DNA of 64,000 bases from Agrococcus casei LMG 22410 (GTDB lineage: Bacteria; Actinomycetota; Actinomycetes; Actinomycetales; Microbacteriaceae), in NCBI RefSeq assembly GCF_900163565.1, contig NZ_FUHU01000038.1, positions 62,001 to 126,000 of the forward strand. The letters are read 5' to 3'. Each line of letters begins with the position of its first letter. Position 1 is the first letter of the stretch. Shown in pieces: positions 1 through 64,000 of the stretch. Made by a program: the position numbers and the translations under genes. Below the pieces are notes generated by a model, which saw only the letters and a list, made by a program, of their open reading frames with translations, did not search any database and had not been told where the DNA came from.

Positions 1-561
1 GAGCTGCGCACTGGTCTCGAGCGGCTCGACCGCCCGCGCCGACACGATCGCGTCTGCGTAGCGCTTGGCCAGCTTCTCGTCGCCGTAGTCGCGGAACATG
101 CGGGCCAGCTCGCTCGCCGACTGAGCAGCCAGGATGCTCGCTGCAGTCACGTCGCCGGTCTGGTCCATGCGCATGTCGAGGGGTGCGTCTCGCGAATATG
201 CGAATCCGCGCTCGGCCGCGTCGAGCTGCAGGCTCGAGACGCCGAGATCGAACAGCACGCCCTGCACTCGCTTTCGCCCGGCAGCCTCGAGCGCAGCGTC
301 GATGCCGTCATAGGTCTCGTGCACGAACGTGACGCGATCGGAGAATCGGGCCAGCCGCTCCCCCGCCAGCCGGATGGCGTCGGGGTCGCGGTCGATGCCG
401 ATCACGTGCAGGTCGGGAAAGCGCTCGAGCAGGGCTTCTGAGTGGCCGCCCATGCCGAGTGTCGCGTCGATGACGGCGGCGCCGGGCACCGAGACGGCAG
501 GCTCGAGCAGCTCGATGCATCGGTCGAGGAGAACAGGTGTGTGCAGGTCTGCGGCTTTCAT
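1..561 (-). CDS. rsmH: 16S rRNA (cytosine-1402-N4)-methyltransferase RsmH, partial
   Basis: N-terminal 187 residues of RsmH (MraW); the gene runs off the left edge, so the C-terminus is missing. RsmH uses S-adenosylmethionine to methylate N4 of C1402 in 16S rRNA. Visible are the SAM-binding motif I DATLGMGGHS (about residues 32-41), the following acidic GIDRDPDA (about 54-61) and the family motif LFDLGVSSLQLD (about 102-113). The ATG at 561-559 matches the usual family N-terminus (KAADLHTPVLLDR). It follows mraZ by 89 bp in the same direction, the conserved start of the division and cell-wall (dcw) cluster, which must continue to the left of this window. Confidence 0.93.
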   Translation of the reverse strand, partial: MKAADLHTPVLLDRCIELLEPAVSVPGAAVIDATLGMGGHSEALLERFPDLHVIGIDRDPDAIRLAGERLARFSDRVTFVHETYDGIDAALEAAGRKRVQGVLFDLGVSSLQLDAAERGFAYSRDAPLDMRMDQTGDVTAASILAAQSASELARMFRDYGDEKLAKRYADAIVSARAVEPLETSAQL

Positions 562-650
562 GTGAACCGGCTTCTCGAACCCTGATCCTCATCCGCAGCG
601 CGCCGCCGGGGAAGGTGCTTCGCGTTGCAGCTGAGGGTCACAGTCCGAGA

Positions 651-1082
651 TCAGAAGATGCCGGGAATCACCTCCTCGGTCTGCGATGCGAAGGCGCTCT
701 CACGCTCGGTGTAGTAGTCGTTCCAGGTCTCGGTGTCCCAGATCTCAGCGCGGTCGCCCACGCCGATGACCGTGAGGTCTTTCTTCAGCCCCGCGTAGTC
801 GCGCAGGTTGGCAGGCACCGGGATGCGGTGCTGGCTGTCGGGCTGCTCGTTCGATGCGCCCGAGAGGAAGAGGCGCAGGAAGTCACGGGCGGCAGGGCTC
901 GTCATCGGCGCCTGGCGGATGCGCTCGTGCACTCGTTCGAACTCGACAGCGCTGAACACGTAGATGCAGCGCTCCTGCCCGCGAGTGAGGACGATGCCCG
1001 AGTCGAGCTCGCTGCGGAACTTCGCCGGGAGGATGACTCGGCCCTTCTCGTCGAGCTTCGGGGAGTGCGTGCCGAGCAGCAT
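651..1082 (-). CDS. mraZ: Transcriptional regulator MraZ
   Basis: 143-residue MraZ, a DNA-binding protein of the AbrB/SpoVT fold that controls the dcw cluster. Two swapped-hairpin repeats are visible: [15 protein letters not shown] near the N-terminus and a second from about residue 77 ([14 protein letters not shown], then VGDRAEIWD). The frame is open upstream to 1103, but the ATG at 1082 is preferred: AGGGAGG lies 5 nt upstream and the protein then begins like other MraZ proteins at the normal family length. Three direct repeats upstream (1120-1144) match an MraZ box, so autoregulation is likely. rsmH follows in the same direction. Confidence 0.95.
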
Positions 1083-1119
1083 GTCGGCCTCCCTTCTGCT
1101 CACAGCCGTCTACGTGTGC

Positions 1120-1144
1120 GCCACTTTACTCCACTTTGCGCCAC
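1120..1144 (-). promoter_or_regulatory. MraZ-box operator: three GTGGN repeats at 10-nt period
   Basis: On the minus strand, GTGGC, GTGGA and GTGGC occur exactly 10 nt apart, with pentamer spacers GCAAA and GTAAA, ending about 37 bp before the mraZ start codon. MraZ proteins are known to bind direct TGGGN/GTGGN repeats with 5-nt spacers upstream of their own gene. Position, direction and period all fit. Confidence 0.82.
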
Positions 1145-1246
1145 AGACCTACACAAATTCTGAGAATGGGCGTGTTCCGCCCAGTATTCGCCTGGTGGAG
1201 GAGTTTGGAGCAGAACTGGCGATCCGCGACACTTTCGGGCACAGAA

Positions 1247-1280
1247 AAGCGCCCAGCGAGCAGATGCTCGCTGGGCGCTT
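1247..1280 (-). terminator. Intrinsic terminator after the DUF3040 gene
   Basis: A perfect 16-bp inverted repeat (arms 1247-1262 and 1265-1280) around CGCCCAGCGAGC, beginning 17 bp after the DUF3040 stop codon. On the minus strand the stem runs into TTTTCTGT, so it should end that transcript before the mraZ promoter. Confidence 0.85.
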
Positions 1281-1296
1281 CAGCCAGTTGTGGGCG

Positions 1297-1686
1297 TCAG
1301 TCGCGCTCTTGGCGCTTGTCCCATTCGTCGCTCATGCGGTCCATGAACGAGGAGCCAGTCTTCGCCTTGCCGCCTGAGCTGCCCGATGCGCCGGCCTTGC
1401 CGCCGCTCTCGGCGTCAGACTCGGCTGCGGGCTTCGAAGCACTGAATGCCACGACGAGCCCGGCGACGGCTGCCACGAATCCGACGGCGCCGATGACGAT
1501 CAGCTTGGTGGCGACGCCGGCCAGCACGATGCCGAGGCCCACGAGCACGATGAGCAGGCCGATGGCCACACGTGTGTAGTTGACCGTGCGCGGCCCCGTC
1601 GAGACCGAGACAGTGTCGGCTTCGCGCTTGTAGAGGTTGCGCTCCATCTCGTCGAGCAGGCGCTGTTCCTCTTCAGACAGTGGCAT
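1297..1686 (-). CDS. DUF3040 small membrane protein
   Basis: 129 residues. The N-terminus (PLSEEEQRLLDEMERNLY) is the hallmark of the DUF3040 family, widespread in Actinobacteria and of unknown function. After a short acidic cytoplasmic helix there are two hydrophobic segments (about residues 38-58 and 62-82), then a Gly/Ser/Ala-rich linker and a charged tail (FMDRMSDEWDKRQERD). A longer reading from 1701 exists, but the ATG at 1686 has GGAAG 5 nt upstream and gives the conserved family start. It lies between the dcw operator and the polyprenyl synthase, as in mycobacteria, and has its own terminator. Confidence 0.85.
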   Translation of the reverse strand: MPLSEEEQRLLDEMERNLYKREADTVSVSTGPRTVNYTRVAIGLLIVLVGLGIVLAGVATKLIVIGAVGFVAAVAGLVVAFSASKPAAESDAESGGKAGASGSSGGKAKTGSSFMDRMSDEWDKRQERD

Positions 1687-1739
1687 GCAGCTTCCAATCA
1701 CTAGGCGGGCGTGACGTCAATTCTACGCCACACCTTCAC

Positions 1740-1745
1740 TAGACT
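1740..1745 (+). promoter_or_regulatory. Leaderless -10 element of the polyprenyl synthase
   Basis: TAGACT followed after 6 nt by the GTG at 1752, with no Shine-Dalgarno sequence. The spacing puts the transcription start at or next to the start codon. Confidence 0.7.
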
Positions 1746-1751
1746 GAAAAG

Positions 1752-2864
1752 GTGTCCAGTTCGAATCGCTTTGCCATGCGCGTCAATGAGGTCCTGAAGG
1801 CGTTCGTCGCCGAGCGAAAGACTCAGATGACGCAGATCGCGCCCGAGCTGAGCGCCCTCAGCGACGAGGCCGCAGCCCTCCTCGCAGGCGGCAAGCGGGT
1901 TCGCGCCGGCTTCGTCTACTGGGGCTGGCAGTCGGTAGTCGCGGCCAAGCCAGGCGCCCACCACACCACCGGCAGCGAGATCGACCCCGGGTTCCCTCCT
2001 GTCGTCAAGGCCGCCGCTGCAATCGAGCTCTTCCACGCCGCCGCCCTGGTGCACGACGACATCATCGATGACTCCGACACCCGCCGCGGCCGCGCATCCG
2101 CCCACAAGAGCTTCGAGGGCATGCACCGCGACGCAGAATGGGCAGGCGATCCGGCACGGTGGTCGCGATCGGCGGCGATCCTGCTCGGCGACCTGCTGCT
2201 CAACTGGGCTGACGGCCTCATGCTCGACGCATCGCGCGAGATCGAGCACGGCAGCGCGATGATGGACGCCTACCGTCGCATGCGCGAAGAGGTGACGCTC
2301 GGCCAGTACCTCGACGTGCTCGAAGAGGCCGCCTGGATCCGACAGGATCCCGAGCTGCTGCTGCAGCGCGCGCAGACCGTCGCGATCCACAAGTCGGCGA
2401 AGTACTCGGTGCAGGAGCCGCTGCTGCTCGGCGCGACGATCGCAGGGGCAGCGGATGCCCAGCTCGAGGCGCTCGGCGGGTACGGCCTGCCGATCGGAGT
2501 CGCGTTCCAGATGCGCGACGACCTGCTCGGCGTCTTCGGCGACCCCGAGCAGACGGGCAAGCCGGCCGGCGACGACCTTCGCGAGGGCAAGCGAACCGTG
2601 CTCATCGAGCTCGCACGCCAGAAGCTGCCGACGAACGTGCGCGTTCTGGTCGACGAGCTGCTGGGCGACCCCGAGCTCGACGGGCGTCAGGTGGGCATGC
2701 TGCAAGACGCAGTGCGCTCATCGGGTGCAGTCGACCGCGTCGAGCACATGATCGAGCGTGCCGTCGGGCAGGGTCTCGAGTCGCTGCACGACGGCGACTT
2801 CTCTCGGTCCAGCGTGCTCGAGCTCGAGCGGCTTGCGTCGAGCGTCACCACCCGCACGTCGTAG
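1752..2864 (+). CDS. Polyprenyl (prenyl diphosphate) synthase
   Basis: 370-residue trans-isoprenyl diphosphate synthase. It condenses isopentenyl diphosphate onto an allylic diphosphate to make C15-C20 or longer chains for carotenoids, menaquinone or cell-envelope carriers. Both Mg-binding aspartate motifs are present: DDIIDD with Asp102/Asp103 followed by TRRG, and DDLLGVFGD from Asp256. The substrate motif GGKRVRAGF is at about 46-54. The GTG start at 1752 is 6 nt after TAGACT; an ATG nine codons in is the alternative. It is convergent with the Rv2175c-like gene, the position held by idsA2 (Rv2173) in M. tuberculosis. Chain length cannot be judged from sequence alone. Confidence 0.92.
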   Translation: MSSSNRFAMRVNEVLKAFVAERKTQMTQIAPELSALSDEAAALLAGGKRVRAGFVYWGWQSVVAAKPGAHHTTGSEIDPGFPPVVKAAAAIELFHAAALVHDDIIDDSDTRRGRASAHKSFEGMHRDAEWAGDPARWSRSAAILLGDLLLNWADGLMLDASREIEHGSAMMDAYRRMREEVTLGQYLDVLEEAAWIRQDPELLLQRAQTVAIHKSAKYSVQEPLLLGATIAGAADAQLEALGGYGLPIGVAFQMRDDLLGVFGDPEQTGKPAGDDLREGKRTVLIELARQKLPTNVRVLVDELLGDPELDGRQVGMLQDAVRSSGAVDRVEHMIERAVGQGLESLHDGDFSRSSVLELERLASSVTTRTS

Positions 2865-2885
2865 GCGGATGCGCGAAGCAGGTCG

Positions 2886-3218
2886 TCAGGCGAGGGCCTG
2901 AGCCACGCGGCGCACCTCTGCCTTGCGCCCCTGCTGAAGGGCTTCGATGGGCGATGTGCCCAGGGAGTCCTCTGCTGTCAGCATCCAGTCGATCGCCTCA
3001 GCACGACTGAATCCGATGTCGAGCAGCAGCGTGACTGTGCCGCGAACGTCGTTGCGAGGGCTGTCGCCGTCGAGGAACGCGCCCGGAACACGCAGCTCGC
3101 TGCCGTCTTTGACCGCCGGAAGCACGTCGTCTTCGATGAGCCTGCGCACCTGATTGTGCGAGAGGCCGGTTCGTTCGATGAGTTCGCTCAGTGTGAGCCA
3201 CGTAGTGTAAGAATGCAC
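2886..3218 (-). CDS. Rv2175c-family helix-turn-helix DNA-binding protein
   Basis: 110 residues. An N-terminal winged helix (WLTLSELIERTGLSHNQVRRL) is followed by the family's C-terminal helical domain. The M. tuberculosis homologue Rv2175c is a DNA-binding protein phosphorylated by PknL, encoded by its neighbour. Here too the gene is divergent from a Ser/Thr kinase, with only 62 bp between the two starts. The start is GTG at 3218; CACAAT lies 6 nt upstream on the minus strand, compatible with a weak leaderless promoter. The N-terminal threonines (TTWLT) could accept phosphate, but whether the kinase uses them is inference. Confidence 0.85.
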   Translation of the reverse strand: MHSYTTWLTLSELIERTGLSHNQVRRLIEDDVLPAVKDGSELRVPGAFLDGDSPRNDVRGTVTLLLDIGFSRAEAIDWMLTAEDSLGTSPIEALQQGRKAEVRRVAQALA

Positions 3219-3268
3219 ATTCTCATTGTGCCACGGTGCGCCTGTGGCACACTCCCAGACCTTGTTCC

Positions 3269-3274
3269 TACACT
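3269..3274 (+). promoter_or_regulatory. Leaderless -10 element of the Ser/Thr kinase gene
   Basis: TACACT, then CTTCAC, then the GTG at 3281. This supports starting the kinase at 3281 rather than at the upstream in-frame codon at 3236. Confidence 0.7.
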
Positions 3275-3280
3275 CTTCAC

Positions 3281-5209
3281 GTGAGCAATGACATGACCGA
3301 CCCGCTGATCGGGCGCGTGGTCGACGGCAGATACGCCGTCGGCAGACGCATCGCCCGCGGCGGAATGGCCACAGTGTACGAGGCTGAAGACCAACGTCTC
3401 GATCGCACGGTCGCCATCAAGGTGATGCACCCGCACCTCGCCGACGACCAGGAGTTCCGCGAGCGGTTCATCCAGGAGGCCAAGGCCACCGCACGCATCT
3501 CGCATCCGAACGTCGTCAACGTGTACGACCAGGGAAACCGTGGCGAAGTCGCCTATCTCATCATGGAGAACGTCCCGTCGATCACGCTTCGAGACCACCT
3601 CCTGAAGCACGGCGCCATGACCCCCGAGCAGTCGCTGCAGGTGACCGAAGCCGTGCTCGCGGGCCTCTCGGCCGCACACCGCGCCGAGCTCGTGCACCGC
3701 GACATCAAGCCCGAGAACATCCTGCTGGCCAACGACGGCCGCATCAAGATCGGCGACTTCGGCCTGGCCCGCGCGGCCAGCGCGAACACCGCAACCGGCA
3801 AGGCCCTGCTCGGCACGATCGCGTACCTCTCCCCCGAGCTCGTCACGCGCGGGCAGGCCGACAAGCGCAGCGACATCTACGCGGTCGGCATCATGCTCTT
3901 CGAGATGCTCACCGGCAAGCAGCCCTTCACGGGCGAGCAGCCCATGCAGATCGCCTACCAGCACGCGAACGACCAGGTGCCGGCGCCCTCCTCGATGGAG
4001 CCGGGCATCCCGCTCAGCCTCGATCTGCTCGTCGAGTGGGCGACGCAGCGCGAGCCCGACAACCGACCATCGGATGCGGGCGAGATGCTCGCACAGGTGC
4101 AGCAGGTCCGCGCGGGGCGGGGTGTCGACGCGCAGTCTCACACGCTCGTGCTGCGCGCCGCCGACACCCAGGCGCAGACGATCGCCCACCAGCCCGTCGC
4201 CGGACCGGTGGCCCACGCCTCGCACCCGACGACAACCGCCGAGGTCGTGCCCGGTGCGGTCGCCGCCATGACGCGCAAATCAGACGCACGGCGCCGCCGA
4301 GGGCCGCTCTGGCTCATCGCTGCGCTGCTGGTCGCGGCGCTGCTCGGCACGACCGGCTGGTGGTTCGCCATCGGGCCCGGCGTTCGAGTCGACATGCCCC
4401 ATCTCGCCGGCAAGACCTACGAACAGGCGGTGTCTGAGCTGGCTGCCGCCGGATTCGAGGCTGCGCCTGAACGCGTCGAGCAGCCGGACTACGACACGCC
4501 ACCGGGCGAGATCCTCTCGACAGATCCCGGTCCCGGCGCATCGGTCGCAACCGACACGGTCGTGACGATCACGGTGTCGTCCGGACGTCAGCAGCTGGAG
4601 GCCCCGGATCTCACCGCCGGCATGTCAGAGACAGAGGCACAGGCAGCAATAGAAGAGGCCGGGTTCGTCTTCGAGTCAGAGTTCGTCGACAGGCGCTTCA
4701 ACGGCGACGTCGAGCGCGGTGGCGTCTATCTCGGACTGCTCGAAGACCGCACACCCTTCGCACCCGGAGACGAGCTCGAAGAGCGCACAAAGATGGGATA
4801 CATCGTCTCGCTCGGCGGCATCCCCGCCCAGGCAGGTCAAGACGCCGACGAGGCACGCGGCGCGCTCTCAGCGGTCGGCCTCGACGTGAACGTCGAAGAG
4901 CGCGAGTCGCGTGACGTCGCAGAGGGCACCATCATCGAGGTGCAGCGCCCTGACGGCGCCATTCGCGAAGGCTCGACCATCACGCTCATCGTCTCGACCG
5001 GCCCGCCGATGGTCACGATGCCGGATGTCGTGGGCATGCGCTTCGACGAGGCGATCGAGACCCTCGAGGCTCTCGGCTTCACCGTCGTCACCGACACGAA
5101 CATCTCGGTCGAGCGGCTGTGGAGCGCGTTCAACGTCGAAGAGCAGACGCCCGAGCCCGGAACCGAGCTCGAAGAGGGCTCTGAAGTCACCATCAAGGGC
5201 GAGTTCTGA
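3281..5209 (+). CDS. pknL: Membrane Ser/Thr protein kinase with PASTA repeats (PknL position)
   Basis: 642-residue Hanks-type kinase. Visible are the glycine loop RGGMATVY (26-33), ATP-binding Lys47, catalytic HRDIKPEN with Asp141, and DFG with Asp159. A juxtamembrane Arg/Lys run and one transmembrane helix (about 344-366) lead to four extracellular PASTA-like repeats (about 372-642); the second is divergent and carries an insertion. PASTA domains bind muropeptides or lipid II, so the kinase probably links wall state to intracellular phosphorylation. By neighbourhood (Rv2175c-like gene, class II DAHP synthase) it sits where pknL sits in mycobacteria, although mycobacterial PknL, as I recall it, lacks PASTA repeats. 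The gene symbol therefore rests on synteny. Confidence 0.9.
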   Translation: MSNDMTDPLIGRVVDGRYAVGRRIARGGMATVYEAEDQRLDRTVAIKVMHPHLADDQEFRERFIQEAKATARISHPNVVNVYDQGNRGEVAYLIMENVPSITLRDHLLKHGAMTPEQSLQVTEAVLAGLSAAHRAELVHRDIKPENILLANDGRIKIGDFGLARAASANTATGKALLGTIAYLSPELVTRGQADKRSDIYAVGIMLFEMLTGKQPFTGEQPMQIAYQHANDQVPAPSSMEPGIPLSLDLLVEWATQREPDNRPSDAGEMLAQVQQVRAGRGVDAQSHTLVLRAADTQAQTIAHQPVAGPVAHASHPTTTAEVVPGAVAAMTRKSDARRRRGPLWLIAALLVAALLGTTGWWFAIGPGVRVDMPHLAGKTYEQAVSELAAAGFEAAPERVEQPDYDTPPGEILSTDPGPGASVATDTVVTITVSSGRQQLEAPDLTAGMSETEAQAAIEEAGFVFESEFVDRRFNGDVERGGVYLGLLEDRTPFAPGDELEERTKMGYIVSLGGIPAQAGQDADEARGALSAVGLDVNVEERESRDVAEGTIIEVQRPDGAIREGSTITLIVSTGPPMVTMPDVVGMRFDEAIETLEALGFTVVTDTNISVERLWSAFNVEEQTPEPGTELEEGSEVTIKGEF

Positions 5210-5221
5210 CCGAGCGAGCAG

Positions 5222-5257
5222 CTCTGACCGAGCAAGCCTGGGCTCGCCCGGTCAGAG
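5222..5257. terminator. Bidirectional hairpin between convergent pknL and DAHP synthase
   Basis: CTCTGACC (5222-5229) pairs with GGTCAGAG (5250-5257), with an inner GAGC/GCTC pair. It lies in the 58 bp between the two stop codons. No strong T-run is visible on either side. Confidence 0.6.
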
Positions 5258-5267
5258 TCGCCTCACG

Positions 5268-6632
5268 CTAGAGCGCGCGCAGCTCCTCTGCGACGAGGAA
5301 CGCAAGCTCGAGCGACTGCATGTGGTTGAGTCGCGGGTCGCACAGCGACTCGTAGCGGCTCTCGAGGTCGGTCTCGTCGATGTGCTCGGAGCCTCCGAGG
5401 CACTCGGTCACGTCGTCGCCGGTGAGCTCGACGTGGATGCCGCCCGGGTAGGTGCCGGCTGCACGGTGCGCCTCGAAGAAGCCGCGCACCTCGTCGACGA
5501 CGTCATCGAAGCGGCGCGACTTGTAGCCGTTCGCCGTCGTGATGCCGTTGCCGTGCATCGGGTCGGTGATCCAGAGGGGCTTCGACTCGAGCTCTTTCGC
5601 AGCCTCGAGCAGCGGCGGCAGCGCCTCGCGGATCTTGCCGGCGCCCATGCGCGTGATGAAGGTCAGACGACCGGGCTCGCGCTCGGGGTCGAGCTTCTCG
5701 ACCAGCGCCTTCATCGTCTCGGGCGTCGTCGTGGGTCCGAGCTTGACGCCGATGGGGTTGCGGATGCGCGAGAAGAAGTCGACGTGCGCGCCGTCGAGGT
5801 CGCGTGTGCGCTCGCCGATCCACTGGAAGTGGCTCGACGTGTTGTACGCCTGGCCGGTGCGCGAGTCGATGCGGGTCATCGGACGCTCGTAGTCCATCAG
5901 CAGGCCCTCGTGGCCCGTGAAGAACTCGACCGTCTTCATGCTGTCGAAGTCGGTTCCCGTGGCCGCCATGAAGCGCAGCGCACGGTCGATCTCCTTCGCG
6001 ACGTTCTCGTAACGACGCATGGCCGGCGTGGCCGCGAATCCGTTGTTCCAGGAGTGGATCTCTCGGATGTCGGCGAATCCACCGGTCGTGAATGCACGCA
6101 CGAGGTTCAGGGTCGAAGCAGCCATGTGGTAGCCGCGGAGGATGCGCTGCGGGTCGTTTCGACGCGACTCCTCCGTGAATTCGAAGCCGTTGACGACGTC
6201 GCCGCGGTATGCCGGCAGCGTCACGTCGCCACGAGTCTCGGTGTCTTTCGAGCGCGGCTTGGCGAACTGACCGGCCATGCGGCCCATCTTGACGACCGGC
6301 ACAGATGCGCCGTACGTGAGCACGACGGCCATCTGCAGGATCGTCTTGACGCGGTTGCGGATGTTGTCGGCGTTCGCGCCTGCGAAGGTCTCTGCGCAGT
6401 CGCCGCCCTGCAGCACGAAGGCGTTGCCGTCGGCCGCCTCGGCGATGCGACGGCGGAGCCTGTCGACCTCGCCCGCGAACACGAGCGGGGGCTGGCCGGC
6501 GATCTCGTCGCGGACGGCCGAGATCTCGGCTTCGTCCGACCACGCAGGCTGCTGCTTGATCGGCATCGAACGATACGCGTCGAGGCCAGCAATCGTGTCA
6601 GACGTGTGCGTGGCAGGCGTGAAGTCGTTCAC
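5268..6632 (-). CDS. aroG: Class II 3-deoxy-7-phosphoheptulonate (DAHP) synthase
   Basis: 454-residue plant/actinobacterial type DAHP synthase. It condenses phosphoenolpyruvate with erythrose 4-phosphate, the first step of the shikimate pathway. Diagnostic motifs are present in order: LQGGDCAETF (metal-ligand cysteine, about residue 78), MAGQFAKPRSKD, the AATGTDFDSMK stretch, WIGERTR, MGAGKIRE, DPMHGNG and HVELTGDDVTECLGG. The start is GTG at 6632 with AGGAG 6 nt upstream. It is convergent with the kinase gene and lies 51 bp after plsC in the same direction. In M. tuberculosis the equivalent enzyme (Rv2178c) lies in the same neighbourhood and binds chorismate mutase; no such partner is in this window. 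Confidence 0.95.
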   Translation of the reverse strand: MNDFTPATHTSDTIAGLDAYRSMPIKQQPAWSDEAEISAVRDEIAGQPPLVFAGEVDRLRRRIAEAADGNAFVLQGGDCAETFAGANADNIRNRVKTILQMAVVLTYGASVPVVKMGRMAGQFAKPRSKDTETRGDVTLPAYRGDVVNGFEFTEESRRNDPQRILRGYHMAASTLNLVRAFTTGGFADIREIHSWNNGFAATPAMRRYENVAKEIDRALRFMAATGTDFDSMKTVEFFTGHEGLLMDYERPMTRIDSRTGQAYNTSSHFQWIGERTRDLDGAHVDFFSRIRNPIGVKLGPTTTPETMKALVEKLDPEREPGRLTFITRMGAGKIREALPPLLEAAKELESKPLWITDPMHGNGITTANGYKSRRFDDVVDEVRGFFEAHRAAGTYPGGIHVELTGDDVTECLGGSEHIDETDLESRYESLCDPRLNHMQSLELAFLVAEELRAL

Positions 6633-6683
6633 TGACAGCTCCTAGGTGTGAGAAGGCTGACGAGATTCGTCAATCCTCCTAGC

Positions 6684-7406
6684 CTAACGCCGCTTGGCCT
6701 TGCGTTGTTCCAGTTCGGCCTTGCGCTCAGCCTCGATCTGCGACTTCACGCTCGTGGCGTACACGTCGAGGTACTCCTGCTCGCCGAGTCGGTTGATCTC
6801 GTACATGATCTCGTCGGTGATCGAGCGCAGGATCCAGCGGTCGCCGGTCATGCCGTAGTAGCGCGAGAAGTCGAGCGGCTTGCCGTAGATGATGCCCATG
6901 CGCGCGGCGCGGGGAATCGCCTTGCCCGGAGGCATGACGCGCTCGGTGTCGATCACGACGCACGGCACGACGGGCACTCTGCCCTCGAGCACCATGCGCG
7001 CAACGCCCGTGCGGCCGCGGTAGAGCTTGCCGTCAGGGCTGCGGGTGCCCTCGGGGTAGATGCCGAGCACGTCGCCGCGGCCGAGCACCTTCAGCGCAGT
7101 GTTGAGGGATGCCTCGCTCGCCTTGCCGCCGGAGCGATCGATCGGCAGCTGGCCGACGGCCTGCATGAACCAGCTGATGAGCCGACCCTGCAGCCCGCGG
7201 CCCGTGAAGTAGTCGGACTTCGCGAGGTAGTATACGCGTCGGTCGATGGCCAGCGGCGCAACGAACGAGTCGATCACGCTGAGGTGATTGCCCGCGATGA
7301 TGACGCCGCCCTGCTTCGGGATATTCTCGTCGCCGAGGACCCACGGTCGAAAGACTGTGTCGAAGTACGGTCCTATGAAGACGTGCTTCATCAGCCAGTA
7401 GAACAT
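6684..7406 (-). CDS. PlsC-family 1-acyl-sn-glycerol-3-phosphate acyltransferase
   Basis: 240-residue membrane-associated acyltransferase. Motif I is NHLSVID (NHx4D form), and motif III is YPEGTRSPDGK. The usual activity is transfer of an acyl chain to lysophosphatidic acid to form phosphatidic acid. A much longer open frame reaches 7670, but the ATG at 7406 has GGAGG 6 nt upstream and gives a normal-length protein beginning with a hydrophobic amphipathic stretch (MFYWLMKHVFIG). The C-terminus is highly basic. It is divergent from the long-chain acyl-CoA ligase, so the pair probably serves fatty-acid activation and phospholipid assembly. The acceptor lipid is not certain. Confidence 0.9.
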   Translation of the reverse strand: MFYWLMKHVFIGPYFDTVFRPWVLGDENIPKQGGVIIAGNHLSVIDSFVAPLAIDRRVYYLAKSDYFTGRGLQGRLISWFMQAVGQLPIDRSGGKASEASLNTALKVLGRGDVLGIYPEGTRSPDGKLYRGRTGVARMVLEGRVPVVPCVVIDTERVMPPGKAIPRAARMGIIYGKPLDFSRYYGMTGDRWILRSITDEIMYEINRLGEQEYLDVYATSVKSQIEAERKAELEQRKAKRR

Positions 7407-7488
7407 GGTGAACCTCCAGCCCAAAGCGTACAGCGCACTCCATTCGTGAGTAGAATCGGGACGAATGTCCCAGCGCAAAGGAGCCGAA

Positions 7489-9315
7489 GTGTCAGCTGCA
7501 GGAATCCGTCCGACCGTCGTAGACGTCAGACCTGAAGGCAACATCGCCGATCTGTTGCGAGAGCGCGTGCAGAAGACACCCGATTCGCCGCTGTTCGCCG
7601 TTCCGAACGGCGACGAGTGGAGCGACATCACCGCCCGCGAGTTCGAAGAGCAGGTGATCGCCGTCGCCAAGGGCTTCGTCGCGGCCGGCGTCGAGCCCGG
7701 CGAGCACGTCAGCCTGATGAGCCGCGTGCGCTACGAGTGGTCGCTGATCGACTTCGCGCTGCACTACGCCGGAGCGATCATGGTTCCGGTGTACGAGACA
7801 AGTTCGTCGTCGCAGATGGAATGGATCCTCTCTGACGGCGGATCGACATTCCTCCTGGTCGAGTCCGACGAGCTCAAGGAGCGTTTCGACGGCACATCCG
7901 AGAGCACGCGCAGCCAGCTGCGCCACGAGCCCTGGGTCATCGGCAATGGCGCCGTCGAAGAGCTCACCGCACTCGGTGCCGACGTCGACGATGCCGAGAT
8001 CGAGCGTCGCCGCGGTCTTGCAGGCGGCTCCGACGTCGCGACCATCATCTACACCTCCGGGTCGACAGCCAAGCCCAAGGGCGTCGTGCTGACCCACTCG
8101 AACTTCGCTGACCTGTCGCGCAACGCCGCCAATGTCATGAAGGAAGTCGTCTCACCCGGCGCCTCGACCCTGCTGTTCGTCACCCTCGCGCACGTGTTCG
8201 CTCGCTTCATCTCCGTGCTCGCGATCGAGGGCGGCGTCAAGGTCGGCCACCAGCCCGACACGACACAGCTCGTGCCGTCGCTGGGATCCTTCAAGCCGAC
8301 CTTCCTCCTCGTGGTGCCGCGCGTGCTCGAGAAGGTCTACAACGTCTCAGAGCAGAAGGCAGAAGGCGGCGGCAAGGGCAAGATCTTCCGCCGCGCCGTC
8401 GAGGTCGCAGTCGAGCACTCCAAGGCGCTCGACGCAGGCAAGGTGCCGCTTCGCCTTGCACTCGCCTTCAAGCTCTACGACGTGCTCGTGTACGGCAAGC
8501 TCAAGAAGGCGCTGGGCGGCCGTGCCCAGTACGCGGTCTCGGGCTCAGCTCCCCTCGGCCTCTTCCTCGGACACTTCTATCGCTCGCTCGGCCTGCGCAT
8601 CCTGGAGGGCTACGGCCTGACTGAGACGACAGCGCCCATCACCGTGAACCTTCCCAGCAAGTTCAAGATCGGCACCGTCGGCCCGTCGCTGCCCGGCGGC
8701 GGTCTCCGCATCGCCGAGGACGGCGAGATCGAGGTGTCAGGCATTCCGGTGTTCAAGGAGTACCACAACAACCCCGAGGCGACCGCTGAGGCGTTCACCG
8801 AAGACGGCTGGTTCAGAACCGGCGACATCGGCCAGCTCGATGCAGAGGACTACCTGACGATCACGGGCCGCAAGAAGGAGCTGATCATCACGGCGGGCGG
8901 CAAGAACATCTCGCCGACGCAGCTCGAGGACCCCATCCGCTCGAACCTCCTGGTCGAGCAGGTCGTCGTCGTGGGCGACCAGAAGCCCTTCATCGGCGCC
9001 ATCGTCACGCTCGACACCGAGATGATGCCGAAGTGGCTCGCCAACAACGGCCTCGACGAGAACATGCGGGTCGAAGACGCCATGGTGCACCCGAAGGTCG
9101 TCGAAGAGCTCAAGGCTGCCGTCGCGAAGGGCAACGAAGCAGTGTCTCGAGCAGAGTCGATCCGCAGGTTCATCGTGCTGCCCGTGAGCTTCACAGAGGC
9201 CTCAGGCCACCTGACGCCGAAGATGTCGATCAAGCGAGCCAACATCGTCAAGGATTTCTCGGCCGAGATCGACTCGCTCTACAACAAGGAGAACCCGGGC
9301 GGCATCTCGCTGTAG
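7489..9315 (+). CDS. Long-chain fatty-acid--CoA ligase (FadD15-like AMP-binding enzyme)
   Basis: 608-residue ANL-superfamily adenylate-forming enzyme. It activates fatty acids with ATP and couples them to CoA. Motifs: P-loop YTSGSTAKPKG, the VLTHSN stretch after it, the adenylate-binding GYGLTETTAP, the FRTGDIGQLD hinge region and GRKKELIITAGGKNI. Start choice: GTG at 7489 has AAAGGAG 5 nt upstream; an ATG at 7465 in the same frame follows TAGAAT (7451-7456) by 8 nt and would add eight residues as a nearly leaderless form. In M. tuberculosis fadD15 (Rv2187) lies in the same block as aroG and an acyltransferase, which matches this neighbourhood. Confidence 0.92.
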   Translation: MSAAGIRPTVVDVRPEGNIADLLRERVQKTPDSPLFAVPNGDEWSDITAREFEEQVIAVAKGFVAAGVEPGEHVSLMSRVRYEWSLIDFALHYAGAIMVPVYETSSSSQMEWILSDGGSTFLLVESDELKERFDGTSESTRSQLRHEPWVIGNGAVEELTALGADVDDAEIERRRGLAGGSDVATIIYTSGSTAKPKGVVLTHSNFADLSRNAANVMKEVVSPGASTLLFVTLAHVFARFISVLAIEGGVKVGHQPDTTQLVPSLGSFKPTFLLVVPRVLEKVYNVSEQKAEGGGKGKIFRRAVEVAVEHSKALDAGKVPLRLALAFKLYDVLVYGKLKKALGGRAQYAVSGSAPLGLFLGHFYRSLGLRILEGYGLTETTAPITVNLPSKFKIGTVGPSLPGGGLRIAEDGEIEVSGIPVFKEYHNNPEATAEAFTEDGWFRTGDIGQLDAEDYLTITGRKKELIITAGGKNISPTQLEDPIRSNLLVEQVVVVGDQKPFIGAIVTLDTEMMPKWLANNGLDENMRVEDAMVHPKVVEELKAAVAKGNEAVSRAESIRRFIVLPVSFTEASGHLTPKMSIKRANIVKDFSAEIDSLYNKENPGGISL

Positions 9316-9338
9316 CCGGGCCCCGATCGGGGAAGCGC

Positions 9339-9830
9339 TCAGAACCAGGGTGCGTTGCGGATGGCTTCCATCGCACGCACCCTGTTCTGCTTCTCGAGGG
9401 CCGAGATGTAGAGGCGGCCGTCGAGGTGCGCGCACTCGTGCTGCAGCATCTGCGCCATCAGGCCCTCGCCGACGAGCTCGACTCGATTGCCGTCAGCATC
9501 GACTCCGACGACTCGCGCCCACGGGAAGCGCGGGGTCGGAAAGCCGAGGTCGGGCACCGAGAGGCAGCCTTCGTCGATCTCCTGCACCTCTCCCCTGGTC
9601 TCGACCAGCTCGGGGTTGAGCACGTAGCCCAGCCGGTCGTCGACGAGGTAGCTGAACGCCCGCGCCGCAACACCGATCTGGTGCGCGGCGACTCCTGCCC
9701 GGCCCGGCAGCTGCACGGTGTCGAGCAGGTCTTGGACGAGGGCTTTTGTGCTGGGGGCGGCAGGGTCGACGAGCTCACCGGCTGTTCTCAGCACGGGGTC
9801 GCCGAACACTCGGATCTCTCGCACCGCCAC
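9339..9830 (-). CDS. def: Peptide deformylase
   Basis: 163 residues. Deformylases remove the formyl group from the initiator methionine of nascent proteins, using a metal held by one Cys and two His. Motif 2 EGCLS supplies the Cys (about residue 90) and motif 3 HECAHLDG the two His and the catalytic Glu. Motif 1 is GRAGVAAHQIG instead of the usual GxGLAAxQ, and motif 3 has HECAH rather than HEFDH. This marks a divergent actinobacterial type, possibly a second paralogue. The start is GTG at 9830, two bases after the mtr stop, so translation is likely coupled to the pyc-mtr operon. It is convergent with the acyl-CoA ligase. Confidence 0.9.
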   Translation of the reverse strand: MAVREIRVFGDPVLRTAGELVDPAAPSTKALVQDLLDTVQLPGRAGVAAHQIGVAARAFSYLVDDRLGYVLNPELVETRGEVQEIDEGCLSVPDLGFPTPRFPWARVVGVDADGNRVELVGEGLMAQMLQHECAHLDGRLYISALEKQNRVRAMEAIRNAPWF

Positions 9831-9832
9831 GG

Positions 9833-11191
9833 TCAGCCCTCTCCCTGCAGCAGGTCTTCTGCTTCAAGCAGCGCGTTCTCGATCACCTCGGTGAGCGCCG
9901 GGTGCGGCCAGTACTGGCCGCGTGCGAGCCCCTGGATGCGCGCTCCTACGGATGCCGCCTGCACCAGCGGCTGGAGCAGCATGCTGGCGTGCGGACCGAT
10001 GATGTGGGCGCCGAGCAGCTCACCTGCCGACGACACGACCAGCCGCAGGAACGACGACGAGTCCTCGAGCGCCCATCCGTAGGCCGTCGATCCGTAGTCG
10101 CGCGTGACCACGACCGCATCGTCGGGTGCGTCCTGGCTGCGCATGCCGAAGCTCGCGACCTCTGGCCCCGCGAAAGTCGCGGCAGGCACCGGGCTGAGCG
10201 TGTCACGGGCGTCTTCGCCTGCCAGGCGAGCCTCGATGACGCGCGCCTGGTGGTTCGCGACGTGCTTGAGCCCGAATCCGCTGGTCACATCGCCCAGCGC
10301 GTAGACGTGCTCGACGGGCTTGCCGTCTCGCTGCACTCGCAGCGCATCGTCGGTCACGAGGCGGCCGTCGTCGTGCGTGTCGAAGATCCCGGCTCCGACG
10401 CGGTCGGTGTTCGGGATGCGGCCGGTCGCGTTCAGCACGGCGTCGCTCTCGACGACGGTGCCGTCGTCGAAGGTCGTGCGCAGGCCGCCGTCGGCGCGTT
10501 CGATCGAGACGGGGCTGACGTCCTTGAGCAGCCGGTAGCGCTGCTCGGCAAGCTCGGTGAAGCGCTGCGACACCAGCTCGTCTTCACGGCGTAGCATCCG
10601 GCCGCGGCGAGCGGCTACCGTGACCTGTGTGCCGAATCCGTCGAAGATGTGAGCGAATTCGGCAGCGACGGCTCCGGATCCGATGATCACCAGCGATGAG
10701 GGAAGCTGGTCGACGCGCATCACCGAGTCGCTCGTGAGCACATCGCGGGGGTCGTGCTCGCAGTCGAGCGATCGCGTTCGAGAACCGGCGGCGATGACCA
10801 CCTTGTCTGCCGTGAAGGTCTCTCCAGAGGCCGTCACGATCGTGTGGTCGTCGACGAGCGCTGACGTCTCGCGCACGAGCCTGGTCGTGCGGTCGCGCCA
10901 TGCCTCGCCCGAGAGCGAGATCGCATTCGTGCGGTCGAAGACCCGCGACTGCACGGCACCCCAGTCGGCCTTCGGCGCCGAGCCGAGCAGCCCGAGGCCA
11001 TGCTGCTGCGCCTCGTGCACGATGTCGGCAACGCGCACGAACATCTTCGTCGGAATGCAGCCGTGGTTCAGGCAGGTGCCGCCGAACCACTCGCCGTCGT
11101 CGAAGAGCACGACATCGCGCCCCTTCCACCTCTGGCCCGGCACGGTGTTGCCGCTGCCTGCGCCGATGACGGCCAGCTCGAAATGCGTCAC
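9833..11191 (-). CDS. mtr: Mycothione reductase
   Basis: 452-residue flavoprotein disulfide reductase. It keeps mycothiol reduced by using NADPH on mycothione. The FAD-binding motif GAGSGN is at about residues 10-15, followed by the redox-active GTCLNHGCIPTKM with two cysteines five apart. The NAD(P)-binding GSGAVAAEF and the second FAD motif (VYALGDVT) come later, and the C-terminal dimer interface has the usual HPALTEVIEN with the active-site His. GSGN instead of GxGPGG at the N-terminus is typical of Mtr rather than glutathione or lipoamide reductases. The GTG start overlaps the pyc stop codon (GTGA), and def follows after two bases. Confidence 0.9.
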   Translation of the reverse strand: MTHFELAVIGAGSGNTVPGQRWKGRDVVLFDDGEWFGGTCLNHGCIPTKMFVRVADIVHEAQQHGLGLLGSAPKADWGAVQSRVFDRTNAISLSGEAWRDRTTRLVRETSALVDDHTIVTASGETFTADKVVIAAGSRTRSLDCEHDPRDVLTSDSVMRVDQLPSSLVIIGSGAVAAEFAHIFDGFGTQVTVAARRGRMLRREDELVSQRFTELAEQRYRLLKDVSPVSIERADGGLRTTFDDGTVVESDAVLNATGRIPNTDRVGAGIFDTHDDGRLVTDDALRVQRDGKPVEHVYALGDVTSGFGLKHVANHQARVIEARLAGEDARDTLSPVPAATFAGPEVASFGMRSQDAPDDAVVVTRDYGSTAYGWALEDSSSFLRLVVSSAGELLGAHIIGPHASMLLQPLVQAASVGARIQGLARGQYWPHPALTEVIENALLEAEDLLQGEG

Positions 11192-14100
11192 TGCTTGTCT
11201 CCTCCTGTGATGACGGCGATCAGATCGCCCGCCTCGACCTGTCTGGTGCCGGTGAACGCCAAGCGCGTGACGGCGCCTGCGACCTGACTGGTGATGCCGG
11301 CCTCCATCTTCATGGCCTCGATCGTCGCGACGGTGCCGCCGACCTCGACCTCTGCACCCTCTTCGACCTGCACCGTGACGGCGCCGGCGAACGGGGCTGC
11401 GATGTGATTCGGGTTGGCCGCGTCGGCACGCTCGGCGGTCTCTTCGACGACCGTGACCGAGCGGTCGCGAACGTAGACGGGGCGCAGCTGGCCGTTCAGC
11501 ACGGTCATGACAGTCACCATGCCCTGTTCGTCGGGCTTGCCCATCGCCTCGAGGCCGACGCGCAGCAGCACGCCCTTGCCGATGCCGACCGAGTGCTCCT
11601 CGCCCTGCTTGATGCCGTAGAGGTAGTCGATCGTGTCGACGACCGACAGATCGCCGTACTGCGCGATCGTCGACGCGTAGTCCTTCGTCGGCGCCGGAAA
11701 GAGCAGCTCGTTGAGCGCGTCCTGGCGGTCGCGTCCGGGCTCGGCGAGGCGCGTGCGCTGCTCACCAGTCAGCTCGGTCTCTGACAGCTTGACCTCACGA
11801 CCCTCCAGCACCTTCGTGCGGAACGGCTCCGGCCATCCGCCTGGAAGATCGCCCAGCTCGCCGGCCATGAACGAGACCACCGAGTCGGGGATGTCGTACT
11901 TCTGGGGGTTCTCTTCGAAGTCCTTTGGGTCTGCGCCCTTCGCAACCAGCTGCAGCGCCAGGTCTCCGACGACCTTCGACGACGGCGTCACCTTGGTCGG
12001 GCGTCCCAGGATGCGAGACGCCTCGGCATACCAGTTCTCGATGTCCTCGAAGCGGTCGGCAAGGCCGAGTGCGATCGCCTGCTGCCGCAGGTTCGACAGC
12101 TGCCCGCCCGGAATCTCGTGGTGGTAGACGCGCCCGGTCGGAGCCGGCAGCCCCGACTCGAACGGCTTGTACAGACGGCGCACGGCCTCCCAGTACGGCT
12201 CGAGGTCGCCCACTGCGGCGAGGTCGATGCCGGTGTCGCGAGGGGTGTCGGCGAGGGCTGCGACGAGCGCGCTCATCGACGGCTGGCTCGTGGTGCCCGA
12301 CATGGGGGCGGATGCGACATCGACTGCGTCGACACCGGCTTCTGCGGCCGCGAACAGCGTCGCGAGCTGGCCGCCCGCTGTGTCATGCGTGTGCAGATGC
12401 ACGGGCAGATCGAACCGATCGCGCAGCGCCTTCACGAGCTTGCTGGCAGCGCCTGCACGCAGGAGTCCCGCCATGTCTTTGATGGCGAGCACGTGTGCGC
12501 CGGCCTCGACGATCTCGTCGGCAAGGCGCAGGTAGTAGTCGAGCGTGTAGAGGTCTTCTGCCGGGTCGAGCAGATTGCCCGAGTAGCAGAGCGCGACCTC
12601 GGCGACCGTGGTCTCAGTCTCGAGCACGGCGTCGATCGCCGGCCGCATCTGCGAGACGTCGTTGAGCGCGTCGAACACCCGGAACACGTCGATTCCCGTC
12701 GCGGCGGCCTCATGCACGAATGCACTCGTCACCTCGGTCGGGTACGGCGTGTAGCCGACCGTGTTGCGACCGCGAAGCAGCATCTGCAGGTTCAGGTTCG
12801 GAGCCGCCTCGCGCAGCTTCGCCAGTCGCTCCCACGGGTCTTCGCCGAGGAAGCGCAGCGCGACGTCGTAGGTCGCCCCTCCCCAGGCCTCGACGCTGAG
12901 CAGCTGCGGCGTCATGCGCGAAACATAGGGAGCCACCTCGACGAGGTCTTTCGTGCGAACGCGCGTCGCCAGCAGCGACTGGTGCGCATCTCGGAACGTC
13001 GTCTCTGTGACCGCGAGGGCATCCTGCCTGCGAAGCTCGGCCGCGAACTCCGCCGGGCCCACTTCGAGCAGACGCTGCCGGGCACCGGGCTGCACAGGCT
13101 GCTCGAGCACGCTGCTGTCGGGCAGCTTCGTCACCGGGTTGATCACGCCGTCAGCGGGCCCGTGCGGCTGGTTCACGGTGACGTCAGCGAGCCAGGAGAG
13201 CACTTTGGATGCGCGGTCACGGGGAGCCTGGATGCTCGTCAGGTCGGGGTGGTCCTCGATGAAGTGCGTCGAGACGTCGCCTGCGACGAAGTCGTCGTTC
13301 TCGAGCAGGTTCAGCAGGAAGGGGATGTTGGTCGCGACGCCGCGGATGCGGAACTCGCTCACAGCGCGGTGGGCGCGGCCGATCGCCGTCTCGAGGTCGC
13401 GGCCGCGGCACGTGACCTTGGCGAGCATCGAGTCGAAGTGCGGGCTGATCTCGGCACCCGGGTTGATCGTTCCGCCGTCGAGTCGCACGCCTGCGCCGCC
13501 CGGCGACCGGTATGCCGTGATGCGCCCGATGTCGGGGCGGAACCCGTCGGCGGGATTCTCGGTCGTGACGCGGCACTGCAGAGCCGCACCGTGCATCTGG
13601 ATCTGGTCCTGCTCGAGCCCGAGCTCTGCCAGCGTCGCGCCGGCTGCGATGCGGATCTGAGACTGCACGAGGTCGACGTCGGTGATCTCCTCGGTCACGG
13701 TGTGCTCGACCTGGATGCGCGGGTTCATCTCGATGAACACGTGCTCGCCCGCGCGCTCCCCCTCGGTGTCGAGCAGAAACTCGACCGTGCCTGCGTTCTC
13801 GTACTGGATCGACTTCGCGAATGCGACGGCGTCCCGGTAGAGGGCCTGGCGCACGTCTTCGTCGAGGTGCGGCGCGGGAGCCAGCTCGACCACCTTCTGG
13901 TGACGGCGCTGCACAGAGCAGTCGCGCTCGAACAGGTGCACGGTCTCGCCCGTGCCGTCGGCGAGGATCTGCACCTCGATGTGCCTTGGCCGCTGCACCG
14001 CCTGCTCGATGAACATGGTGGCGTCGCCGAATGCGCTGTCTGCTTCGCGCATGGCCGCTTCGAGGGCATCGCGAAGGTCTTCGCGCTTCTCGACAAGGCG

Positions 14101-14604
14101 CATGCCGCGGCCGCCTCCTCCGGCGACCGCCTTGCAGAAGACCGGGAAGCCGATCTCGTCGGCGCCGCTGATCAGCTCGTCGAGATCGGTCGTGGCGACC
14201 GTCGACCGCAGCACGGGCACGCCGGCGCTGCGTGCGTGATCCTTCGCGGTGACCTTGTTGCCGGCCATCGAGAGCACCTCGGCGCGGGGGCCGACGAACG
14301 CGATGCCCGCCTCGGCTGCCTTGCGGGCGAGATCGGGGTTCTCCGAGAGGAATCCGTACCCCGGGTAGATCGCGTCAGCGCCTGCGTGCTTGGCGACCCG
14401 GATGATCTCGTCGATGTCGAGGTACGCGCGGACGGGGTGCCCCTCCTCGCCTATCTCATAGGCTTCATCGGCCTTCTGGATGTGGAGGGAGTTTCGGTCT
14501 TCATGAGGAAACACCGCCACTGTTCGAATGCCCAGCTCGTTGGCTGCTCGGAAGGCACGAATCGCGATTTCTCCGCGATTGGCGACCAGAAGTTTCTGAA
14601 ACAC
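11188..14604 (-). CDS. pyc: Pyruvate carboxylase
   Basis: 1138-residue single-chain, biotin-dependent pyruvate carboxylase, which converts pyruvate and bicarbonate to oxaloacetate (anaplerosis). Domains in order: biotin carboxylase (1 to about 450, opening FQKLLVANRGEIAIR, with the ATP loop KAVAGGGGRGMR), carboxyltransferase (about 520-800; metal site near MLLRGRN and HLHTHDT), the conserved linker, and a biotinyl domain ending EAMKMEAG with the biotinylated Lys at about 1099. The frame is open much further upstream (to 14994), but GTG at 14604 has GAGGAG just upstream and gives the family start and length. It is divergent from parA and leads a pyc-mtr-def operon by overlap. Confidence 0.96.
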   Translation of the reverse strand: MFQKLLVANRGEIAIRAFRAANELGIRTVAVFPHEDRNSLHIQKADEAYEIGEEGHPVRAYLDIDEIIRVAKHAGADAIYPGYGFLSENPDLARKAAEAGIAFVGPRAEVLSMAGNKVTAKDHARSAGVPVLRSTVATTDLDELISGADEIGFPVFCKAVAGGGGRGMRLVEKREDLRDALEAAMREADSAFGDATMFIEQAVQRPRHIEVQILADGTGETVHLFERDCSVQRRHQKVVELAPAPHLDEDVRQALYRDAVAFAKSIQYENAGTVEFLLDTEGERAGEHVFIEMNPRIQVEHTVTEEITDVDLVQSQIRIAAGATLAELGLEQDQIQMHGAALQCRVTTENPADGFRPDIGRITAYRSPGGAGVRLDGGTINPGAEISPHFDSMLAKVTCRGRDLETAIGRAHRAVSEFRIRGVATNIPFLLNLLENDDFVAGDVSTHFIEDHPDLTSIQAPRDRASKVLSWLADVTVNQPHGPADGVINPVTKLPDSSVLEQPVQPGARQRLLEVGPAEFAAELRRQDALAVTETTFRDAHQSLLATRVRTKDLVEVAPYVSRMTPQLLSVEAWGGATYDVALRFLGEDPWERLAKLREAAPNLNLQMLLRGRNTVGYTPYPTEVTSAFVHEAAATGIDVFRVFDALNDVSQMRPAIDAVLETETTVAEVALCYSGNLLDPAEDLYTLDYYLRLADEIVEAGAHVLAIKDMAGLLRAGAASKLVKALRDRFDLPVHLHTHDTAGGQLATLFAAAEAGVDAVDVASAPMSGTTSQPSMSALVAALADTPRDTGIDLAAVGDLEPYWEAVRRLYKPFESGLPAPTGRVYHHEIPGGQLSNLRQQAIALGLADRFEDIENWYAEASRILGRPTKVTPSSKVVGDLALQLVAKGADPKDFEENPQKYDIPDSVVSFMAGELGDLPGGWPEPFRTKVLEGREVKLSETELTGEQRTRLAEPGRDRQDALNELLFPAPTKDYASTIAQYGDLSVVDTIDYLYGIKQGEEHSVGIGKGVLLRVGLEAMGKPDEQGMVTVMTVLNGQLRPVYVRDRSVTVVEETAERADAANPNHIAAPFAGAVTVQVEEGAEVEVGGTVATIEAMKMEAGITSQVAGAVTRLAFTGTRQVEAGDLIAVITGGDKQ

Positions 14605-14688
14605 GGTGCTCCTCGGTGTATTAGGACTGGGAGGGTTCCGCATAGCCCGCATCGGCACGGCCTGTGCTGCGTTCCACCCTAGTCGCGG

Positions 14689-14694
14689 TAGAGT
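14689..14694 (+). promoter_or_regulatory. Leaderless -10 element of the ParA gene
   Basis: TAGAGT followed after 7 nt by the GTG at 14702. It lies in the 97-bp gap divergent from pyc. Confidence 0.68.
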
Positions 14695-14701
14695 TGCACC
14701 C

Positions 14702-15601
14702 GTGCACGTAGTATCAGTGAGTTCATTGAAAGGTGGCGTCGGCAAGACGACCGTCACGCTGGGCCTTGCGTCCGCGGCGTTCGCGAAGGGTCTCAGAACC
14801 CTTGTCGTCGACCTCGACCCGCAGTCTGACGCCTCGACGGGCATGGACATCGACGTGACAGGGCGACTCAACGTCGCTGACGTTCTGTCGAATCCCAAAG
14901 ACAAGATCGTCGAGCAGGCCATTGTCCCCTCCGGCTGGACAGCCGGGCACGGTGGCAAGATCGATGTGATGATCGGTAGCCCGTCTGCCATCAACTTCGA
15001 CGGCCCTCACCCGACGCTGAAAGAGATCTGGCGTCTCGAGACCGCGCTGGCGACTGTCGAGTCACAGTACGACCTCGTGCTGATCGACTGCGCGCCCAGC
15101 CTGAATGCACTCACGCGCACCGCGTGGGCCGCATCCGACCGTGTGCTCGTCGTCACTGAGCCCGGCCTCTTCTCCGTTGCAGCTGCCGACCGTGCCCTGC
15201 GCGCGATCGAAGAGATCCGCCGCGGACTCTCGCAGCGTCTGCAGCCCGCTGGCATCGTGGTCAACCGCGCGCGTCCGCAGTCGCTCGAGCACCAGTACCG
15301 CATCCAGGAGCTGAAAGACATGTTCGGCCCCCTCGTGCTCGACATCGTGCTGCCAGAGCGCACCTCGATGCAGCAGGCCCAGGGAGCAGCACGACCGCTG
15401 CACGTGTGGCCCGGCGAGGGCGCACAGGAGATGGCTGCGCAGTTCGACGAGCTGCTGCAGCACCTCGACGACCACTTCGGCAAGTCGCCCACTGCCCCGG
15501 CCGGCGGCCGCGGCATGACGCCGACAGCCGCAGCCGACGCATCCGCCGCCGCGCAGATCGACGAGCTGACAGAAGACGCCGACGAGACCGAGGGACGCTA
15601 G
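14702..15601 (+). CDS. ParA-family ATPase (orphan)
   Basis: 299 residues. Deviant Walker A motif KGGVGKTT (about 10-17) with signature lysine, switch I region DLDPQSDAS, and Walker B LVLIDCAPS. These are the marks of a ParA/Soj ATPase that positions DNA or other cargo on the nucleoid. No parB gene, parS site or replication gene lies nearby, so this is an orphan copy of uncertain cargo rather than the chromosome-partition pair next to the origin. The Ala/Asp/Glu-rich tail after about residue 265 looks disordered. The GTG start at 14702 follows TAGAGT by 7 nt. Its TAG stop overlaps the stop of the convergent permease gene within CTAG (15598-15601). Confidence 0.9.
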   Translation: MHVVSVSSLKGGVGKTTVTLGLASAAFAKGLRTLVVDLDPQSDASTGMDIDVTGRLNVADVLSNPKDKIVEQAIVPSGWTAGHGGKIDVMIGSPSAINFDGPHPTLKEIWRLETALATVESQYDLVLIDCAPSLNALTRTAWAASDRVLVVTEPGLFSVAAADRALRAIEEIRRGLSQRLQPAGIVVNRARPQSLEHQYRIQELKDMFGPLVLDIVLPERTSMQQAQGAARPLHVWPGEGAQEMAAQFDELLQHLDDHFGKSPTAPAGGRGMTPTAAADASAAAQIDELTEDADETEGR

Positions 15602-16413
15602 CCCTTCACTGCTCCTTCGAGCATGCCGCGGATGAAGTGCCGCTGCAGGATCGCGTAGACCACGACGACCGGCAGCGCCACGAACACTGCTCCGGCGGCC
15701 AGCAGCGCTGTTCCCTCGGTGTACTGCCCCTGGAACAGCGCGAGGCCGAAGGGTGCCGTGCGATACGCGCCGGTCGGCGACATCGCCAGCGGAATCAGGA
15801 ACTCGTTCCAGGTCCACATGAAGGTGAGCACGACCATGGTCGTGATCGCTGGCCTGGCGAGCGGCAGCAGCACCTGCCACAGCGTGCGCCAGCTGCCGGC
15901 CCCGTCGATGCGCGCCGCGTCGATGAGCTCGCGGGGCGCGGCCCTGAAGTACGCGCGCATCCAGTACGTTCCGAACGCGATGGACTGAGCGATCTGCGGC
16001 AGGGCGACGCCCCAGAGCGTGTCGGTCAGGCCGAAGGTGCGCAGGTCGTAGTGCAGCGGAATGATGATCGCCTCGCTCGGCACCATGATGCCCGCGAGGA
16101 AGACATAGAACAGCACGCCCGACGCCTTGAAGCGCATCGTGCCGAACGCATACCCCGCCAGCACCGATGCGACCGACGAGATCACCACGACCGTGAGACT
16201 GACAGAGATCGACGCGGCCAGGTACTGCCCGAATCGACCCTCGACCCAGGCCGTCGCGAAGTTCTCGGGATGGAACCAGCCTGCCTGGGCGTCGGCGAAG
16301 TTGGCAGGACTGACGGCCGTGATGAGGATGATCGCAATCGGACCCAGCACCGCTAGCCCGAAGACTGCGAGCAGGGCGTAGTTTGCAGCGACCTCGAGTC
16401 GCCCGACCCTCAC
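15598..16413 (-). CDS. Sugar ABC transporter permease, MalG type
   Basis: 271-residue inner-membrane permease of the CUT1 carbohydrate importer class, with six predicted transmembrane helices. The cytoplasmic EAA loop that contacts the ATPase reads ELIDAARIDGAGSWRTLW (about 174-191). It is the last gene of a three-gene operon: its start overlaps the MalF-type permease by 4 bp (ATGA-type junction at 16410-16413). The substrate is not evident from sequence; lack of a nearby glycosidase in this operon leaves it open. No ATP-binding gene is present, so it likely shares a MsmK/MsiK-type ATPase encoded elsewhere. Confidence 0.92.
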   Translation of the reverse strand: MRVGRLEVAANYALLAVFGLAVLGPIAIILITAVSPANFADAQAGWFHPENFATAWVEGRFGQYLAASISVSLTVVVISSVASVLAGYAFGTMRFKASGVLFYVFLAGIMVPSEAIIIPLHYDLRTFGLTDTLWGVALPQIAQSIAFGTYWMRAYFRAAPRELIDAARIDGAGSWRTLWQVLLPLARPAITTMVVLTFMWTWNEFLIPLAMSPTGAYRTAPFGLALFQGQYTEGTALLAAGAVFVALPVVVVYAILQRHFIRGMLEGAVKG

Positions 16414-17270
16414 TGCTCGACCTCAGCGCGGTCGCCGATGCGATTCACGATCATCGCGATGACGAAGATGATGGCAGTGAGCGTGACGCCGACCGCGGCT
16501 CCGGCCCCGACCGCACCCTGCTCGAACGCCAGCTTGAAAACTTCGTAGCTGGGCACCGTCGTCTGTGTCCCCGGGCCGCCGCTGGTCATGACGTAGACCA
16601 GGTCGAAGGTCTTCAGCGACGCGATGATCGTCAGCGTGAGCGCGACGGTGATCTCAGCGCGAACTGCGGGCACGATGATCGAGGTGAACTCTCGCACCGG
16701 CCCGGCGCCGTCGAGCCGTGCCGCCTCGAAGCGCTCCTGCGGAATGCGCGAGATGCCCGACATCAGCAGCACCGTGACAAGGCCCGTACTGATCCACGTG
16801 CCCACGAGACCCACGGCGATCAGGGCGAAGTCGTAGTCGCCGAGCCACGGGCGAGCGAGGCTGCCGAGGCCGACGGCCTCCAGCGCTCGGTTCAGGTATC
16901 CGTCGGGCGCGTAGATCTGCCGCCAGGCGACTGCCACGACCACCATCGCGATGACCTGCGGCAGGAAGATGATGACTCGGGCGATGCCGAGGCCCCAGAC
17001 CTTCGCACGCGAGAGCACGGCGGCAGCGACCAGCCCCAGGAGGGTCGGCAGCACGGCGAAGAAGAACACCAGCACGAAGGCATGGCCGAACGATGCCCGA
17101 AGCCCCGCATCGGCGAAGACCGCAGCGTAGTTGTCGAAGCCCACGAACGTCGCGAGCGTCGATCCGTCCCAGTCGTAGAGCGACAGCTGCACCGTGCGCC
17201 CGATCGGATACAGCAGGAATGCCGCATACAGCACCAGCGCAGGTGCAAGGTACAGCCAGGCTCGATTCAT
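16410..17270 (-). CDS. Sugar ABC transporter permease, MalF type
   Basis: 286-residue partner permease of the CUT1 importer. The N-terminus (LYLAPALVLYAAFLLYPIG) is the first transmembrane helix typical of MalF/UgpA/LacF proteins, and the EAA loop reads RFEAARLDGAGPVREF (about 190-205), followed by conserved TFDLVYVMTSGGPG. Its ATG follows the stop of the binding-protein gene with no gap, and I see no Shine-Dalgarno sequence, so translation is probably coupled. Together with the MalG-type protein it forms the membrane channel. Confidence 0.92.
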   Translation of the reverse strand: MNRAWLYLAPALVLYAAFLLYPIGRTVQLSLYDWDGSTLATFVGFDNYAAVFADAGLRASFGHAFVLVFFFAVLPTLLGLVAAAVLSRAKVWGLGIARVIIFLPQVIAMVVVAVAWRQIYAPDGYLNRALEAVGLGSLARPWLGDYDFALIAVGLVGTWISTGLVTVLLMSGISRIPQERFEAARLDGAGPVREFTSIIVPAVRAEITVALTLTIIASLKTFDLVYVMTSGGPGTQTTVPSYEVFKLAFEQGAVGAGAAVGVTLTAIIFVIAMIVNRIGDRAEVEQ

Positions 17271-18608
17271 CTAGGAGGTGAAGTCTGCGTAATCGCTTTC
17301 CAGGCGCTCGAGAAACTCTTCTGCGCTGATGCGCCCGTCGATGAGCTCCTGCAGAGCCGCCCCGATCGTGTCACCGAACGTGGGCGTCGCGTAGTCGAGG
17401 TACGGCAGCAGCTGGCCGCTCTGCGTGGTCGTCTCGTAGGCGGCATAGACATCCTGCAGCAGCGCCTGTTCAGGGGCGAGGGCGCTCGAGCCGAAGGCCG
17501 GAAGCCCGCCGTTCTCGGCGATGACCTGCATGGCCTTCTCGCTCGTGATGAAGTCGACGTAGGCGGCGGCGGCATCGGGAGCATCGGATGCGCTGGTCAC
17601 CGAGAACGGCACCCCTGTTCCGCCCGTGGTCGTCTCAGTGAGCGTGAAGAAGCCCGCGTCGTCCCCCATGGCGTCGGCCAGGTCGGCGGCGAGCCACGAG
17701 CCGCCCATCAGGAATGTGCCCTCGCCTTCGACAAGCGCATGCCACGCTGCGTCGTAGTCGGTGCCGTTGGCTCCGGGGTCGATGAGATCGCGCTCACCCC
17801 AGTCGGCCATAGTCTCTGCCGCCTCGAGGTTCTCGGGCGTCTGCCACGTCGCGCCATCATTGCCGAAGCCGAGAAGGCGGACGTCCTCGGGTGCGGCGAG
17901 CGCACCCTGGATGGGGCCGAACACATGCGCCGCGGGCCACTGCTCGACGTTGCCGAGCAGCAGCGGCGTGACGTCGGCCTCCAGCGAGGCCTGCATCGCA
18001 GCCTCGAACGAGTCGAGGTCAGTCGGCACCTCGATGCCGAGGTCAGCCAGGTGCTCCTTGCTGTAGAAGACGCCGACGATCTCGCCGACCTGCGGCAGCC
18101 CGTAGACGCTGCCTTCGCCGAAGCCGGTCGCGTCGTCGGTGTAACTCGAGTAGGCAAGCACGCTCTCGTCGAACCGGTCAGCCCATCCGTATGCCTCTGC
18201 ATACGCCGAGAGGTCGAGGATCTGGCCGCCGGAGACGAACTGCCCCATCGTGCCTCGTGCATTGTTGACCTGCACCACATCGGGAGCATCGTCGCTCGAG
18301 ATGGCAAGCCTGAGGGTGGTCACGAGGTCGTCGAACGACTGCGAGTTGCGTTCGATCGTGACGTTCGGGTACTCGTCTTCGAACGCGGCATTGAGTGCTT
18401 CGATCTGCGCGTTCTGGCCGCCGCGGACCTCTTGGTCCCAGACGCTCAGCGTCACGTCGCCCATCGAGGCGACGTCGGTCGAGACCTCGCCCTGGGGCTG
18501 CTCGGACTGCACCGGCGCGTCAGAGCCGGGCGTGCATCCTGCGAGCCCGACGACCGCAACGGTCGCCATGGCTGCCACAGCCAGTGATGGAGTTCTGCGC
18601 GCGGTCAT
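17271..18608 (-). CDS. Sugar ABC transporter substrate-binding lipoprotein
   Basis: 445-residue family 1 extracellular solute-binding protein. Signal peptide with lipobox LAGC; lipidated Cys25. The N-lobe opening (VTLSVWDQEVRGGQNAQIEALN) and the repeated Trp/Tyr residues are typical of CUT1 oligosaccharide binders such as raffinose or trehalose proteins; I cannot pick the sugar. The ATG at 18608 has GAGG 5 nt upstream; an in-frame GTG six codons earlier is less likely. A TAGGAT hexamer on the minus strand (18648-18643) is a plausible -10, and two ACGTCA direct repeats 12 nt apart (18625-18642) overlap the predicted transcription start and could bind a regulator. Confidence 0.9.
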   Translation of the reverse strand: MTARRTPSLAVAAMATVAVVGLAGCTPGSDAPVQSEQPQGEVSTDVASMGDVTLSVWDQEVRGGQNAQIEALNAAFEDEYPNVTIERNSQSFDDLVTTLRLAISSDDAPDVVQVNNARGTMGQFVSGGQILDLSAYAEAYGWADRFDESVLAYSSYTDDATGFGEGSVYGLPQVGEIVGVFYSKEHLADLGIEVPTDLDSFEAAMQASLEADVTPLLLGNVEQWPAAHVFGPIQGALAAPEDVRLLGFGNDGATWQTPENLEAAETMADWGERDLIDPGANGTDYDAAWHALVEGEGTFLMGGSWLAADLADAMGDDAGFFTLTETTTGGTGVPFSVTSASDAPDAAAAYVDFITSEKAMQVIAENGGLPAFGSSALAPEQALLQDVYAAYETTTQSGQLLPYLDYATPTFGDTIGAALQELIDGRISAEEFLERLESDYADFTS

Positions 18609-18664
18609 GGGGGCCTCTCGTGTCACGTCAGTACAGACGTCAATCCTATTCTGTGATGCATGTA

Positions 18665-18694
18665 GAGGGAGGCACCGTATTCGGTGCCTCCCTC
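18665..18694 (-). terminator. Terminator after the MerR gene
   Basis: Perfect 13-bp hairpin, arms 18665-18677 and 18682-18694 with loop TATT, 20 bp after the MerR stop codon. It separates the MerR transcript from the sugar importer operon. There is little T-run on either side. Confidence 0.75.
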
Positions 18695-18713
18695 AAGTCA
18701 AGTTGTTGAAGCG

Positions 18714-19277
18714 TCAGGATGCTCGCGACTTGCGCGCCCGCATCTGCGCGATCTCGTCGACGGGCGACTCGCCGGCCGCGGTCGTGTCGAGCTCGACCAG
18801 CTGCGTCTGCACCTCGCGAAGCACGGTGCCGACTGCGATGCCGAAGACGCCCTGGCCGCGGCCCAGAAGGTCGATGACCTCGTCGCTCGACGTGCAGAGG
18901 TAGACGCTTGCGCCGTCGGACATGAGGGTGATCTGCGCCAGGTCGTGGATGCCGGACTCGTGCAGCTGCTCGATCGCGACGCGGATCTGCTGCAGCGTGA
19001 TGCCGGTGTCGAGCAGTCGCTTGACCAGCTTGAGCACGAGGATGTCGCGGAACGAGTAGAGGCGCTGCGAGCCCGAGCCGTGAGCCGTGCGGATGCTCGG
19101 CTGCACGAGGTCGGTGCGCGCCCAGTAGTCGAGCTGTCGGTAGGTGATGCCAGCGGCGTCAGCGGCGACGGCGCCTCGATAGCCGGTTGCATCGTCTTGG
19201 TCGGGCAGGCCGTCGGTGAACAGCATGCCTACGTCGATGCGCGTGCCCTCGGCGATGTCGTTGCGTGACTCGTCCAC
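18714..19277 (-). CDS. MerR-family regulator, Rv1830 (ResR/McdR)-like
   Basis: 187 residues. The winged-helix core GITYRQLDYWARTDLVQPSI is followed by GSGSQRLYSFRDILVLKLVKRLL and a C-terminal part containing LLGRGQGVFGIAVG. To my recollection this combination is specific to the actinobacterial group of M. tuberculosis Rv1830, a MerR regulator linked to cell growth and division, not to metal-responsive MerR proteins; no metal-binding cysteine cluster is present. Start: GTG at 19277 has GGAAGGA 6 nt upstream; the ATG two codons earlier lies too close to it. A palindrome CTTCAA-N7-TTGAAG (19295-19313) just upstream is a candidate autoregulatory site. Confidence 0.82.
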   Translation of the reverse strand: MDESRNDIAEGTRIDVGMLFTDGLPDQDDATGYRGAVAADAAGITYRQLDYWARTDLVQPSIRTAHGSGSQRLYSFRDILVLKLVKRLLDTGITLQQIRVAIEQLHESGIHDLAQITLMSDGASVYLCTSSDEVIDLLGRGQGVFGIAVGTVLREVQTQLVELDTTAAGESPVDEIAQMRARKSRAS

Positions 19278-19294
19278 GTTCATTCCTTCCGAAC

Positions 19295-19313
19295 CTTCAA
19301 GTAGTGGTTGAAG
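19295..19313 (-). promoter_or_regulatory. Candidate operator of the MerR gene
   Basis: Perfect inverted repeat CTTCAA (19295-19300), 7-nt spacer, TTGAAG (19308-19313), directly upstream of the ribosome-binding site of the MerR gene. The position suits autoregulation; no experimental consensus is known to me. Confidence 0.4.
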
Positions 19314-19406
19314 TTCGTGACCACTGTACGAAGCATTCAACCGCTGAGGCGGACGACACGCGGAGTGTCGCGGTCGTGTTACACCCCTGTGATTCTTCCC
19401 ACCAGA

Positions 19407-20285
19407 CTACTCCCCCGCACTGACACTGGCCAGGGCTCGCCGCCGTCGCCCGCGCATCCGCGCCAGCACGCCGTGTCGCGGCGACAGCAGATAGACGAAT
19501 GCGAACGCGACGCCCTGCACGAGCACGACGGATCCGCCCGAGGCGATGTCGAGCCAGTAGCTCAGGTAGATGCCGACGATCGCGCACACAGCGGCGAGAA
19601 TGGGAGCGATCCAGAGCATGCGGCTGAATCGGTCGGTGAGCAGATGCGCGGTCGCGCCGGGGATGATCAGCATGGCGACCACCAGGATCACGCCCACGAT
19701 CTGCAGCGCGACGACGGCGGTGCAGGCGAGCATCCCGAGCAGCAGCGCCCCGAGCATGCGCGGATTCAGGCCGATGCTGTGCGCATGGGCCGGGTCGAAT
19801 GCATACAGCGTGAGGTCGCGGCGCTTGAGCAGCACGAGCGCGAACACGATCACCGCGAGCACCGCGATCTGCGCGAAGTCGGCCCGCGAGACGCCGAGGA
19901 CGCTGCCGAACACGATGTGCCCCAGGTCGGTCTGACTGGGCGTGACCGAGATCAGCACGAGCCCCAGTGCGAACAGGGTGGTGAAGACGATGCCGATCGC
20001 GGCGTCCTCCTTGATGCGCGAGGTGTCGCGAATCGCCCCGATGAGCGCCACGGCAAGCACGCCGAAGACGAGGGCACCGAGGGCGAACGGCACCCCGAGC
20101 ACGTAGGCTATGACGACTCCGGGAAGCACCGCGTGCGAGACGGCATCGCCCATGAGCGACCAGCCGATCAGCACCAGCCAGCACGAGAGGAGGCCGCAGA
20201 CGATCGCCGCGATGCCGGTGGCCAGCAGCGCGCGCACCATGAACTCGTACTGCAGCGGCTCGAGCAGGATGTCGAGCGGGTTCAC
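19407..20285 (-). CDS. Metal (Mn/Zn) ABC transporter permease
   Basis: 292-residue member of the ABC-3 (ZnuB/MntB/SitC) permease family, with about eight hydrophobic segments. Family motifs seen are SLMGDAVSHAVLPGVV (about 44-59) and IVGVILVVAMLIIPGATAHLLT (about 196-217). It is the last gene of the metal importer operon: its GTG start overlaps the ATPase stop (GTGA, 20282-20285). The C-terminal tail is strongly basic. Together with the binding lipoprotein upstream it most likely imports Mn(II), or possibly Zn(II). Confidence 0.92.
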   Translation of the reverse strand: MNPLDILLEPLQYEFMVRALLATGIAAIVCGLLSCWLVLIGWSLMGDAVSHAVLPGVVIAYVLGVPFALGALVFGVLAVALIGAIRDTSRIKEDAAIGIVFTTLFALGLVLISVTPSQTDLGHIVFGSVLGVSRADFAQIAVLAVIVFALVLLKRRDLTLYAFDPAHAHSIGLNPRMLGALLLGMLACTAVVALQIVGVILVVAMLIIPGATAHLLTDRFSRMLWIAPILAAVCAIVGIYLSYWLDIASGGSVVLVQGVAFAFVYLLSPRHGVLARMRGRRRRALASVSAGE

Positions 20286-21025
20286 GAGGCGCCCCCGGCG
20301 ATGTCGATGCCGAAGGCCAGCGCCAGCCGATCAGACTGCAGCACCTCGGCGATCTGCCCCTGGAAGAGCACGCGGCGCTGCAGCAGGATGCCGTCGTCGG
20401 CAAGCTCGGGCAGCGCGCCGAGGTCGTGCGACGAGACCACGATCGTGTGCCCGTCGTCGGCAAGGTCGCGCAGCACGCGGGTGATCGTGCGCTCCGACGC
20501 CTTGTCGACGCCGGCGAAGGGCTCGTCGAGCAGCAGGTGCACCGCCTCCTGCGCCAGGCAGCGCGCCACGAACGTGCGCTTGAGCTGGCCGCCCGAGAGC
20601 GCCCCGATCTGCCGCTCGGCGAGCGCAGTCAGATCGACGCGCTCGAGGGCCCGGTCGACAGCCTCGCGGTCAGCCGGCCGCACGCGACGGGTGAACCACT
20701 GATGGCCGTACCTCCCCATCATCACGACGTCGCGGACCGAGACCGGAAACTCGCGGTCGACCGCCTCGGTCTGGGGCACGTAGCCGATCAGGTTGCGCTG
20801 GCGTGCAGAGGACGGCGAGCGGCCGTCGATGCGCACGGTTCCGGAGGACGGGCGGATGCGCCCCACAATCGAGTTGAGCAGGGTCGACTTGCCGGATCCG
20901 TTCGTGCCGATCAGCCCGGTGACTCTGCTCGGCCGAATGGTCACGGTCGCATTCTCGAGTGCAGCGGTCTGGCCGTACCGCACCGTGAGGCCCTCAACGC
21001 GGATGCCGTCTGGACTCTCGCTCAT
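20282..21025 (-). CDS. Metal (Mn/Zn) ABC transporter ATP-binding protein
   Basis: 247-residue ABC ATPase. Walker A GTNGSGKST (about 40-48), Q-loop VPQTEAVD, signature LSGGQLKR, Walker B HLLLDEPFAGVD and switch His in SSHDLG. LSGGQLKR has Leu-Lys where most proteins have Gln-Gln/Arg, as in other metal-uptake ATPases. It overlaps the binding-protein gene by 4 bp upstream (21022-21025) and the permease downstream, giving strict stoichiometric coupling of the three products. Confidence 0.93.
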   Translation of the reverse strand: MSESPDGIRVEGLTVRYGQTAALENATVTIRPSRVTGLIGTNGSGKSTLLNSIVGRIRPSSGTVRIDGRSPSSARQRNLIGYVPQTEAVDREFPVSVRDVVMMGRYGHQWFTRRVRPADREAVDRALERVDLTALAERQIGALSGGQLKRTFVARCLAQEAVHLLLDEPFAGVDKASERTITRVLRDLADDGHTIVVSSHDLGALPELADDGILLQRRVLFQGQIAEVLQSDRLALAFGIDIAGGAS

Positions 21026-21942
21026 GCCACTCCCCCTGTCAGCCCGCTCACAATCAGCTCGGCGTCGTACCGAAGGAGGTCGAGGTAGGTCGGCACAGGC
21101 CCGTCAGGGCCGGAGAGCGAATCGACGAACAGCACGCCCCCGAACTGCGCATCGGTGCTCTCGACCACCTGCTGCATGGGCGCATCCGACACCGTCGACT
21201 CGCAGAAGACCGCCGGCACCTCGTTGTCGCGCACGAAGTCGATCGCCGAGGTGATCTGCCGGGGAGTCGCCTGCTGCTCTGCGTTGACCGCCCAGATGAA
21301 CTTCTCGGTGAGGCCGGCGTCTCGTGCGAGATACGAGAAGGCGCCTTCGCAGGTGACGAGGGCGCGATGCGACTCGGGCACGCCGTCGAGTGCTGTGAGC
21401 ATCTCGTCGTGCACCTGCTGCACCTGCTCTTGGTATTCGGCCGCGTTGGCCTCGAACTCGGCGGCGTGCTCGGGCAGGAGGTCGCTCAGCGCCTCGGCGA
21501 TGCCGTCGATGTAGACCTGCGCCTCGATCGGGCTCATCCACGCGTGTGGGTTGGCCGTGCCTGCTTCAGCGTCTGCTGTGATGTCGATCGTCTCGACGCC
21601 CTCGGAGACCACGGCGTGCGGAACATCCGCCTGCTCGATGAACTGTGCGAACCAGGCTTCGAGCCCCATGCCGTTCTCGAGCACGAGGTCGGCCTCTGAC
21701 GCCGTCGCGATGTCGCTCGGTGTGGGCTCGTAGCCGTGGATCTCAGCACCGGGCTTGACGATCGACGTCACCTCGACGTGTGCTCCCCCGACATTCTGCG
21801 CCATGTCTGCGAGCACCGAGAATGTCGTCAGCACCTGCGGCAGGCCGGTCGAGGCTTCGGGCTCGGCAGCGGGGGCGGATGCGGTGCATCCGTTCGCGAG
21901 CAGCGCCACAGCGGCGGCGGCCGCAATCGCGGCTCTTCTCAT
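21022..21942 (-). CDS. Metal-binding lipoprotein of ABC importer (cluster A-I type)
   Basis: 306 residues with lipobox ANGC (lipidated Cys19). The four expected metal ligands are all present: His in HGYEPTPSD, His in NPHAWMSP, Glu in FCESTVS and Asp in FVDSLSG. There is no His-rich loop between the first two, which argues for Mn (MntC/PsaA-like) over a ZnuA zinc protein; this distinction is an inference. The frame is open to 21969, but the ATG at 21942 has GGGGGAG directly upstream. It is first in its operon, and two related palindromes (21975-22012) sit in the promoter region. Confidence 0.9.
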   Translation of the reverse strand: MRRAAIAAAAAVALLANGCTASAPAAEPEASTGLPQVLTTFSVLADMAQNVGGAHVEVTSIVKPGAEIHGYEPTPSDIATASEADLVLENGMGLEAWFAQFIEQADVPHAVVSEGVETIDITADAEAGTANPHAWMSPIEAQVYIDGIAEALSDLLPEHAAEFEANAAEYQEQVQQVHDEMLTALDGVPESHRALVTCEGAFSYLARDAGLTEKFIWAVNAEQQATPRQITSAIDFVRDNEVPAVFCESTVSDAPMQQVVESTDAQFGGVLFVDSLSGPDGPVPTYLDLLRYDAELIVSGLTGGVA

Positions 21943-21974
21943 GCACTCCCCCTTCACGAGTCTGCACACCGGTA

Positions 21975-22012
21975 TTTCGGTTCACTGAAGCCCATATTTC
22001 GGCGTACCGAAA
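21975..22012. promoter_or_regulatory. Two palindromic operators of the metal importer
   Basis: TTTCGG-TTCA-CTGAAG (21975-21990) and TTTCGG-CGTA-CCGAAA (21997-22012). The second is a perfect 6+4+6 palindrome and the first a degenerate copy; each is preceded by TA. They start 22 bp apart, about two helical turns, so proteins bound at both would face the same side. Their place upstream of a metal importer suggests a metal-sensing repressor such as MntR (DtxR family) or Zur. Confidence 0.6.
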
Positions 22013-22090
22013 ACAGTAGCAAAGAAGGGCGGCGCAGGCGGCAGCGCGATGCTCCGGCGTGCCAGACTGGATGCAAGCGAAGGAGCCGCC

Positions 22091-22453
22091 ATGACCGAGC
22101 AGAACATGCCGAACCAGACCGACCCGCACGCCGTCAACCTGCACCGCGAGATCGCTCGCCTGCACGAAAAGGCATCATCGAGCGCTGCGCGACGAGCGTC
22201 GGACACGCTCTACGGCGGCCGTGAGACGGTGCTGCGCCAGACGCTGATCGTGCTGCTGGCTGACGCTGACCTTGCGCCACACGATGCTCCGCCAGAGGCG
22301 ACGCTGCAGGTGATCAGCGGACGCGTCGAGCTCGTCACAGCCCTGAAGTCCTGGACGCTCGAGACCGGCGACCTGATGTCGATACCGCAGGAGCGGCACA
22401 GTGTGCACGCACTCGACGACAGTGCGTTCGTGCTCACCGTCAGGCGAGCGTAG
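22091..22453 (+). CDS. Small cupin-domain protein
   Basis: 120 residues. The C-terminal two thirds form one cupin fold: VLRQTLIVLLADADLAPHDAPPEATLQVISGRV (split motif 1, lacking the full set of His ligands) and LETGDLMSIPQERHSVHALDDSAFVLTV (motif 2). The usual metal-binding His/His/Glu pattern is incomplete: only one or two His remain. It may bind metal weakly or serve as a sensor, and no function can be assigned. The ATG at 22091 has AGGAG 5 nt upstream; the frame is open earlier, to 22049. It lies just right of the metal-importer operators and reads away from them, so it may share their control. It ends 3 bp from the convergent DUF4190 gene. Confidence 0.75.
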   Translation: MTEQNMPNQTDPHAVNLHREIARLHEKASSSAARRASDTLYGGRETVLRQTLIVLLADADLAPHDAPPEATLQVISGRVELVTALKSWTLETGDLMSIPQERHSVHALDDSAFVLTVRRA

Positions 22454-22456
22454 TCC

Positions 22457-22933
22457 CTACATCAGGGTGGTCGCAGCCACGCCGATCGCGAAGAACGAGG
22501 CAACGGGTGCGATGAGCGCGATGACCAGAGCCGCGATCGCAAGCCCTCGGCCGGCGTTCTTGACCATGCCGATGATCGAGAGCACGATCGCGACGATGCC
22601 GAGCAGCGAAGCGAATCCCCACGCCACGAACGAGACCAGCACGGCGCCCGCAGCCTCGGGCGGCATGGTGTCTGTCGAGAACTCATAGCTCACGCCAGAC
22701 GCCACCCCGTATGGAGCGACTGCCGCGCCCATCCAGATTCCCGCGCCGACGCCCACGACGAGCGCAACTGCTGCCAGGATGAGCGACCAGAGGCCGAGCG
22801 CCTTCGACTTCGGCCGCGCAGGGGCAGGCTCGCCGTAGGGCGCGGGCTGTGCGTAGCCGTAGTCAGGCTGCTGCTGCCCGTAGCCGTAGTCGGGCTGCTG
22901 CTGCGGCTGACCGGTGCTGTAGTAATCGCTCAT
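22457..22933 (-). CDS. DUF4190-type small membrane protein with Gln/Tyr-rich N-terminus
   Basis: 158 residues. The N-terminal 35 residues are low-complexity, with two copies of QQQPDYGY, the kind of Pro/Gln/Tyr-rich tail often found on actinobacterial membrane proteins. Then come a basic patch (RPKSKALG) and three or four hydrophobic segments with the DUF4190-like signature GIVAIVLSIIGMVKNAGRGLAIAALVI. Such proteins sit in the plasma membrane; no function is known. It is convergent with the cupin gene and transcribed in the same direction as the epimerase downstream. Confidence 0.75.
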   Translation of the reverse strand: MSDYYSTGQPQQQPDYGYGQQQPDYGYAQPAPYGEPAPARPKSKALGLWSLILAAVALVVGVGAGIWMGAAVAPYGVASGVSYEFSTDTMPPEAAGAVLVSFVAWGFASLLGIVAIVLSIIGMVKNAGRGLAIAALVIALIAPVASFFAIGVAATTLM

Positions 22934-22973
22934 GGCGCCAGTGTACGGCGGCTCACCTGATCATGCAGTGTGA

Positions 22974-23843
22974 CTAGTGCATCCTGATCGAATCGACCGC
23001 GCGAAGGCCGTCTCTGATGAAGCGGTTCGCATGCGCGGCGAGATCGTCGGAGTCGTCCCAGAGGTTGCGCCAGATGCCGAGCGACTTGGTGAGCGACTCG
23101 TCGACGACCGTGCTCGAGAACGACTCGAACACGACCGGCCCGTCGAAGCCCGTGCGAACCAGTGCCCTGAAGAGCGCGTCGAAGTCGACCGATCCAGAGC
23201 CCAGGTAACCGCGGTGGCTCTCGCCGATGTGCACGTAGCGCAGCGTGTCGCCGAGGTCGAGGATCGGCTCAAGCATCCCCGACTCCTCGATGTTCATGTG
23301 GTACGTGTCGAGGTGCAGGTGCACGTTGTCGTGGCCGACCAGCTCACGGAACGCGAGGCCCTCGCGGCCGGTGTTCATGATGTTCGTCTCGTAGCGGTTG
23401 ACGATCTCGAGCGAGACGACGACACCGCGCTCGGCAGCGTAGGCGCCGATCCGACGGATCGCCTCCGCCGAGTGCTGACGGCTGAGGTCAGAGGCCGGCT
23501 GCGAGTACTTCTGCAGCGCCGAGTAGATGACGCCGCAGAGGTCGGTACCGCCCACGTGCGCCACGATGTCGACTGCTCTGCGCAGCAGCGCCTCGCCTCG
23601 CTCGACGACGGCGGGGTCTTCGCTCGAGACGTCGGTGTCGGCATTCAGCCCGAGTGACGCCGTCATCTCGATGCCCGTCTCTTCGAGCACCCGCTTCGCG
23701 GCCTCCTCGTCGAACGAGAAGGGATCCATGAGCGGCATCTCGATGAAGTCGAAGCCGGCCTCCTGCACCCCCTCGATGGCGGTGCGGATGCCCGCCTCAT
23801 CGAACTTGCCTGAGAAGACGAAACCGTGGCAGCCAATTCGCAT
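22974..23843 (-). CDS. Sugar phosphate isomerase/epimerase (TIM-barrel, tagatose/psicose 3-epimerase-like)
   Basis: 289-residue xylose-isomerase-like TIM barrel of the AP-endonuclease 2 family. Metal-binding residues expected in ketose 3-epimerases can be seen: Glu in SLEIVNRYE (about 150), Asp and His in LHLDTYHMN (about 185), His in YVHIGESH (about 213), and Glu in VVFESFSS (about 247). The product resembles D-tagatose/D-psicose 3-epimerases, but the substrate cannot be fixed. The ATG at 23843 follows TAGACT by 7 nt and is preferred over the ATG two codons upstream. It lies 27 bp after the GH92 gene in the same direction, with its own promoter, and may handle a released sugar. Confidence 0.87.
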   Translation of the reverse strand: MRIGCHGFVFSGKFDEAGIRTAIEGVQEAGFDFIEMPLMDPFSFDEEAAKRVLEETGIEMTASLGLNADTDVSSEDPAVVERGEALLRRAVDIVAHVGGTDLCGVIYSALQKYSQPASDLSRQHSAEAIRRIGAYAAERGVVVSLEIVNRYETNIMNTGREGLAFRELVGHDNVHLHLDTYHMNIEESGMLEPILDLGDTLRYVHIGESHRGYLGSGSVDFDALFRALVRTGFDGPVVFESFSSTVVDESLTKSLGIWRNLWDDSDDLAAHANRFIRDGLRAVDSIRMH

Positions 23844-23850
23844 GGCCATG

Positions 23851-23856
23851 AGTCTA
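23851..23856 (-). promoter_or_regulatory. Leaderless -10 element of the epimerase gene
   Basis: TAGACT on the minus strand, 7 nt before the ATG at 23843. It lies inside the 27-bp gap after the GH92 gene and decides between two nearby ATG codons. Confidence 0.62.
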
Positions 23857-23870
23857 CTTGCTCTCCGCGA

Positions 23871-26800
23871 TCACTCGGCCCTTCTCATCCGCATCGTCAG
23901 CACGAGTCCGGCTCCCACGAGTGCGAGCACCAGCAGGATCAGCAGGGCAGACACCGTGCCGCCCGTCTCGGGCAGGTCGTCGTCCGGATCGGTGGTCGCC
24001 GCATCCGTCACCGTGATGGGTGCTTCGGCCTGCAGTCCCGAGTCGGCTCCCTCCGCCACGATCGTGTGATCGCCGACAGGGGCGTCAGCGGGAATCGTGA
24101 GCTGGATGCGGAACGCGCCGTTGTCGTCGGCCGTCACCTCGGTGAGGTGCATCGGGTCGGAGTGCAGCGCAATCGACACGGTCTCTGCCGAGCCGAAGCC
24201 GCGTCCGACTGCCTCGACGGTGCCGCCCTGAACGACTTCGCTCTGCGAGATCGTCAGCTCTGCCTCGAGCACGGGGGTGTCGCGTACGGTCACCGTGACC
24301 GGGTCAGAGACCGAGGCACCGAAGGCAGCGTCGTCTTCGGGGATGAAGTGCGCCACGTAGGTGTGCTCCCCCGACGTCTCGACCGGAATCTCGGCCTCGC
24401 CGACACCGCCCGAGACCATGGCAGTCGCCACGAGCTCATCGCCCTCGCGGAACTCGATCTGGCCCACGGCGTCTTCCGGCGTCACTTTCGCGGTGAGGGT
24501 GAGCAGGTCACCGGCCGCGAGGTCCTCGGGCTGTGCAGCCAGCGTGACGGCAGTCTCGACCGGCTGCGGCAGGTCTGCCTGCACCCGAACCTCAGCACGA
24601 GCCTCGGTCATCGAGACCTCGCCCACTGCTGTCACCGGCACGGTGCCGTCGACCATGTCGTCAGGCACGTCGAGCGAAGCCGCGACCGCACCGTCGGAAT
24701 CCGACTGCACCGTCACTGCCTCCTCGTTGCCCAGCTGCACCGCGACCTGCTCGTCAGGGGCGAACCCGCTGCCGGTCACGTCGACCGAGTCGCCGGGTCG
24801 CACCGCTTCGGGGCTGACGGCGATCTCGGGCTCGTACTCGACCGCGGCTGCTTCAACCGTGATCTGCAGCTCGGCCTCAGCCGACTTCATGCCGTCGTCG
24901 ACCGTCACCGTGACTGCGTAGTCGCCCTCAGCGGCATAGGTGTGGCTCGCGCTGACCTGGCCGTCGGAGACGTCCGTGGCGACCACGTCGCTGCCGTCAC
25001 CCCAGTTGACTGTGGCGGTCTGCGCATCCGCTCCTCCGCTGACGGTCGCCAGCGTCGACTCGAACTCCTCGCCGGCAGTCTGCACGGCAACCTCGGCCGG
25101 CTCGACGACCAGCGGCGTGCTCTCGCGCGCACCGTCGGATGCGATGGCGAACACGTGCACGCGTCCGTCGCGCAGCGAGCCGGGCTCATCAGGCATCGTC
25201 AGCGACTCGACGACCTTCGGAGCACCCTGCTCGTCGACATCGAGGTCGATCGCCGCAGTCGCATAGATCGCCGTGTTCTTGGGCGTGCCGGACTCAGCGG
25301 CTGTTCCGCGCAGTCGGCCCTCCGAGATCGCGACCACCGTGTTGTCGAAGGCGGGGCTGCTCACGCTGCCGACCCAGTCACCGAACGAGATCTTCACGAT
25401 CTGCTCGCTGCCGTCGGTGAAGTGCAGCACAGCCTCGGGCTCGCGCGGCGTCTCATTCGCGGTGCCGACGAACGCAAGCTGCGTGGCGCCGTCACCGAGG
25501 TCGATGCTCACCGTCTGGCCCTCGCCAGTCAGGTTGTCGGGCTCGCCGGGCTCGACACCGGGCAGGTCGTAGGTCAGCTCGGTGCCTTCGATCGCGACGG
25601 TCTCGCCCTGCACGAATCCCTCGTCGAGCAGCTTCGCGCGGTCGTAGCCGTAGCCGAGGCCGTCGCAGTCTGCTGCGGTGGCGCCGAGGTCGCCGATGCA
25701 CACGTTGTTCAGTGCGCCTTCGAACGTCGCGTCGCGGGTGACCCGAACGCTCGCCTGTGCCGTCGCAACCGCACCGGCCGAATCACGAGCCGTGATGGCC
25801 GCCGTGTAGAGGCCCGGTGCCGTGAAGGTGTGCTCGGCCGTGACCTTCCAGCCGCCCAGTGCATCGCGGGTGAGCTCTGCGGTCTGTGCATCTGTGCCGT
25901 CACCGTAGTCGACAGTCACCTCGTAGCCCGATGCATCGGCTTCGCTGCCGACCACGGTTGCCAGCGTGCCGTCGAAGAGCTCATCGACCTCGACGCTCTG
26001 CTGCGCAGCCGCCGTGACCGAGAGATCGCCTGCATCGGCCGGAGCTGCGAACAGCTCGAGCTCGGCAAGCTGCAGCGCACTGCCGTCGGCTGCATCGACC
26101 TGCAGCCTGAAGCTCGTGAACGCACCGTCGTCATCGATGCCGAACGGACGCGTCTGGGTGTCCCAGACGAACTCCTGGTCTTCTCGAGCATCGAGCTCGA
26201 CCCAGACTTCGCCGTCCACAGAGCCCTCGAGCGTCCATGAAACAGGCGCTGTCTCAGGGTCAGTGCTGGTCAGCGTGTACTGGCCGAGGCGGACGGGCAC
26301 GGATGCCGTGGTCCAGGTCAGCTCAGCGCTGCCGCTGTCGAACGTCGTCGACGAGAGCATCGTGTCGTCGACCAGCGAGTCGACGGGAGTGCCGTCTGCC
26401 GCCGCCAGCGCACCGAGCTCGGGATCGGTCGCGTCGACCATCGTCTCGGGCACCTCGAGCTCCTCGCCGAGGTCTTTCGCACCCCAGTCGCTGGGCTCGT
26501 CGGTCATGGCGAACGTCATCGTTCCGCCCTCTCGCAGCAGGTCGCCGTCGAAGGTCGTGGTCGAGATGTCCTGGCCGTTCACGTTCACGCCCGCGACATA
26601 GTCGAGGCCGTCGGATGCGCCGGGCGCCTGGATCGTCAGGTCGCCGCCGGCGAGGTGCACGGTTGCGCTGTCGAACAGCGGCGAGCCGATGGTGTAGTCG
26701 CCGGATCCGACCTCGAGAGGGTAGAAGCCGAGGGCTGAGAACACGTACCAGGCCGAGAACTCGCCGTTGTCCTCATCGCCGGGGTATCCCTGGCCGATGT

Positions 26801-29800
26801 CGGAGCCGACGAAGAGCCGCTGCTGGATGTCGCTGATCAGCGCCTGAGCGCGAGCGGGGTCGCCCGCCTCTGCCAGCACATACGGAATGTGGTGCGAGAT
26901 CTGGTTCGACATGCCCAGCATGCCGAGCCGCACATCCCGCGCCTCCCGTGCTTCGTGAATGCCGGAGTAGCTCGCGTCCTCGCGCGTCGTCAGGAACTCG
27001 TCGAACTCTGCCAGCAGGCCCTCGCGGCCTCCGTAGAGCGCAGCGAGTCCGTCGACATCATGCGGCGCGTGGAAGGCGAAGGTCCAGGCGCTCGCCTCGG
27101 TGAACGCTCCTCCCCATGCCTTCTTGTCGAACTCGGCGCCTTCGGGCCAGCTGCCGTCGCGGTTGCGAGCGGTGAAGGTTCCGGCCTCCTCGTTGTACAT
27201 CTCGACATAGTGGGATGCGCGGGCCGTGAAGTAGTCGGCCTCTTCGAGCAGGCGGTCGACTTGGTCTGCGGGCGTCTCGGGGTCTTCTGCCAGGGCGGTC
27301 GCCATGTTGGCGATGCCGAAGTCGTTGATGAAGCCCTCGAGGCCCCACGACGCGCTCTCGTGCGTGTCGGATTCGGTGAATCCGAGGAAGATCGACTCGG
27401 CCAGGCCCTTGCGCCCGACCGCGTTCGACTCGGGCAGCACCGTCGCGTTCTTGACTGCTGCGTCGTATGCCTCGAGCGCGGTCGCATTGCTCAGCGCTCC
27501 GGCGAGGTACGCCTCGGCGAATGCCACATCCGAGCTGGTGCCCGTCATGAGGTCTGCGTAGCCCGGTGACGACCAGCGAGCGATCCAGCCGCCGTCGCGG
27601 TACTGCTGCACGAAGCCGTCGACGAGCTCTTCAGCCACATCCGGGTACAGCAGCGAGTACAGCGGCCAGGCCGTGCGATAGGTGTCCCAGAAACCGTTGT
27701 TGACGTAGATCTTGCCCTCGACGATCGGGGCATTGGTCTCAGTGTCGGTCGCCTCTCCCTCTGTCGGACTGACAGGCGAGGCGTATGCATACTCGGGTGC
27801 GTCTGCGGTGCCGACGTTCTCGAACTGCGAGTTCGGGTAGAGGTTCAGACGGTAGAGCCCCGAGTAGAGGTTCACGAGCTCAGCGTCGCTCGCGCCCTGC
27901 ACGTCGGTGATGACGCCGAGGCGGTCGTTCCAGGCGTCCTGCACTGCGGTGTGCGCCTGGTCGAACGACACTCCGTCGAGCTCGAAGCCGTAGTTGGCAG
28001 CCGCCTGGTCCTGTGAGATGAACGAGGTCGCGATGCGCAGCTCGACGGTCTTGTCAGACGAGGTGTCGAACGCTGCGTAGCGTGCGCTGTCGTTGCGGTC
28101 TCCGTTGTTCGTGGCACCTGCCGCGATGGGCTGGCTGTCGAACTCGCCGTAGACGAACATGCGGGTGCGGCCGGGCCATCCCGAGCCGCCGTCAACCCAG
28201 CCGCTGACGACGCTGCCGTCGACGCTGAGCTTCGAGTCGTCGACAAGCTGGTCGACGAGCACCGAGCTCGCGTCGTCGACGAACGAGAAGCGGTAGATCA
28301 CGCCGTGATCGGTCGCCGTGACCTCTGCCGTGATGCCGTTGTCGAATTCGACCTGGTAGATGTCAGGGCGGGCAGTCTCGTTGTCGTGCGAGAAGGTGAG
28401 CTTGCGGTCGTCGAGTGACGATGTCGGGTCTGCATTGGCAGCCGGCAGCACCGCCAGCTGGTTGCGGTCGCCCATCCAGATGCTCGGCTCGTGCGAGATG
28501 CCGATGCCCTCAAGGGCGGGGCGGTTCTGCGCGGTGTTCGACTGCTGGTAGTGGTACAGCGTGCCGACGTTGTCGGCGTCAGTCATCGGTGTGACGAAGT
28601 TGAATCCGTTCGGCCATGCCGCCGCCGGAAGGTTGTTGCCGCGCGAGAATCCGCCGGTCGAGTTCGTGCCGCGACGAGTGTCGACGTACGACACGAGGCC
28701 ATCGGAGGTGTCACGCTGCTCTGCCGCCCCGATGACGACATCGTCGAGCCAGCCTGCGACCACTGTGTCTGCATCCGGAAGCTCGACGGCATTGACGCCC
28801 TCGCCCGGGTGCTCGTAAGAGAGCACGATGTCTGTGACGGTGCGCCCGGCGAACGCGCTCAGGTCGATCGTGACGCTGTTCCACTGGTCGGGGAACAGCG
28901 CGTTCGAGAGGCCCTGGTCGACTGCGTTGGCGCCGTAGCCGTAGGCATCGACAGCGTCTGTCTCAGAGAGCTTCGTGCCGTCGTCGAGAATGAGGTCGAC
29001 CGCGGCGAACGTCGAGGCATACGACTGCCCGCTGTCGAGCTGCGGGAAGAGCTTGTACGAGAGCTCGCTGTCTGCCTCGATCGCGACGTCGACGTCGCTG
29101 TAGAGCAGCGTGCTGGATGCAGCGGCGCCCGTGTCGAGGTGGTGGCCGGAGTACTTGAGCGACTGCACGCCGGTGAAGCCGACATTCGTCTTCGCCGTGT
29201 ACGACATCGTCGGGCCGGTGCTGACCTCTGCTGTCAGCGGGGCCGGCTCGGCCACTGCGTCTGCGACTGCGATCGGCTCCCAGCCGGCCAGCTGCACGAT
29301 GCTGCCCGACTGGTTCTCGGTGACCTCGAGGCGCAGGTGCTTGTAGGTCTCGCCGGTGGCCTCGACCTCGTAGACATTGGTCGCAGCGCGGTCGTCGAAG
29401 GTCTCGCCCGAGCGCGAGTCGAGCAGCGTCCACTCTTCGCCGTCCTGCGAGCCGAGCACGCGGAAGCTGCTGGGGTCGCGCTCCTCCGCGTCATTGGCCG
29501 AGGTCAGCGTGTATCGCACGATGGGCTGCGCCTCGTCGAACTCGTACTCGACCCATCCGGTCGATTCGAACACGAGCCACTTCGACCCCGCCATGCCGTC
29601 TGCCAGGTTCGCTGCCACTTCGTTCGGCGAGTTCTCGCCCGATGTCGTGACAGCGGCGACGTGCCCGAGCGCGCTGCCCGGCGCGAACTGATCGCCCGAG
29701 ACGTTGACGGCTTCGCCCGTCGGCTCGAGCACGGGTGCGCTGTCGTCGGCCTCGAACGAGGAGTGGAAGCTGCTGTTCAGCGGCTCGGCATTGGCCGGAA

Positions 29801-29903
29801 GCGGCGCAAGCATCGAGAATGCAGCGGCTGCGGCGACGATCACGCCCAGAGGACCGCCGATGCGGCGAGTAGTTCTGACCTGGGCCTTGCGCTGCTGCGT
29901 CAT
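23871..29903 (-). CDS. Giant sortase-anchored GH92 alpha-mannosidase
   Basis: 2010 residues. A basic N-terminus and signal peptide end at ANA-EP (about residue 41). Carbohydrate-binding, discoidin-like modules occupy about 60-400. A GH92 domain spans about 405-1140, with GFWDTYRTAWPLYSLLYP and GDEDNGEFSAWYVFSALGFYP (about 1040-1060). There follow a second discoidin-like domain (about 1150-1285), PKD-type domains (DYGDGTD, NWGDGSD), an NPCBM-like module, Ig-like and IPT-like repeats, then LPETGG (1977-1982), a hydrophobic helix and a basic tail. GH92 enzymes are calcium-dependent exo-alpha-mannosidases; this one should trim mannan or N-glycans on the cell wall. The ATG at 29903 sits behind weak GAAAGAG; upstream in-frame codons up to 30017 lack a signal peptide at the right place. 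Confidence 0.92.
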   Translation of the reverse strand: MTQQRKAQVRTTRRIGGPLGVIVAAAAAFSMLAPLPANAEPLNSSFHSSFEADDSAPVLEPTGEAVNVSGDQFAPGSALGHVAAVTTSGENSPNEVAANLADGMAGSKWLVFESTGWVEYEFDEAQPIVRYTLTSANDAEERDPSSFRVLGSQDGEEWTLLDSRSGETFDDRAATNVYEVEATGETYKHLRLEVTENQSGSIVQLAGWEPIAVADAVAEPAPLTAEVSTGPTMSYTAKTNVGFTGVQSLKYSGHHLDTGAAASSTLLYSDVDVAIEADSELSYKLFPQLDSGQSYASTFAAVDLILDDGTKLSETDAVDAYGYGANAVDQGLSNALFPDQWNSVTIDLSAFAGRTVTDIVLSYEHPGEGVNAVELPDADTVVAGWLDDVVIGAAEQRDTSDGLVSYVDTRRGTNSTGGFSRGNNLPAAAWPNGFNFVTPMTDADNVGTLYHYQQSNTAQNRPALEGIGISHEPSIWMGDRNQLAVLPAANADPTSSLDDRKLTFSHDNETARPDIYQVEFDNGITAEVTATDHGVIYRFSFVDDASSVLVDQLVDDSKLSVDGSVVSGWVDGGSGWPGRTRMFVYGEFDSQPIAAGATNNGDRNDSARYAAFDTSSDKTVELRIATSFISQDQAAANYGFELDGVSFDQAHTAVQDAWNDRLGVITDVQGASDAELVNLYSGLYRLNLYPNSQFENVGTADAPEYAYASPVSPTEGEATDTETNAPIVEGKIYVNNGFWDTYRTAWPLYSLLYPDVAEELVDGFVQQYRDGGWIARWSSPGYADLMTGTSSDVAFAEAYLAGALSNATALEAYDAAVKNATVLPESNAVGRKGLAESIFLGFTESDTHESASWGLEGFINDFGIANMATALAEDPETPADQVDRLLEEADYFTARASHYVEMYNEEAGTFTARNRDGSWPEGAEFDKKAWGGAFTEASAWTFAFHAPHDVDGLAALYGGREGLLAEFDEFLTTREDASYSGIHEAREARDVRLGMLGMSNQISHHIPYVLAEAGDPARAQALISDIQQRLFVGSDIGQGYPGDEDNGEFSAWYVFSALGFYPLEVGSGDYTIGSPLFDSATVHLAGGDLTIQAPGASDGLDYVAGVNVNGQDISTTTFDGDLLREGGTMTFAMTDEPSDWGAKDLGEELEVPETMVDATDPELGALAAADGTPVDSLVDDTMLSSTTFDSGSAELTWTTASVPVRLGQYTLTSTDPETAPVSWTLEGSVDGEVWVELDAREDQEFVWDTQTRPFGIDDDGAFTSFRLQVDAADGSALQLAELELFAAPADAGDLSVTAAAQQSVEVDELFDGTLATVVGSEADASGYEVTVDYGDGTDAQTAELTRDALGGWKVTAEHTFTAPGLYTAAITARDSAGAVATAQASVRVTRDATFEGALNNVCIGDLGATAADCDGLGYGYDRAKLLDEGFVQGETVAIEGTELTYDLPGVEPGEPDNLTGEGQTVSIDLGDGATQLAFVGTANETPREPEAVLHFTDGSEQIVKISFGDWVGSVSSPAFDNTVVAISEGRLRGTAAESGTPKNTAIYATAAIDLDVDEQGAPKVVESLTMPDEPGSLRDGRVHVFAIASDGARESTPLVVEPAEVAVQTAGEEFESTLATVSGGADAQTATVNWGDGSDVVATDVSDGQVSASHTYAAEGDYAVTVTVDDGMKSAEAELQITVEAAAVEYEPEIAVSPEAVRPGDSVDVTGSGFAPDEQVAVQLGNEEAVTVQSDSDGAVAASLDVPDDMVDGTVPVTAVGEVSMTEARAEVRVQADLPQPVETAVTLAAQPEDLAAGDLLTLTAKVTPEDAVGQIEFREGDELVATAMVSGGVGEAEIPVETSGEHTYVAHFIPEDDAAFGASVSDPVTVTVRDTPVLEAELTISQSEVVQGGTVEAVGRGFGSAETVSIALHSDPMHLTEVTADDNGAFRIQLTIPADAPVGDHTIVAEGADSGLQAEAPITVTDAATTDPDDDLPETGGTVSALLILLVLALVGAGLVLTMRMRRAE

Positions 29904-29939
29904 GGGGACTCTTTCGATTGCACTGCGTTGTGTCTCGAT

Positions 29940-29959
29940 GTATGACATCGCTGTCATAC
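29940..29959. promoter_or_regulatory. Perfect palindromic operator between GH92 gene and LacI gene
   Basis: GTATGACA (29940-29947), TCGC, TGTCATAC (29952-29959). Eight-base arms pair perfectly and the centre is CG, as in LacI/GalR-family operators. On the minus strand a TACGCT hexamer (29972-29967) would place the GH92 transcription start near 29960, so a repressor bound here would block the start of transcription. Confidence 0.75.
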
Positions 29960-30067
29960 TGGCACGAGCGTAGCACAGGGCTTTCGCTTGCAGAAGAGCA
30001 GATTCGCGTGCAGACACACGATGTTTCGTGAGACTCTGTCCATACCGTTCATCACTTCAGGAGAGTC

Positions 30068-31075
30068 ATGGCCGATCCCATCAGCGCCCCCGGCGGTCGA
30101 GCCACGCTCGCCAAAGTGGCAGAGCGAGCCGGAGTCAGCCTCAAGACCGCATCCCGCGCACTGAGCGGCGAGGCCTACGTCACCGACGAGACCCGCTCGA
30201 AAGTGCTGCAGGCGGCCAGCGACCTCGACTATCAGCGCAACTCGGCCGCAAGCCTGCTCGCCAGCGGCAGGCTCGCCGACTCGATCGGACTCGTGAGCGG
30301 CGGATTCACCAACCCGTTCTACTCGGCCCTCGCCCAGGCTGTCGAAGACGGCGTGCGCAATCAGGGCATGCACCTGTCGGTCGCAAACTCCGACGAGTCG
30401 CCCGAGAAGGAGCGACTGGTCACGCACGACCTCGCCGACCGCCAGACCAAAGCGCTCATCGTGGTCTCGTCGATGACCGACCACGCCGAGTACCGGCAGC
30501 TGCAGGCGCGCGGGGTTCCGGTGCTGTTCGTCGACCGCCCCGCAGTGAATCTCGAAGCAGACTCGGTCGTCTTCGACAACCAGGAGGGCGGCCGCCTCGC
30601 TGCCGCCCACCTGCTCGCGGCACAGCACCGCCGCATCGCTTTCGTGGGCGACTACGCGTGGCTGCCGACCTACAGATCGCGCATCGAGGGCATGGCGTCG
30701 GTGCTCGACGAGAGCTCGGCAGAGTGGCAGTCGCTTGTGAGACCGGATGCGCACAGCATCACGGATGCACGGGCTCGGGTAGGAGAACTCCTGGCGATGC
30801 GCGAGCCCCCGACCGCACTCGTCGCCGGAAACAACCGCATCCTGCTCGGAATCCTCGAGGAGCTCTCCCCCGTTCCCGTCGCCGATCGACCGGCCATCGT
30901 GGCCTTCGATGACGTGGAGTGGGCACGCGTGCTCGGCATCACGGTCGTGGCCGGCGAGACCGACGTGATGGGCCGGCGTGCCGCTGAGCTCACCGTCGCA
31001 AGGCTTGCAGATCGCACGCGCCAGACCGAACAGGTCGTGCTGCCGATGCGACTGACCAACCGCGCATCCGCGTAG
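30068..31075 (+). CDS. LacI-family transcriptional repressor
   Basis: 335 residues. The helix-turn-helix and hinge are ATLAKVAERAGVSLKTASRALSG (split here; residues about 13-35) and LDYQRNSAASLLASGR with the minor-groove Leu/Ala hinge. A periplasmic-binding-protein-like effector domain follows (SIGLVSGGFTNPFYSAL to the C-terminus). Such proteins usually repress sugar genes and are released by a sugar or sugar phosphate. The ATG at 30068 has AGGAG 5 nt upstream. The gene is divergent from the GH92 mannosidase with the palindrome at 29940-29959 between them, so it most likely controls that gene. The inducer could be mannose or a mannose-derived sugar. Confidence 0.9.
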   Translation: MADPISAPGGRATLAKVAERAGVSLKTASRALSGEAYVTDETRSKVLQAASDLDYQRNSAASLLASGRLADSIGLVSGGFTNPFYSALAQAVEDGVRNQGMHLSVANSDESPEKERLVTHDLADRQTKALIVVSSMTDHAEYRQLQARGVPVLFVDRPAVNLEADSVVFDNQEGGRLAAAHLLAAQHRRIAFVGDYAWLPTYRSRIEGMASVLDESSAEWQSLVRPDAHSITDARARVGELLAMREPPTALVAGNNRILLGILEELSPVPVADRPAIVAFDDVEWARVLGITVVAGETDVMGRRAAELTVARLADRTRQTEQVVLPMRLTNRASA

Positions 31076-31160
31076 CCGCGACTCTCGGCATCGAGTGCCT
31101 CGAGAGCGTGCCTGACCTGCGGCAACCGTCTCGTGAAGGCGCTGACTGACCCCGAAGACG

Positions 31161-31185
31161 ACGAAAGGCCCCCGCAAGGGAGCCT
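31161..31185 (-). terminator. Terminator after tRNA-Ala
   Basis: Minus-strand stem AGGCTCCC with loop TTGC and GGGGGCCT (one G-T pair), then TTTCG, 11 bp after the tRNA 3' end. Confidence 0.7.
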
Positions 31186-31195
31186 CTCGAATTTG

Positions 31196-31268
31196 TGGAC
31201 CTGAGGGGACTCGAACCCCTGACCCCCTGCATGCCATGCAGGTGCGCTACCAGCTGCGCCACAGGCCC
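31196..31268 (-). tRNA. tRNA-Ala (anticodon GGC)
   Basis: 73-nt cloverleaf on the minus strand. The acceptor stem GGGCCTG pairs with CAGGTCC (one G-U), D-arm GCGC/GCGC, anticodon stem CCTGC/GCAGG with loop ATGGCAT giving anticodon GGC, and T-arm AGGGG-TTCGAGT-CCCCT. The discriminator is A. CCA is not encoded (the 3' side continues CAAATT), as is common in Actinobacteria. It lies downstream of rsfS in the same direction. Confidence 0.97.
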
Positions 31269-31308
31269 ATATTGCCGTCAGGCAACTAGAACAGTATACA
31301 CAACCGCA

Positions 31309-31701
31309 CTACTGCGAAGTGCCACCAGCAGATGACTCGGCAGCCGGCAGCTGCAGGTCGACGACCGGGCAGTCATGCCAGAGTCGCTCGAGCGAATAGT
31401 ATGTTCGCTCTTCTTCATGGAAGACGTGCACAACGATCTCATTGAAGTCGAGCAGCACCCAACGACCTTCTTCAAGCCCCTCACGACTGATGGGCTTTGC
31501 ACCCAGCTCGTGCAGGGCATCCTGGATCTCTCGTGCGATCGCCGTCACCTGACGCTCCGTGCGGCCTGTCGCCAGAACGAACACGTCTGAGATCGGCGTC
31601 AGGTCAGTGACATCGATGCCCAGCAGATCAGTTGCGAGAGTGTCGTCAGCCGCGACTGCCGCGGCTCGTGCGAGCTCAATCGCTCGATCAGTAGCTGTCA
31701 C
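31309..31701 (-). CDS. rsfS: Ribosome silencing factor RsfS
   Basis: 130 residues. RsfS (Iojap/DUF143 family) binds L14 of the large ribosomal subunit and blocks subunit joining when nutrients are scarce. The fold is recognised from SDVFVLATGRTERQVTAIAREI and the C-terminal LEEGRWVLLDFNEIVVHVFHEEERTYYSLERLW, the two most conserved stretches of the family. The start is GTG at 31701, three bases after the stop of the acidic membrane protein gene. The order nadD - acidic protein - rsfS - tRNA is like the rsfS/nadD pairing found across bacteria. Confidence 0.95.
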   Translation of the reverse strand: MTATDRAIELARAAAVAADDTLATDLLGIDVTDLTPISDVFVLATGRTERQVTAIAREIQDALHELGAKPISREGLEEGRWVLLDFNEIVVHVFHEEERTYYSLERLWHDCPVVDLQLPAAESSAGGTSQ

Positions 31702-31704
31702 GAA

Positions 31705-33237
31705 TCAGAACCATCCCGCCACGAAGCCGACTGCCACAACGACGATGGCGCCGAAGACGACACCGCCTCCGATGCCGAGAGCCCACGGCAGCGCACTGCG
31801 CGACTGACGCTTGGGAGCGATGCTCACGCGCGCGTTCGCATAGCTCGAAACCGCACGGCTGGCTCGAACGGGCTGCGTCTCAGGGTTCGTGACCTCGCTG
31901 CTGTCACTCGACGAGTCGATGTCGGCGCTGTCGAATGCTCCGCGCGCACGACCCGACGAGGCAAAGCCGTCGGGAAGGTCGATCGATCCCGTGACGAGCA
32001 CGCCGTCCTCGGACTCGAACTGAATCTGGTCTTCCTGGCTGGTCGCGGGCAGCACGAGCGCGTTGGCCGTGATGCTCGAGGATCCGGTGCCGACATTATT
32101 GCCCTCGACGTTCTCGCGACCGCGGTGCAGGTCGGAGATGTGGTGCTCTGATGTGTCTTCGACGACGTTCACGACGAACGGCAGGCGTCCGCCGCGTCCG
32201 CGGCTCGGACCGCTCGGCAGGTCGGTGTCGTTCTCGAACGAAGCGCCTCGCGTGTCGTCCATCTGCGGAGGAGTGCTGTCTGAGACGGTGCGCGCCGAGA
32301 TGCGACGCTCATCCACCTGGACCTCATCGATCTCGACGCTGTCGACGTCTTCGTCGCGCACTGCATCGAGGTTCTGAGCCTGGTCAAGCGGAACATTGCG
32401 TGAGCCTGCTGCACGAGCAGGACCTGCCACTTCCTGCGTCTCGGCAGCGGGGTCGACCGAAGGAGCAGCCTCAGGCTCGCTCACGATCTCTGCTTCGACG
32501 GGCTCTGCTGCAACCGGCTCTTCAGCGACCGGTGCCTCTGGAGCTGCATCGGCTGCGGCGTCGTCTGCAGCCTGGTCGGCATCGGCGAACTCGAGGTCTT
32601 CGATGCCGCCTTCAGCAGGCTCTTCGGCAGCGTCGTCGCTCGAAGGCGCCGAGTCTGCGGCGATCAGCGAGTCAAAGTCGGCTGCGGGCTCTTCAGCGGT
32701 CTCGGGGCGGCTGCGGCGACCGAAGAAACGGCCGATTCCGCGCTTGCCGCTCGTGGCCTCTGCTGCTTCTGCAGCGGGAGCAGCGGGTGTCTCTTCTGGA
32801 GCCTCGACTGCGGGCTCAGGAGCAACATCTGCCTCAACCGGCTCTGCTGCGACCTCTTCTTCTGCGACGAGCCCCGTCTCGCGGAGATCGTCGATCGTGT
32901 AGGCCTGTGTCTCCTGCGCTTCGGCTTCGACTGCCTCGTCGACAGGAGCCTCTTCGGGCTGGTCAGGCTGCAGGGCCGTGTAGTCGGGCTGCTCTTCGAT
33001 GACAGCAGCGCCTTGGGCAGGGTCTTCGGCCTGGGCAGAGTCTTCGGCCTGGGCGGGCTCTTCGACGCGAGGCGCTTCTTCAGCTGCCGCCGGCTGTTCG
33101 GCTGCGGGCTCAGATGCAGACTGAGCAGTCTCGTCAGCCTCGGGAGTGGAAGCCACCGCGGCAGCGGCAGCAGCTCGCTCACGCGCGCGAAGCTCACGCC
33201 GTGTGAGCGGACGCTCTTCGTTGCCAGTGTCAGTCAT
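31705..33237 (-). CDS. Large acidic, low-complexity protein with C-terminal membrane anchor
   Basis: 510 residues, not recognised as a known family. It starts with a basic motif ([15 protein letters not shown]), then a long Glu/Ala/Asp/Pro-rich stretch (about 30-320) that should be disordered and very acidic, including repeats of [15 protein letters not shown] more structured central part (about 325-460) includes [13 protein letters not shown] and a region with [31 protein letters not shown] basic segment ([11 protein letters not shown]) leads to one C-terminal membrane helix ([28 protein letters not shown], split over residues 483-510). Its ATG overlaps the nadD stop (ATGA). It is probably a cytoplasmic, tail-anchored protein; the function is unknown. 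Only the location between nadD and rsfS gives context. Confidence 0.82.
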
Positions 33238-33833
33238 TGCTTCGGTATCTCTCGGTATAGGTGGTGTTTTGAAATGTATTGCACAACACCGTCGGGAACC
33301 AGGTACCACACCGGGTATCCCGCTTTTACTCGCGCTCGACAGTCAGTTGAGGATATGGCAAGCGCGGGAATCTCAAGCAAGGATACGCGTTCCTCAGGAT
33401 ATCCCGAAACTTCGAGCTTGTGCCCTGGCCTCGTCACCGAGATGAAGTGTGCGAGCTCCCAGAGCTGATCGACGTCTTTCCAGCCGACGATGTCGGTGAA
33501 TGCGTCGGCTCCTGTGATGAAGAAGAGGTCGGCGTCGGGTTCGCGCGCCTTGATGTCGCGCAGGGTGTCGATCGTGTACGTCGGCCCGTCACGGTCGATG
33601 TCGACTCGTGAGACCCAGAACCTCGGGTTCGATGCGGTCGCGACGACACTCATCAGATAGCGGTGCTCGGCCGGAGTCACATTGCGCTTCTGGTACGGCT
33701 CTCCAGTCGGCACGAAGACGACCTCGTCGAGGTCGAAATGCTTCGCGACCTCACTCGCCGCGACCAGGTGGCCGTGGTGAATGGGGTCGAAGGTGCCGCC
33801 CATGATGCCGAGGCGGCGGCGCGTGTGCGGCAC
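33234..33833 (-). CDS. nadD: Nicotinate-nucleotide adenylyltransferase
   Basis: 199 residues. NadD joins ATP and nicotinate mononucleotide to form deamido-NAD, part of NAD synthesis. The nucleotidyltransferase motif [11 protein letters not shown] (about 12-22, His/His pair for ATP) and the C-terminal ISSTDCRAR (family form ISSTxxR) are present. The start is GTG at 33833, two bases after the stop of the 59-aa membrane protein gene. The stop codon overlaps the ATG of the acidic protein gene. Confidence 0.96.
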
Positions 33834-33835
33834 TT

Positions 33836-34015
33836 CTAGTGCTGCTGTTCCTCTGCGCCTTCAGGGACGACCGCGTGCCTGTTGGCAACATCGCGGAAAG
33901 CACGGGTGACGGCGAATGAGCCAAGGAAGACCGCGGCGGCAACGCCGGCTGCGACCCAGGCGTACGGGGGAATCGTGTGTGAGGCCTCTGCGGCCCCCTC
34001 AAGAAGAATGTGCAT
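33836..34015 (-). CDS. 59-residue single-pass membrane protein
   Basis: Small protein between proA and nadD. It begins [20 protein letters not shown], followed by one hydrophobic helix (about residues 19-37, [16 protein letters not shown]) and a basic then acidic tail ([20 protein letters not shown]). The ATG at 34015 has AGGAG 4 nt upstream, and TAGGAT on the minus strand (34040-34035) is a possible -10 element 19 nt before the start. It ends two bases before the nadD GTG, so the two are likely co-translated. It is not recognised as a family. The ribosome-binding site, clean ending and operon context make it real. Confidence 0.78.
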
Positions 34016-34071
34016 GCTGCTCCTAACCTCGTCAATCCTACCTGCTGACCGCTGTCACGGCCGAACCAGCG

Positions 34072-35313
34072 CTAGCTGCGGGTCTGGCCCTCTCCCCTGA
34101 CGATCCATTTGGTGCTCGTCAGCTCGGGCAGGCCCATGGGGCCGCGCGCGTGCGACTTCTGCGTCGAGATGCCGACTTCGGCCCCGAAGCCGAACTCGCC
34201 TCCGTCGGTGAAGCGCGTGGACGCGTTGTGCATCACCACTGCGCTGTCGACTCGCTGCAGAAACCTCGAGACTGCCGCCGCATCCGTCGCGACAATGCTG
34301 TCGGTGTGATGCGTTCCGTAGGCGTTGACGTGCTCGATCGCCGCATCGACGCCGTCGACGATGCGAATCGCCGCATCGAGCGCGAGGTGCTCGGTCGCCC
34401 AGCCCGTGTCGGCGAGCTCGACGGTGTCGGCGATGCCCCCGCCCTCCGAGTGCACGGTGACAGACGCGTCGCGCAGCGCCTGCACCAGCAGCGGCACCGC
34501 TTCGTCGGCGATGGCGCGGTCGACCAGCACGGTCTCGAGCGCATTGCACACGCTCGGCCGGTGCACCTTGGAGTTCACGACGATGTCGCGCGCCATCTCG
34601 AGATCGGCGCTGCCGTCGACATAGACATGCACGATTCCCGCACCCGTCTCGATGACAGGAACCGTCGACTCCGTCACCACACGCTCGATCAGCGCAGCGG
34701 AGCCGCGGGGAACAAGCAGGTCGACATAGCCGCGAGCCGTCATGAGCCTTCCGGCCCCTTCGCGCCCGAACTCGTCGATGGTCTGCACCGACTTCTCAGG
34801 AAGGCCGACACCGACGAGCGCCGACTGCATCACGCGCACCAGCACCCGGTTCGTCGACTCTGCTGCGCTGCCTCCGCGCGTCACGATGGCGTTGCCCGTG
34901 CCGATGCAGATGCAGGCGATGTCAACGGTGACGTTGGGCCGGGCCTCGTAGATGGCACCGATCACACCGAACGGAACACGAACCTGGGTCAGCAGCAGGC
35001 CGTTGTCGAGCGTGCGCTCCCTGAGCACTTCGCCCACGGGATCCGGAAGCTCGGCCAGCGCACGAGCCGCATCGGCCAGAGCCTGCACTCGCTCTGCGTC
35101 GAGATGCAGCCGGTCGAGCAGCCCGGCCGCCATGCCCGAGTCGCGGCCGCGGCGCACGTCGTCGGCATTCGCAGCGACAATCTCATCGCTCGCCGATTCG
35201 ATCGCGTCGGCGATGGCGCGGATGCCCTGCTTGCGCAGTTCGGACGGCGCAGACCCGAGGTCTGCCGCGGCATCGCGGCTTGCCGAGAGGAGATCGAGGA
35301 ATGCGTCAGCCAT
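34072..35313 (-). CDS. proA: Glutamate-5-semialdehyde dehydrogenase (gamma-glutamyl phosphate reductase)
   Basis: 413 residues. ProA reduces gamma-glutamyl phosphate with NADPH to glutamate 5-semialdehyde in proline biosynthesis. The active-site cysteine lies in KVHRPSVCNALETVL (about residue 252); other family motifs are GVIGAIYEARPNVTVD and ETGAGIVHVYVD. The ATG at 35313 is 6 nt after TAGGAT on the minus strand and has no good Shine-Dalgarno, so it looks leaderless and can be transcribed independently of proB, 49 bp upstream. With proB it forms the first two steps of the proline pathway. Confidence 0.96.
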   Translation of the reverse strand: MADAFLDLLSASRDAAADLGSAPSELRKQGIRAIADAIESASDEIVAANADDVRRGRDSGMAAGLLDRLHLDAERVQALADAARALAELPDPVGEVLRERTLDNGLLLTQVRVPFGVIGAIYEARPNVTVDIACICIGTGNAIVTRGGSAAESTNRVLVRVMQSALVGVGLPEKSVQTIDEFGREGAGRLMTARGYVDLLVPRGSAALIERVVTESTVPVIETGAGIVHVYVDGSADLEMARDIVVNSKVHRPSVCNALETVLVDRAIADEAVPLLVQALRDASVTVHSEGGGIADTVELADTGWATEHLALDAAIRIVDGVDAAIEHVNAYGTHHTDSIVATDAAAVSRFLQRVDSAVVMHNASTRFTDGGEFGFGAEVGISTQKSHARGPMGLPELTSTKWIVRGEGQTRS

Positions 35314-35319
35314 TCCCCA

Positions 35320-35325
35320 ATCCTA
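35320..35325 (-). promoter_or_regulatory. Leaderless -10 element of proA
   Basis: TAGGAT on the minus strand, spacer TGGGGA, then the ATG at 35313. A GGGGA stretch touches the ATG and is too close to act as a ribosome-binding site. Confidence 0.66.
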
Positions 35326-35362
35326 GGCTCACCAGCAGTCGGGAGCCAGCGGATGCGCGGGA

Positions 35363-36145
35363 CTAGCGGATGTGCGGCGACGGGTTGGGTGCGAAGCGCG
35401 TGCCGACCTGCTCCCCCGCCATGAGCGCGGCGAACTTCGGGGTCGCCGTCACGACGACCTCGACACCGGCTTCGGCAGCGAGTCTCGCCGCCTCGACCTT
35501 CGTGCGCGCCCCGCCCGAGCCGATCTTCGACGACGATGCGCCGAACTCGACGCCCGACAGCGACTCGCCGAATCCGACGAACGAGATGGGCTCGCTGCCC
35601 GGCTGGTCCGGCGGTGCCGTGCGCAGCGACTCGATGTCGCTCAGCAGGATGAGCTGCTCGGCATTGATGAGACGCGCGACGAGTGCAGCGAGGTGGTCGT
35701 TGTCGCCGAAGTGGATCTCCTGTGTCGCGACCGTGTCGTTCTCGTTTACGATCGGCAGCACGTCGAGGTCCATGAGCATGTCGAGCGCCCGCTGCGCGTT
35801 CTTGCGACTCACGGGGTCATCCATGTCGTACGACGTCAGGAGCACCTGGCCGGCGGTGATGCCGTGGGCATCGAGCGCCTGCTGATAGCGCACGATGAGC
35901 GCGTGCTGGCCCACCGCCGCCACCGCCTGCTGCAGCGCGAGGTCTGACGGACGCTCGCCGAGACCGAGAAACGGAAGACCAGTCGCGATCGCACCCGAGG
36001 TGACGAGCACGACCTGCACATCGCGGTGAAGCTGTGACAGCACGTCGACAAGCGGCTTGATCTGCTTGCTGTTGTCGCCCGAGATCGAGCTCGAGCCGAC
36101 CTTGACTACGACGCGTCGTGCGCGCTGCCCGTCACTCTTCACCAT
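35363..36145 (-). CDS. proB: Glutamate 5-kinase, short form without PUA domain
   Basis: 260 residues. ProB phosphorylates glutamate to gamma-glutamyl phosphate. The amino-acid kinase fold is clear: VVVKVGSSSISGD (phosphate binding, near the N-terminus), VTSGAIATGLPFLG, NENDTVATQEIHFGDND, and KVEAARLAAEAGVEVVV. Many ProB proteins carry a C-terminal PUA RNA-binding domain of about 100 residues (E. coli 367 aa); here the protein stops right after the kinase domain (GTRFAPNPSPHIR). The ATG at 36145 lies inside the end of obg, overlapping it by 14 bp, with no clear ribosome-binding site, so translation is likely coupled to obg. Confidence 0.93.
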   Translation of the reverse strand: MVKSDGQRARRVVVKVGSSSISGDNSKQIKPLVDVLSQLHRDVQVVLVTSGAIATGLPFLGLGERPSDLALQQAVAAVGQHALIVRYQQALDAHGITAGQVLLTSYDMDDPVSRKNAQRALDMLMDLDVLPIVNENDTVATQEIHFGDNDHLAALVARLINAEQLILLSDIESLRTAPPDQPGSEPISFVGFGESLSGVEFGASSSKIGSGGARTKVEAARLAAEAGVEVVVTATPKFAALMAGEQVGTRFAPNPSPHIR

Positions 36146-37658
36146 TGCGAATCTCGAACCCTTCGTCATCGGTCCATTTGCCGAGCTCTCGCTCTTCGAG
36201 CAGCTCGTCGCGTGCTGCGGCCTTGGCGTCCATACGCGCGTGGTACTGGCGCTTGCGCTCGGCGCGAGTGGCGCGGTCGGCCTCATCGAAGCGCGGATCT
36301 GTTCCGCGGTTGCCGACCTGCACCTCAGCGGCGCTCGTCATGGTGGGCTCCCAGTCGAACACGCGACCGCTCTGCCCGATCGTGACCGAGGCGCCTGCCT
36401 TCGCGCCCTTGGCGATGAGCGCCTCGTCGATGCCCAGCTTCTGCAGGCGGTCGGCGAAGTAGCCGACGGCTTCGTCGTTGCTGAAGTCGGTCTGCTGCAG
36501 CCACCGCTCGGGCTTTGCTCCGAGGATGCGATAGGTGTCGCCGTAGCTGCCGCCCTCGACCTTGACCTCGAACTCACGACGGTCGACCGAGCGCGGCTTG
36601 ATGACGATGCGCTCGGGGGCCGGTTCGGACTCGCGGGCCGCGCGGTCGCGCTCGACCACCTCGGCCAGCGCGAAGTTCAGCTGTCGGAGCCCCTCGTGAC
36701 TGACTGTCGAGATCAGGAAGACGCGGTAGCCCATCTCTTCGAGGTCTGGCTTCACGAACTCAGCCAGCTCGCGGGCCTCTGGCACGTCGATCTTGTTGAG
36801 CGCGACGATCTGCTGGCGCTCGAGCAGCGGTGTCTGGCCTGCGGGAACGGGATACGCCGCAAGCTCGGACTTGAGCCGCTCGAGGTCGGTCAGCGGGTCG
36901 CGAGCCGTCTCGAGGGTCGCGCAGTCGATCACATGCAGCAGAGCGCTGCTGCGCTCGATGTGGCGCAGGAACTCGAGGCCGAGGCCACGGCCTTCGGATG
37001 CGCCTTCGATGAGCCCGGGAACGTCGGCGATCGTGTAGCGCGACTGGCCGGACGCGACGACACCGAGATTCGGGTGCAGGGTCGTGAACGGGTAGTCGGC
37101 GATCTTCGGGCGAGCAGCCGACATCGCGGCGATCAGACTCGACTTGCCGGCGCTCGGGTACCCCACGAGTGCGACGTCGGCCACTGTCTTGAGCTCGAGC
37201 CGCACATCGCCGGACCAGCCTTCGGTTCCGAGCAGCGCGAAGCCGGGAGCCTTGCGCTTGGTGCTGGCGAGGCGTGCGTTGCCGAAGCCACCCATGCCGC
37301 CCTCCGCGATCACGTAGCGCATGCCCTCGTGCTCGAAGTCGACGATGACCTCGCCGTCGGCTGACGACACGACGGTTCCGACCGGCACCAGCAGCTCGAG
37401 GTCTTCTCCGCGGGCTCCGTTGCGGTGGTCGCCCATGCCTGCGCGACCCTTGTCGGAGCTGCGGTGCGGTGAGCGGTGGTAGTTCAGCAGCGTGGTCGCC
37501 TGCGTCGAGGCGACCAGGATGATGTCGCCGCCGTCGCCGCCGTCGCCGCCGTCTGGCCCCGCCAGCGGCTTGAACTTCTCGCGACGAACCGAGACGCACC
37601 CGTCGCCGCCGTCGCCCGCCTGCAGGTGCAGCGTGACCTGATCAACGAACGTTGCCAT
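36132..37658 (-). CDS. obg: GTPase Obg/CgtA
   Basis: 508 residues. Obg is an essential GTPase of large-subunit ribosome assembly and stress response. Three domains are seen: the glycine-rich Obg fold (1 to about 158, GDGGDGCVSVRREKF to NARLASTKRKAPG), the G domain with P-loop GYPSAGKSS (about 168-176), DVPGLIEGASEGRGLG switch region and NKID, and the C-terminal OCT domain (about 340-430) with an additional charged tail. The ATG at 37658 has GGGAG 5 nt upstream. A hairpin (37689-37717) separates it from rpmA, and proB overlaps its 3' end. The order rplU-rpmA-obg is nearly universal. Confidence 0.97.
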   Translation of the reverse strand: MATFVDQVTLHLQAGDGGDGCVSVRREKFKPLAGPDGGDGGDGGDIILVASTQATTLLNYHRSPHRSSDKGRAGMGDHRNGARGEDLELLVPVGTVVSSADGEVIVDFEHEGMRYVIAEGGMGGFGNARLASTKRKAPGFALLGTEGWSGDVRLELKTVADVALVGYPSAGKSSLIAAMSAARPKIADYPFTTLHPNLGVVASGQSRYTIADVPGLIEGASEGRGLGLEFLRHIERSSALLHVIDCATLETARDPLTDLERLKSELAAYPVPAGQTPLLERQQIVALNKIDVPEARELAEFVKPDLEEMGYRVFLISTVSHEGLRQLNFALAEVVERDRAARESEPAPERIVIKPRSVDRREFEVKVEGGSYGDTYRILGAKPERWLQQTDFSNDEAVGYFADRLQKLGIDEALIAKGAKAGASVTIGQSGRVFDWEPTMTSAAEVQVGNRGTDPRFDEADRATRAERKRQYHARMDAKAAARDELLEERELGKWTDDEGFEIRNGEE

Positions 37659-37688
37659 GGTGTCTCCCGGTTTCTGTCTCAGATAGGC

Positions 37689-37717
37689 GAAAAGGGGCGA
37701 GCCGAAGCCCGCCCCTC
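37689..37717 (-). terminator. Intercistronic terminator between rpmA and obg
   Basis: Minus-strand stem GGGGCGGGC, loop TTCG, GCTCGCCCC (one G-T pair), then TTTTCG, 13 bp after the rpmA stop codon. It could partially end the ribosomal-protein transcript and lower obg expression relative to rplU-rpmA. Confidence 0.78.
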
Positions 37718-37729
37718 TCGCATGCTCAA

Positions 37730-37990
37730 TTATTCAGCAGCGGCTGCAACGATGTTGACAACCTTGCGACCGCTCTTCGCACCGAACTCGACCGAGCCGG
37801 CCTGAAGCGCGAACAGTGTGTCGTCTTTGCCACGACCGACGCCTGCGCCGGGGTGGAACTTCGTGCCACGCTGGCGGACGAGGATCTCGCCAGCCTTGAC
37901 TACCTGGCCGCCGAAACGCTTGACGCCGAGGTACTGGGCGTTCGAGTCGCGACCGTTCTTGGTGCTGGATGCACCCTTCTTTGATGCCAT
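37730..37990 (-). CDS. rpmA: 50S ribosomal protein L27
   Basis: 86 residues. The typical L27 opening [21 protein letters not shown] and the following VKRFGGQ and GTKFHPG are intact; this N-terminal tail reaches the peptidyl-transferase centre. No cleavable N-terminal extension of the Firmicutes type is present. It lies 15 bp after rplU, with AGGAGG 12 nt upstream. Confidence 0.98.
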
Positions 37991-38005
37991 TGTTCTTGTC
38001 GCCTC

Positions 38006-38314
38006 CTACTTGATCTCGGTGACCTTGAGGCGCGTGAGCTCCTGGCGGTGTCCGATGCGCTTGCGGTATCCGGTCTTGTTCTTGTACTTCTGGATCACGA
38101 TCTTGGGACCGCGAAGGTCTTCGACGAACTCAGCCGTGACCTTGACCTTCGAGAGCTTGTCGGCCTCGGTGGTGATGGTGTCGCCGTCGACGAGCATGAC
38201 GGGAGCAAGCTCAACCGTGCCCTTGTCGTCTGCGGCAACGCGGTCGACGATGAGGACAGTGCCGACCTCGACCTTTTCCTGACGCCCTCCGGCGCGCACA
38301 ACTGCGTAAACCAC
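38006..38314 (-). CDS. rplU: 50S ribosomal protein L21
   Basis: 102 residues, standard L21 length. The N-terminus [17 protein letters not shown] and the basic motif [16 protein letters not shown], which binds 23S rRNA, are diagnostic. The frame is open to 38359, but the GTG at 38314 has AGGA 6 nt upstream and gives the family start. It heads the rplU-rpmA-(obg-proB) transcript from a sigma-70-like promoter at 38388-38416, with a 5' leader of roughly 65 nt. I see no leader hairpin that I can match to a known L21 autoregulatory structure. Confidence 0.97.
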
Positions 38315-38387
38315 GTGAATCCTCACTACTGAAATTGAGATGAAAGCTGATGGGCGCATGCCTACGACATTCCGCGCCAGGGATCAA

Positions 38388-38416
38388 CACTACAGCCAGC
38401 CCCTATTGCCGGTCAA
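38388..38416 (-). promoter_or_regulatory. Sigma-70-type promoter of rplU-rpmA
   Basis: Minus strand: -35 TTGACC (38416-38411), 17-bp spacer, -10 TAGTGT (38393-38388). This is the best canonical promoter in the window. The start of transcription should fall near 38381. Confidence 0.75.
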
Positions 38417-38503
38417 GCCGACAGCCGGGCGTGTCACTGCCTGCACCGCATCCACTCTACAGGCGCCGCATCCTCTCTGCGACATGCAGACGAGGCGGCG
38501 AAC

Positions 38504-38509
38504 TAGGAT
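38504..38509 (+). promoter_or_regulatory. Leaderless -10 element of the DUF4031 gene
   Basis: TAGGAT, 7 nt before the ATG at 38517. Selects this ATG over the long upstream open frame that begins at 38340. Confidence 0.7.
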
Positions 38510-38516
38510 TGCCCCC

Positions 38517-38789
38517 ATGGCCATCCTCGTCGACGACCCGCTCTGGGCCAATCACGGCACGCTCTGGGCGCACCTGGTCAGTGACACCGACCTCGACGAG
38601 CTGCACGCGTTCGCGGCTCAGGCGGGCATCCCCCGCCGTGCATTCGACGCCGACCACTACGACGTGCCCATCGACCGCATCGACGCGCTCGTGAGCCTCG
38701 GAGCCGAACGTGTGTCGTCGCGCGATCTGGTGCGACGGCTGCTCGCCAGCGGCCTGCGCGTGCGGCCGAAAGACCGCCACCGCCGCTGA
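38517..38789 (+). CDS. DUF4031 domain protein
   Basis: 90 residues. The opening AILVDDPLWANHGTLWAHLVSD and the DELHAFAAQAGIPRRAFDADHYDVP stretch are the whole DUF4031 domain, a small family found mainly in Actinobacteria; function unknown. Conserved Asp and His residues (DDPLW, HG, DxDHYD) could bind a metal. The start at 38517 is leaderless by sequence. It is convergent with the VTT-domain gene; 6 bp separate the two stops, and no terminator is visible there. Confidence 0.82.
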   Translation: MAILVDDPLWANHGTLWAHLVSDTDLDELHAFAAQAGIPRRAFDADHYDVPIDRIDALVSLGAERVSSRDLVRRLLASGLRVRPKDRHRR

Positions 38790-38795
38790 CAGGGA

Positions 38796-39488
38796 TCAGC
38801 TGGGGTCGTCAGCCTGCTTGCGCGCCTTGCGCCACTCTCGGTACGCCCAGATGGTCATCGCTATGACGACCGCCCATGCGACCCCGATGACGACGCCGTT
38901 CGCGACCGTGGCATTCGCCACGAAGGCGCCGATTGCCACGAGCGAGACCTGGCCCGGGATCGTCGCAAGCGCACTGGCCGCCAGGAAGTCTCGCTGCGAG
39001 ACGCCGAATGCTCCGCTGCCGTAGTTGACGGGCCAGTACGGAAAGCCTGGCATCAGCCGCAGCACGCACACGGCCTGGAAGCCGGCGTCCTGCAGGTGAT
39101 GCTGCACCTTGGAGGCATGGCTGCCGAGGATCTTCATCACGGTGTCGCGGCCGAGCATCCGAGCCAGCCAGTACGCCGCCCAGCTGCCGAGCAGCGCGCC
39201 GATGACCGACAGGATGCTGCCATTGCCTGCCCCGAAGAGCAGGCCGCCGGCGACAGCCATGATCGTGACCGGAATCGGCGTCATCGCGACGACCGCGTAC
39301 AGGCCGATGAACGCGAGTCCGCCAGCCCAGCCGAGGTCGAGAATCCACTCCTGCAGCGTCGAGATCGACGGCAGCCGAACGTTGAAGGCAAGCCACAGCA
39401 TGACCAGCGCGACAGTAATGAGAGCGCCGGTTCGCACCAGCGACTCCCACTGCGGACCCGCGTGATGACCGTCGCGAGCCTCTGTCAT
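38796..39488 (-). CDS. TVP38/TMEM64 (VTT-domain) membrane protein
   Basis: 230 residues with five or six hydrophobic segments. The VTT/SNARE-associated core is recognisable: the GGLLFGAGNGSILSVIGALLGSWAAYWLARMLGRD stretch (about 79-114) and the motif RLMPGFPYWPVNYGSGAFGVSQRDFL (about 143-168, split here), with the conserved Arg and FP(Y/F)xxxNY. Family members relate to DedA proteins and eukaryotic lipid scramblases; the bacterial role is uncertain, possibly membrane lipid or envelope homeostasis. It begins 6 bp after the RNase E/G stop codon, so it probably belongs to that transcript. Confidence 0.87.
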   Translation of the reverse strand: MTEARDGHHAGPQWESLVRTGALITVALVMLWLAFNVRLPSISTLQEWILDLGWAGGLAFIGLYAVVAMTPIPVTIMAVAGGLLFGAGNGSILSVIGALLGSWAAYWLARMLGRDTVMKILGSHASKVQHHLQDAGFQAVCVLRLMPGFPYWPVNYGSGAFGVSQRDFLAASALATIPGQVSLVAIGAFVANATVANGVVIGVAWAVVIAMTIWAYREWRKARKQADDPS

Positions 39489-39494
39489 GCTCGT

Positions 39495-41978
39495 CTACTC
39501 AGCGTCGTTCGTGCGAATGACACCGCTCGAAGCACGGCGCGAACGACGTGCGACACGACCGGTTCCGGGCTCGGGCTGCTGCAGCTTGTCGAGAGCGCCC
39601 GACAGGAGTCCGTCGATGTCTTCGAGGCTCTTCTGCGGCTCGCGCTCGGGCTTCTGAGCCGAGGCAACGGGAATGTCGAGAATGCGCACGTCGTCTGCAC
39701 TTTCAGAGCCGCTCTTTGCAGCCGGCTCTGACTGCTGAGCATTCGGTTCGCTGTCTGCGGCCGGTGCGGCGACAACACCCGACGTGGATGCGCGACGCGA
39801 CGAGCTGCGGCGGCCGCGGGACTCGCGTGCTGCGGGCTGCTCTTTCTGCTGACGCTCACGACCGTTCGACTGCTCGCTCTTGGCGGGCTGCTTCGGGGCC
39901 TCGTCTGCTGAGGCGTCGCTCTCGGAGCCGTCGCCGTCTTCGGGCTTGCGGCCCGCGCTGGCGATCTGCGAGAGGCCCTTGCGAGCGTCATCGGTGATCT
40001 CGTGCTTGGGCGTCGGCGCGCTCTGCTTCTGCTCCTGCTGGTCTCGACGACCGCCGCGACCGCGCTTGCTGCGACCGCCGTCAGACTTCGAGCCCTTGCC
40101 GATCGGCTCTGCGTGCACGATGATGCCGCGTGTGGCACAGGCCTCACAGGGCTCTGAGTACGCTTCGAGCAGGCCGAGGCCGAGCTTCTTGCGAGTCATC
40201 TGCACGAGGCCGAGCGAGGTGACCTCTGCGACCTGGTGCTTCGTGCGGTCGCGGCCGAGGCACTCGACGAGACGACGCAGCACGAGGTCGCGGTTCGACT
40301 CGAGCACCATGTCGATGAAGTCGATCACGATGATGCCGCCGATGTCGCGCAGGCGCAGCTGGCGCACGATCTCTTCTGCAGCCTCGAGGTTGTTCTTCGT
40401 GACGGTCTCTTCGAGGTTTCCGCCCTGGCCGACGAATCGACCGGTGTTGACGTCGACGACGGTCATCGCCTCGGTGCGGTCGATGACGAGCGAGCCGCCC
40501 GACGGCAGCCAGACCTTGCGGTCGAGCGCCTTCTGGATCTGCTCCTTGATGCGGAAGTGGTCGAACGGGTCGTCGGTGCCCTCGTAGGCCTCGACACGCT
40601 CGAGCAGCTCGGGCGCGATCGCCTCGAGGTACTCGGTGATCGTCGTGTGCGCGTGAGCGCCCTGAATCACGAGCTTCGTGAAGTCTTCATTGAAGACGTC
40701 GCGGATGATCTTCACGAGCAGATCGGGCTCTCCGTGCAGGCGCTGCGGCGACTTGCCCGACTTGGCCTGCTCCTGGATGCGCGTCCACTGCTTGGTGAGG
40801 CGCTCGACGTCGCGACGCAGCTGGTCTTCTGTTGCGCCCTCGGCGGCGGTGCGCACGATGACGCCCACATCCTGCGGGAGCACCTGCTTGAGGATCTTCT
40901 TGAGGCGTGCGCGCTCGGTGTCGGGCAGCTTGCGCGAGATGCCGTTCATGGCACCGCCGGGAACCGACACGAGGTAGCGGCCGGGAAGCGAGACCTGGCT
41001 CGTCAGTCGGGCGCCCTTGTGGCCCACCGGGTCTTTCGTGACCTGCACGAGCACGGTGTCGCCGGGCTTCAGCGCGTTCTCGATGCGACGCGGCTGGCCG
41101 TCGAGCTCGGCGGCTGCCCAGTCGACCTCGCCCGAGTAGAGCACGGCGTTGCGGCCGCGGCCGATGTCGACGAACGCGGCCTCCATGCTCGGAAGCACGT
41201 TCTGCACACGACCGAGGAACACGTCGCCGATCATGCTCGACTCGCTCGACTTCGCGACGTAGTGCTCGACGAGCACGCCGTCTTCGAGCACGCCGAGCTG
41301 CACGCGGTCGTGCATGCTGCGAACGATCATGCTGCGCTCGACCGACTCGCGGCGTGCGAGGAACTCGCTCTCGGTCACGACGGTGCGGCGGCGTCCTGCG
41401 TCACGGCCGTCGCGACGGCGCTGGCGCTTTGCCTCGAGGCGAGTCGAGCCCTGGACCTTCTGGGGCTCGATGATCGGCTCGCGATCGTCATCTGACTGGC
41501 CGCGCCCGCGGCGGGTGCGCGAGCGTCCTCGACGCGACTTGCGGCCACCCCGGTGGTCGCGGTCGTCATCATCGTCATCGTCATCGTCATCGCTGTAGCT
41601 GTCGACCGCAGGCAGCGGCGGAAGCGAAGCGAGATCCGGGGCCTTGAACACGAGCGCGAACGGGCTCACCGGTGCGGCGGGCTCTTCTGGCGCCGACTCG
41701 GCGACCACAGCCGCCGCATCCGTCTCGTCTGAAGACTCTGAAGACTCTGCCGACTCGGCTGCCTCTGAGGGCCCTGCTGCATCGGTCGATGCCGCTTCAG
41801 CCGCAGGCTGCTCGTCGCTGCCGGGCACGGTCGGAACATCTTCAGCGACGATTGGCTCGACAGTCTGAGACTCGGCTTCGGCGGCCTCGGGGGCCTGCTC
41901 TTCAGCGATCTCAGCCTGCTGGTCTGCCAGCTCGGCTGCTGCTTTGTTCGACTTCTTTGTGATCCTGTTTTTCACCAT
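39495..41978 (-). CDS. rne: Ribonuclease E/G family protein
   Basis: 827 residues. The endoribonuclease core contains an S1 domain (from MIGDVFLGRVQNVLPSMEAAFVDIG, split here), catalytic aspartates in VVDVNTGRF and IIVIDFIDM, and a CEAC zinc-link motif. Flanking regions are low-complexity: an acidic N-terminal part of about 130 residues, a run of ten Asp next to an Arg-rich RGGRKSRRGRSRTRRGRG patch, and a charged C-terminal tail of about 190 residues. This N- and C-extended layout is typical of actinobacterial RNase E/G. It processes rRNA and mRNA. The ATG at 41978 lies 10 nt after GAGGAG; a GTG immediately following is possible. Confidence 0.93.
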   Translation of the reverse strand: MVKNRITKKSNKAAAELADQQAEIAEEQAPEAAEAESQTVEPIVAEDVPTVPGSDEQPAAEAASTDAAGPSEAAESAESSESSDETDAAAVVAESAPEEPAAPVSPFALVFKAPDLASLPPLPAVDSYSDDDDDDDDDDRDHRGGRKSRRGRSRTRRGRGQSDDDREPIIEPQKVQGSTRLEAKRQRRRDGRDAGRRRTVVTESEFLARRESVERSMIVRSMHDRVQLGVLEDGVLVEHYVAKSSESSMIGDVFLGRVQNVLPSMEAAFVDIGRGRNAVLYSGEVDWAAAELDGQPRRIENALKPGDTVLVQVTKDPVGHKGARLTSQVSLPGRYLVSVPGGAMNGISRKLPDTERARLKKILKQVLPQDVGVIVRTAAEGATEDQLRRDVERLTKQWTRIQEQAKSGKSPQRLHGEPDLLVKIIRDVFNEDFTKLVIQGAHAHTTITEYLEAIAPELLERVEAYEGTDDPFDHFRIKEQIQKALDRKVWLPSGGSLVIDRTEAMTVVDVNTGRFVGQGGNLEETVTKNNLEAAEEIVRQLRLRDIGGIIVIDFIDMVLESNRDLVLRRLVECLGRDRTKHQVAEVTSLGLVQMTRKKLGLGLLEAYSEPCEACATRGIIVHAEPIGKGSKSDGGRSKRGRGGRRDQQEQKQSAPTPKHEITDDARKGLSQIASAGRKPEDGDGSESDASADEAPKQPAKSEQSNGRERQQKEQPAARESRGRRSSSRRASTSGVVAAPAADSEPNAQQSEPAAKSGSESADDVRILDIPVASAQKPEREPQKSLEDIDGLLSGALDKLQQPEPGTGRVARRSRRASSGVIRTNDAE
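41567..41594. repeat. GAT/GAC trinucleotide microsatellite in rne
   Basis: Run of consecutive ATC/GTC triplets on the plus strand, encoding ten consecutive aspartates on the minus strand in the RNase E/G protein. Such a tract is prone to slippage in whole triplets, so the Asp count may vary between strains without breaking the frame. Confidence 0.8.
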
Positions 41979-42129
41979 TCCTGGCGTACTCCTCAAGGGC
42001 CGCGTCTCGCGGCTGCTGTCTGGTGACCCGCGCAGGTTCGCTGCGGGTGCTAAAACTTCTGGGGGACTCTTCGCAGTCCGACCAGTCCACACTACCGCAG
42101 GCTGGTTGAATGGATGTGTAGGAGGAGCC

Positions 42130-42753
42130 ATGACCAAACCCGCTTCTGAAGAACGCGCGCTCATCGGCGCCCCCAACTGGCTCGCGTGGTTGCTGATCGT
42201 GACGGGCGCTCTCGGGCTTCTGGGCTCGTTCCAGCTCGCCGCCGAGGGGTTCGAGGTGCTCAAGAATCCCGATCACGAACTCGCCTGCGACATCAGCCCG
42301 TTCCTGACGTGTTCGACGACGATGAATGCGTGGCAGGGCGAGGTCTTCGGATTTCCGAACTCGCTCATCGGCCTGATGGGATTCGTCGCCCCCATCGCGG
42401 TCGGCGTCTCGCTGCTGGCCGGCGCGAAGTTCGCCCGGTGGTTCTGGGCCGCGTTCACGGTCGGCGTCATCGGCGCTCTCGGCTTCGTGCTCTGGCTCGC
42501 CTGGAACTCGATCTTCTTCCTCGGCGTCGTGTGCCCCTGGTGCTTCCTCGTGTGGGTCGTCGTCTACACGATGGTCTTCCCGCTGCTGACCCACTCGGTC
42601 GCAGAAGGCGCGATTCCGCTCGGCAGCCGCGTGTCGGCCTTCGCGAAGAAGAACCGCGCCCTCTCGTGGCTGCTGTCGCTCGCGCTGCTGATCGCCGTGG
42701 TGCTGACGGTGGCCGTGCGCCTGCCCAACCTGATCAGGCTGATGTTCATCTGA
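42130..42753 (+). CDS. Vitamin K epoxide reductase (VKOR) family disulfide-forming protein
   Basis: 207 residues with five hydrophobic segments. The four catalytic cysteines are present: a loop pair Cys53 and Cys61 (CDISPFLTC) and the quinone-facing CPWC (135-138). Bacterial VKOR re-oxidises DsbA-like proteins in the envelope, using menaquinone, in place of DsbB. No DsbA partner is fused or adjacent. GGAGGAG sits directly upstream of the ATG at 42130; the open frame before it is not used. It is divergent from rne (151-bp gap) and convergent with ndk. An essential role in disulfide formation is known for mycobacterial VKOR; its role here is inferred from the family. Confidence 0.93.
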   Translation: MTKPASEERALIGAPNWLAWLLIVTGALGLLGSFQLAAEGFEVLKNPDHELACDISPFLTCSTTMNAWQGEVFGFPNSLIGLMGFVAPIAVGVSLLAGAKFARWFWAAFTVGVIGALGFVLWLAWNSIFFLGVVCPWCFLVWVVVYTMVFPLLTHSVAEGAIPLGSRVSAFAKKNRALSWLLSLALLIAVVLTVAVRLPNLIRLMFI

Positions 42754-42780
42754 CGCAACAGTGTTCATCTGATGCAACAG
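42743..42780 (+). repeat. 19-bp tandem duplication at the 3' end of the VKOR gene
   Basis: Units 42743-42761 and 42762-42780 (TGTTCATCTGAYGCAACAG) are identical except for one C/T change. The first unit contains the last codons and stop of the VKOR gene. Confidence 0.9.
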
Positions 42781-42784
42781 TGAA

Positions 42785-42814
42785 GGGCCCGCATCGCACA
42801 AGCGACGCGGGCCC
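42785..42814. terminator. Bidirectional terminator between VKOR and ndk
   Basis: GGGCCCGC (42785-42792) pairs with GCGGGCCC (42807-42814), with an inner CGC/GCG pair. It lies between convergent stop codons and should serve both genes. Confidence 0.75.
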
Positions 42815-42828
42815 TGCTCAAAGCAGAA

Positions 42829-43239
42829 TCAGCTGAACCAGATGCCGAGCTCTCGCTCTGCCGACAGCGACGAGTCTGAGCCGTGCACGAGGTTCTCGAC
42901 GACCTTCTTGCCCCAGTCGCGACCGAGGTCACCGCGGATGGTTCCGGGAGCAGCGACCGTGGGGTCGGTGGTGCCGGCCAGCGAACGGAAGCCCTCGATG
43001 ACGCGGTGGCCCGAGACCTTCAGCGCGACGACGGGGCCAGACGACATGAACTCGAGGAGCGGCTCGTAGAAGGGCTTGCCTTCGTGCTCTTCGTAGTGGG
43101 CGGCGAGCGTGTCACGCTCGGGCACGAGCATGTCGATGTCTTCGATGACGTAGCCCTTCGCCTCGATGCGGGCGATGATCTCGCCGATGAGCTGTCGCTT
43201 CACGGCGTCGGGCTTGAGCAGTACGAGGGTGTTCTCCAT
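42829..43239 (-). CDS. ndk: Nucleoside diphosphate kinase
   Basis: 136 residues. Ndk balances nucleoside triphosphate pools by a ping-pong transfer through a phosphohistidine. The active-site motif NLVHGSDS carries His119; the nucleotide-binding KPDAVKR is at the N-terminus. The ATG at 43239 is preceded by TAGGAT (43252-43247 on the minus strand) at 7 nt and lacks a Shine-Dalgarno, so a leaderless transcript is likely. The gene also follows DUF4233 closely. The order ndk - DUF4233 - folC is the mycobacterial order Rv2445c-Rv2447c. Confidence 0.96.
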   Translation of the reverse strand: MENTLVLLKPDAVKRQLIGEIIARIEAKGYVIEDIDMLVPERDTLAAHYEEHEGKPFYEPLLEFMSSGPVVALKVSGHRVIEGFRSLAGTTDPTVAAPGTIRGDLGRDWGKKVVENLVHGSDSSLSAERELGIWFS

Positions 43240-43246
43240 GTGCAGA

Positions 43247-43252
43247 ATCCTA
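43247..43252 (-). promoter_or_regulatory. Leaderless -10 element of ndk, overlapping the upstream stop codon
   Basis: TAGGAT on the minus strand, 7 nt before the ndk ATG. Its first three bases are the TAG stop codon of the DUF4233 gene. Confidence 0.65.
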
Positions 43253-43624
43253 CCCGGCTCTCTGCTGTCGTTCGATCTGTCGCCCCTTGATGAAGCAGAA
43301 CACCCACATGGCGAAGAAGATGAGCCCCACGACGATCAGCATGAAGTCCATGAAGCCGAGCGACAGCACCAGCGCCTGCGAGACGAGCGATGCCGCCCAG
43401 CCCCACGAGAATCGAAGCAGTCGCGTGACGACGACCAGGACCATCATCACTCCGAAGACCGTGAGCGGCTGCGGCCAGTCGCGCGACACACCCCACATCG
43501 CCATGGCGGCGAACACCAGCGCGAGCACTTCGAGCCAGTGCACGATCGTCAGCAGCTGCTCGAGCACGCCCCGCTTGCGACGCGGCGCCTTCGCGGCTGC
43601 GGCATTCTTCTCGTCGGCACTCAT
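43250..43624 (-). CDS. DUF4233 membrane protein
   Basis: 124 residues. A basic N-terminus (KAPRRKRGVLEQL) is followed by four hydrophobic segments, a DUF4233 layout of unknown function, located next to folC across Actinobacteria (Rv2446c in M. tuberculosis). The ATG at 43624 overlaps the folC stop as ATGA; the four-codon longer version from 43636 is less likely. The C-terminus KGRQIERQQRAG is basic and probably cytoplasmic. Its TAG stop forms part of the predicted ndk promoter. Confidence 0.85.
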   Translation of the reverse strand: MSADEKNAAAAKAPRRKRGVLEQLLTIVHWLEVLALVFAAMAMWGVSRDWPQPLTVFGVMMVLVVVTRLLRFSWGWAASLVSQALVLSLGFMDFMLIVVGLIFFAMWVFCFIKGRQIERQQRAG

Positions 43625-45021
43625 CGGCGAATCCACATCTCTTCCTTTGCGTGGCGGATCACGGAGCCCAGCAGCGTGATCGACCCGGTGACGAGCACGG
43701 GCTGGTCCTTGTCGGATGCGCGCTCGCGTGCGATCTCGACAGCCTCAAGCAGGTGCGGCTCGACGATGACCGCCTCGTCGCCCAGCACGTCTGTGGCGAT
43801 CGCTGCGAGCTCATCGGCGGGCATGGCGCGCTCGGTGTCTGACTCTGTGACAACCACCGTGTCGACGAGCCCCTGCAGCTGCTCGATCACGCCGCGTGCG
43901 TCCTTGCCCTGCAGCAGGCCGAGCACGATCTGCACGCCCTCGGGCTGGAACCATTCGCGGATGCCCTCGGCAAGCGCATGCGCTGCATGCGGGTTGTGCG
44001 CGGCATCGACGATGACGACGGGGTCGTTGCCGATGACTTCGAGTCTTCCGGGGGAGGTCGCCAGTGCAAAGCCGTCGGCGAGCACGTCAGCCGCGATCCC
44101 CTGGTCGTCGGAGCCCAGCAGCGCTTCGACCGCGGCGACCGCGAGCGCGGCGTTGTTCGCCTGGTGTCTGCCCATGAGCGGCAGCGGTGTCGGATCCTTG
44201 TGGCCTGCGGCAGTGCTGAGGGTGACCATGAGGCCGCCGACAGCGACCATTGCGTCGTCGACTCTGAAGGATTCGCCCTCCCACTGCACCGGGCATCCGA
44301 GTTCGACTGCCGCCGACTGGATGACGTGTCTGGCCTCGTCGGACTGCTCGGCGCTCACGACGCGCGAGCCTGTCTTGATGATGCCGGCCTTCTCGCCTGC
44401 GATCGCCTCGATCGTGGCGCCGAGCCTGTTCGTGTGGTCGAGCGCGATCGGCGTGAACACGGCGACGTCGGCGTCGGCGACGTTCGTCGAGTCCCAGCGG
44501 CCGCCCATGCCGACTTCGAGCACCTGCACGTCGACGGGCGCGTCGGCGAAGATCGCGAATGCGAGCACGGTGATCGCCTCGAAGAACGTGAGCCGTCGCT
44601 GCCCGTCGGCCTCGAGCTCGGCGTCGACCAGCTCGAGGAACGGGCTGACGTCGGCCCAGTTGCGCGCGAACGCCTCGTCGCTGACGGGCTCGCCGTCGAT
44701 CATGATGCGCTCGTTGACGCGGTCGACGTGGGGGCTCGTGAGCAGGCCCGTGCGCAGGCCGTGCGAGCGCAGCAGCGTCTCGATCAGGCGTGCGGTCGAC
44801 CCCTTGCCGTTGGTGCCAGTCACGTGGATGACGCGCGCCGCGTGCTGCGGATCGCCCAGCAGCTCGACTGCTCGTGCTGTGGCGGCAAGCCTCGGCTCGA
44901 CCGCCTGCTCTCCTGCGCGCTCCAACAGCTGCTGGTACGCGGCCTCTGCGGCCTCGCGGTCCTCGAGCGTGTCGAGGATGGCCTCGTCGACGGGCTGATC
45001 GCCCGGGGTCACGTCGGTCAT
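43621..45021 (-). CDS. folC: Folylpolyglutamate synthase / dihydrofolate synthase
   Basis: 466 residues. FolC adds glutamate to dihydropteroate and to reduced folates. It shows a Mur-ligase fold: P-loop [13 protein letters not shown] (about 68-80), folate-binding [24 protein letters not shown], and the C-terminal [10 protein letters not shown] with conserved His/Asp/Asn. The ATG overlaps the ileS stop (ATGA), and the DUF4233 start overlaps its own stop, so the ileS-folC-DUF4233 genes form one tight operon. Confidence 0.96.
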
Positions 45022-48000
45022 GCCTTCTCCACTTCGATCGTGAGCTCGCCACCGGAGACGATGGAGATGCTGGTCGCCAGGGTCTCTTCTGCGATGAGCG
45101 ACTCGTTTGCCTGCAGCTCTTCTGCGTTGGGTGCGGCCAGGCGCAGCGAGATGCGGTCTGAGACGTCGAGGCCCGCCTGCTTGCGCGCGTCCTGCACGGC
45201 GCGGATCACATCGCGGGCCGCGCCCTCTGCCTCGAGCTCGGCGGTGGTCGTCGTGTCGAGCACGACGAATCCGCCGGAGGGGATGAATCCGACAGCGGCC
45301 TGGTCGTCCTGCACCTCGAGCTTCAGCTCGTACTCGCCCTCGACGAGCTCGATCCCGCCTGACACGACGGTGTCGCCGTCGATCGACCAGTCGCCGGTCT
45401 TCGATCCCTTGATCGCCTGCTGCACGTCCTTGCCGATGCGCGGGCCGGCTGCTCGGGCGTTGACCTGCAGCGTGCGGCCGATGCCGAACTGCGCCAGCGA
45501 GTCCTCGTGCTGCTGCTCGAGCACGACCTCGCGCACGTTCAGCTCGTCGCGGATCACCGAGGCGAAGTCTGCCGCGTCGATGTCACTGACGACCGTGAGC
45601 GACGGCAGCGGCAGGCGCACGCGCTTCTGCGTGGTCTTGCGCAGCGCGTTGCCGGCGCTGGCGACCTGGCGCACGTGGTCCATGGTCTGCACGAGCGCCG
45701 GGTTGTCGGGCAGCTCTGCGGCCTCCGGCCAGTCGGTCAGATGCACCGATCGGCCGCCGGTGAGCCCCTGCCAGATCTCTTCGGTCGTCAGCGGTGCGAT
45801 GGGGGCCGCGATCTGTGTGAGCGTCTCGAGCACGGTGTACAGCGTGTCGAAGGCCTCGGTCGATGCGGGGTCTTCGTTCACGCCAGTCCAGAACCGGTCG
45901 CGCGAGCGGCGCACGTACCAGTTCGTCAGCACGTCGACGAAGTCGCGGAGGGCACCGGTCGCACCAGTCATCTCGAGGGCGTCGAGCGACGCGCGCACGG
46001 TCTCGACCGTCTCGCGCAGCTTCGCCAGGATGTACCGGTCGAGCACGTTCTTCGAGTCGGTGCGGCGCTTGGCCTCATAGGGCTTGCCGTCGACCGCCCT
46101 GTTGGCGTAGGTCGAGAAGAAGTACCAGGTCGACCACAGCGGCAGGTGGAACTGCCGCAGCGCCTCTCTGATGCCTGCCTCTGAGACCGACAGGTTGCCG
46201 CCGCGCAGGATGCTGCTCGAGACGAGCATCCAGCGGATGGCGTCTGAGCCGTACTTGTCGAACGACTCGTTGACGTCTGGGTAGTTGCGCAGCTTCTTCG
46301 ACGCCTTCTGGCCGTCGGAGCCCAGCACGATGCCGTGCGCGATCACGTTCGTGAATGCGGGGCGCCCGAACAGCGCGACCGAGAGCACATGCATGACGTA
46401 GAACCAGCCGCGCGTCTGGCCGATGTACTCGACGATGAAGTCAGCGGGGCTGTGCGTGTCGAACCACTCGGCGTTCTCGAACGGGTAGTGCACCTGCGCG
46501 AACGGCATCGAGCCCGAGTCGAACCAGACGTCGAGCACGTCTTCGATGCGGCGCATGGTCGACTGGCCGGTGGGGTCGTCGGGGTTCGGACGCGTCAGGT
46601 CGTCGATGTACGGGCGGTGCAGGTTCGGCTTGCCCTCCTCGTCAAGCGGCAGGCGGCCGAAGTCGCGCTCGAGCTCTTCGAATGATCCGTAGACGTCGAC
46701 GCGCGGGTACTCGTCGCTGTCGCTCTTCCAGACCGGGATCGGCGTGCCGAAGTAGCGGTTGCGCGAGATCGACCAGTCGCGAGCGCCCTCGAGCCACTTG
46801 CCGAACTGGCCGTGCTTGACGTTCTCGGGCACCCAGTTGATCTGCTCGTTGGCCTGCAGCAGGTCGTCTTTGAAGTCGGTGACGCGCACGAACCAGCTCG
46901 AGACCGCCTTGTAGATCAGCGGGTTGCCACAGCGCCAGCAGTGCGGGTACGAGTGCACGTACGAAGCCTGGCGCACGACGCGGCCTGCGTCCTTCAGCAG
47001 GCGCGTGAGGGGCTTGTTGGCGTCCTGCCAGAGCTGCCCGGCGACATCGCTCACCTCGGGCAGGAACAGCCCGGCCGAGTCGAGCGACACGATCGTCGGG
47101 ATGCCCGCCGCGTTCGAGACGCGCTGGTCGTCTTCACCGAATGCGGGCGCCTGGTGCACGAGGCCGGTGCCCTCCCCCGTTGCGACGTAGTCGTCGACGA
47201 GGATCCTGAAGGCGCTGCCGGTGCCGAACTGCTCGGCGTCTGTGTAGTAGTCGAACAGCGGCTCGTACTCGACGTCTGCCAGCTCAGAGCCCATGACGGT
47301 CTTCGTTACTGCTGCGCGGGCGTCCTCCTCCGACTCGTAGCCGAGGTCCTTCGCGTAGGCGCCGATGGTGTCGGATGCGAGCAGCACGGCGGTCGCGCCG
47401 GCTTCGGTTCCGTTCGGGCCGACGGGAAGCACGGCGTACTCGATGGCGGGCCCGACGGCGATCGAGAGGTTGGTCGGCAGCGTCCATGGAGTCGTCGTCC
47501 AGGCGAGCGCTGCGACGCCCGACAGTGCCAGCGCATCCGCCCTCTCGCCGCGCAGCGGGAAGGTGACCGTGAGGGTCTGATCCTGGCGGTCCTTGTAGAC
47601 GTCGTCGTCCATGCGCAGCTCGTGGTTCGACAGCGGCGTCTCGTCGCGCCAGCAGTACGGCAGCACGCGGTAGCCCTCGAATGCGAGGCCCTTGTCGTGC
47701 AGCGTCTTGAACGCCCAGATCGCCGACTCCATGAACTCGGGGTTCAGGGTCTTGTAGTCGTTCTCGAAGTCGACCCAGCGCGCCTGGCGGGTGACGTACT
47801 CTTCCCACTCGCGCGTGTACTGCAGCACGGACTCCTTGGCCTTCGCGTTGAAGGTGTCGATGCCCATCTGCTCGATCTCGCGCGTGGTCGTGATGCCGAG
47901 CTGCTTCATGGTCTCGAGCTCAGCCGGCAGGCCGTGGGTGTCCCAGCCGAAGCGGCGCTCGACCTTCTTGCCGCGCATGGTCTGGAATCGCGGGAAGACG

Positions 48001-48212
48001 TCTTTGACGTAGCCGGTCAGCAGGTGGCCGAAGTGCGGCAGGCCGTTTGCGAACGGCGGGCCGTCGTAGAAGACCCACTCGGGTGCCTCGTCACGCTGTG
48101 CAATCGATGCGCGGAAGGTGTCGTCGCCCTTCCAGAACGCGAGGATGCCCTCTTCGATCTGGGGGAACGAGGGCGATGCCGGCGTCTGCTCGTCGCGGTT
48201 CTTGGGGTACAA
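45018..48212 (-). CDS. ileS: Isoleucyl-tRNA synthetase
   Basis: 1064 residues, class I synthetase. The HIGH-type motif reads [11 protein letters not shown] (about 52-62), the KMSKS-type motif KASKK. The zinc-site Cys residues [12 protein letters not shown] and [11 protein letters not shown] are also visible. This is the long, eukaryote-like IleRS type (about 1050-1080 aa) common in Actinobacteria, a type linked to mupirocin tolerance in other bacteria; whether that applies here is inference. The start is TTG at 48212 with AAAGGAAG just upstream, where the T-box leader ends. Longer in-frame starts to 48278 would run into the T-box structure and are rejected. It begins the ileS-folC-DUF4233 operon. 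Confidence 0.95.
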
Positions 48213-48227
48213 CTGGCTTCCTTTGCT

Positions 48228-48402
48228 CGCAGTGCGTGTCTCGGGACGCTTTCGCGCGGTACCACCCGAATTGCGCATCTGCTCGATGCGCCGCTCTCAC
48301 TGCGGCTGTGACGGGCCTGCCCCGTTCGGTTCTACTGGGCCCGCGATCACTCGCAGGCTGTTCTTCCGAATGCTCCCCGGTGATGGCCGGATCAATGCCT
48401 TG
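48228..48402 (-). promoter_or_regulatory. T-box riboswitch of ileS
   Basis: On the minus strand the conserved T-box sequence GGGTGGTACCGCG (48267-48255) lies 43 nt before the ileS TTG. Its TGGT would pair with the ACCA end of uncharged tRNA-Ile (discriminator A). Upstream, an ATC codon (48384-48382) sits in GGCCATCACCGG, a likely specifier for isoleucine in a very short stem I, and GGAAGAAC follows. With the ribosome-binding site AAAGGAAG directly downstream and no T-rich terminator, it looks like the translational actinobacterial type. Edges are approximate. Confidence 0.85.
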
Positions 48403-48480
48403 CTGCCAATGGTACCAACGCATCGCGCGCGACACGACCCGCGGCGACGGCGCTCACAGGCGGCGCATTCCACCGGCCGC

Positions 48481-48486
48481 TACTCT
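48481..48486 (+). promoter_or_regulatory. Leaderless -10 element of the lipoprotein gene
   Basis: TACTCT, 7 nt before the ATG at 48494, divergent from the ileS leader. Confidence 0.6.
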
Positions 48487-48493
48487 GTCGCTC

Positions 48494-48961
48494 ATGAGAA
48501 GACTTGCTCTGCCGACGGCCGCCCTGCTTGCGCTCTCGCTCGTCGGGTGCGCTGGCCTCTCGCTGCCCACGCCGTCAGCCCCCGAGCCGAGTGAGTCATA
48601 CCCGACCATCAGCTCTGACGAGGTCACCTCCGAGCAGTGCCGCGCAGCGGTCGACCAGCTCAACGGCCTCTCGAAGACGATGGCACAGCTCAAGGAGAGC
48701 CTCGACAAGGGCGACGTCTTTCAGCTGATCGGGCTCATCGACCAGGCGAAGACGCAGCTGAGCGATCTCGGCCAGGGCATCGAGGGCGACGCCGAGCTGC
48801 AGGCGCACTTCGAAGACCTGCGCGCGACAGCAGAGGCGCTGACCGGCAAGCTCTCGAACATCGACACCGAAGACCCGCTGGCGTCGCTGCAGGACATGCA
48901 GACCGAGCTGGCTGCGCTGCAGCAGCAGATCGAAGCGGTCACCGCCTACTGCACGTCGTAG
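48494..48961 (+). CDS. Small predicted lipoprotein with helical C-terminal region
   Basis: 155 residues, not recognised as a named family. A signal peptide ends in the lipobox LVGC (lipidated Cys19). A Pro/Ser/Glu linker (about 24-40) leads to a domain of repeated amphipathic helices (about 45-150, leucine and alanine heptads such as QDMQTELAALQQQIEA), with a pair of Cys (about 51 and 153) that could form a disulfide. It is probably a surface-anchored helical protein. The TACTCT-plus-ATG arrangement fixes the start at 48494. It is divergent from ileS and convergent with the TetR gene, without a visible terminator between. Confidence 0.82.
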   Translation: MRRLALPTAALLALSLVGCAGLSLPTPSAPEPSESYPTISSDEVTSEQCRAAVDQLNGLSKTMAQLKESLDKGDVFQLIGLIDQAKTQLSDLGQGIEGDAELQAHFEDLRATAEALTGKLSNIDTEDPLASLQDMQTELAALQQQIEAVTAYCTS

Positions 48962-48985
48962 GGGCGGCTGCAGTTTGCCTGTGCG

Positions 48986-49570
48986 CTACTTCGCCTCGTA
49001 GGCGACGAGCGGCTCGAGTCCGCGGCGCACTGCGTCCGCAGCCGGCTCTGATGCGTGCTGCATCCAGGCGCGAATCGAACCGAGCGCGGCACCGACGATC
49101 GCCCTCGAGATCGTTGCGGGACGCGGCGATTCGGGCAGCGAGTCCTCAGCGAGGGCGATGTGCACTGCGAGACGCTCGGCGGCTTCTTCGAAGCGCTTGC
49201 CTCCTGTGTTCTGCAGCACCTCTTCGACGTGCATGAGCTCGGCGTCGCGCAGAATCTGCGGCACGCTGTCGCCCCAGGGCTCGACGGCCTGCACGACAGC
49301 CTCGATGCATTCGCGCACGGGCTTGCGAGCACCGGACTCTGCCGCCTTCGGCTCAACCGCTTCAATCGTGGGCTCGAGGTAGTGCCACAGCGCATCGGCC
49401 TTGCCGCCAGGAAGGTAGGTGAAGAACGACCCGCGAGACACTCCTGCGCGCGCAGCGATGTCATCGATGGATGCCTCTTCGAATCCGACTTCGAGAAACA
49501 GCTCGACGGCTGCCTCTGACATGGTTCCGACAGAAGAGACCTTCGGGCGTCCGCGTCCGCGTTTCTCCAT
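48986..49570 (-). CDS. TetR-family transcriptional regulator
   Basis: 194 residues. The N-terminal basic arm EKRGRGRPKVS is followed by the TetR helix-turn-helix, AVELFLEVGFEEASIDDIAARAGVSRGSFFTYLPGG (about 20-55). The C-terminal ligand-binding helices are family-variable and give no ligand. The ATG at 49570 has GGAG 10 nt upstream, which is rather long; an in-frame GTG at 49579 lies too close to it. No obvious partner gene is next to it: the neighbour on the other side is yigZ-like, 129 bp away. It could be autoregulated. Confidence 0.88.
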   Translation of the reverse strand: MEKRGRGRPKVSSVGTMSEAAVELFLEVGFEEASIDDIAARAGVSRGSFFTYLPGGKADALWHYLEPTIEAVEPKAAESGARKPVRECIEAVVQAVEPWGDSVPQILRDAELMHVEEVLQNTGGKRFEEAAERLAVHIALAEDSLPESPRPATISRAIVGAALGSIRAWMQHASEPAADAVRRGLEPLVAYEAK

Positions 49571-49687
49571 GTGCCGCACACTCCTTCTTGTTCCGGCGAG
49601 ACTCGCTGTCCGCCGGTGGCCTGCTATCGAATCCTACTGTGCGACCGCGTCGTGTCGAGATGCCCTCGCCCGGTTCGAGCCAGTCCG

Positions 49688-49693
49688 TAGACT
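49688..49693 (+). promoter_or_regulatory. Leaderless -10 element of the YigZ-family gene
   Basis: TAGACT, then CGTCCC, then the ATG at 49700. Confidence 0.7.
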
Positions 49694-49699
49694 CGTCCC

Positions 49700-50341
49700 A
49701 TGCCCGACCCCGCGATCACCGACTATGCGTCGATCGCCCGCGACGCGTCGATCGAGAACGAGATCCAGCGATCGCGCTTCATCGGAGTCGCGGTTCGCGT
49801 CTCGTCGCTCGAGCAGTTCACCGAGCACGTGCGACTGCAGCGCAGGGCGCATCCGGATGCGCGACACGTCTGCACGGCAGCGGTCGTGGGAGCAGGCGGC
49901 GAGGCGAGCAGGTCGAACGACGACGGCGAACCGTCAGGCACGGCCGGAGCCCCCATGCTGCAGGCCATCCTCCAGCAGCGGCTCACCGACGTCGGCGTGA
50001 TCGTGGTGCGCTACTTCGGCGGCACCAAGCTGGGTGCGGGCGGCCTGATCCGCGCATACGCGGGGGCGGCGACGGATGCGCTGGCCGCCGCAGGCCGCAG
50101 ACACCGGGTCGCGACGCGGCAGCTGCTGCTGACGCTGCCGATTGCAGACGCGGGCAGGATCGAGCACGCGCTGCGCGTGCAGGGGCTCGAGCCCGAGGTC
50201 ACGTACGGCCTCGACGCCTCGCTCGTGGTCGACGTCGACGCTGACCGGCTCGCGTCGGTGCGCGATCAGCTGGCATCGCTCGGCGTCGAGCACCAGTTCG
50301 GCGAGCGCGGCTTCCGCGAGGTCGTCTCGCCGCGGTGCTGA
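49700..50341 (+). CDS. YigZ/IMPACT-family protein (UPF0029)
   Basis: 213 residues. The N-terminal UPF0029 (Impact) domain is shown by SRFIGVAVRVSS, HPDARHVCTAAVVG, SNDDGEPSGTAGAPML and VIVVRYFGGTKLGAGGLIRAYAGA (split; about 100-123). A C-terminal DUF1949-like ferredoxin domain follows. Bacterial YigZ proteins are linked to translation or RNA, but the biochemical role is unsettled. The start is set by TAGACT 6 nt before the ATG. It is the first of a rightward series of small leaderless genes. Confidence 0.9.
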   Translation: MPDPAITDYASIARDASIENEIQRSRFIGVAVRVSSLEQFTEHVRLQRRAHPDARHVCTAAVVGAGGEASRSNDDGEPSGTAGAPMLQAILQQRLTDVGVIVVRYFGGTKLGAGGLIRAYAGAATDALAAAGRRHRVATRQLLLTLPIADAGRIEHALRVQGLEPEVTYGLDASLVVDVDADRLASVRDQLASLGVEHQFGERGFREVVSPRC

Positions 50342-50426
50342 GGCGTGCGGCTGCCCTGGCACCGAGGCTTCACTCCAAAGGGAGTTCAGACCGGCGCTCG
50401 GCCCCCATCGACCCTCCGCCCGCCCG

Positions 50427-50432
50427 TAGACT
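50427..50432 (+). promoter_or_regulatory. Leaderless -10 element of the 68-aa membrane protein
   Basis: TAGACT, 7 nt before the ATG at 50440. The same hexamer serves the yigZ-like gene upstream. Confidence 0.7.
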
Positions 50433-50439
50433 GGCACCC

Positions 50440-50646
50440 ATGTGGAAGACGCCCCAGAAAGCCATCACGCCCATCCTGTTTCTCATTGCAGGCCTCGGCA
50501 TGATCGCTGCCGGCGCACTCCGGCCCGACGAGGGCTGGATCTCCACGGTCATGATCATCGCCGGCGTGCTCTTCCTCATCAATGCGCTGCTGCAGTGGGT
50601 GCTTCGCAGCCGCGAACAGCGGGAGCGCGACTCGAACGACCGCTGA
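50440..50646 (+). CDS. 68-residue membrane protein
   Basis: Two hydrophobic segments (about residues 12-29 and 36-56; first FLIAGLGMIAAGAL, second VMIIAGVLFLINALLQW), separated by a short RPDEG loop, then a charged tail RSREQRERDSNDR. Not recognised as a family. The frame is open to 50335, but the leaderless promoter puts the start at 50440. It lies between the yigZ-like gene and valS in the same direction. Confidence 0.75.
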   Translation: MWKTPQKAITPILFLIAGLGMIAAGALRPDEGWISTVMIIAGVLFLINALLQWVLRSREQRERDSNDR

Positions 50647-50672
50647 CCCGGCGCACTCCTGCGACTTGCAGG

Positions 50673-50678
50673 TACACT
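50673..50678 (+). promoter_or_regulatory. Putative -10 element upstream of valS
   Basis: TACACT, 87 bp before the valS ATG. It would give valS a leader of about 80 nt. I searched this leader for a T-box motif and see none. Confidence 0.45.
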
Positions 50679-50764
50679 CGATGCGACAACCAGGCATCAC
50701 TGTCGGCCCATGAAGCTGGCATAAGACGCGATGCCGTGCAGATCGATCAGCAGAGGTGACAGCC

Positions 50765-53494
50765 ATGAGCATGCCCGACAAGCCCGCACTCGAAGGACTC
50801 GAGACCAAATGGGACGCACAGTGGGAACAGGCTGGCGTCTACGCCTTCCGTCGCGATGAGGCGACGCGCGAGACCGTCTACTCGATCGACACTCCCCCGC
50901 CCACGGCGTCGGGATCACTGCACATCGGCCACGTGTTCAGCTACACGCACACCGACATCGTCGCCCGCTTCCAGCGCATGCTCGGCAAGCAGGTCTTCTA
51001 CCCCATGGGCTGGGACGACAACGGTCTGCCCACCGAGCGCCGCGTGCAGAACTACTACGGCGTGCGCGTCGACCCGACGCTGCCGTACGACCCCGACTTC
51101 ACTCCCCCGCACGAGGGCGGCGACGGCAAGAGCATCAAGGCCGCCGACCAGCAGCCGATCTCACGCCGCAACTTCATCGAGCTCTGCGAGCGCCTGACTG
51201 AAGAAGACGAGCAGAAGTTCGAAGAGCTGTGGCGCACCCTCGGCATCTCGGTCGACTGGAAGCAGACCTACCGCACCATCAGCGACGACACCCGTCGCAC
51301 GAGCCAGCTCGCGTTCCTGCGCAACCTCGAGCGCGGCGAGGCATACCAGTCGGATGCGCCGACCCTGTGGGACGTCACGTTCCGCACCGCAGTGGCCCAG
51401 GCAGAGCTTGAAGACCGAGACCAGCCTGGCGCGTACCACACGCTGCTCTTCACGTCACAGGACGGCGACCTCCGCATCGACACGACCCGGCCCGAACTGC
51501 TGCCGGCCTGTGTGGCTGTTGTCGCGCATCCGACTGACGAACGCTACAAGCACCTCTTCGGCACCGAGGTCGAGACCCCCGTGTTCGGCGTCAAGGTTCC
51601 GTTCGTCGCGCACGAGCTCGCACAGCCCGACAAGGGCACCGGCGTCGCCATGATCTGCACCTTCGGCGACACGACTGACGTCACCTGGTGGCGCGACCTG
51701 CAGCTGCCGAACCGCTCGGTGCTCGGCTTCGACGGTCGCTTCGTGAGCGAAGCCCCGGAGGCGATCACCAGCGAGTCCGGTCGCGCTGTGTACGCAGAGA
51801 TGGCCGGCAAGACGGTGTTCTCGGGCCGCAAGGCGCTCGTCGACGCGCTGCAGGCCGCAGGTCGCATGATCGGCGAGCCCAAGAACATCACCCACCCGGT
51901 CAAGTTCTTCGAGAAGGGCGACAAGCCGCTCGAGATCGTCTCGACCCGCCAGTGGTACATCAAGAACGGCGGTCGTGACGCCGACCTGCGCGAGCGCCTC
52001 ATCGAGCTCGGCCGCTCGATCGACTGGCACCCCGACCACATGCGCGTGCGCTACGAGAACTGGGTGAACGGCCTCACCGGCGACTGGCTCATCTCGCGCC
52101 AGCGCTTCTTCGGTGTTCCGGTGCCCGTCTGGTACGCGCTCGACGCCGACGGCAACACCGACTACGACAAGGTGCTGCTGCCCACGCCCGACCAGCTGCC
52201 GCTCGACCCGTCGACCGACCTGCCCTCCGGCTACACGGCAGACCAGCGCGGCGTGCCCGGCGGCTTCGTCGGCGAGGTCGACGTCATGGACACTTGGGCG
52301 ACCTCGTCGCTCACACCGCAGCTCGTCGGCGGCTGGGGCGGCCGCGATCAGGAGCTCTGGGACCTGCTGTTCCCGTTCGACCTGCGCCCTCAGGGCCAGG
52401 ACATCATCCGCACCTGGCTGTTCTCGACCGTCGTGCGCTCGAACTTCGAGAACGGCAAGGCGCCCTGGAAGAACGCGGCGCTCTCGGGCTGGATCCTCGA
52501 CCCCGACCGCAAGAAGATGTCGAAGTCGAAGGGCAACGTGGTCACCCCGCAGGGGATGCTCGAAGCCCACGGCTCAGACGGCGTGCGCTACTGGGCCGCG
52601 TCGAGCAAGCTCGGCATGGACGCAACGCTCGATCCGCAGAACCCCAAGATGATCAAGATCGGCCGCCGCCTCGCGATGAAGGTGCTGAACGCCGCGAAGT
52701 TCGTCTACCAGATGGAGGGCGAGGCGGGCGACATCGCCAACCCCATCGACATCGACATGATCGGCGAGCTTCGCAACGTGATCGAGAAGTCGACGGCATC
52801 GCTGAAGGCATACGACCACGCGAAGGCGCTCGACACGATCGAAACGTTCTTCTGGACGTTCTGCGACGACTACCTCGAGCTGGTGAAGGAGCGCGCCTAC
52901 TCGGGCGACCCCGTCGGCCAGGGCTCGGCGATCCGCGCGCTGCGCAGCGCCATGGAAGTGCTGCTGCGCCTGCTCGCGCCGTACCTGCCCTTCGCGACAG
53001 AAGAGGTCTGGAGCTGGACGCACGACGACTCGGTGCACCTGGCCAAGTGGCCCACCGTGCACAACCTGCCCTCGTCGGCTGAGTCGCGCGGCATCCTCTC
53101 GGCTGTTGGCCAGGCGCTCATCATGGTGCGCCGCGCGAAGACCGACGCCAAGGTGTCGCAGAAGACGCAGGTGCAGTCGGTGACGATCGCTGGCCCCGGC
53201 GAGGTGCTCTCGCGCATCGAGCAGGCCTCGGGTGACCTCGCGGCTGTCGGCCGCATCGGCAGCCTCGAGTTCGTGGCCGGCGACGAGCTCGAGATCCGCG
53301 AGCTGCAGTTCGCAGACGGCGAAGGCCCCGCAGCGCCGGCAGCAGCCGAGCCCTCCGGAGTCGACCTGCCGACGCAGGCGATCCCCGTGCAGCAGCCCGC
53401 AGCCGAGCAGCCGAAGGATGAGCCCGCCAACTCGTGGGACCTCCCGACGCAGGCGATCGAGACCCGCGACCTGCCCGGCAGCGAAGGGCGCTGA
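50765..53494 (+). CDS. valS: Valyl-tRNA synthetase with repeat-bearing C-terminal tail
   Basis: 909 residues, class I synthetase. HIGH-type motif PPPTASGSLHIGH (about 43-55), KMSKS in DRKKMSKSKGNV (about 580-591), the editing-domain stretch in between and the anticodon-binding helical domain. Instead of the C-terminal coiled coil common in ValRS, it ends with a Pro/Ala/Glu-rich stretch carrying two DLPTQAI copies (DLPTQAIPVQ, DLPTQAIETRD). The ATG at 50765 follows GAGG at 8 nt; the GTG three codons earlier is the alternative. It has its own promoter, and no T-box is visible, unlike ileS. Confidence 0.95.
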   Translation: MSMPDKPALEGLETKWDAQWEQAGVYAFRRDEATRETVYSIDTPPPTASGSLHIGHVFSYTHTDIVARFQRMLGKQVFYPMGWDDNGLPTERRVQNYYGVRVDPTLPYDPDFTPPHEGGDGKSIKAADQQPISRRNFIELCERLTEEDEQKFEELWRTLGISVDWKQTYRTISDDTRRTSQLAFLRNLERGEAYQSDAPTLWDVTFRTAVAQAELEDRDQPGAYHTLLFTSQDGDLRIDTTRPELLPACVAVVAHPTDERYKHLFGTEVETPVFGVKVPFVAHELAQPDKGTGVAMICTFGDTTDVTWWRDLQLPNRSVLGFDGRFVSEAPEAITSESGRAVYAEMAGKTVFSGRKALVDALQAAGRMIGEPKNITHPVKFFEKGDKPLEIVSTRQWYIKNGGRDADLRERLIELGRSIDWHPDHMRVRYENWVNGLTGDWLISRQRFFGVPVPVWYALDADGNTDYDKVLLPTPDQLPLDPSTDLPSGYTADQRGVPGGFVGEVDVMDTWATSSLTPQLVGGWGGRDQELWDLLFPFDLRPQGQDIIRTWLFSTVVRSNFENGKAPWKNAALSGWILDPDRKKMSKSKGNVVTPQGMLEAHGSDGVRYWAASSKLGMDATLDPQNPKMIKIGRRLAMKVLNAAKFVYQMEGEAGDIANPIDIDMIGELRNVIEKSTASLKAYDHAKALDTIETFFWTFCDDYLELVKERAYSGDPVGQGSAIRALRSAMEVLLRLLAPYLPFATEEVWSWTHDDSVHLAKWPTVHNLPSSAESRGILSAVGQALIMVRRAKTDAKVSQKTQVQSVTIAGPGEVLSRIEQASGDLAAVGRIGSLEFVAGDELEIRELQFADGEGPAAPAAAEPSGVDLPTQAIPVQQPAAEQPKDEPANSWDLPTQAIETRDLPGSEGR

Positions 53495-53495
53495 C

Positions 53496-53726
53496 ATGCA
53501 GATCGGCAAGCGCTGGGCCGTCGGAGATGACCCTCCTGCGTCGCTGCACCTCGGCATCCGCCAGGCGATCCGCGACGAGGAGCAGACGCTCTACGATCTC
53601 GACGCCGACGTCAGCACGTGGGGCTGGACGCTGACCTACCTTGAAGGCGAGCCCGTCGTCACCCTCGACGACGGCACCGTCATCACCAACGTCGACGGCG
53701 ACATCGAGGTCAGTCGAGAAGACTGA
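53496..53726 (+). CDS. 76-residue acidic hypothetical protein after valS
   Basis: Not recognised. The protein begins QIGKRWAVGDDPPASLHLGI, and its second half (WGWTLTYLEGEPVVTLDDGTVITNVDGDIEV) looks like a run of short beta strands. The start is ATG at 53496, one base after the valS TGA, with AAGG 8 nt upstream. It is probably translated with valS. Its 3' end overlaps the convergent DapA-family gene by 17 bp. Codon use matches the neighbours, so it looks like a real conserved gene rather than a shadow. Confidence 0.72.
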   Translation: MQIGKRWAVGDDPPASLHLGIRQAIRDEEQTLYDLDADVSTWGWTLTYLEGEPVVTLDDGTVITNVDGDIEVSRED

Positions 53727-54597
53727 GCGCGTCGGCGACCTGCTGCCTGGCTGGCGCCGGGAGTCCGCGGATGGGCTTCGGCAGCGAGTCTGCGGCGACG
53801 AGTCCCAGGTGCTCGGCGATGGCCGCGGTGACTCTGAGGCTGCCGTGCTCGGCGAAGAGCTGCCAGAAGCCACGGAGCCGGTCTGACTCGGCGAGCGCCG
53901 CATCCGCGTCTCCGCTTCTCGCGGCACGTGCGATGTCGATCGCAGCCTCAGGCAGCACGCCGCCGATGACCGAGTGCCACAGATCGCAGCCGGCCAGCAG
54001 CGCTGACGCCGCGGTGCTGTCGCCCGAGATGCCGATAGCCACGTTCTGCGGAATCACGGCACGAATCTCGCGGATGCGCGGCTCGACTCGGTCGGGCGCA
54101 GGTGGCGGAATCTTGATGGCCGCGACATTCGGCAGCGCAGCCACGCGGGCAACGAGCTCGGTCGTGAACGTGAAGTGCGTCGTGCCGGGGTTGTCGTAGA
54201 CGGTCAGCGGCACCGAGAGGCCTCGGGTGACGTCGTCGAAGAGGCCGAAGACCTCGTCGTCGCTCAGGGCTTGGTAGCTCATGGGTGCCAGCAGCACGCC
54301 GTCGGCCCCGGCCTCCTGAGCCTCTTCGGCAAGCGCCTGCACCTGCGACGTTCGCAGCGCGCCGATGCCCACTGACACCGGCACACCGTCAGCCGCAGCA
54401 ACCGCCGCCTCGACGACCTCGCGTCGCTCGGCACGACTCAGATACGCGTAGGAGCCCGTCGAGCCGAGCACGCTGATCGTGTCGACCTCGGCAGCAGCCA
54501 GGCGGGCTACGACACGCTCGAATGCAGGCCGGTCGAAGGCATCATCGCGAAGCGGCGTGAGTGGAAAGGCACTGACTCCTGTGGGCACACGACTCAT
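53710..54597 (-). CDS. Dihydrodipicolinate synthase-family aldolase, probably not DapA itself
   Basis: 295-residue (beta/alpha)8 class I aldolase/lyase of the DapA/NAL family. The Schiff-base lysine lies in AAIKIPPP and the catalytic Tyr in TVYDNPG. The N-terminal motif is GSTGSYAYL where true DapA and NAL proteins have GTTGE: the carboxylate-handling Glu is missing. This suggests a different substrate (for example a keto-acid aldolase of sugar or amino-acid breakdown). The frame is open to 54807, but TAGCGT 7 nt before the ATG at 54597 fixes the start. It is divergent from the M3 peptidase. Confidence 0.85.
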   Translation of the reverse strand: MSRVPTGVSAFPLTPLRDDAFDRPAFERVVARLAAAEVDTISVLGSTGSYAYLSRAERREVVEAAVAAADGVPVSVGIGALRTSQVQALAEEAQEAGADGVLLAPMSYQALSDDEVFGLFDDVTRGLSVPLTVYDNPGTTHFTFTTELVARVAALPNVAAIKIPPPAPDRVEPRIREIRAVIPQNVAIGISGDSTAASALLAGCDLWHSVIGGVLPEAAIDIARAARSGDADAALAESDRLRGFWQLFAEHGSLRVTAAIAEHLGLVAADSLPKPIRGLPAPARQQVADALSLLD

Positions 54598-54604
54598 GGT
54601 GCTG

Positions 54605-54610
54605 ACGCTA
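54605..54610 (-). promoter_or_regulatory. Leaderless -10 element of the DapA-family gene
   Basis: TAGCGT on the minus strand, 7 nt before the ATG at 54597. Confidence 0.66.
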
Positions 54611-54628
54611 CAGGATCGTCTGCGGCGA

Positions 54629-54634
54629 TAGCCT
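54629..54634 (+). promoter_or_regulatory. Leaderless -10 element of the M3 peptidase gene
   Basis: TAGCCT, 6 nt before the ATG at 54641. It is only 18 bp from the divergent hexamer of the DapA-family gene. Confidence 0.66.
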
Positions 54635-54640
54635 GAAGCC

Positions 54641-56674
54641 ATGACGAATCCGTTCTTCGAAGCATCGACGCTTCCGTACCAGCTCCCACCGTTCGACCAG
54701 ATCCGCGATGAGCACTTCGCACCCGCATTCGACGCGGGCTTCAAGCAGCACCTGAGCGAGATCGACGAGATCGTCGCGCAGACCGACGAGCCGACATTCG
54801 ACAACACGATGGTTCCCCTCGAATCGTCAGGAGCGATCCTCGAGCTCGTCGCCCATGTGTTCTTCTCGATGACCTCGACCGACAGCAGCCCAGCCCTCGA
54901 AGAGCTCGACGAGCAGTATGCCCCGAAGCTCGCGGCTCACAGCGATGCCATCTCGCTCAATCCGGCCCTGTACGCACGAATCAAGACGCTGCACGACAGC
55001 CCCGACGCAGCCTGGACCGACGAGCAGCGCTACCTCGTCGAGCGTCGCTACCAGGAGATGACACTCGGCGGTGCGGGCCTCGACGACACCAAGACCGACC
55101 GCCTCAAGCAGATCAACCAGCGTCTCGCGAGCCTCACGACCCTGTTCGAGAAGAACCTGCAGGCAGAGACCAACGACCTCGCCGTCGTCATCGATGACGT
55201 CGCAGAGCTCGACGGCCTGGCCGAAGGTGAGATCGCATCGGCAGCCGCTGCCGCAGCCGACCGCGGCCTCGAAGGCAAGTGGCTCATCACGCTGCCCCTG
55301 TTCTCGGGGCACCCGCTGCTCGCCTCGCTCACCAACCGCGACGTGCGCGAGCGCGTCATGCGCGCATCCCTCTCGCGTGCCTCCCGCGGCAATGAGCACG
55401 ACAACTCGGGCGTCGTGCTCGAGATCACCCGCCTGCGTGCTGAGCGCGCTGGTCTGCTCGGATTCTCGTCGCACGCCGAGTACATCACGGCCGACGAGAC
55501 CGCGAAGTCGCCAGAGAACGTCGCGGCGATGCTCGACAAGCTGGCACCCGCGGCACGCAGGAATGCGGATGCAGAGGCGGATGCGCTGCGCACGGAGATC
55601 GAGGCGGCCGGCGGTTCGCACGAACTCGCCAGCTGGGACTGGGCGTTCTACACCGAGCGCGTTCGGGCCAAGAAGTACGACGTCGACACCGCGGCGCTTC
55701 GCCCCTACTTCGAGGCCGACCGCGTGCTGCACGACGGCGTCTTCTTCGCAGCGAACTTGGTCTACGGGCTCACCTTCACGGAGCGCACCGATCTTGTCGG
55801 CTACCACCCCGACAACCGCATCTTCGAGGTGTTCAACCAGGACGGCTCGGCGCTCGGGCTCTTTCTGCTCGACCTCTACACCCGCGACTCGAAGCGCGGC
55901 GGCGCGTGGATGAACCCCCTCATCTCGCAGAACACCCTGCTCGATCAGCCCACCGTCGTCATGAACAACCTCAACGTGCCGAAGCCGCCGCAGGGCAAGC
56001 CGACGCTGCTGACGTTCGATGAGACCTCGACGCTGTTCCACGAGTTCGGGCACGCGCTGCACGGCCTGCTGGCGAAGGTGACCTACCCGTCATTCTCTGG
56101 CACGAACGTCTTCAGGGACTTCGTCGAGTTCCCCAGCCAGGTGAACGAGCTGTGGATGCTGTGGCCCGAGGTTGTCGAGAACTACGCCAAGCACTTTGAG
56201 ACCGGCGAGCAGCTGCCGCGCGAGATCATCGAGCGCATCGAGGCAACCGGCTCGTTCGACCAGGGCAAGGGCACGAGCGAGTACCTCGCCGCCGCGCTGC
56301 TCGACCAGGCGTGGCACCGGATCACCGCTGACGACGAGATCACCGACGTTGCAGAGTTCGAGCGCCAGGCCCTCGAAGCCGCTGGGCTCTTGAACCCCGT
56401 GGTTCCGACCCGCTACTCGACGACGTACTTCCAGCACGTCTTCGCGGGCGGATACTCGGCTGGGTACTACTCGTACATCTGGAGCGAAGTCATGGATGCC
56501 GACACGGTCGAGTACTTCAAGTCCTCGGGTGACGTGCGCGCGATCGGCGAGGCCTTCAGGCAGAAGGTGCTCGGCGTCGGCGGCTCGAAGGATCCCATCA
56601 AGGCCTTCGAGGAGTTCCGCGGCCGTCCGGCCGACATCGCTCCGCTGCTGGAGCGACGCGGCCTCGCCGGCTGA
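54641..56674 (+). CDS. M3-family metallopeptidase (Dcp-like peptidyl-dipeptidase)
   Basis: 677 residues. Zinc-site motif FHEFGHALHGLL (HExxH with His at about 466), with the third ligand Glu about 25 residues later in VEFPSQVNELWM. Other family blocks: YTERVRAKKYDVD and FQHVFAGGYSAGYYSYIWSEVM near the C-terminus (split; conserved Tyr/His substrate residues). M3A enzymes are cytoplasmic oligopeptidases; length and layout fit Dcp (dipeptidyl carboxypeptidase) more than oligoendopeptidase F. No signal peptide. The ATG at 54641 is leaderless by sequence. A 12-bp hairpin terminator follows. Confidence 0.93.
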   Translation: MTNPFFEASTLPYQLPPFDQIRDEHFAPAFDAGFKQHLSEIDEIVAQTDEPTFDNTMVPLESSGAILELVAHVFFSMTSTDSSPALEELDEQYAPKLAAHSDAISLNPALYARIKTLHDSPDAAWTDEQRYLVERRYQEMTLGGAGLDDTKTDRLKQINQRLASLTTLFEKNLQAETNDLAVVIDDVAELDGLAEGEIASAAAAAADRGLEGKWLITLPLFSGHPLLASLTNRDVRERVMRASLSRASRGNEHDNSGVVLEITRLRAERAGLLGFSSHAEYITADETAKSPENVAAMLDKLAPAARRNADAEADALRTEIEAAGGSHELASWDWAFYTERVRAKKYDVDTAALRPYFEADRVLHDGVFFAANLVYGLTFTERTDLVGYHPDNRIFEVFNQDGSALGLFLLDLYTRDSKRGGAWMNPLISQNTLLDQPTVVMNNLNVPKPPQGKPTLLTFDETSTLFHEFGHALHGLLAKVTYPSFSGTNVFRDFVEFPSQVNELWMLWPEVVENYAKHFETGEQLPREIIERIEATGSFDQGKGTSEYLAAALLDQAWHRITADDEITDVAEFERQALEAAGLLNPVVPTRYSTTYFQHVFAGGYSAGYYSYIWSEVMDADTVEYFKSSGDVRAIGEAFRQKVLGVGGSKDPIKAFEEFRGRPADIAPLLERRGLAG

Positions 56675-56697
56675 CGTCTCGGACCTGCACTGATGCT

Positions 56698-56727
56698 GTG
56701 TGGCCCCGCTTTCGAGCGGGGCCACAC
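56698..56727 (+). terminator. Terminator after the M3 peptidase
   Basis: GTGTGGCCCCGC (56698-56709), loop TTTCGA, GCGGGGCCACAC (56716-56727); a perfect 12-bp stem 23 bp after the stop codon. No T-run follows. Confidence 0.75.
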
Positions 56728-56766
56728 CTGCATTCAGCTGACCGAAGCGGCGTGGAATACTGCCAC

Positions 56767-56797
56767 TTGACCCTCACACTGTGTGAAGCGATGGAGT
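56767..56797 (+). promoter_or_regulatory. MerR-type promoter with 19-bp spacer and operator palindrome
   Basis: TTGACC (56767-56772), then TCACAC-T-GTGTGA (56774-56786, perfect palindrome), then TGGAGT (56792-56797). The spacer is 19 bp, the unusual length of promoters activated by MerR proteins, with the operator inside the spacer. The ATG of the MerR gene follows after 6 nt. Confidence 0.62.
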
Positions 56798-56803
56798 GAA
56801 CAC

Positions 56804-57616
56804 ATGCTGTCCATAGGAGCCTTCGCTCAACTCGGCCAGGTGACGCCGCGCATGCTGCGCCACTGGCATGCCGAGGGGCTCCTGGTGCCTGCCGAGACCG
56901 ACTCGGCGTCTGGGTATCGCGCATATGACCCGTCGCAGCTTGAGCGGCTGCACCGAATCGTCGCGCTGCGACAGCTCGGCATGGGTCTCACCGAGATCAC
57001 GCTGCTGCTGCAGCACGGCATCGACTCGCACCAGATCGCGTCGGTGCTCGCCAGCCGCAGGCTCGAGATCGAGTGCGACCACCGGATCAGTCAGGCACGA
57101 CTCACTGATGTCGAACGACGGCTCGTACAATTGCGAGAGGAACACACCATGTCACCCATTGAGATCATCCAGAAGCCGTTGCCTGCCCTCCGTCTGGCGG
57201 CGAAGTCGACGAAGCTCGCCGGCCGTCATGAAGTCTCCGAGTATGTCGGACCAACCTTTGACAGCATCGCCGCGGTCATCGGTCATGTGAAGGGAGCCCT
57301 CGACACCCCGGTTGTGCAGTACGACATGGTTGACGACGGTCTCGAAGTCACGGTCGGCTATGCCTGCTCCGCAGCCCCGAACGCGGCCTTCGACATCGTC
57401 GAGCTTCCTGCAGTCGAGATCGCGGTCTGCGGAGTGCACCTCGGTGAGATGTCGGGAATCGCCGCGTCGTGGCAGGCGATTCACGAGGAGATCGCGGCAC
57501 GACGAATGTCGCCCACCGGGCCATGCCGTGAGCTGTATGTGCGCGCCGAATCCGACGACCAGGCTGACTGGGTGACTGAGCTGCAGCAGCCGGTCACATC
57601 GGGTGCTGCCGGTTGA
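56804..57616 (+). CDS. MerR-family regulator with GyrI-like effector domain
   Basis: 270 residues. MerR DNA-binding domain (LSIGAFAQLGQVTPRMLRHWHAEGLLVP; RAYDPSQLERLHRIVALRQLGMGL), a coiled linker (about 85-112), then a BmrR/GyrI-like effector domain (about 118-270) with internal pseudo-repeats and a conserved Glu (GACDxxE-type region around VELPAVEIAV). Such proteins usually sense small hydrophobic compounds and activate an efflux gene or their own promoter. ATG at 56804 with GGAG 7 nt upstream, or a leaderless start after TGGAGT. The promoter carries its own operator. The neighbour is a lipoprotein gene, 89 bp downstream. Confidence 0.88.
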   Translation: MLSIGAFAQLGQVTPRMLRHWHAEGLLVPAETDSASGYRAYDPSQLERLHRIVALRQLGMGLTEITLLLQHGIDSHQIASVLASRRLEIECDHRISQARLTDVERRLVQLREEHTMSPIEIIQKPLPALRLAAKSTKLAGRHEVSEYVGPTFDSIAAVIGHVKGALDTPVVQYDMVDDGLEVTVGYACSAAPNAAFDIVELPAVEIAVCGVHLGEMSGIAASWQAIHEEIAARRMSPTGPCRELYVRAESDDQADWVTELQQPVTSGAAG

Positions 57617-57668
57617 TGCGATCCAGCGACGCTCCACCTGCGCTCGGGAACACTTTTCTCGCACACAT

Positions 57669-57674
57669 TAGTCT
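57669..57674 (+). promoter_or_regulatory. Likely -10 element of the lipoprotein gene
   Basis: TAGTCT, 31 nt before the ATG at 57706. Unlike the leaderless genes, this one has a strong AGGAGG (57693-57698), 7 nt before the ATG. Confidence 0.5.
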
Positions 57675-57705
57675 CGGTGTGTCCGCACAATCAGGAGGAT
57701 GACCC

Positions 57706-58341
57706 ATGGCATCTCGCAAGAAGCTGTTCGCAGTCGGCGCCATCGCCGCCAGCGCGCTGCTGGTTTCCGCATGTTCAGGCGAACCAGAAGAAGCACCCGC
57801 TGAAGAGACCGCTGTCGAAGAGACAACCGCTGCTCCAGAAGAGACGCAGGAGGAGCAGGCTGAGTCGAACGGCGATGTGACCGCACCCGGCACGACGCTC
57901 GCAATCGGCGACACCGCTGTTGTCGAGCACCCGGTCGACGGCGAAGACGGAGTCACCGGTCTGCTTTCGGCAACCGTCAACAGCATCGATGCTGGCAGCG
58001 TCGACGACCTGGCCGAGCTCGACCTCGGCGAGAGCGCTGATGGCCTCGTGCCGTTCTACATTCAGATCTCGGTCGCCGGCGTCGACGAGACATCGGATGC
58101 ACTCGAGGGCTCGCTGCTGACCAACGCCTTCGGCGGTCTTGCCGACGGCACGCCCGCACAGGGGCTCAACATCATCGGCAGCTTCGACGTCTGCGACACA
58201 GATGCACTCGAAGAGTGGGGCGCTGACGCCTCGCAGGACATCTGCATCATCTCACTCGCTCCCGAGGGCACCGAGGTCGACTCCGTGCAGTACACGCCTC
58301 GCGACGAGAACTACCGCGCTGACCCCGTCATCTGGGAGTAA
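57706..58341 (+). CDS. Predicted acidic lipoprotein
   Basis: 211 residues. Signal peptide with lipobox VSAC (lipidated Cys23), then an acidic Glu/Ala-rich linker with EEAPAEET, EETQEE repeats (about 25-55) and a compact domain rich in beta strands (about 60-211) containing a Cys pair (FDVCDTD and QDICIISL) for a probable disulfide. Family not recognised; the fold with the C-terminal VQYTPRDENYRADPVIW resembles small immunoglobulin-like surface domains of actinobacterial lipoproteins. Excellent ribosome-binding site AGGAGG. It is convergent with clpX across a strong terminator. Confidence 0.85.
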   Translation: MASRKKLFAVGAIAASALLVSACSGEPEEAPAEETAVEETTAAPEETQEEQAESNGDVTAPGTTLAIGDTAVVEHPVDGEDGVTGLLSATVNSIDAGSVDDLAELDLGESADGLVPFYIQISVAGVDETSDALEGSLLTNAFGGLADGTPAQGLNIIGSFDVCDTDALEEWGADASQDICIISLAPEGTEVDSVQYTPRDENYRADPVIWE

Positions 58342-58351
58342 TCAGCAGCAC

Positions 58352-58396
58352 GCACGAAGAAGCGGCCCGGCTCTGTGCCGGGCCGCTTCTTCGTGC
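58352..58396. terminator. Strong bidirectional terminator between the lipoprotein and clpX
   Basis: Perfect 20-bp stem, arms 58352-58371 and 58377-58396 with loop TCTGT. It contains GAAGAAG/CTTCTTC at its base, so either strand ends in a short T-rich run. The longest hairpin in the window. Confidence 0.88.
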
Positions 58397-58400
58397 GCAG

Positions 58401-59678
58401 CTACGCGCTGAGCTCTTCGAGGTCTTCTGGCGTCAGGATCTCGGGCTTGCCTGTTCCTTCGACGGCCTCGCGCGTGACGACGACGCGAACGACGTCGGGC
58501 TCAGACGGAATGTCGAACATGACCGGGTTCAGCACGTCTTCGAGAATCGCGCGGAGCCCGCGAGCACCTGTCTTGCGAGCGACGGCGAGGTCTGCGATCG
58601 CGTTCAGCGCCTCATCGTCGAAGTCGAGGCGAACGCCATCGATCTCGAACATGCGCTGATACTGCTTCACGAGCGCATTGCGCGGAACCGTCAGGATGTC
58701 GACGAGCGCCTCGCGGTCAAGCGACGAGACTGACGTCAGCACTGGCAGGCGCCCGATGAACTCGGGGATCAGACCGAACTTGTGCAGGTCTTCGGGCATG
58801 ACCTCGTCATAGAGCTCGAGATCATTGCGGTTCGCCTCGATGGGCGCACCGAAGCCGATGCGCTGCTTGCCGCTGCGGCCGCGGATGATCTCTTCGAGCC
58901 CTGCGAAGGCGCCGGCGACGATGAACAGGATGTTCGTCGTGTCGATCTGCAGGTACTCGCTGTTGGGGTGCTTGCGCCCTCCCTGCGGGGGAACCGAGGC
59001 CACGGAGCCCTCGAGGATCTTCAGCAGAGCCTGCTGCACGCCCTCGCCTGAGACGTCGCGGGTGATGGATGGGTTCTCGGCCTTGCGAGCGACCTTGTCG
59101 ATCTCGTCGATGAAGATGATGCCGTGCTCGGCTCGCTTGATGTCGTCGTCGGCAGCCTGGATGAGCTTCAGCAGGATGTTCTCGACATCTTCGCCGACGT
59201 AGCCCGCCTCAGTGAGGGCTGTCGCATCGGCGACCGCGAACGGCACATTCAGCTTGCGTGCGAGCGTCGACGCGAGGTACGACTTGCCCGAGCCCGTGGG
59301 CCCGACCATGAGGATGTTCGACTTCGCGATCTCGACCTGCTCGCTGGCCTCTTCGGCGCTGGAGATCTGCTTCGACTCCTGCAGCCGCTTGTAGTGGTTG
59401 TAGACGGCAACCGAGAGCGCCCGCTTCGCGCGGTCCTGCCCGATGACGTACTCGTCGAGCGCCGCGAAGATCTCGCGCGGCTTCGGCAGCGTGAACTCCT
59501 CGTGGGTCTCGCTGTCGGTCTCGGCCGCCGAGCGCTCGGCGATGATCTCGTTGCAGAGCTCTACGCACTCGTCACAGATGTAGACCGCAGGCCCTGCGAT
59601 CAGCTGCTGCACCTGTTTCTGGCTCTTGCCGCAGAATGTGCACTTGAGCAGATCGCTGCTCTCACCAAGTCGTGCCAC
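58401..59678 (-). CDS. clpX: ATP-dependent Clp protease ATP-binding subunit ClpX
   Basis: 425 residues, the family length. ClpX unfolds substrates and feeds them into ClpP. The N-terminal zinc finger has Cys13, Cys16, Cys35 and Cys38; then the AAA+ module with Walker [12 protein letters not shown] (about 123-133), Walker B IIFIDEID, the pore loop GYVGED, the ClpP-binding IGF loop (KQRIGFGAP) and sensor RLPV. The frame is open to 59744, but the GTG at 59678 with GGAGG 7 nt upstream gives the normal N-terminus. No clpP lies within the window on the upstream side; the next gene is divergent copC-like. Confidence 0.97.
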
Positions 59679-59761
59679 TGAAACACCTCCAAGAAAGTCT
59701 GCTTCGAGGTTATCGGCTGCCAGTGACACGAGTTGCAGGCACACCGGTTTGTTACACGAAG

Positions 59762-59767
59762 TAGGCT
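59762..59767 (+). promoter_or_regulatory. Leaderless -10 element of the CopC-like gene
   Basis: TAGGCT, then GGAGTC, then the ATG at 59774. Confidence 0.68.
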
Positions 59768-59773
59768 GGAGTC

Positions 59774-60466
59774 ATGCAGATTCTCGCCGCTCTCGCCATG
59801 TTCTCCGTCGCCATCCTCCCCGCTCACGCGGCTGTCGTCGACTCCACGGTCTCGAACGGCGACACACTGACCGAGGCACCCGAATCGTTCTCGGTCACGA
59901 TGAACGAAGACATCCTGCAGGTGGCGGGCGTCGAGACGGCGAATGTGCTCTACATCCAGGATGCAGAGGGCAACTACTACGGCGACGGATGCGTCACGGT
60001 CGACGGCACCACCGCGAGCATCGAGCCCGCGCTCGGCGAGGCCGGCGAGTACACGTTCTCGTACACCGTCGTCTCCTCAGACACCCACGCGGTCTCCGAC
60101 ACCTTCAACTTCACGTGGGAGCCGGAAGCAGACTTCGCCGCCGCAGAGGCGCAGGCCGAGGCGCCGACGTGCGGAGCAGCTGAAGAGTCGACTGAAGCCA
60201 CAGAAGAGGCGACAGAGGCCGAGCCCACGGACGACGCGGCGACCGAAGACGCAGCCGAAGAAGACGCGACCGAGGATGCCACCGCATCCGACTCCGAGAC
60301 CACAGGCGAAGAAGACGCCGGACTCCCCGGCTGGGCGTTCGCAGTCATCTCGATCGCGCTGCTCGCACTGATCGTCGGCGTCATCATCGGCAACTGGGTC
60401 AAGGCCCGCCGTCAGATCGAAGACAACCGTGCGAACGACGACGGGGCTCCCGAAGTCGACCGGTAG
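59774..60466 (+). CDS. CopC-domain copper resistance protein with C-terminal membrane anchor
   Basis: 230 residues. A very short signal peptide is followed by the CopC fold, with His18 likely becoming the mature N-terminal copper ligand (ILPA-HAAVVDS) and a second site in SSDTHAVSDTF with Asp and His spaced as in known CopC proteins. A long acidic, low-complexity linker (about 130-185) joins it to one transmembrane helix (about 190-210) and a basic cytoplasmic tail. Unlike the free periplasmic CopC of Gram-negatives this is membrane-anchored, as is common in Gram-positives. No copD or copA partner is adjacent. ATG at 59774 is leaderless by sequence. Confidence 0.9.
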   Translation: MQILAALAMFSVAILPAHAAVVDSTVSNGDTLTEAPESFSVTMNEDILQVAGVETANVLYIQDAEGNYYGDGCVTVDGTTASIEPALGEAGEYTFSYTVVSSDTHAVSDTFNFTWEPEADFAAAEAQAEAPTCGAAEESTEATEEATEAEPTDDAATEDAAEEDATEDATASDSETTGEEDAGLPGWAFAVISIALLALIVGVIIGNWVKARRQIEDNRANDDGAPEVDR

Positions 60467-60493
60467 GGGTTGAGCGCGAGGCTGCACCACTGC

Positions 60494-60518
60494 TAGCGTC
60501 GCTGACGTGAAGCACTGA
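60494..60518 (+). promoter_or_regulatory. Leader of the ABC-F gene with a possible three-codon ORF
   Basis: TAGCGT (60494-60499) is followed after 7 nt by GTG-AAG-CAC-TGA (60507-60518), a leaderless-type start on a three-codon ORF, and then 66 bp to the ABC-F ATG. Antibiotic-inducible ABC-F genes often carry such leader ORFs; here this is only a candidate. Confidence 0.45.
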
Positions 60519-60584
60519 GCATCGACCACGTTCTGCGCCTGAGGCATACGCCCGGCAGAGCTCGAATCGATCTCTGGACACCTC

Positions 60585-62264
60585 ATGTCTTTCGTCTCCG
60601 GCGGCACGATTGCCGCATCCGCTCACATCTCCGTCGACGGCGTCTCGCTGTCATTCGCAGGCAGACGCGTGCTCACCGACATCAGCTTCTCGGCCGCATC
60701 AGGGTCGAGAACCGGACTGATCGGCGAGAACGGGTCAGGCAAGTCGACGCTGCTCAACGTCATCGCAGGTGACCTCCGACCCGACTCCGGCACGGTGTCG
60801 GTGCACCTCCGAGGCAGCAGCGAGCCGAGCATCGGCATGCTGCGCCAAGAGCCGGAGTTCGCACCGGGCGCCGACGTTCGCAGCGTGCTCGACGACGCTG
60901 TGGCGCGCATCCGTGCCGCCGGTGACGCCCTCGAGACCGCAGCCGCGCTGCTGGCCGAGCACGCCGACGACCCGGCCGCGCAGCTCGAGTACGCTGCGGC
61001 GCTCGATCAGGCAGAGCGACTCGACCCATGGGGGCTCGATGCACGAATCGAGCGGGCTCTCAGCGGCCTCGGCCTGGGCGGCATCGCGCTCGACTCCCCC
61101 GTTGGCACGCTCTCGGGCGGCCAGCGGTCTCGCACTGCTCTCGCCGCGCTGCTGCTCGGCGACCCCGATGTGCTGCTGCTCGACGAGCCGACGAACCACC
61201 TCGACGACGCCGCATCCGCGTTTCTCGCCGGTGTGCTCCGCGACAGGCAGGGCCCGGTCGTCATGGCGAGTCACGACCGCGCGTTCCTCGACGATGTCGC
61301 AACCGGCCTCATCGACCTCGACCCGTCGCAAGACAGCCCGGCAGCGGGCATGGGCGTGACGCGGTTCACCGGCACCTACACGGCGTACCTGGCGGCGAGG
61401 GCGGATGCGCGAGCGCGGTGGCAGCGACAGCACGACGACGAGCAGGCGCAGCTGAGACGCCTGCGCGCCGGAGTCAGCGAGAGCCAGACGCACGGTCATC
61501 CCGAACGCGGCCCCCGCACAGAAGCACGCGCTTCGAAGAAGTTCTATGCCGACCGCAACGCCAAGACCGTGGCTCGGCGGGTGAATGACGTGCGCGCGAA
61601 GCTCGACCGACTGGAGCAGGATCAGATTCAGAAGCCGCCGCGCGAGCTGAGCTTCGCTGGCATCCCCTGGCGCACGACGTTGGCTGCCGCGGGCCCGGTG
61701 CTGACTGCTGCCGACGTGGCAGTCGAAGGCCGCCTGCTGCCGACGACCGTCTCGATGTCGAGCGGTGAGCACCTGCTCGTGACCGGCGCCAACGGCTCTG
61801 GCAAGTCGACGCTGCTGCACGTGCTCGCCGGTAGGCTGCAGCCGACTGGCGGATCAGTGCAGACCGCACCCAGGCAGCGCATCGGCCTGCTCTCGCAGGA
61901 TGCCCAGCTGCCAGACCCTCACGAGCGCGGGCCTGACCGCAGCGCGCAGCAGGCGTACGAAGATGCTGTGGGACCTCGGCTCGCCAGCCGCGTGCCACTG
62001 GCAGACTTCGGCCTGCTCGCCGAACGCGACGCTCGGCGTCCGGTGGCTCAGCTCAGTCGCGGTCAGGTGCAGCGCGTGGCCCTGGCAGCAGTGCTCGCTG
62101 CCGCACCCGACGTGCTGCTGCTCGACGAGCCGACGAACCACCTCTCGCTGCTGCTGGTGACGCAGCTGGAGGAGGCCCTCGTCGAGTATCCGGGAGTCGT
62201 GGTCGTCGCCAGCCACGACCGCTGGCTGCGCGAGCGATGGCACGGGCTCGAGCTTCGGCTGTGA
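60585..62264 (+). CDS. ABC-F family ATPase (ribosome-associated, antibiotic-resistance type)
   Basis: 559 residues with two ABC domains and no membrane segment. First site: Walker A GENGSGKST (about 45-53), signature LSGGQRSR, Walker B VLLLDEPTNHLD. Second: GANGSGKST (about 399-407), signature LSRGQVQR and VLLLDEPTNHLS. The linker between them (about 255-380) is charged and should reach into the ribosome. This is the Msr/Vga/TlrC-like layout of ABC-F proteins that displace macrolide, lincosamide or streptogramin drugs, though housekeeping members exist and sequence does not settle which. The ATG at 60585 has only a weak GGA upstream. Confidence 0.88.
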   Translation: MSFVSGGTIAASAHISVDGVSLSFAGRRVLTDISFSAASGSRTGLIGENGSGKSTLLNVIAGDLRPDSGTVSVHLRGSSEPSIGMLRQEPEFAPGADVRSVLDDAVARIRAAGDALETAAALLAEHADDPAAQLEYAAALDQAERLDPWGLDARIERALSGLGLGGIALDSPVGTLSGGQRSRTALAALLLGDPDVLLLDEPTNHLDDAASAFLAGVLRDRQGPVVMASHDRAFLDDVATGLIDLDPSQDSPAAGMGVTRFTGTYTAYLAARADARARWQRQHDDEQAQLRRLRAGVSESQTHGHPERGPRTEARASKKFYADRNAKTVARRVNDVRAKLDRLEQDQIQKPPRELSFAGIPWRTTLAAAGPVLTAADVAVEGRLLPTTVSMSSGEHLLVTGANGSGKSTLLHVLAGRLQPTGGSVQTAPRQRIGLLSQDAQLPDPHERGPDRSAQQAYEDAVGPRLASRVPLADFGLLAERDARRPVAQLSRGQVQRVALAAVLAAAPDVLLLDEPTNHLSLLLVTQLEEALVEYPGVVVVASHDRWLRERWHGLELRL

Positions 62265-62352
62265 AGCGCTGCGCGGGCGGTGGTACCTGGGTATGAGTGC
62301 TGAGGCGGCACAACCATCCTTGCGGTCGACGCAGTGCACAGGCGCCTCGCAA

Positions 62353-62358
62353 TAGCGT
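62353..62358 (+). promoter_or_regulatory. Leaderless -10 element of the ABC exporter
   Basis: TAGCGT, then TGAAGC, then the ATG at 62365. Confidence 0.68.
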
Positions 62359-62364
62359 TGAAGC

Positions 62365-63276
62365 ATGATCGTTGCAGAGCACCTCACCAAGAGATTCGGC
62401 CAGAAGCAGGCCGTCTCAGATGTCAGCTTCACTGTCGCACCCGGAAAGGTCACGGGATTCCTCGGGCCGAACGGTGCCGGCAAGTCCACCACGATGCGCA
62501 TGATCGTCGGACTCGACCGTCCGACCTCCGGCAGCGTCTCCATTGACGGCCGCTCGTACAGCAGCCTCCGCTCCCCGCTCACAGAAGTCGGCGTGCTGCT
62601 CGACGCCAAGGCCGTGCACACCGGCCGCAGCGCCGTGAACCACCTGCGCTCGATGGCCGCCACACACGGCATCCGCCGTTCGCGCGTCGACGAGGTGATC
62701 GAGATCACCGGCCTCACGAGCGTGGCTCGCAAGCGCGCCGGAGGCTTCTCGCTCGGCATGGGCCAGCGCCTCGGCATCGCAGCCGCCTTGCTCGGCGATC
62801 CGCACACGCTCATCCTCGACGAGCCCGTGAACGGCCTCGACCCCGAAGGAGTCATGTGGGTGCGACGCTTCGTGCGTCACGCCGCATCAGAGGGCAGGGC
62901 CGTGCTGCTCTCCAGCCACCTCATGAGCGAGATGGCGCTGACAGCAGACCACCTGATCATCCTCGGCCGCGGTCGGGTTCTGGCGGATGCGCCACTGGCA
63001 GACATCGTCGAGCAGTGGACGACGAAGAGCGTCAGGGTGCGCTCACCGCGTGCCCGCGAGATCGCCGAGGCTGCCGCGAGCGACACCGTCAGCGTCACCA
63101 GTCGCGGCAACGGATACCTCGACATCAACGGTGCGACCGCCGCCGAGATCGGCGAGCTCGCTGCCGCACGGTCACTCCCCCTCCACGAGCTGACGCCCAC
63201 GACCGGAACCCTCGAAGACGCTTATCTCAAGCTCACGGGCGACCAGGTCGAGTACAAGACGAAGGAAGTCCGATGA
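62365..63276 (+). CDS. ABC exporter ATP-binding protein (bacitracin/lantibiotic-type)
   Basis: 303 residues. Walker A GPNGAGKST (about 34-42), the unusual signature FSLGMGQRLGIA (about 131-142) typical of ABC ATPases for lantibiotic immunity or bacitracin efflux, Walker B TLILDEPVNGLDP and switch His in SSHLMSEM. The C-terminal third is an alpha/beta tail. The start is leaderless. It overlaps the permease gene by 4 bp (ATGA, 63273-63276). It follows the ABC-F gene by 100 bp, so a drug-resistance context is possible but not certain. Confidence 0.92.
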   Translation: MIVAEHLTKRFGQKQAVSDVSFTVAPGKVTGFLGPNGAGKSTTMRMIVGLDRPTSGSVSIDGRSYSSLRSPLTEVGVLLDAKAVHTGRSAVNHLRSMAATHGIRRSRVDEVIEITGLTSVARKRAGGFSLGMGQRLGIAAALLGDPHTLILDEPVNGLDPEGVMWVRRFVRHAASEGRAVLLSSHLMSEMALTADHLIILGRGRVLADAPLADIVEQWTTKSVRVRSPRAREIAEAAASDTVSVTSRGNGYLDINGATAAEIGELAAARSLPLHELTPTTGTLEDAYLKLTGDQVEYKTKEVR

Positions 63277-64000
63277 ACACCGCCGCCCCCGCATCCGCCC
63301 TCCCCGACACCGAGCAGGAGCGACCCAAGCTGGCCCCGCCGGAGTCGCGTGGCCGCCTGAGCTTTCTGCGGCTCGTCCGCTCCGAATGGATCAAGTTCAC
63401 CACTCTGCGGTCGACCTGGTGGTCGCTCGCACTCGTCGCAGTCGTCTCCGTCGGCCTCAGCCTGCTGCAGGCATCCGCGATCGCGAGCTTCGGAGACGAC
63501 ATGCCGGCAGCGACCACGGCAGAGCAGGCCAACGCGGATGCGGTGGTCGTCATCGTGTTCGCAACAGTCCTGACCCAGCTGCTGGCGGTCATCATCGGCA
63601 CGATCAACGTGACCGGCGAGTACTCGACCGGCATGATCAGGTCGACGATCACCGCCGCACCTGACCGCATCCGATCACTGCTGGCGAAGGCCCTCGTGGT
63701 CTCAGTCACGATGTTCGTGTTCAGCCTGATCGTGTTCGCCCTCGCCGCGCTCATCACCGCACCGATCCTGCCGAACGGCGGAGTCGACTTCTCAGACATC
63801 GACTCCTCGCTCATGCCGCTGCTCGCCGCAGCCCTGTACCTCGCACTGCTCAGCGCACTCGGTGTCGGGTTCGGCTACATCATCAGAAACGGCCCCGGCG
63901 CCCTCGCCGTCGGCATCGGCATCGTGTTCGTCGCGCCCGTTCTGGTGCTGTTCTTTCCGATGACCGAGACCTTCGACTGGGTGCACCAGCTCGCTTCGTA
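63273..64000 (+). CDS. ABC-2-type exporter permease, partial
   Basis: The first 242 residues; the gene continues past the right edge. A basic, Pro-rich cytoplasmic N-terminus (SALPDTEQERPKLAPP) is followed by RSEWIKFTTLRSTWWSL, a typical opening of ABC-2 permeases that go with FSLGMGQR-type ATPases, and then five or more hydrophobic segments (about 45-68, 87-110, 130-158, 175-200, 207-226). AAGGAAG lies just upstream of the ATG at 63273. Together with the ATPase it should export a hydrophobic compound or lipid-like substrate; which one cannot be told. Confidence 0.9.
   Translation, partial: MNTAAPASALPDTEQERPKLAPPESRGRLSFLRLVRSEWIKFTTLRSTWWSLALVAVVSVGLSLLQASAIASFGDDMPAATTAEQANADAVVVIVFATVLTQLLAVIIGTINVTGEYSTGMIRSTITAAPDRIRSLLAKALVVSVTMFVFSLIVFALAALITAPILPNGGVDFSDIDSSLMPLLAAALYLALLSALGVGFGYIIRNGPGALAVGIGIVFVAPVLVLFFPMTETFDWVHQLAS

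Follow-up and report, generated by a model that had tools for sequence, protein, structure and literature searches.

The window, by which we mean the whole 64,000-nucleotide stretch of Agrococcus casei LMG 22410 DNA that was analysed, has a G+C content of 66% and belongs to a genome of 2.79 Mb. It holds a gene for a LacI-family regulator and a gene for a GH92 exo-alpha-mannosidase, which diverge from a 164-bp gap (29904-30067). An earlier note had placed a perfect CG-centred palindrome between a LacI gene and a mannosidase gene; the 20-bp inverted repeat GTATGACATCGCTGTCATAC does lie inside this gap, 36 nt from the GH92 start codon and 108 nt from the lacI start codon (Table 1). Immediately behind lacI, on the minus strand, is a tRNA-Ala (GGC) gene (31195-31268).

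Table 1. Positions of the genes and of the observed and predicted elements in the lacI/GH92 region, numbered from the first letter of the window.
Feature	Position	Strand	Remarks
GH92 exo-alpha-mannosidase gene	23871..29903	-	start ATG at 29903
Putative palindromic operator, GTATGACA-TCGC-TGTCATAC	29940..29959	.	invariant block in five orthologous gaps
Core TGACATCGCTGTCA within the palindrome	29943-29956		
-10-like element TACGCT of the GH92 promoter	29967..29972	-	orthologs have TAGCGT or TAGCTT
Weak -35 position TTCTGC, 17-nt spacer	29990..29995	-	predicted
LacI-family regulator gene, 335 aa	30068..31075	+	start ATG at 30068, divergent from the GH92 gene

The GH92 product is 2010 amino acids long and has a signal-peptide-like N terminus with F5/8C, GH92N, GH92, PKD and Ig-like domains. 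The GH92 domains scored well above their cut-offs (PF07971, 392 bits versus 24.6; PF17678, 127.4 bits versus 34.5). At the C terminus, LPETGG is followed by a hydrophobic stretch and then by RMRRAE, a succession of motif, hydrophobic tail and basic residues which we take to be a sortase-type anchor. Judged by these features, the protein is likely a cell-wall-anchored exo-mannosidase. It is encoded by the only GH92 gene in the genome.

The regulator (P0001) has a LacI-type helix-turn-helix (HTH) at residues 13-58 (PF00356, 50.8 bits versus a cut-off of 27) and a sugar-binding domain (PF13377, 63.9 bits versus 26.5, residues 179-334; PF00532, 54 bits versus 22.2). Its recognition helix reads VSLKTASR, and a hinge-like stretch, NSAASLLASGR, has the Ala and Leu that would meet a central CG (AA-51 and AA-54, with the register set by eye against Camas et al.). 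Because P0001 scored below the cut-off of all 18 NCBIfam models listed, its effector could not be named by homology. Among named organisms, its closest relatives come from Microbacteriaceae.

The two arms of the palindrome, GTATGACA and TGTCATAC, pair at every position, and its centre is TCGC with the CG at 29949-29950. Since the T and C flanking the CG are not complementary, the true symmetry is 8 + N-CG-N + 8. When the window was searched with GTATGACA-N4-TGTCATAC at up to 3 mismatches, the palindrome was the one match (0.01 expected in shuffles). The genome scan that the earlier note had proposed returned an exact match at the lacI/GH92 gap only; no other place matched with fewer than 3 mismatches, and five had exactly 3. 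The shorter form TGACA-N4-TGTCA occurs exactly at two other places in the genome (L260 and L261), and both were set aside for want of a central CG. The inverted repeat by itself was rejected as evidence, since perfect 8+4+8 repeats are common in the window (5 found versus 2.9 expected under a first-order model). As about three such repeats are expected in a window of this composition, the palindrome could in principle be one of them, arisen by chance. It is, however, the sole CG-centred perfect 8+4+8 repeat in the window, where 0.35 would be expected (0.0008 in the gap), and orthologs retain its core, so that a chance origin has next to no probability. The significance of the palindrome therefore rests on its position and its conservation.

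The gap was aligned with those of four relatives, two from the same genus (L006/L089 and L007/L090), Frigoribacterium sp. JB110 (L035) and Microbacterium halotolerans (L036). In all four relatives the LacI protein is 64-67% identical to P0001, a divergent GH92 gene is present (73-77% identical in the catalytic part) and TGACATCGCTGTCA is found in the gap. Mean column identity across the five gaps is 58%, and the longest invariant run is 16 consecutive columns, which read TATGACAGCGATGTCA in the GH92 sense. Upstream of this run, at the -10, the element CTGTG.TA...T is conserved as well. The five gaps amount to about three independent lineages, since L035 is nearly a copy of L036, and L089 is closely similar to L090. 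Two further genomes, G407 and G277, have a LacI protein 68-69% identical and a GH92 protein 79-81% identical, with TGACAGCGGTGTCA in the GH92 sense.

In a maximum-likelihood tree built from a selection of 53 LacI proteins, the window LacI falls in a group of 13 with xKTASR helices (support 91/96), 12 of which are GH92-linked (95/88). These 12 are the window, L035, L036, L089, L090, L098, L138, L129, L164 and L085-L087, and every one of them has the exact TGACANCGNTGTCA core (TGACA-NCGN-TGTCA) just upstream of GH92. The thirteenth member is L142, in which the site and the LacI gene are 1.8 kb apart and GH92 was not found within the 12-kb stretch. L085-L087 have lacI behind a GH92 gene of the same orientation. 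Their site stays close to GH92, directly upstream of it and some 6.9 kb ahead of lacI, so that it belongs to the GH92 promoter rather than to a divergent gap.

Outside this clade the core is less constant. In the neighbouring group, whose regulators have xKTVSR helices, the site often departs from the exact core by one or two changes. Eleven GH92 loci have an xKT[VA]SR LacI in the stretch, and the exact core was found in 5; of the other 6, L203, L206 and L218 have a site with one mismatch, and L204, L205 and L216 one with two mismatches, which could be due to chance. The exact core thus marks the KTASR clade more than it marks all GH92-linked LacI proteins. The earlier note had made its claim turn on the palindrome being present in related GH92-LacI loci, which proved correct for the clade and holds only in part for the wider xKT[VA]SR set, with its six altered sites. 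The GH92-linked regulators of L203-L206 have LKTVSR helices and altered operators such as TGTCAACGTTGTCC, possibly by drift of half-site preference inside the helix class.

On the minus strand, TACGCT lies 7 nt before the palindrome and 10 nt before its core, and the GH92 promoter region of the window reads TTCTGC, 17 nt, TACGCT, 10 nt, core. The promoters in L085-L087 read TTGACG, 18 nt, TACGCT or TAGCCT, 9-10 nt, core, and TTGGCA occupies the -35 position in two same-genus orthologs. Inspection by eye found that 10 of the 12 GH92-linked clade members have a TAnnnT resembling a -10, 9-13 nt ahead of the core, and that the remaining two (L129 and L164) have no clear -10 ahead of the site. A generic sigma-70 scan of the region returned no promoter match. 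From TACGCT, transcription of GH92 is predicted to start near 29960. The earlier note's placement of the palindrome at +1 to +20 follows from this element by rule of thumb, and the spacing of TAnnnT in the relatives agrees with it.

A palindrome at the predicted 5' end of a message might also act as RNA, as a hairpin controlling the stability or translation of the GH92 mRNA. The 20-nt RNA folds to an 8-bp stem (-9 kcal/mol, z -4.2), and in L129 one outer pair is altered on both sides (G-C to C-G), a change that a hairpin could produce too. Against this, TGACA and TGTCA keep their letters, and L035 and L036 have lost the pairing immediately outside them; the loop retains its CG although it is unpaired, and throughout the family the presence of the site follows the type of helix in the LacI protein. 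We consider a role as a hairpin very improbable.

The pattern TGACANCGNTGTCAT was present in 93 of 398 family genomes and its reversed control in 6 (control counted by eye). The set used for comparing helix and site consisted of 82 loci with 102 TGACANCGNTGTCA sites from among the matches listed; 8 of the loci are the window itself or were entered through a LacI or GH92 gene, and the others were entered through the pattern. A LacI HTH was found with a site within 350 bp upstream for 43 sites (37 loci), and 45 of the 82 loci had no LacI HTH that near. In 35 of the 37 loci the helix was xKT[VA]SR, the two exceptions being GQTVSR and PSTVSR. Another 36 LacI HTHs had no site in the DNA examined; 33 of them lacked Lys at AA-16, and the remaining three, with xKT[VA]SR helices (L008-L010), have their sites at the distant GH92 promoter of L085-L087. 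A second test started from the regulators. LacI HTH loci were taken from the window's genome (G000, 3 of 3), G140 (15 of 15) and G407 (15 of 23), and 4 of 4 xKT[VA]SR regulators had the exact site in the 350 bp upstream, versus 0 of 29 others (33 loci in three genomes). One of these 29 site-less LacI proteins (L169) has the helix IKTVSN. The counts are not independent, because G140 and G407 were picked for holding sites and many of the site loci come from near relatives.

Two loci with the same 14-mer (L091 in G198 and L092 in G062) were set aside. No GH92 gene was found in their 16-kb stretches, the nearest LacI gene is 1.9 and 4.4 kb away, respectively, and has another helix, and the sites were taken for those of other regulators or for chance matches. 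Apart from the GH92 loci, TGACANCGNTGTCA sites lie by a LacI gene with the helix VG[ILV]KTVSR at 14 loci (L093-L095, L101, L104-L106, L109, L128, L143, L148, L158, L159 and L162). These adjoin a sugar-binding-protein-like gene, and in 6 of the 14 there are two copies of the site 77-79 bp apart. Such loci may form another regulon, distinct from the GH92 one but with operators of the same class.

The site and helix were compared with published LacI-family systems. In the available text of Camas et al. 2010 (PMC2978694), a code restricted to TVSR helices ties AA-15/16 to NT-5/NT-4, pairs G at NT-6 with Arg at AA-20, and links the central CG to the hinge Leu. The corresponding positions in the window are LK at AA-15/16, R at AA-20, G at NT-6, A/C at NT-5/NT-4 and CG at the centre. 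TGACA-TCGC-TGTCA together with a ...TASR helix thus shows the marks of a LacI-type operator, that is, the central CG and the pairing of G at NT-6 with Arg at AA-20. The LacI, PurR and CcpA operators, as far as the same partial source describes them, are like the window site in being palindromes with a central CG and this G/Arg pair, in the regulator adjoining its target and in the operator lying at the promoter. The difference from the published code, in the part available, is the half-site TGACA with Lys at AA-16 and TASR instead of TVSR.

The window's genome has one exact NCGN site and eight NCGN sites with one mismatch. Six of the eight fall within predicted reading frames (one right where its frame begins), and the other two (L253 and L256) look intergenic; for these sites and for those of the relatives, frames were assigned by a simple rule of length and third-position G+C and not by a gene finder. 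With one GH92 gene and one exact site in the genome, the regulon here looks like a single site; a second, weak one may exist.

These counts bear on whether the site could instead be a general catabolite operator of the cre type, to which a different LacI-family protein of the genome binds. The window core fits the cre consensus TGWNANCGNTNWCA, and the synthetic site TGACAGCGCTGTCA was bound by CcpA, according to the available portion of PMC10992428; that synthetic cre was also the only match when literal spellings of the motif were sought in the open-licence PMC literature. The CcpA model (TIGR01481) is also one of several LacI-family models that P0001 matches. P0001 scores only 109.8 bits against it, however, versus a cut-off of 442.35, and a global operator should recur, whereas the exact site occurs once and most of the one-mismatch sites fall inside predicted frames. 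The window site is single, local and beside its own regulator, unlike a cre site. The genome carries three LacI HTHs (PF00356), and no such site was found upstream of the two other LacI genes, whose helices are PATVSR and TTTVSD. Three LacI genes and one exact site make a cre-like site for another LacI protein highly unlikely.

The site may resemble a motif of the proteobacterial LacI-family regulator NagR. NagR is listed as a LacI-family regulator in PMC5343134, the available part of which prints no letters of its motif. The ManR-type regulons for mannose and mannosides (Ravcheev et al. 2014, PMC4052901, in the text available) are like the window in that mannoside genes are under LacI-family control, and differ in that the window's genome shows no second target under the window operator. 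The strings GH92 and TGACA are absent from that portion of PMC4052901.

In the wider family, GH92 was found in 37 of 150 genomes (57 genes after split matches were merged). The exact site was present in 13 of 55 GH92-holding loci and absent from 42, and 8 of the 13 had no LacI HTH in the stretch (L163, L107, L146, L198, L202, L207, L208 and L210). In G140, sites lie at all four scattered GH92 genes (L163, L164, L207 and L210), one of them by an LKTASR regulator, and in G194, of the same genus, at three GH92 loci (L246, L248 and L249). Besides these, G140 has a site flanked by a nusA-like gene and by the start of a gene that encodes a lectin-like domain, and G194 has one that precedes a gene with F5/8C domains. 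Sites at GH92 genes without a nearby lacI suggest a GH92 regulon in these relatives, and the scattered sites of the G140/G194 genus likely represent one. The earlier note's description of one regulator and one enzyme is accordingly right for the window's genome, and too narrow for some relatives, in which several GH92 genes have sites. The titles and abstract openings listed from the open-licence PMC literature included no account of the operator or of a GH92 regulon of the KTASR clade. On balance, we favour the view that the site belongs to an undescribed family regulon for GH92 (alpha-mannan), run by the KTASR clade and shrunk here to one regulator and one enzyme, and that the reading of TGACA by xKT[VA]SR helices extends the recognition rule beyond TVSR.

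Taken on the sequence evidence, the palindrome is the probable operator of the divergent LacI-family protein, which would repress the GH92 gene (probability about 0.92). The clean repressor site that the earlier note had seen here has comparative backing in the clade-wide core and the link between helix and site. A LacI dimer would place one VSLKTASR recognition helix on each TGACA half-site, while its hinge helices would enter the site at the central CG. As the predicted GH92 promoter has this site at about +1 to +20, LacI bound there would stop transcription of the gene at initiation or in early elongation. We infer that the inducer would be a sugar from mannose-rich glycans, either mannose or a short manno-oligosaccharide, which would release LacI from the DNA.

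A LacI operator at the GH92 promoter is very probably what the comparative data describe, as a well-supported case of an ordinary kind of bacterial gene switch. It would provide an actinobacterial GH92 mannosidase with a one-site, one-gene switch whose regulator is predictable from sequence. The 20-bp site and the LKTASR helix offer a test case for Lys at AA-16 setting the half-site choice of LacI proteins and, if true, the reading of TGACA by xKT[VA]SR would give a clean rule of recognition for helices outside the TVSR set that the published code covers. The GH92 regulon could assign a function, the use of mannan, to LacI genes that are named by family alone.
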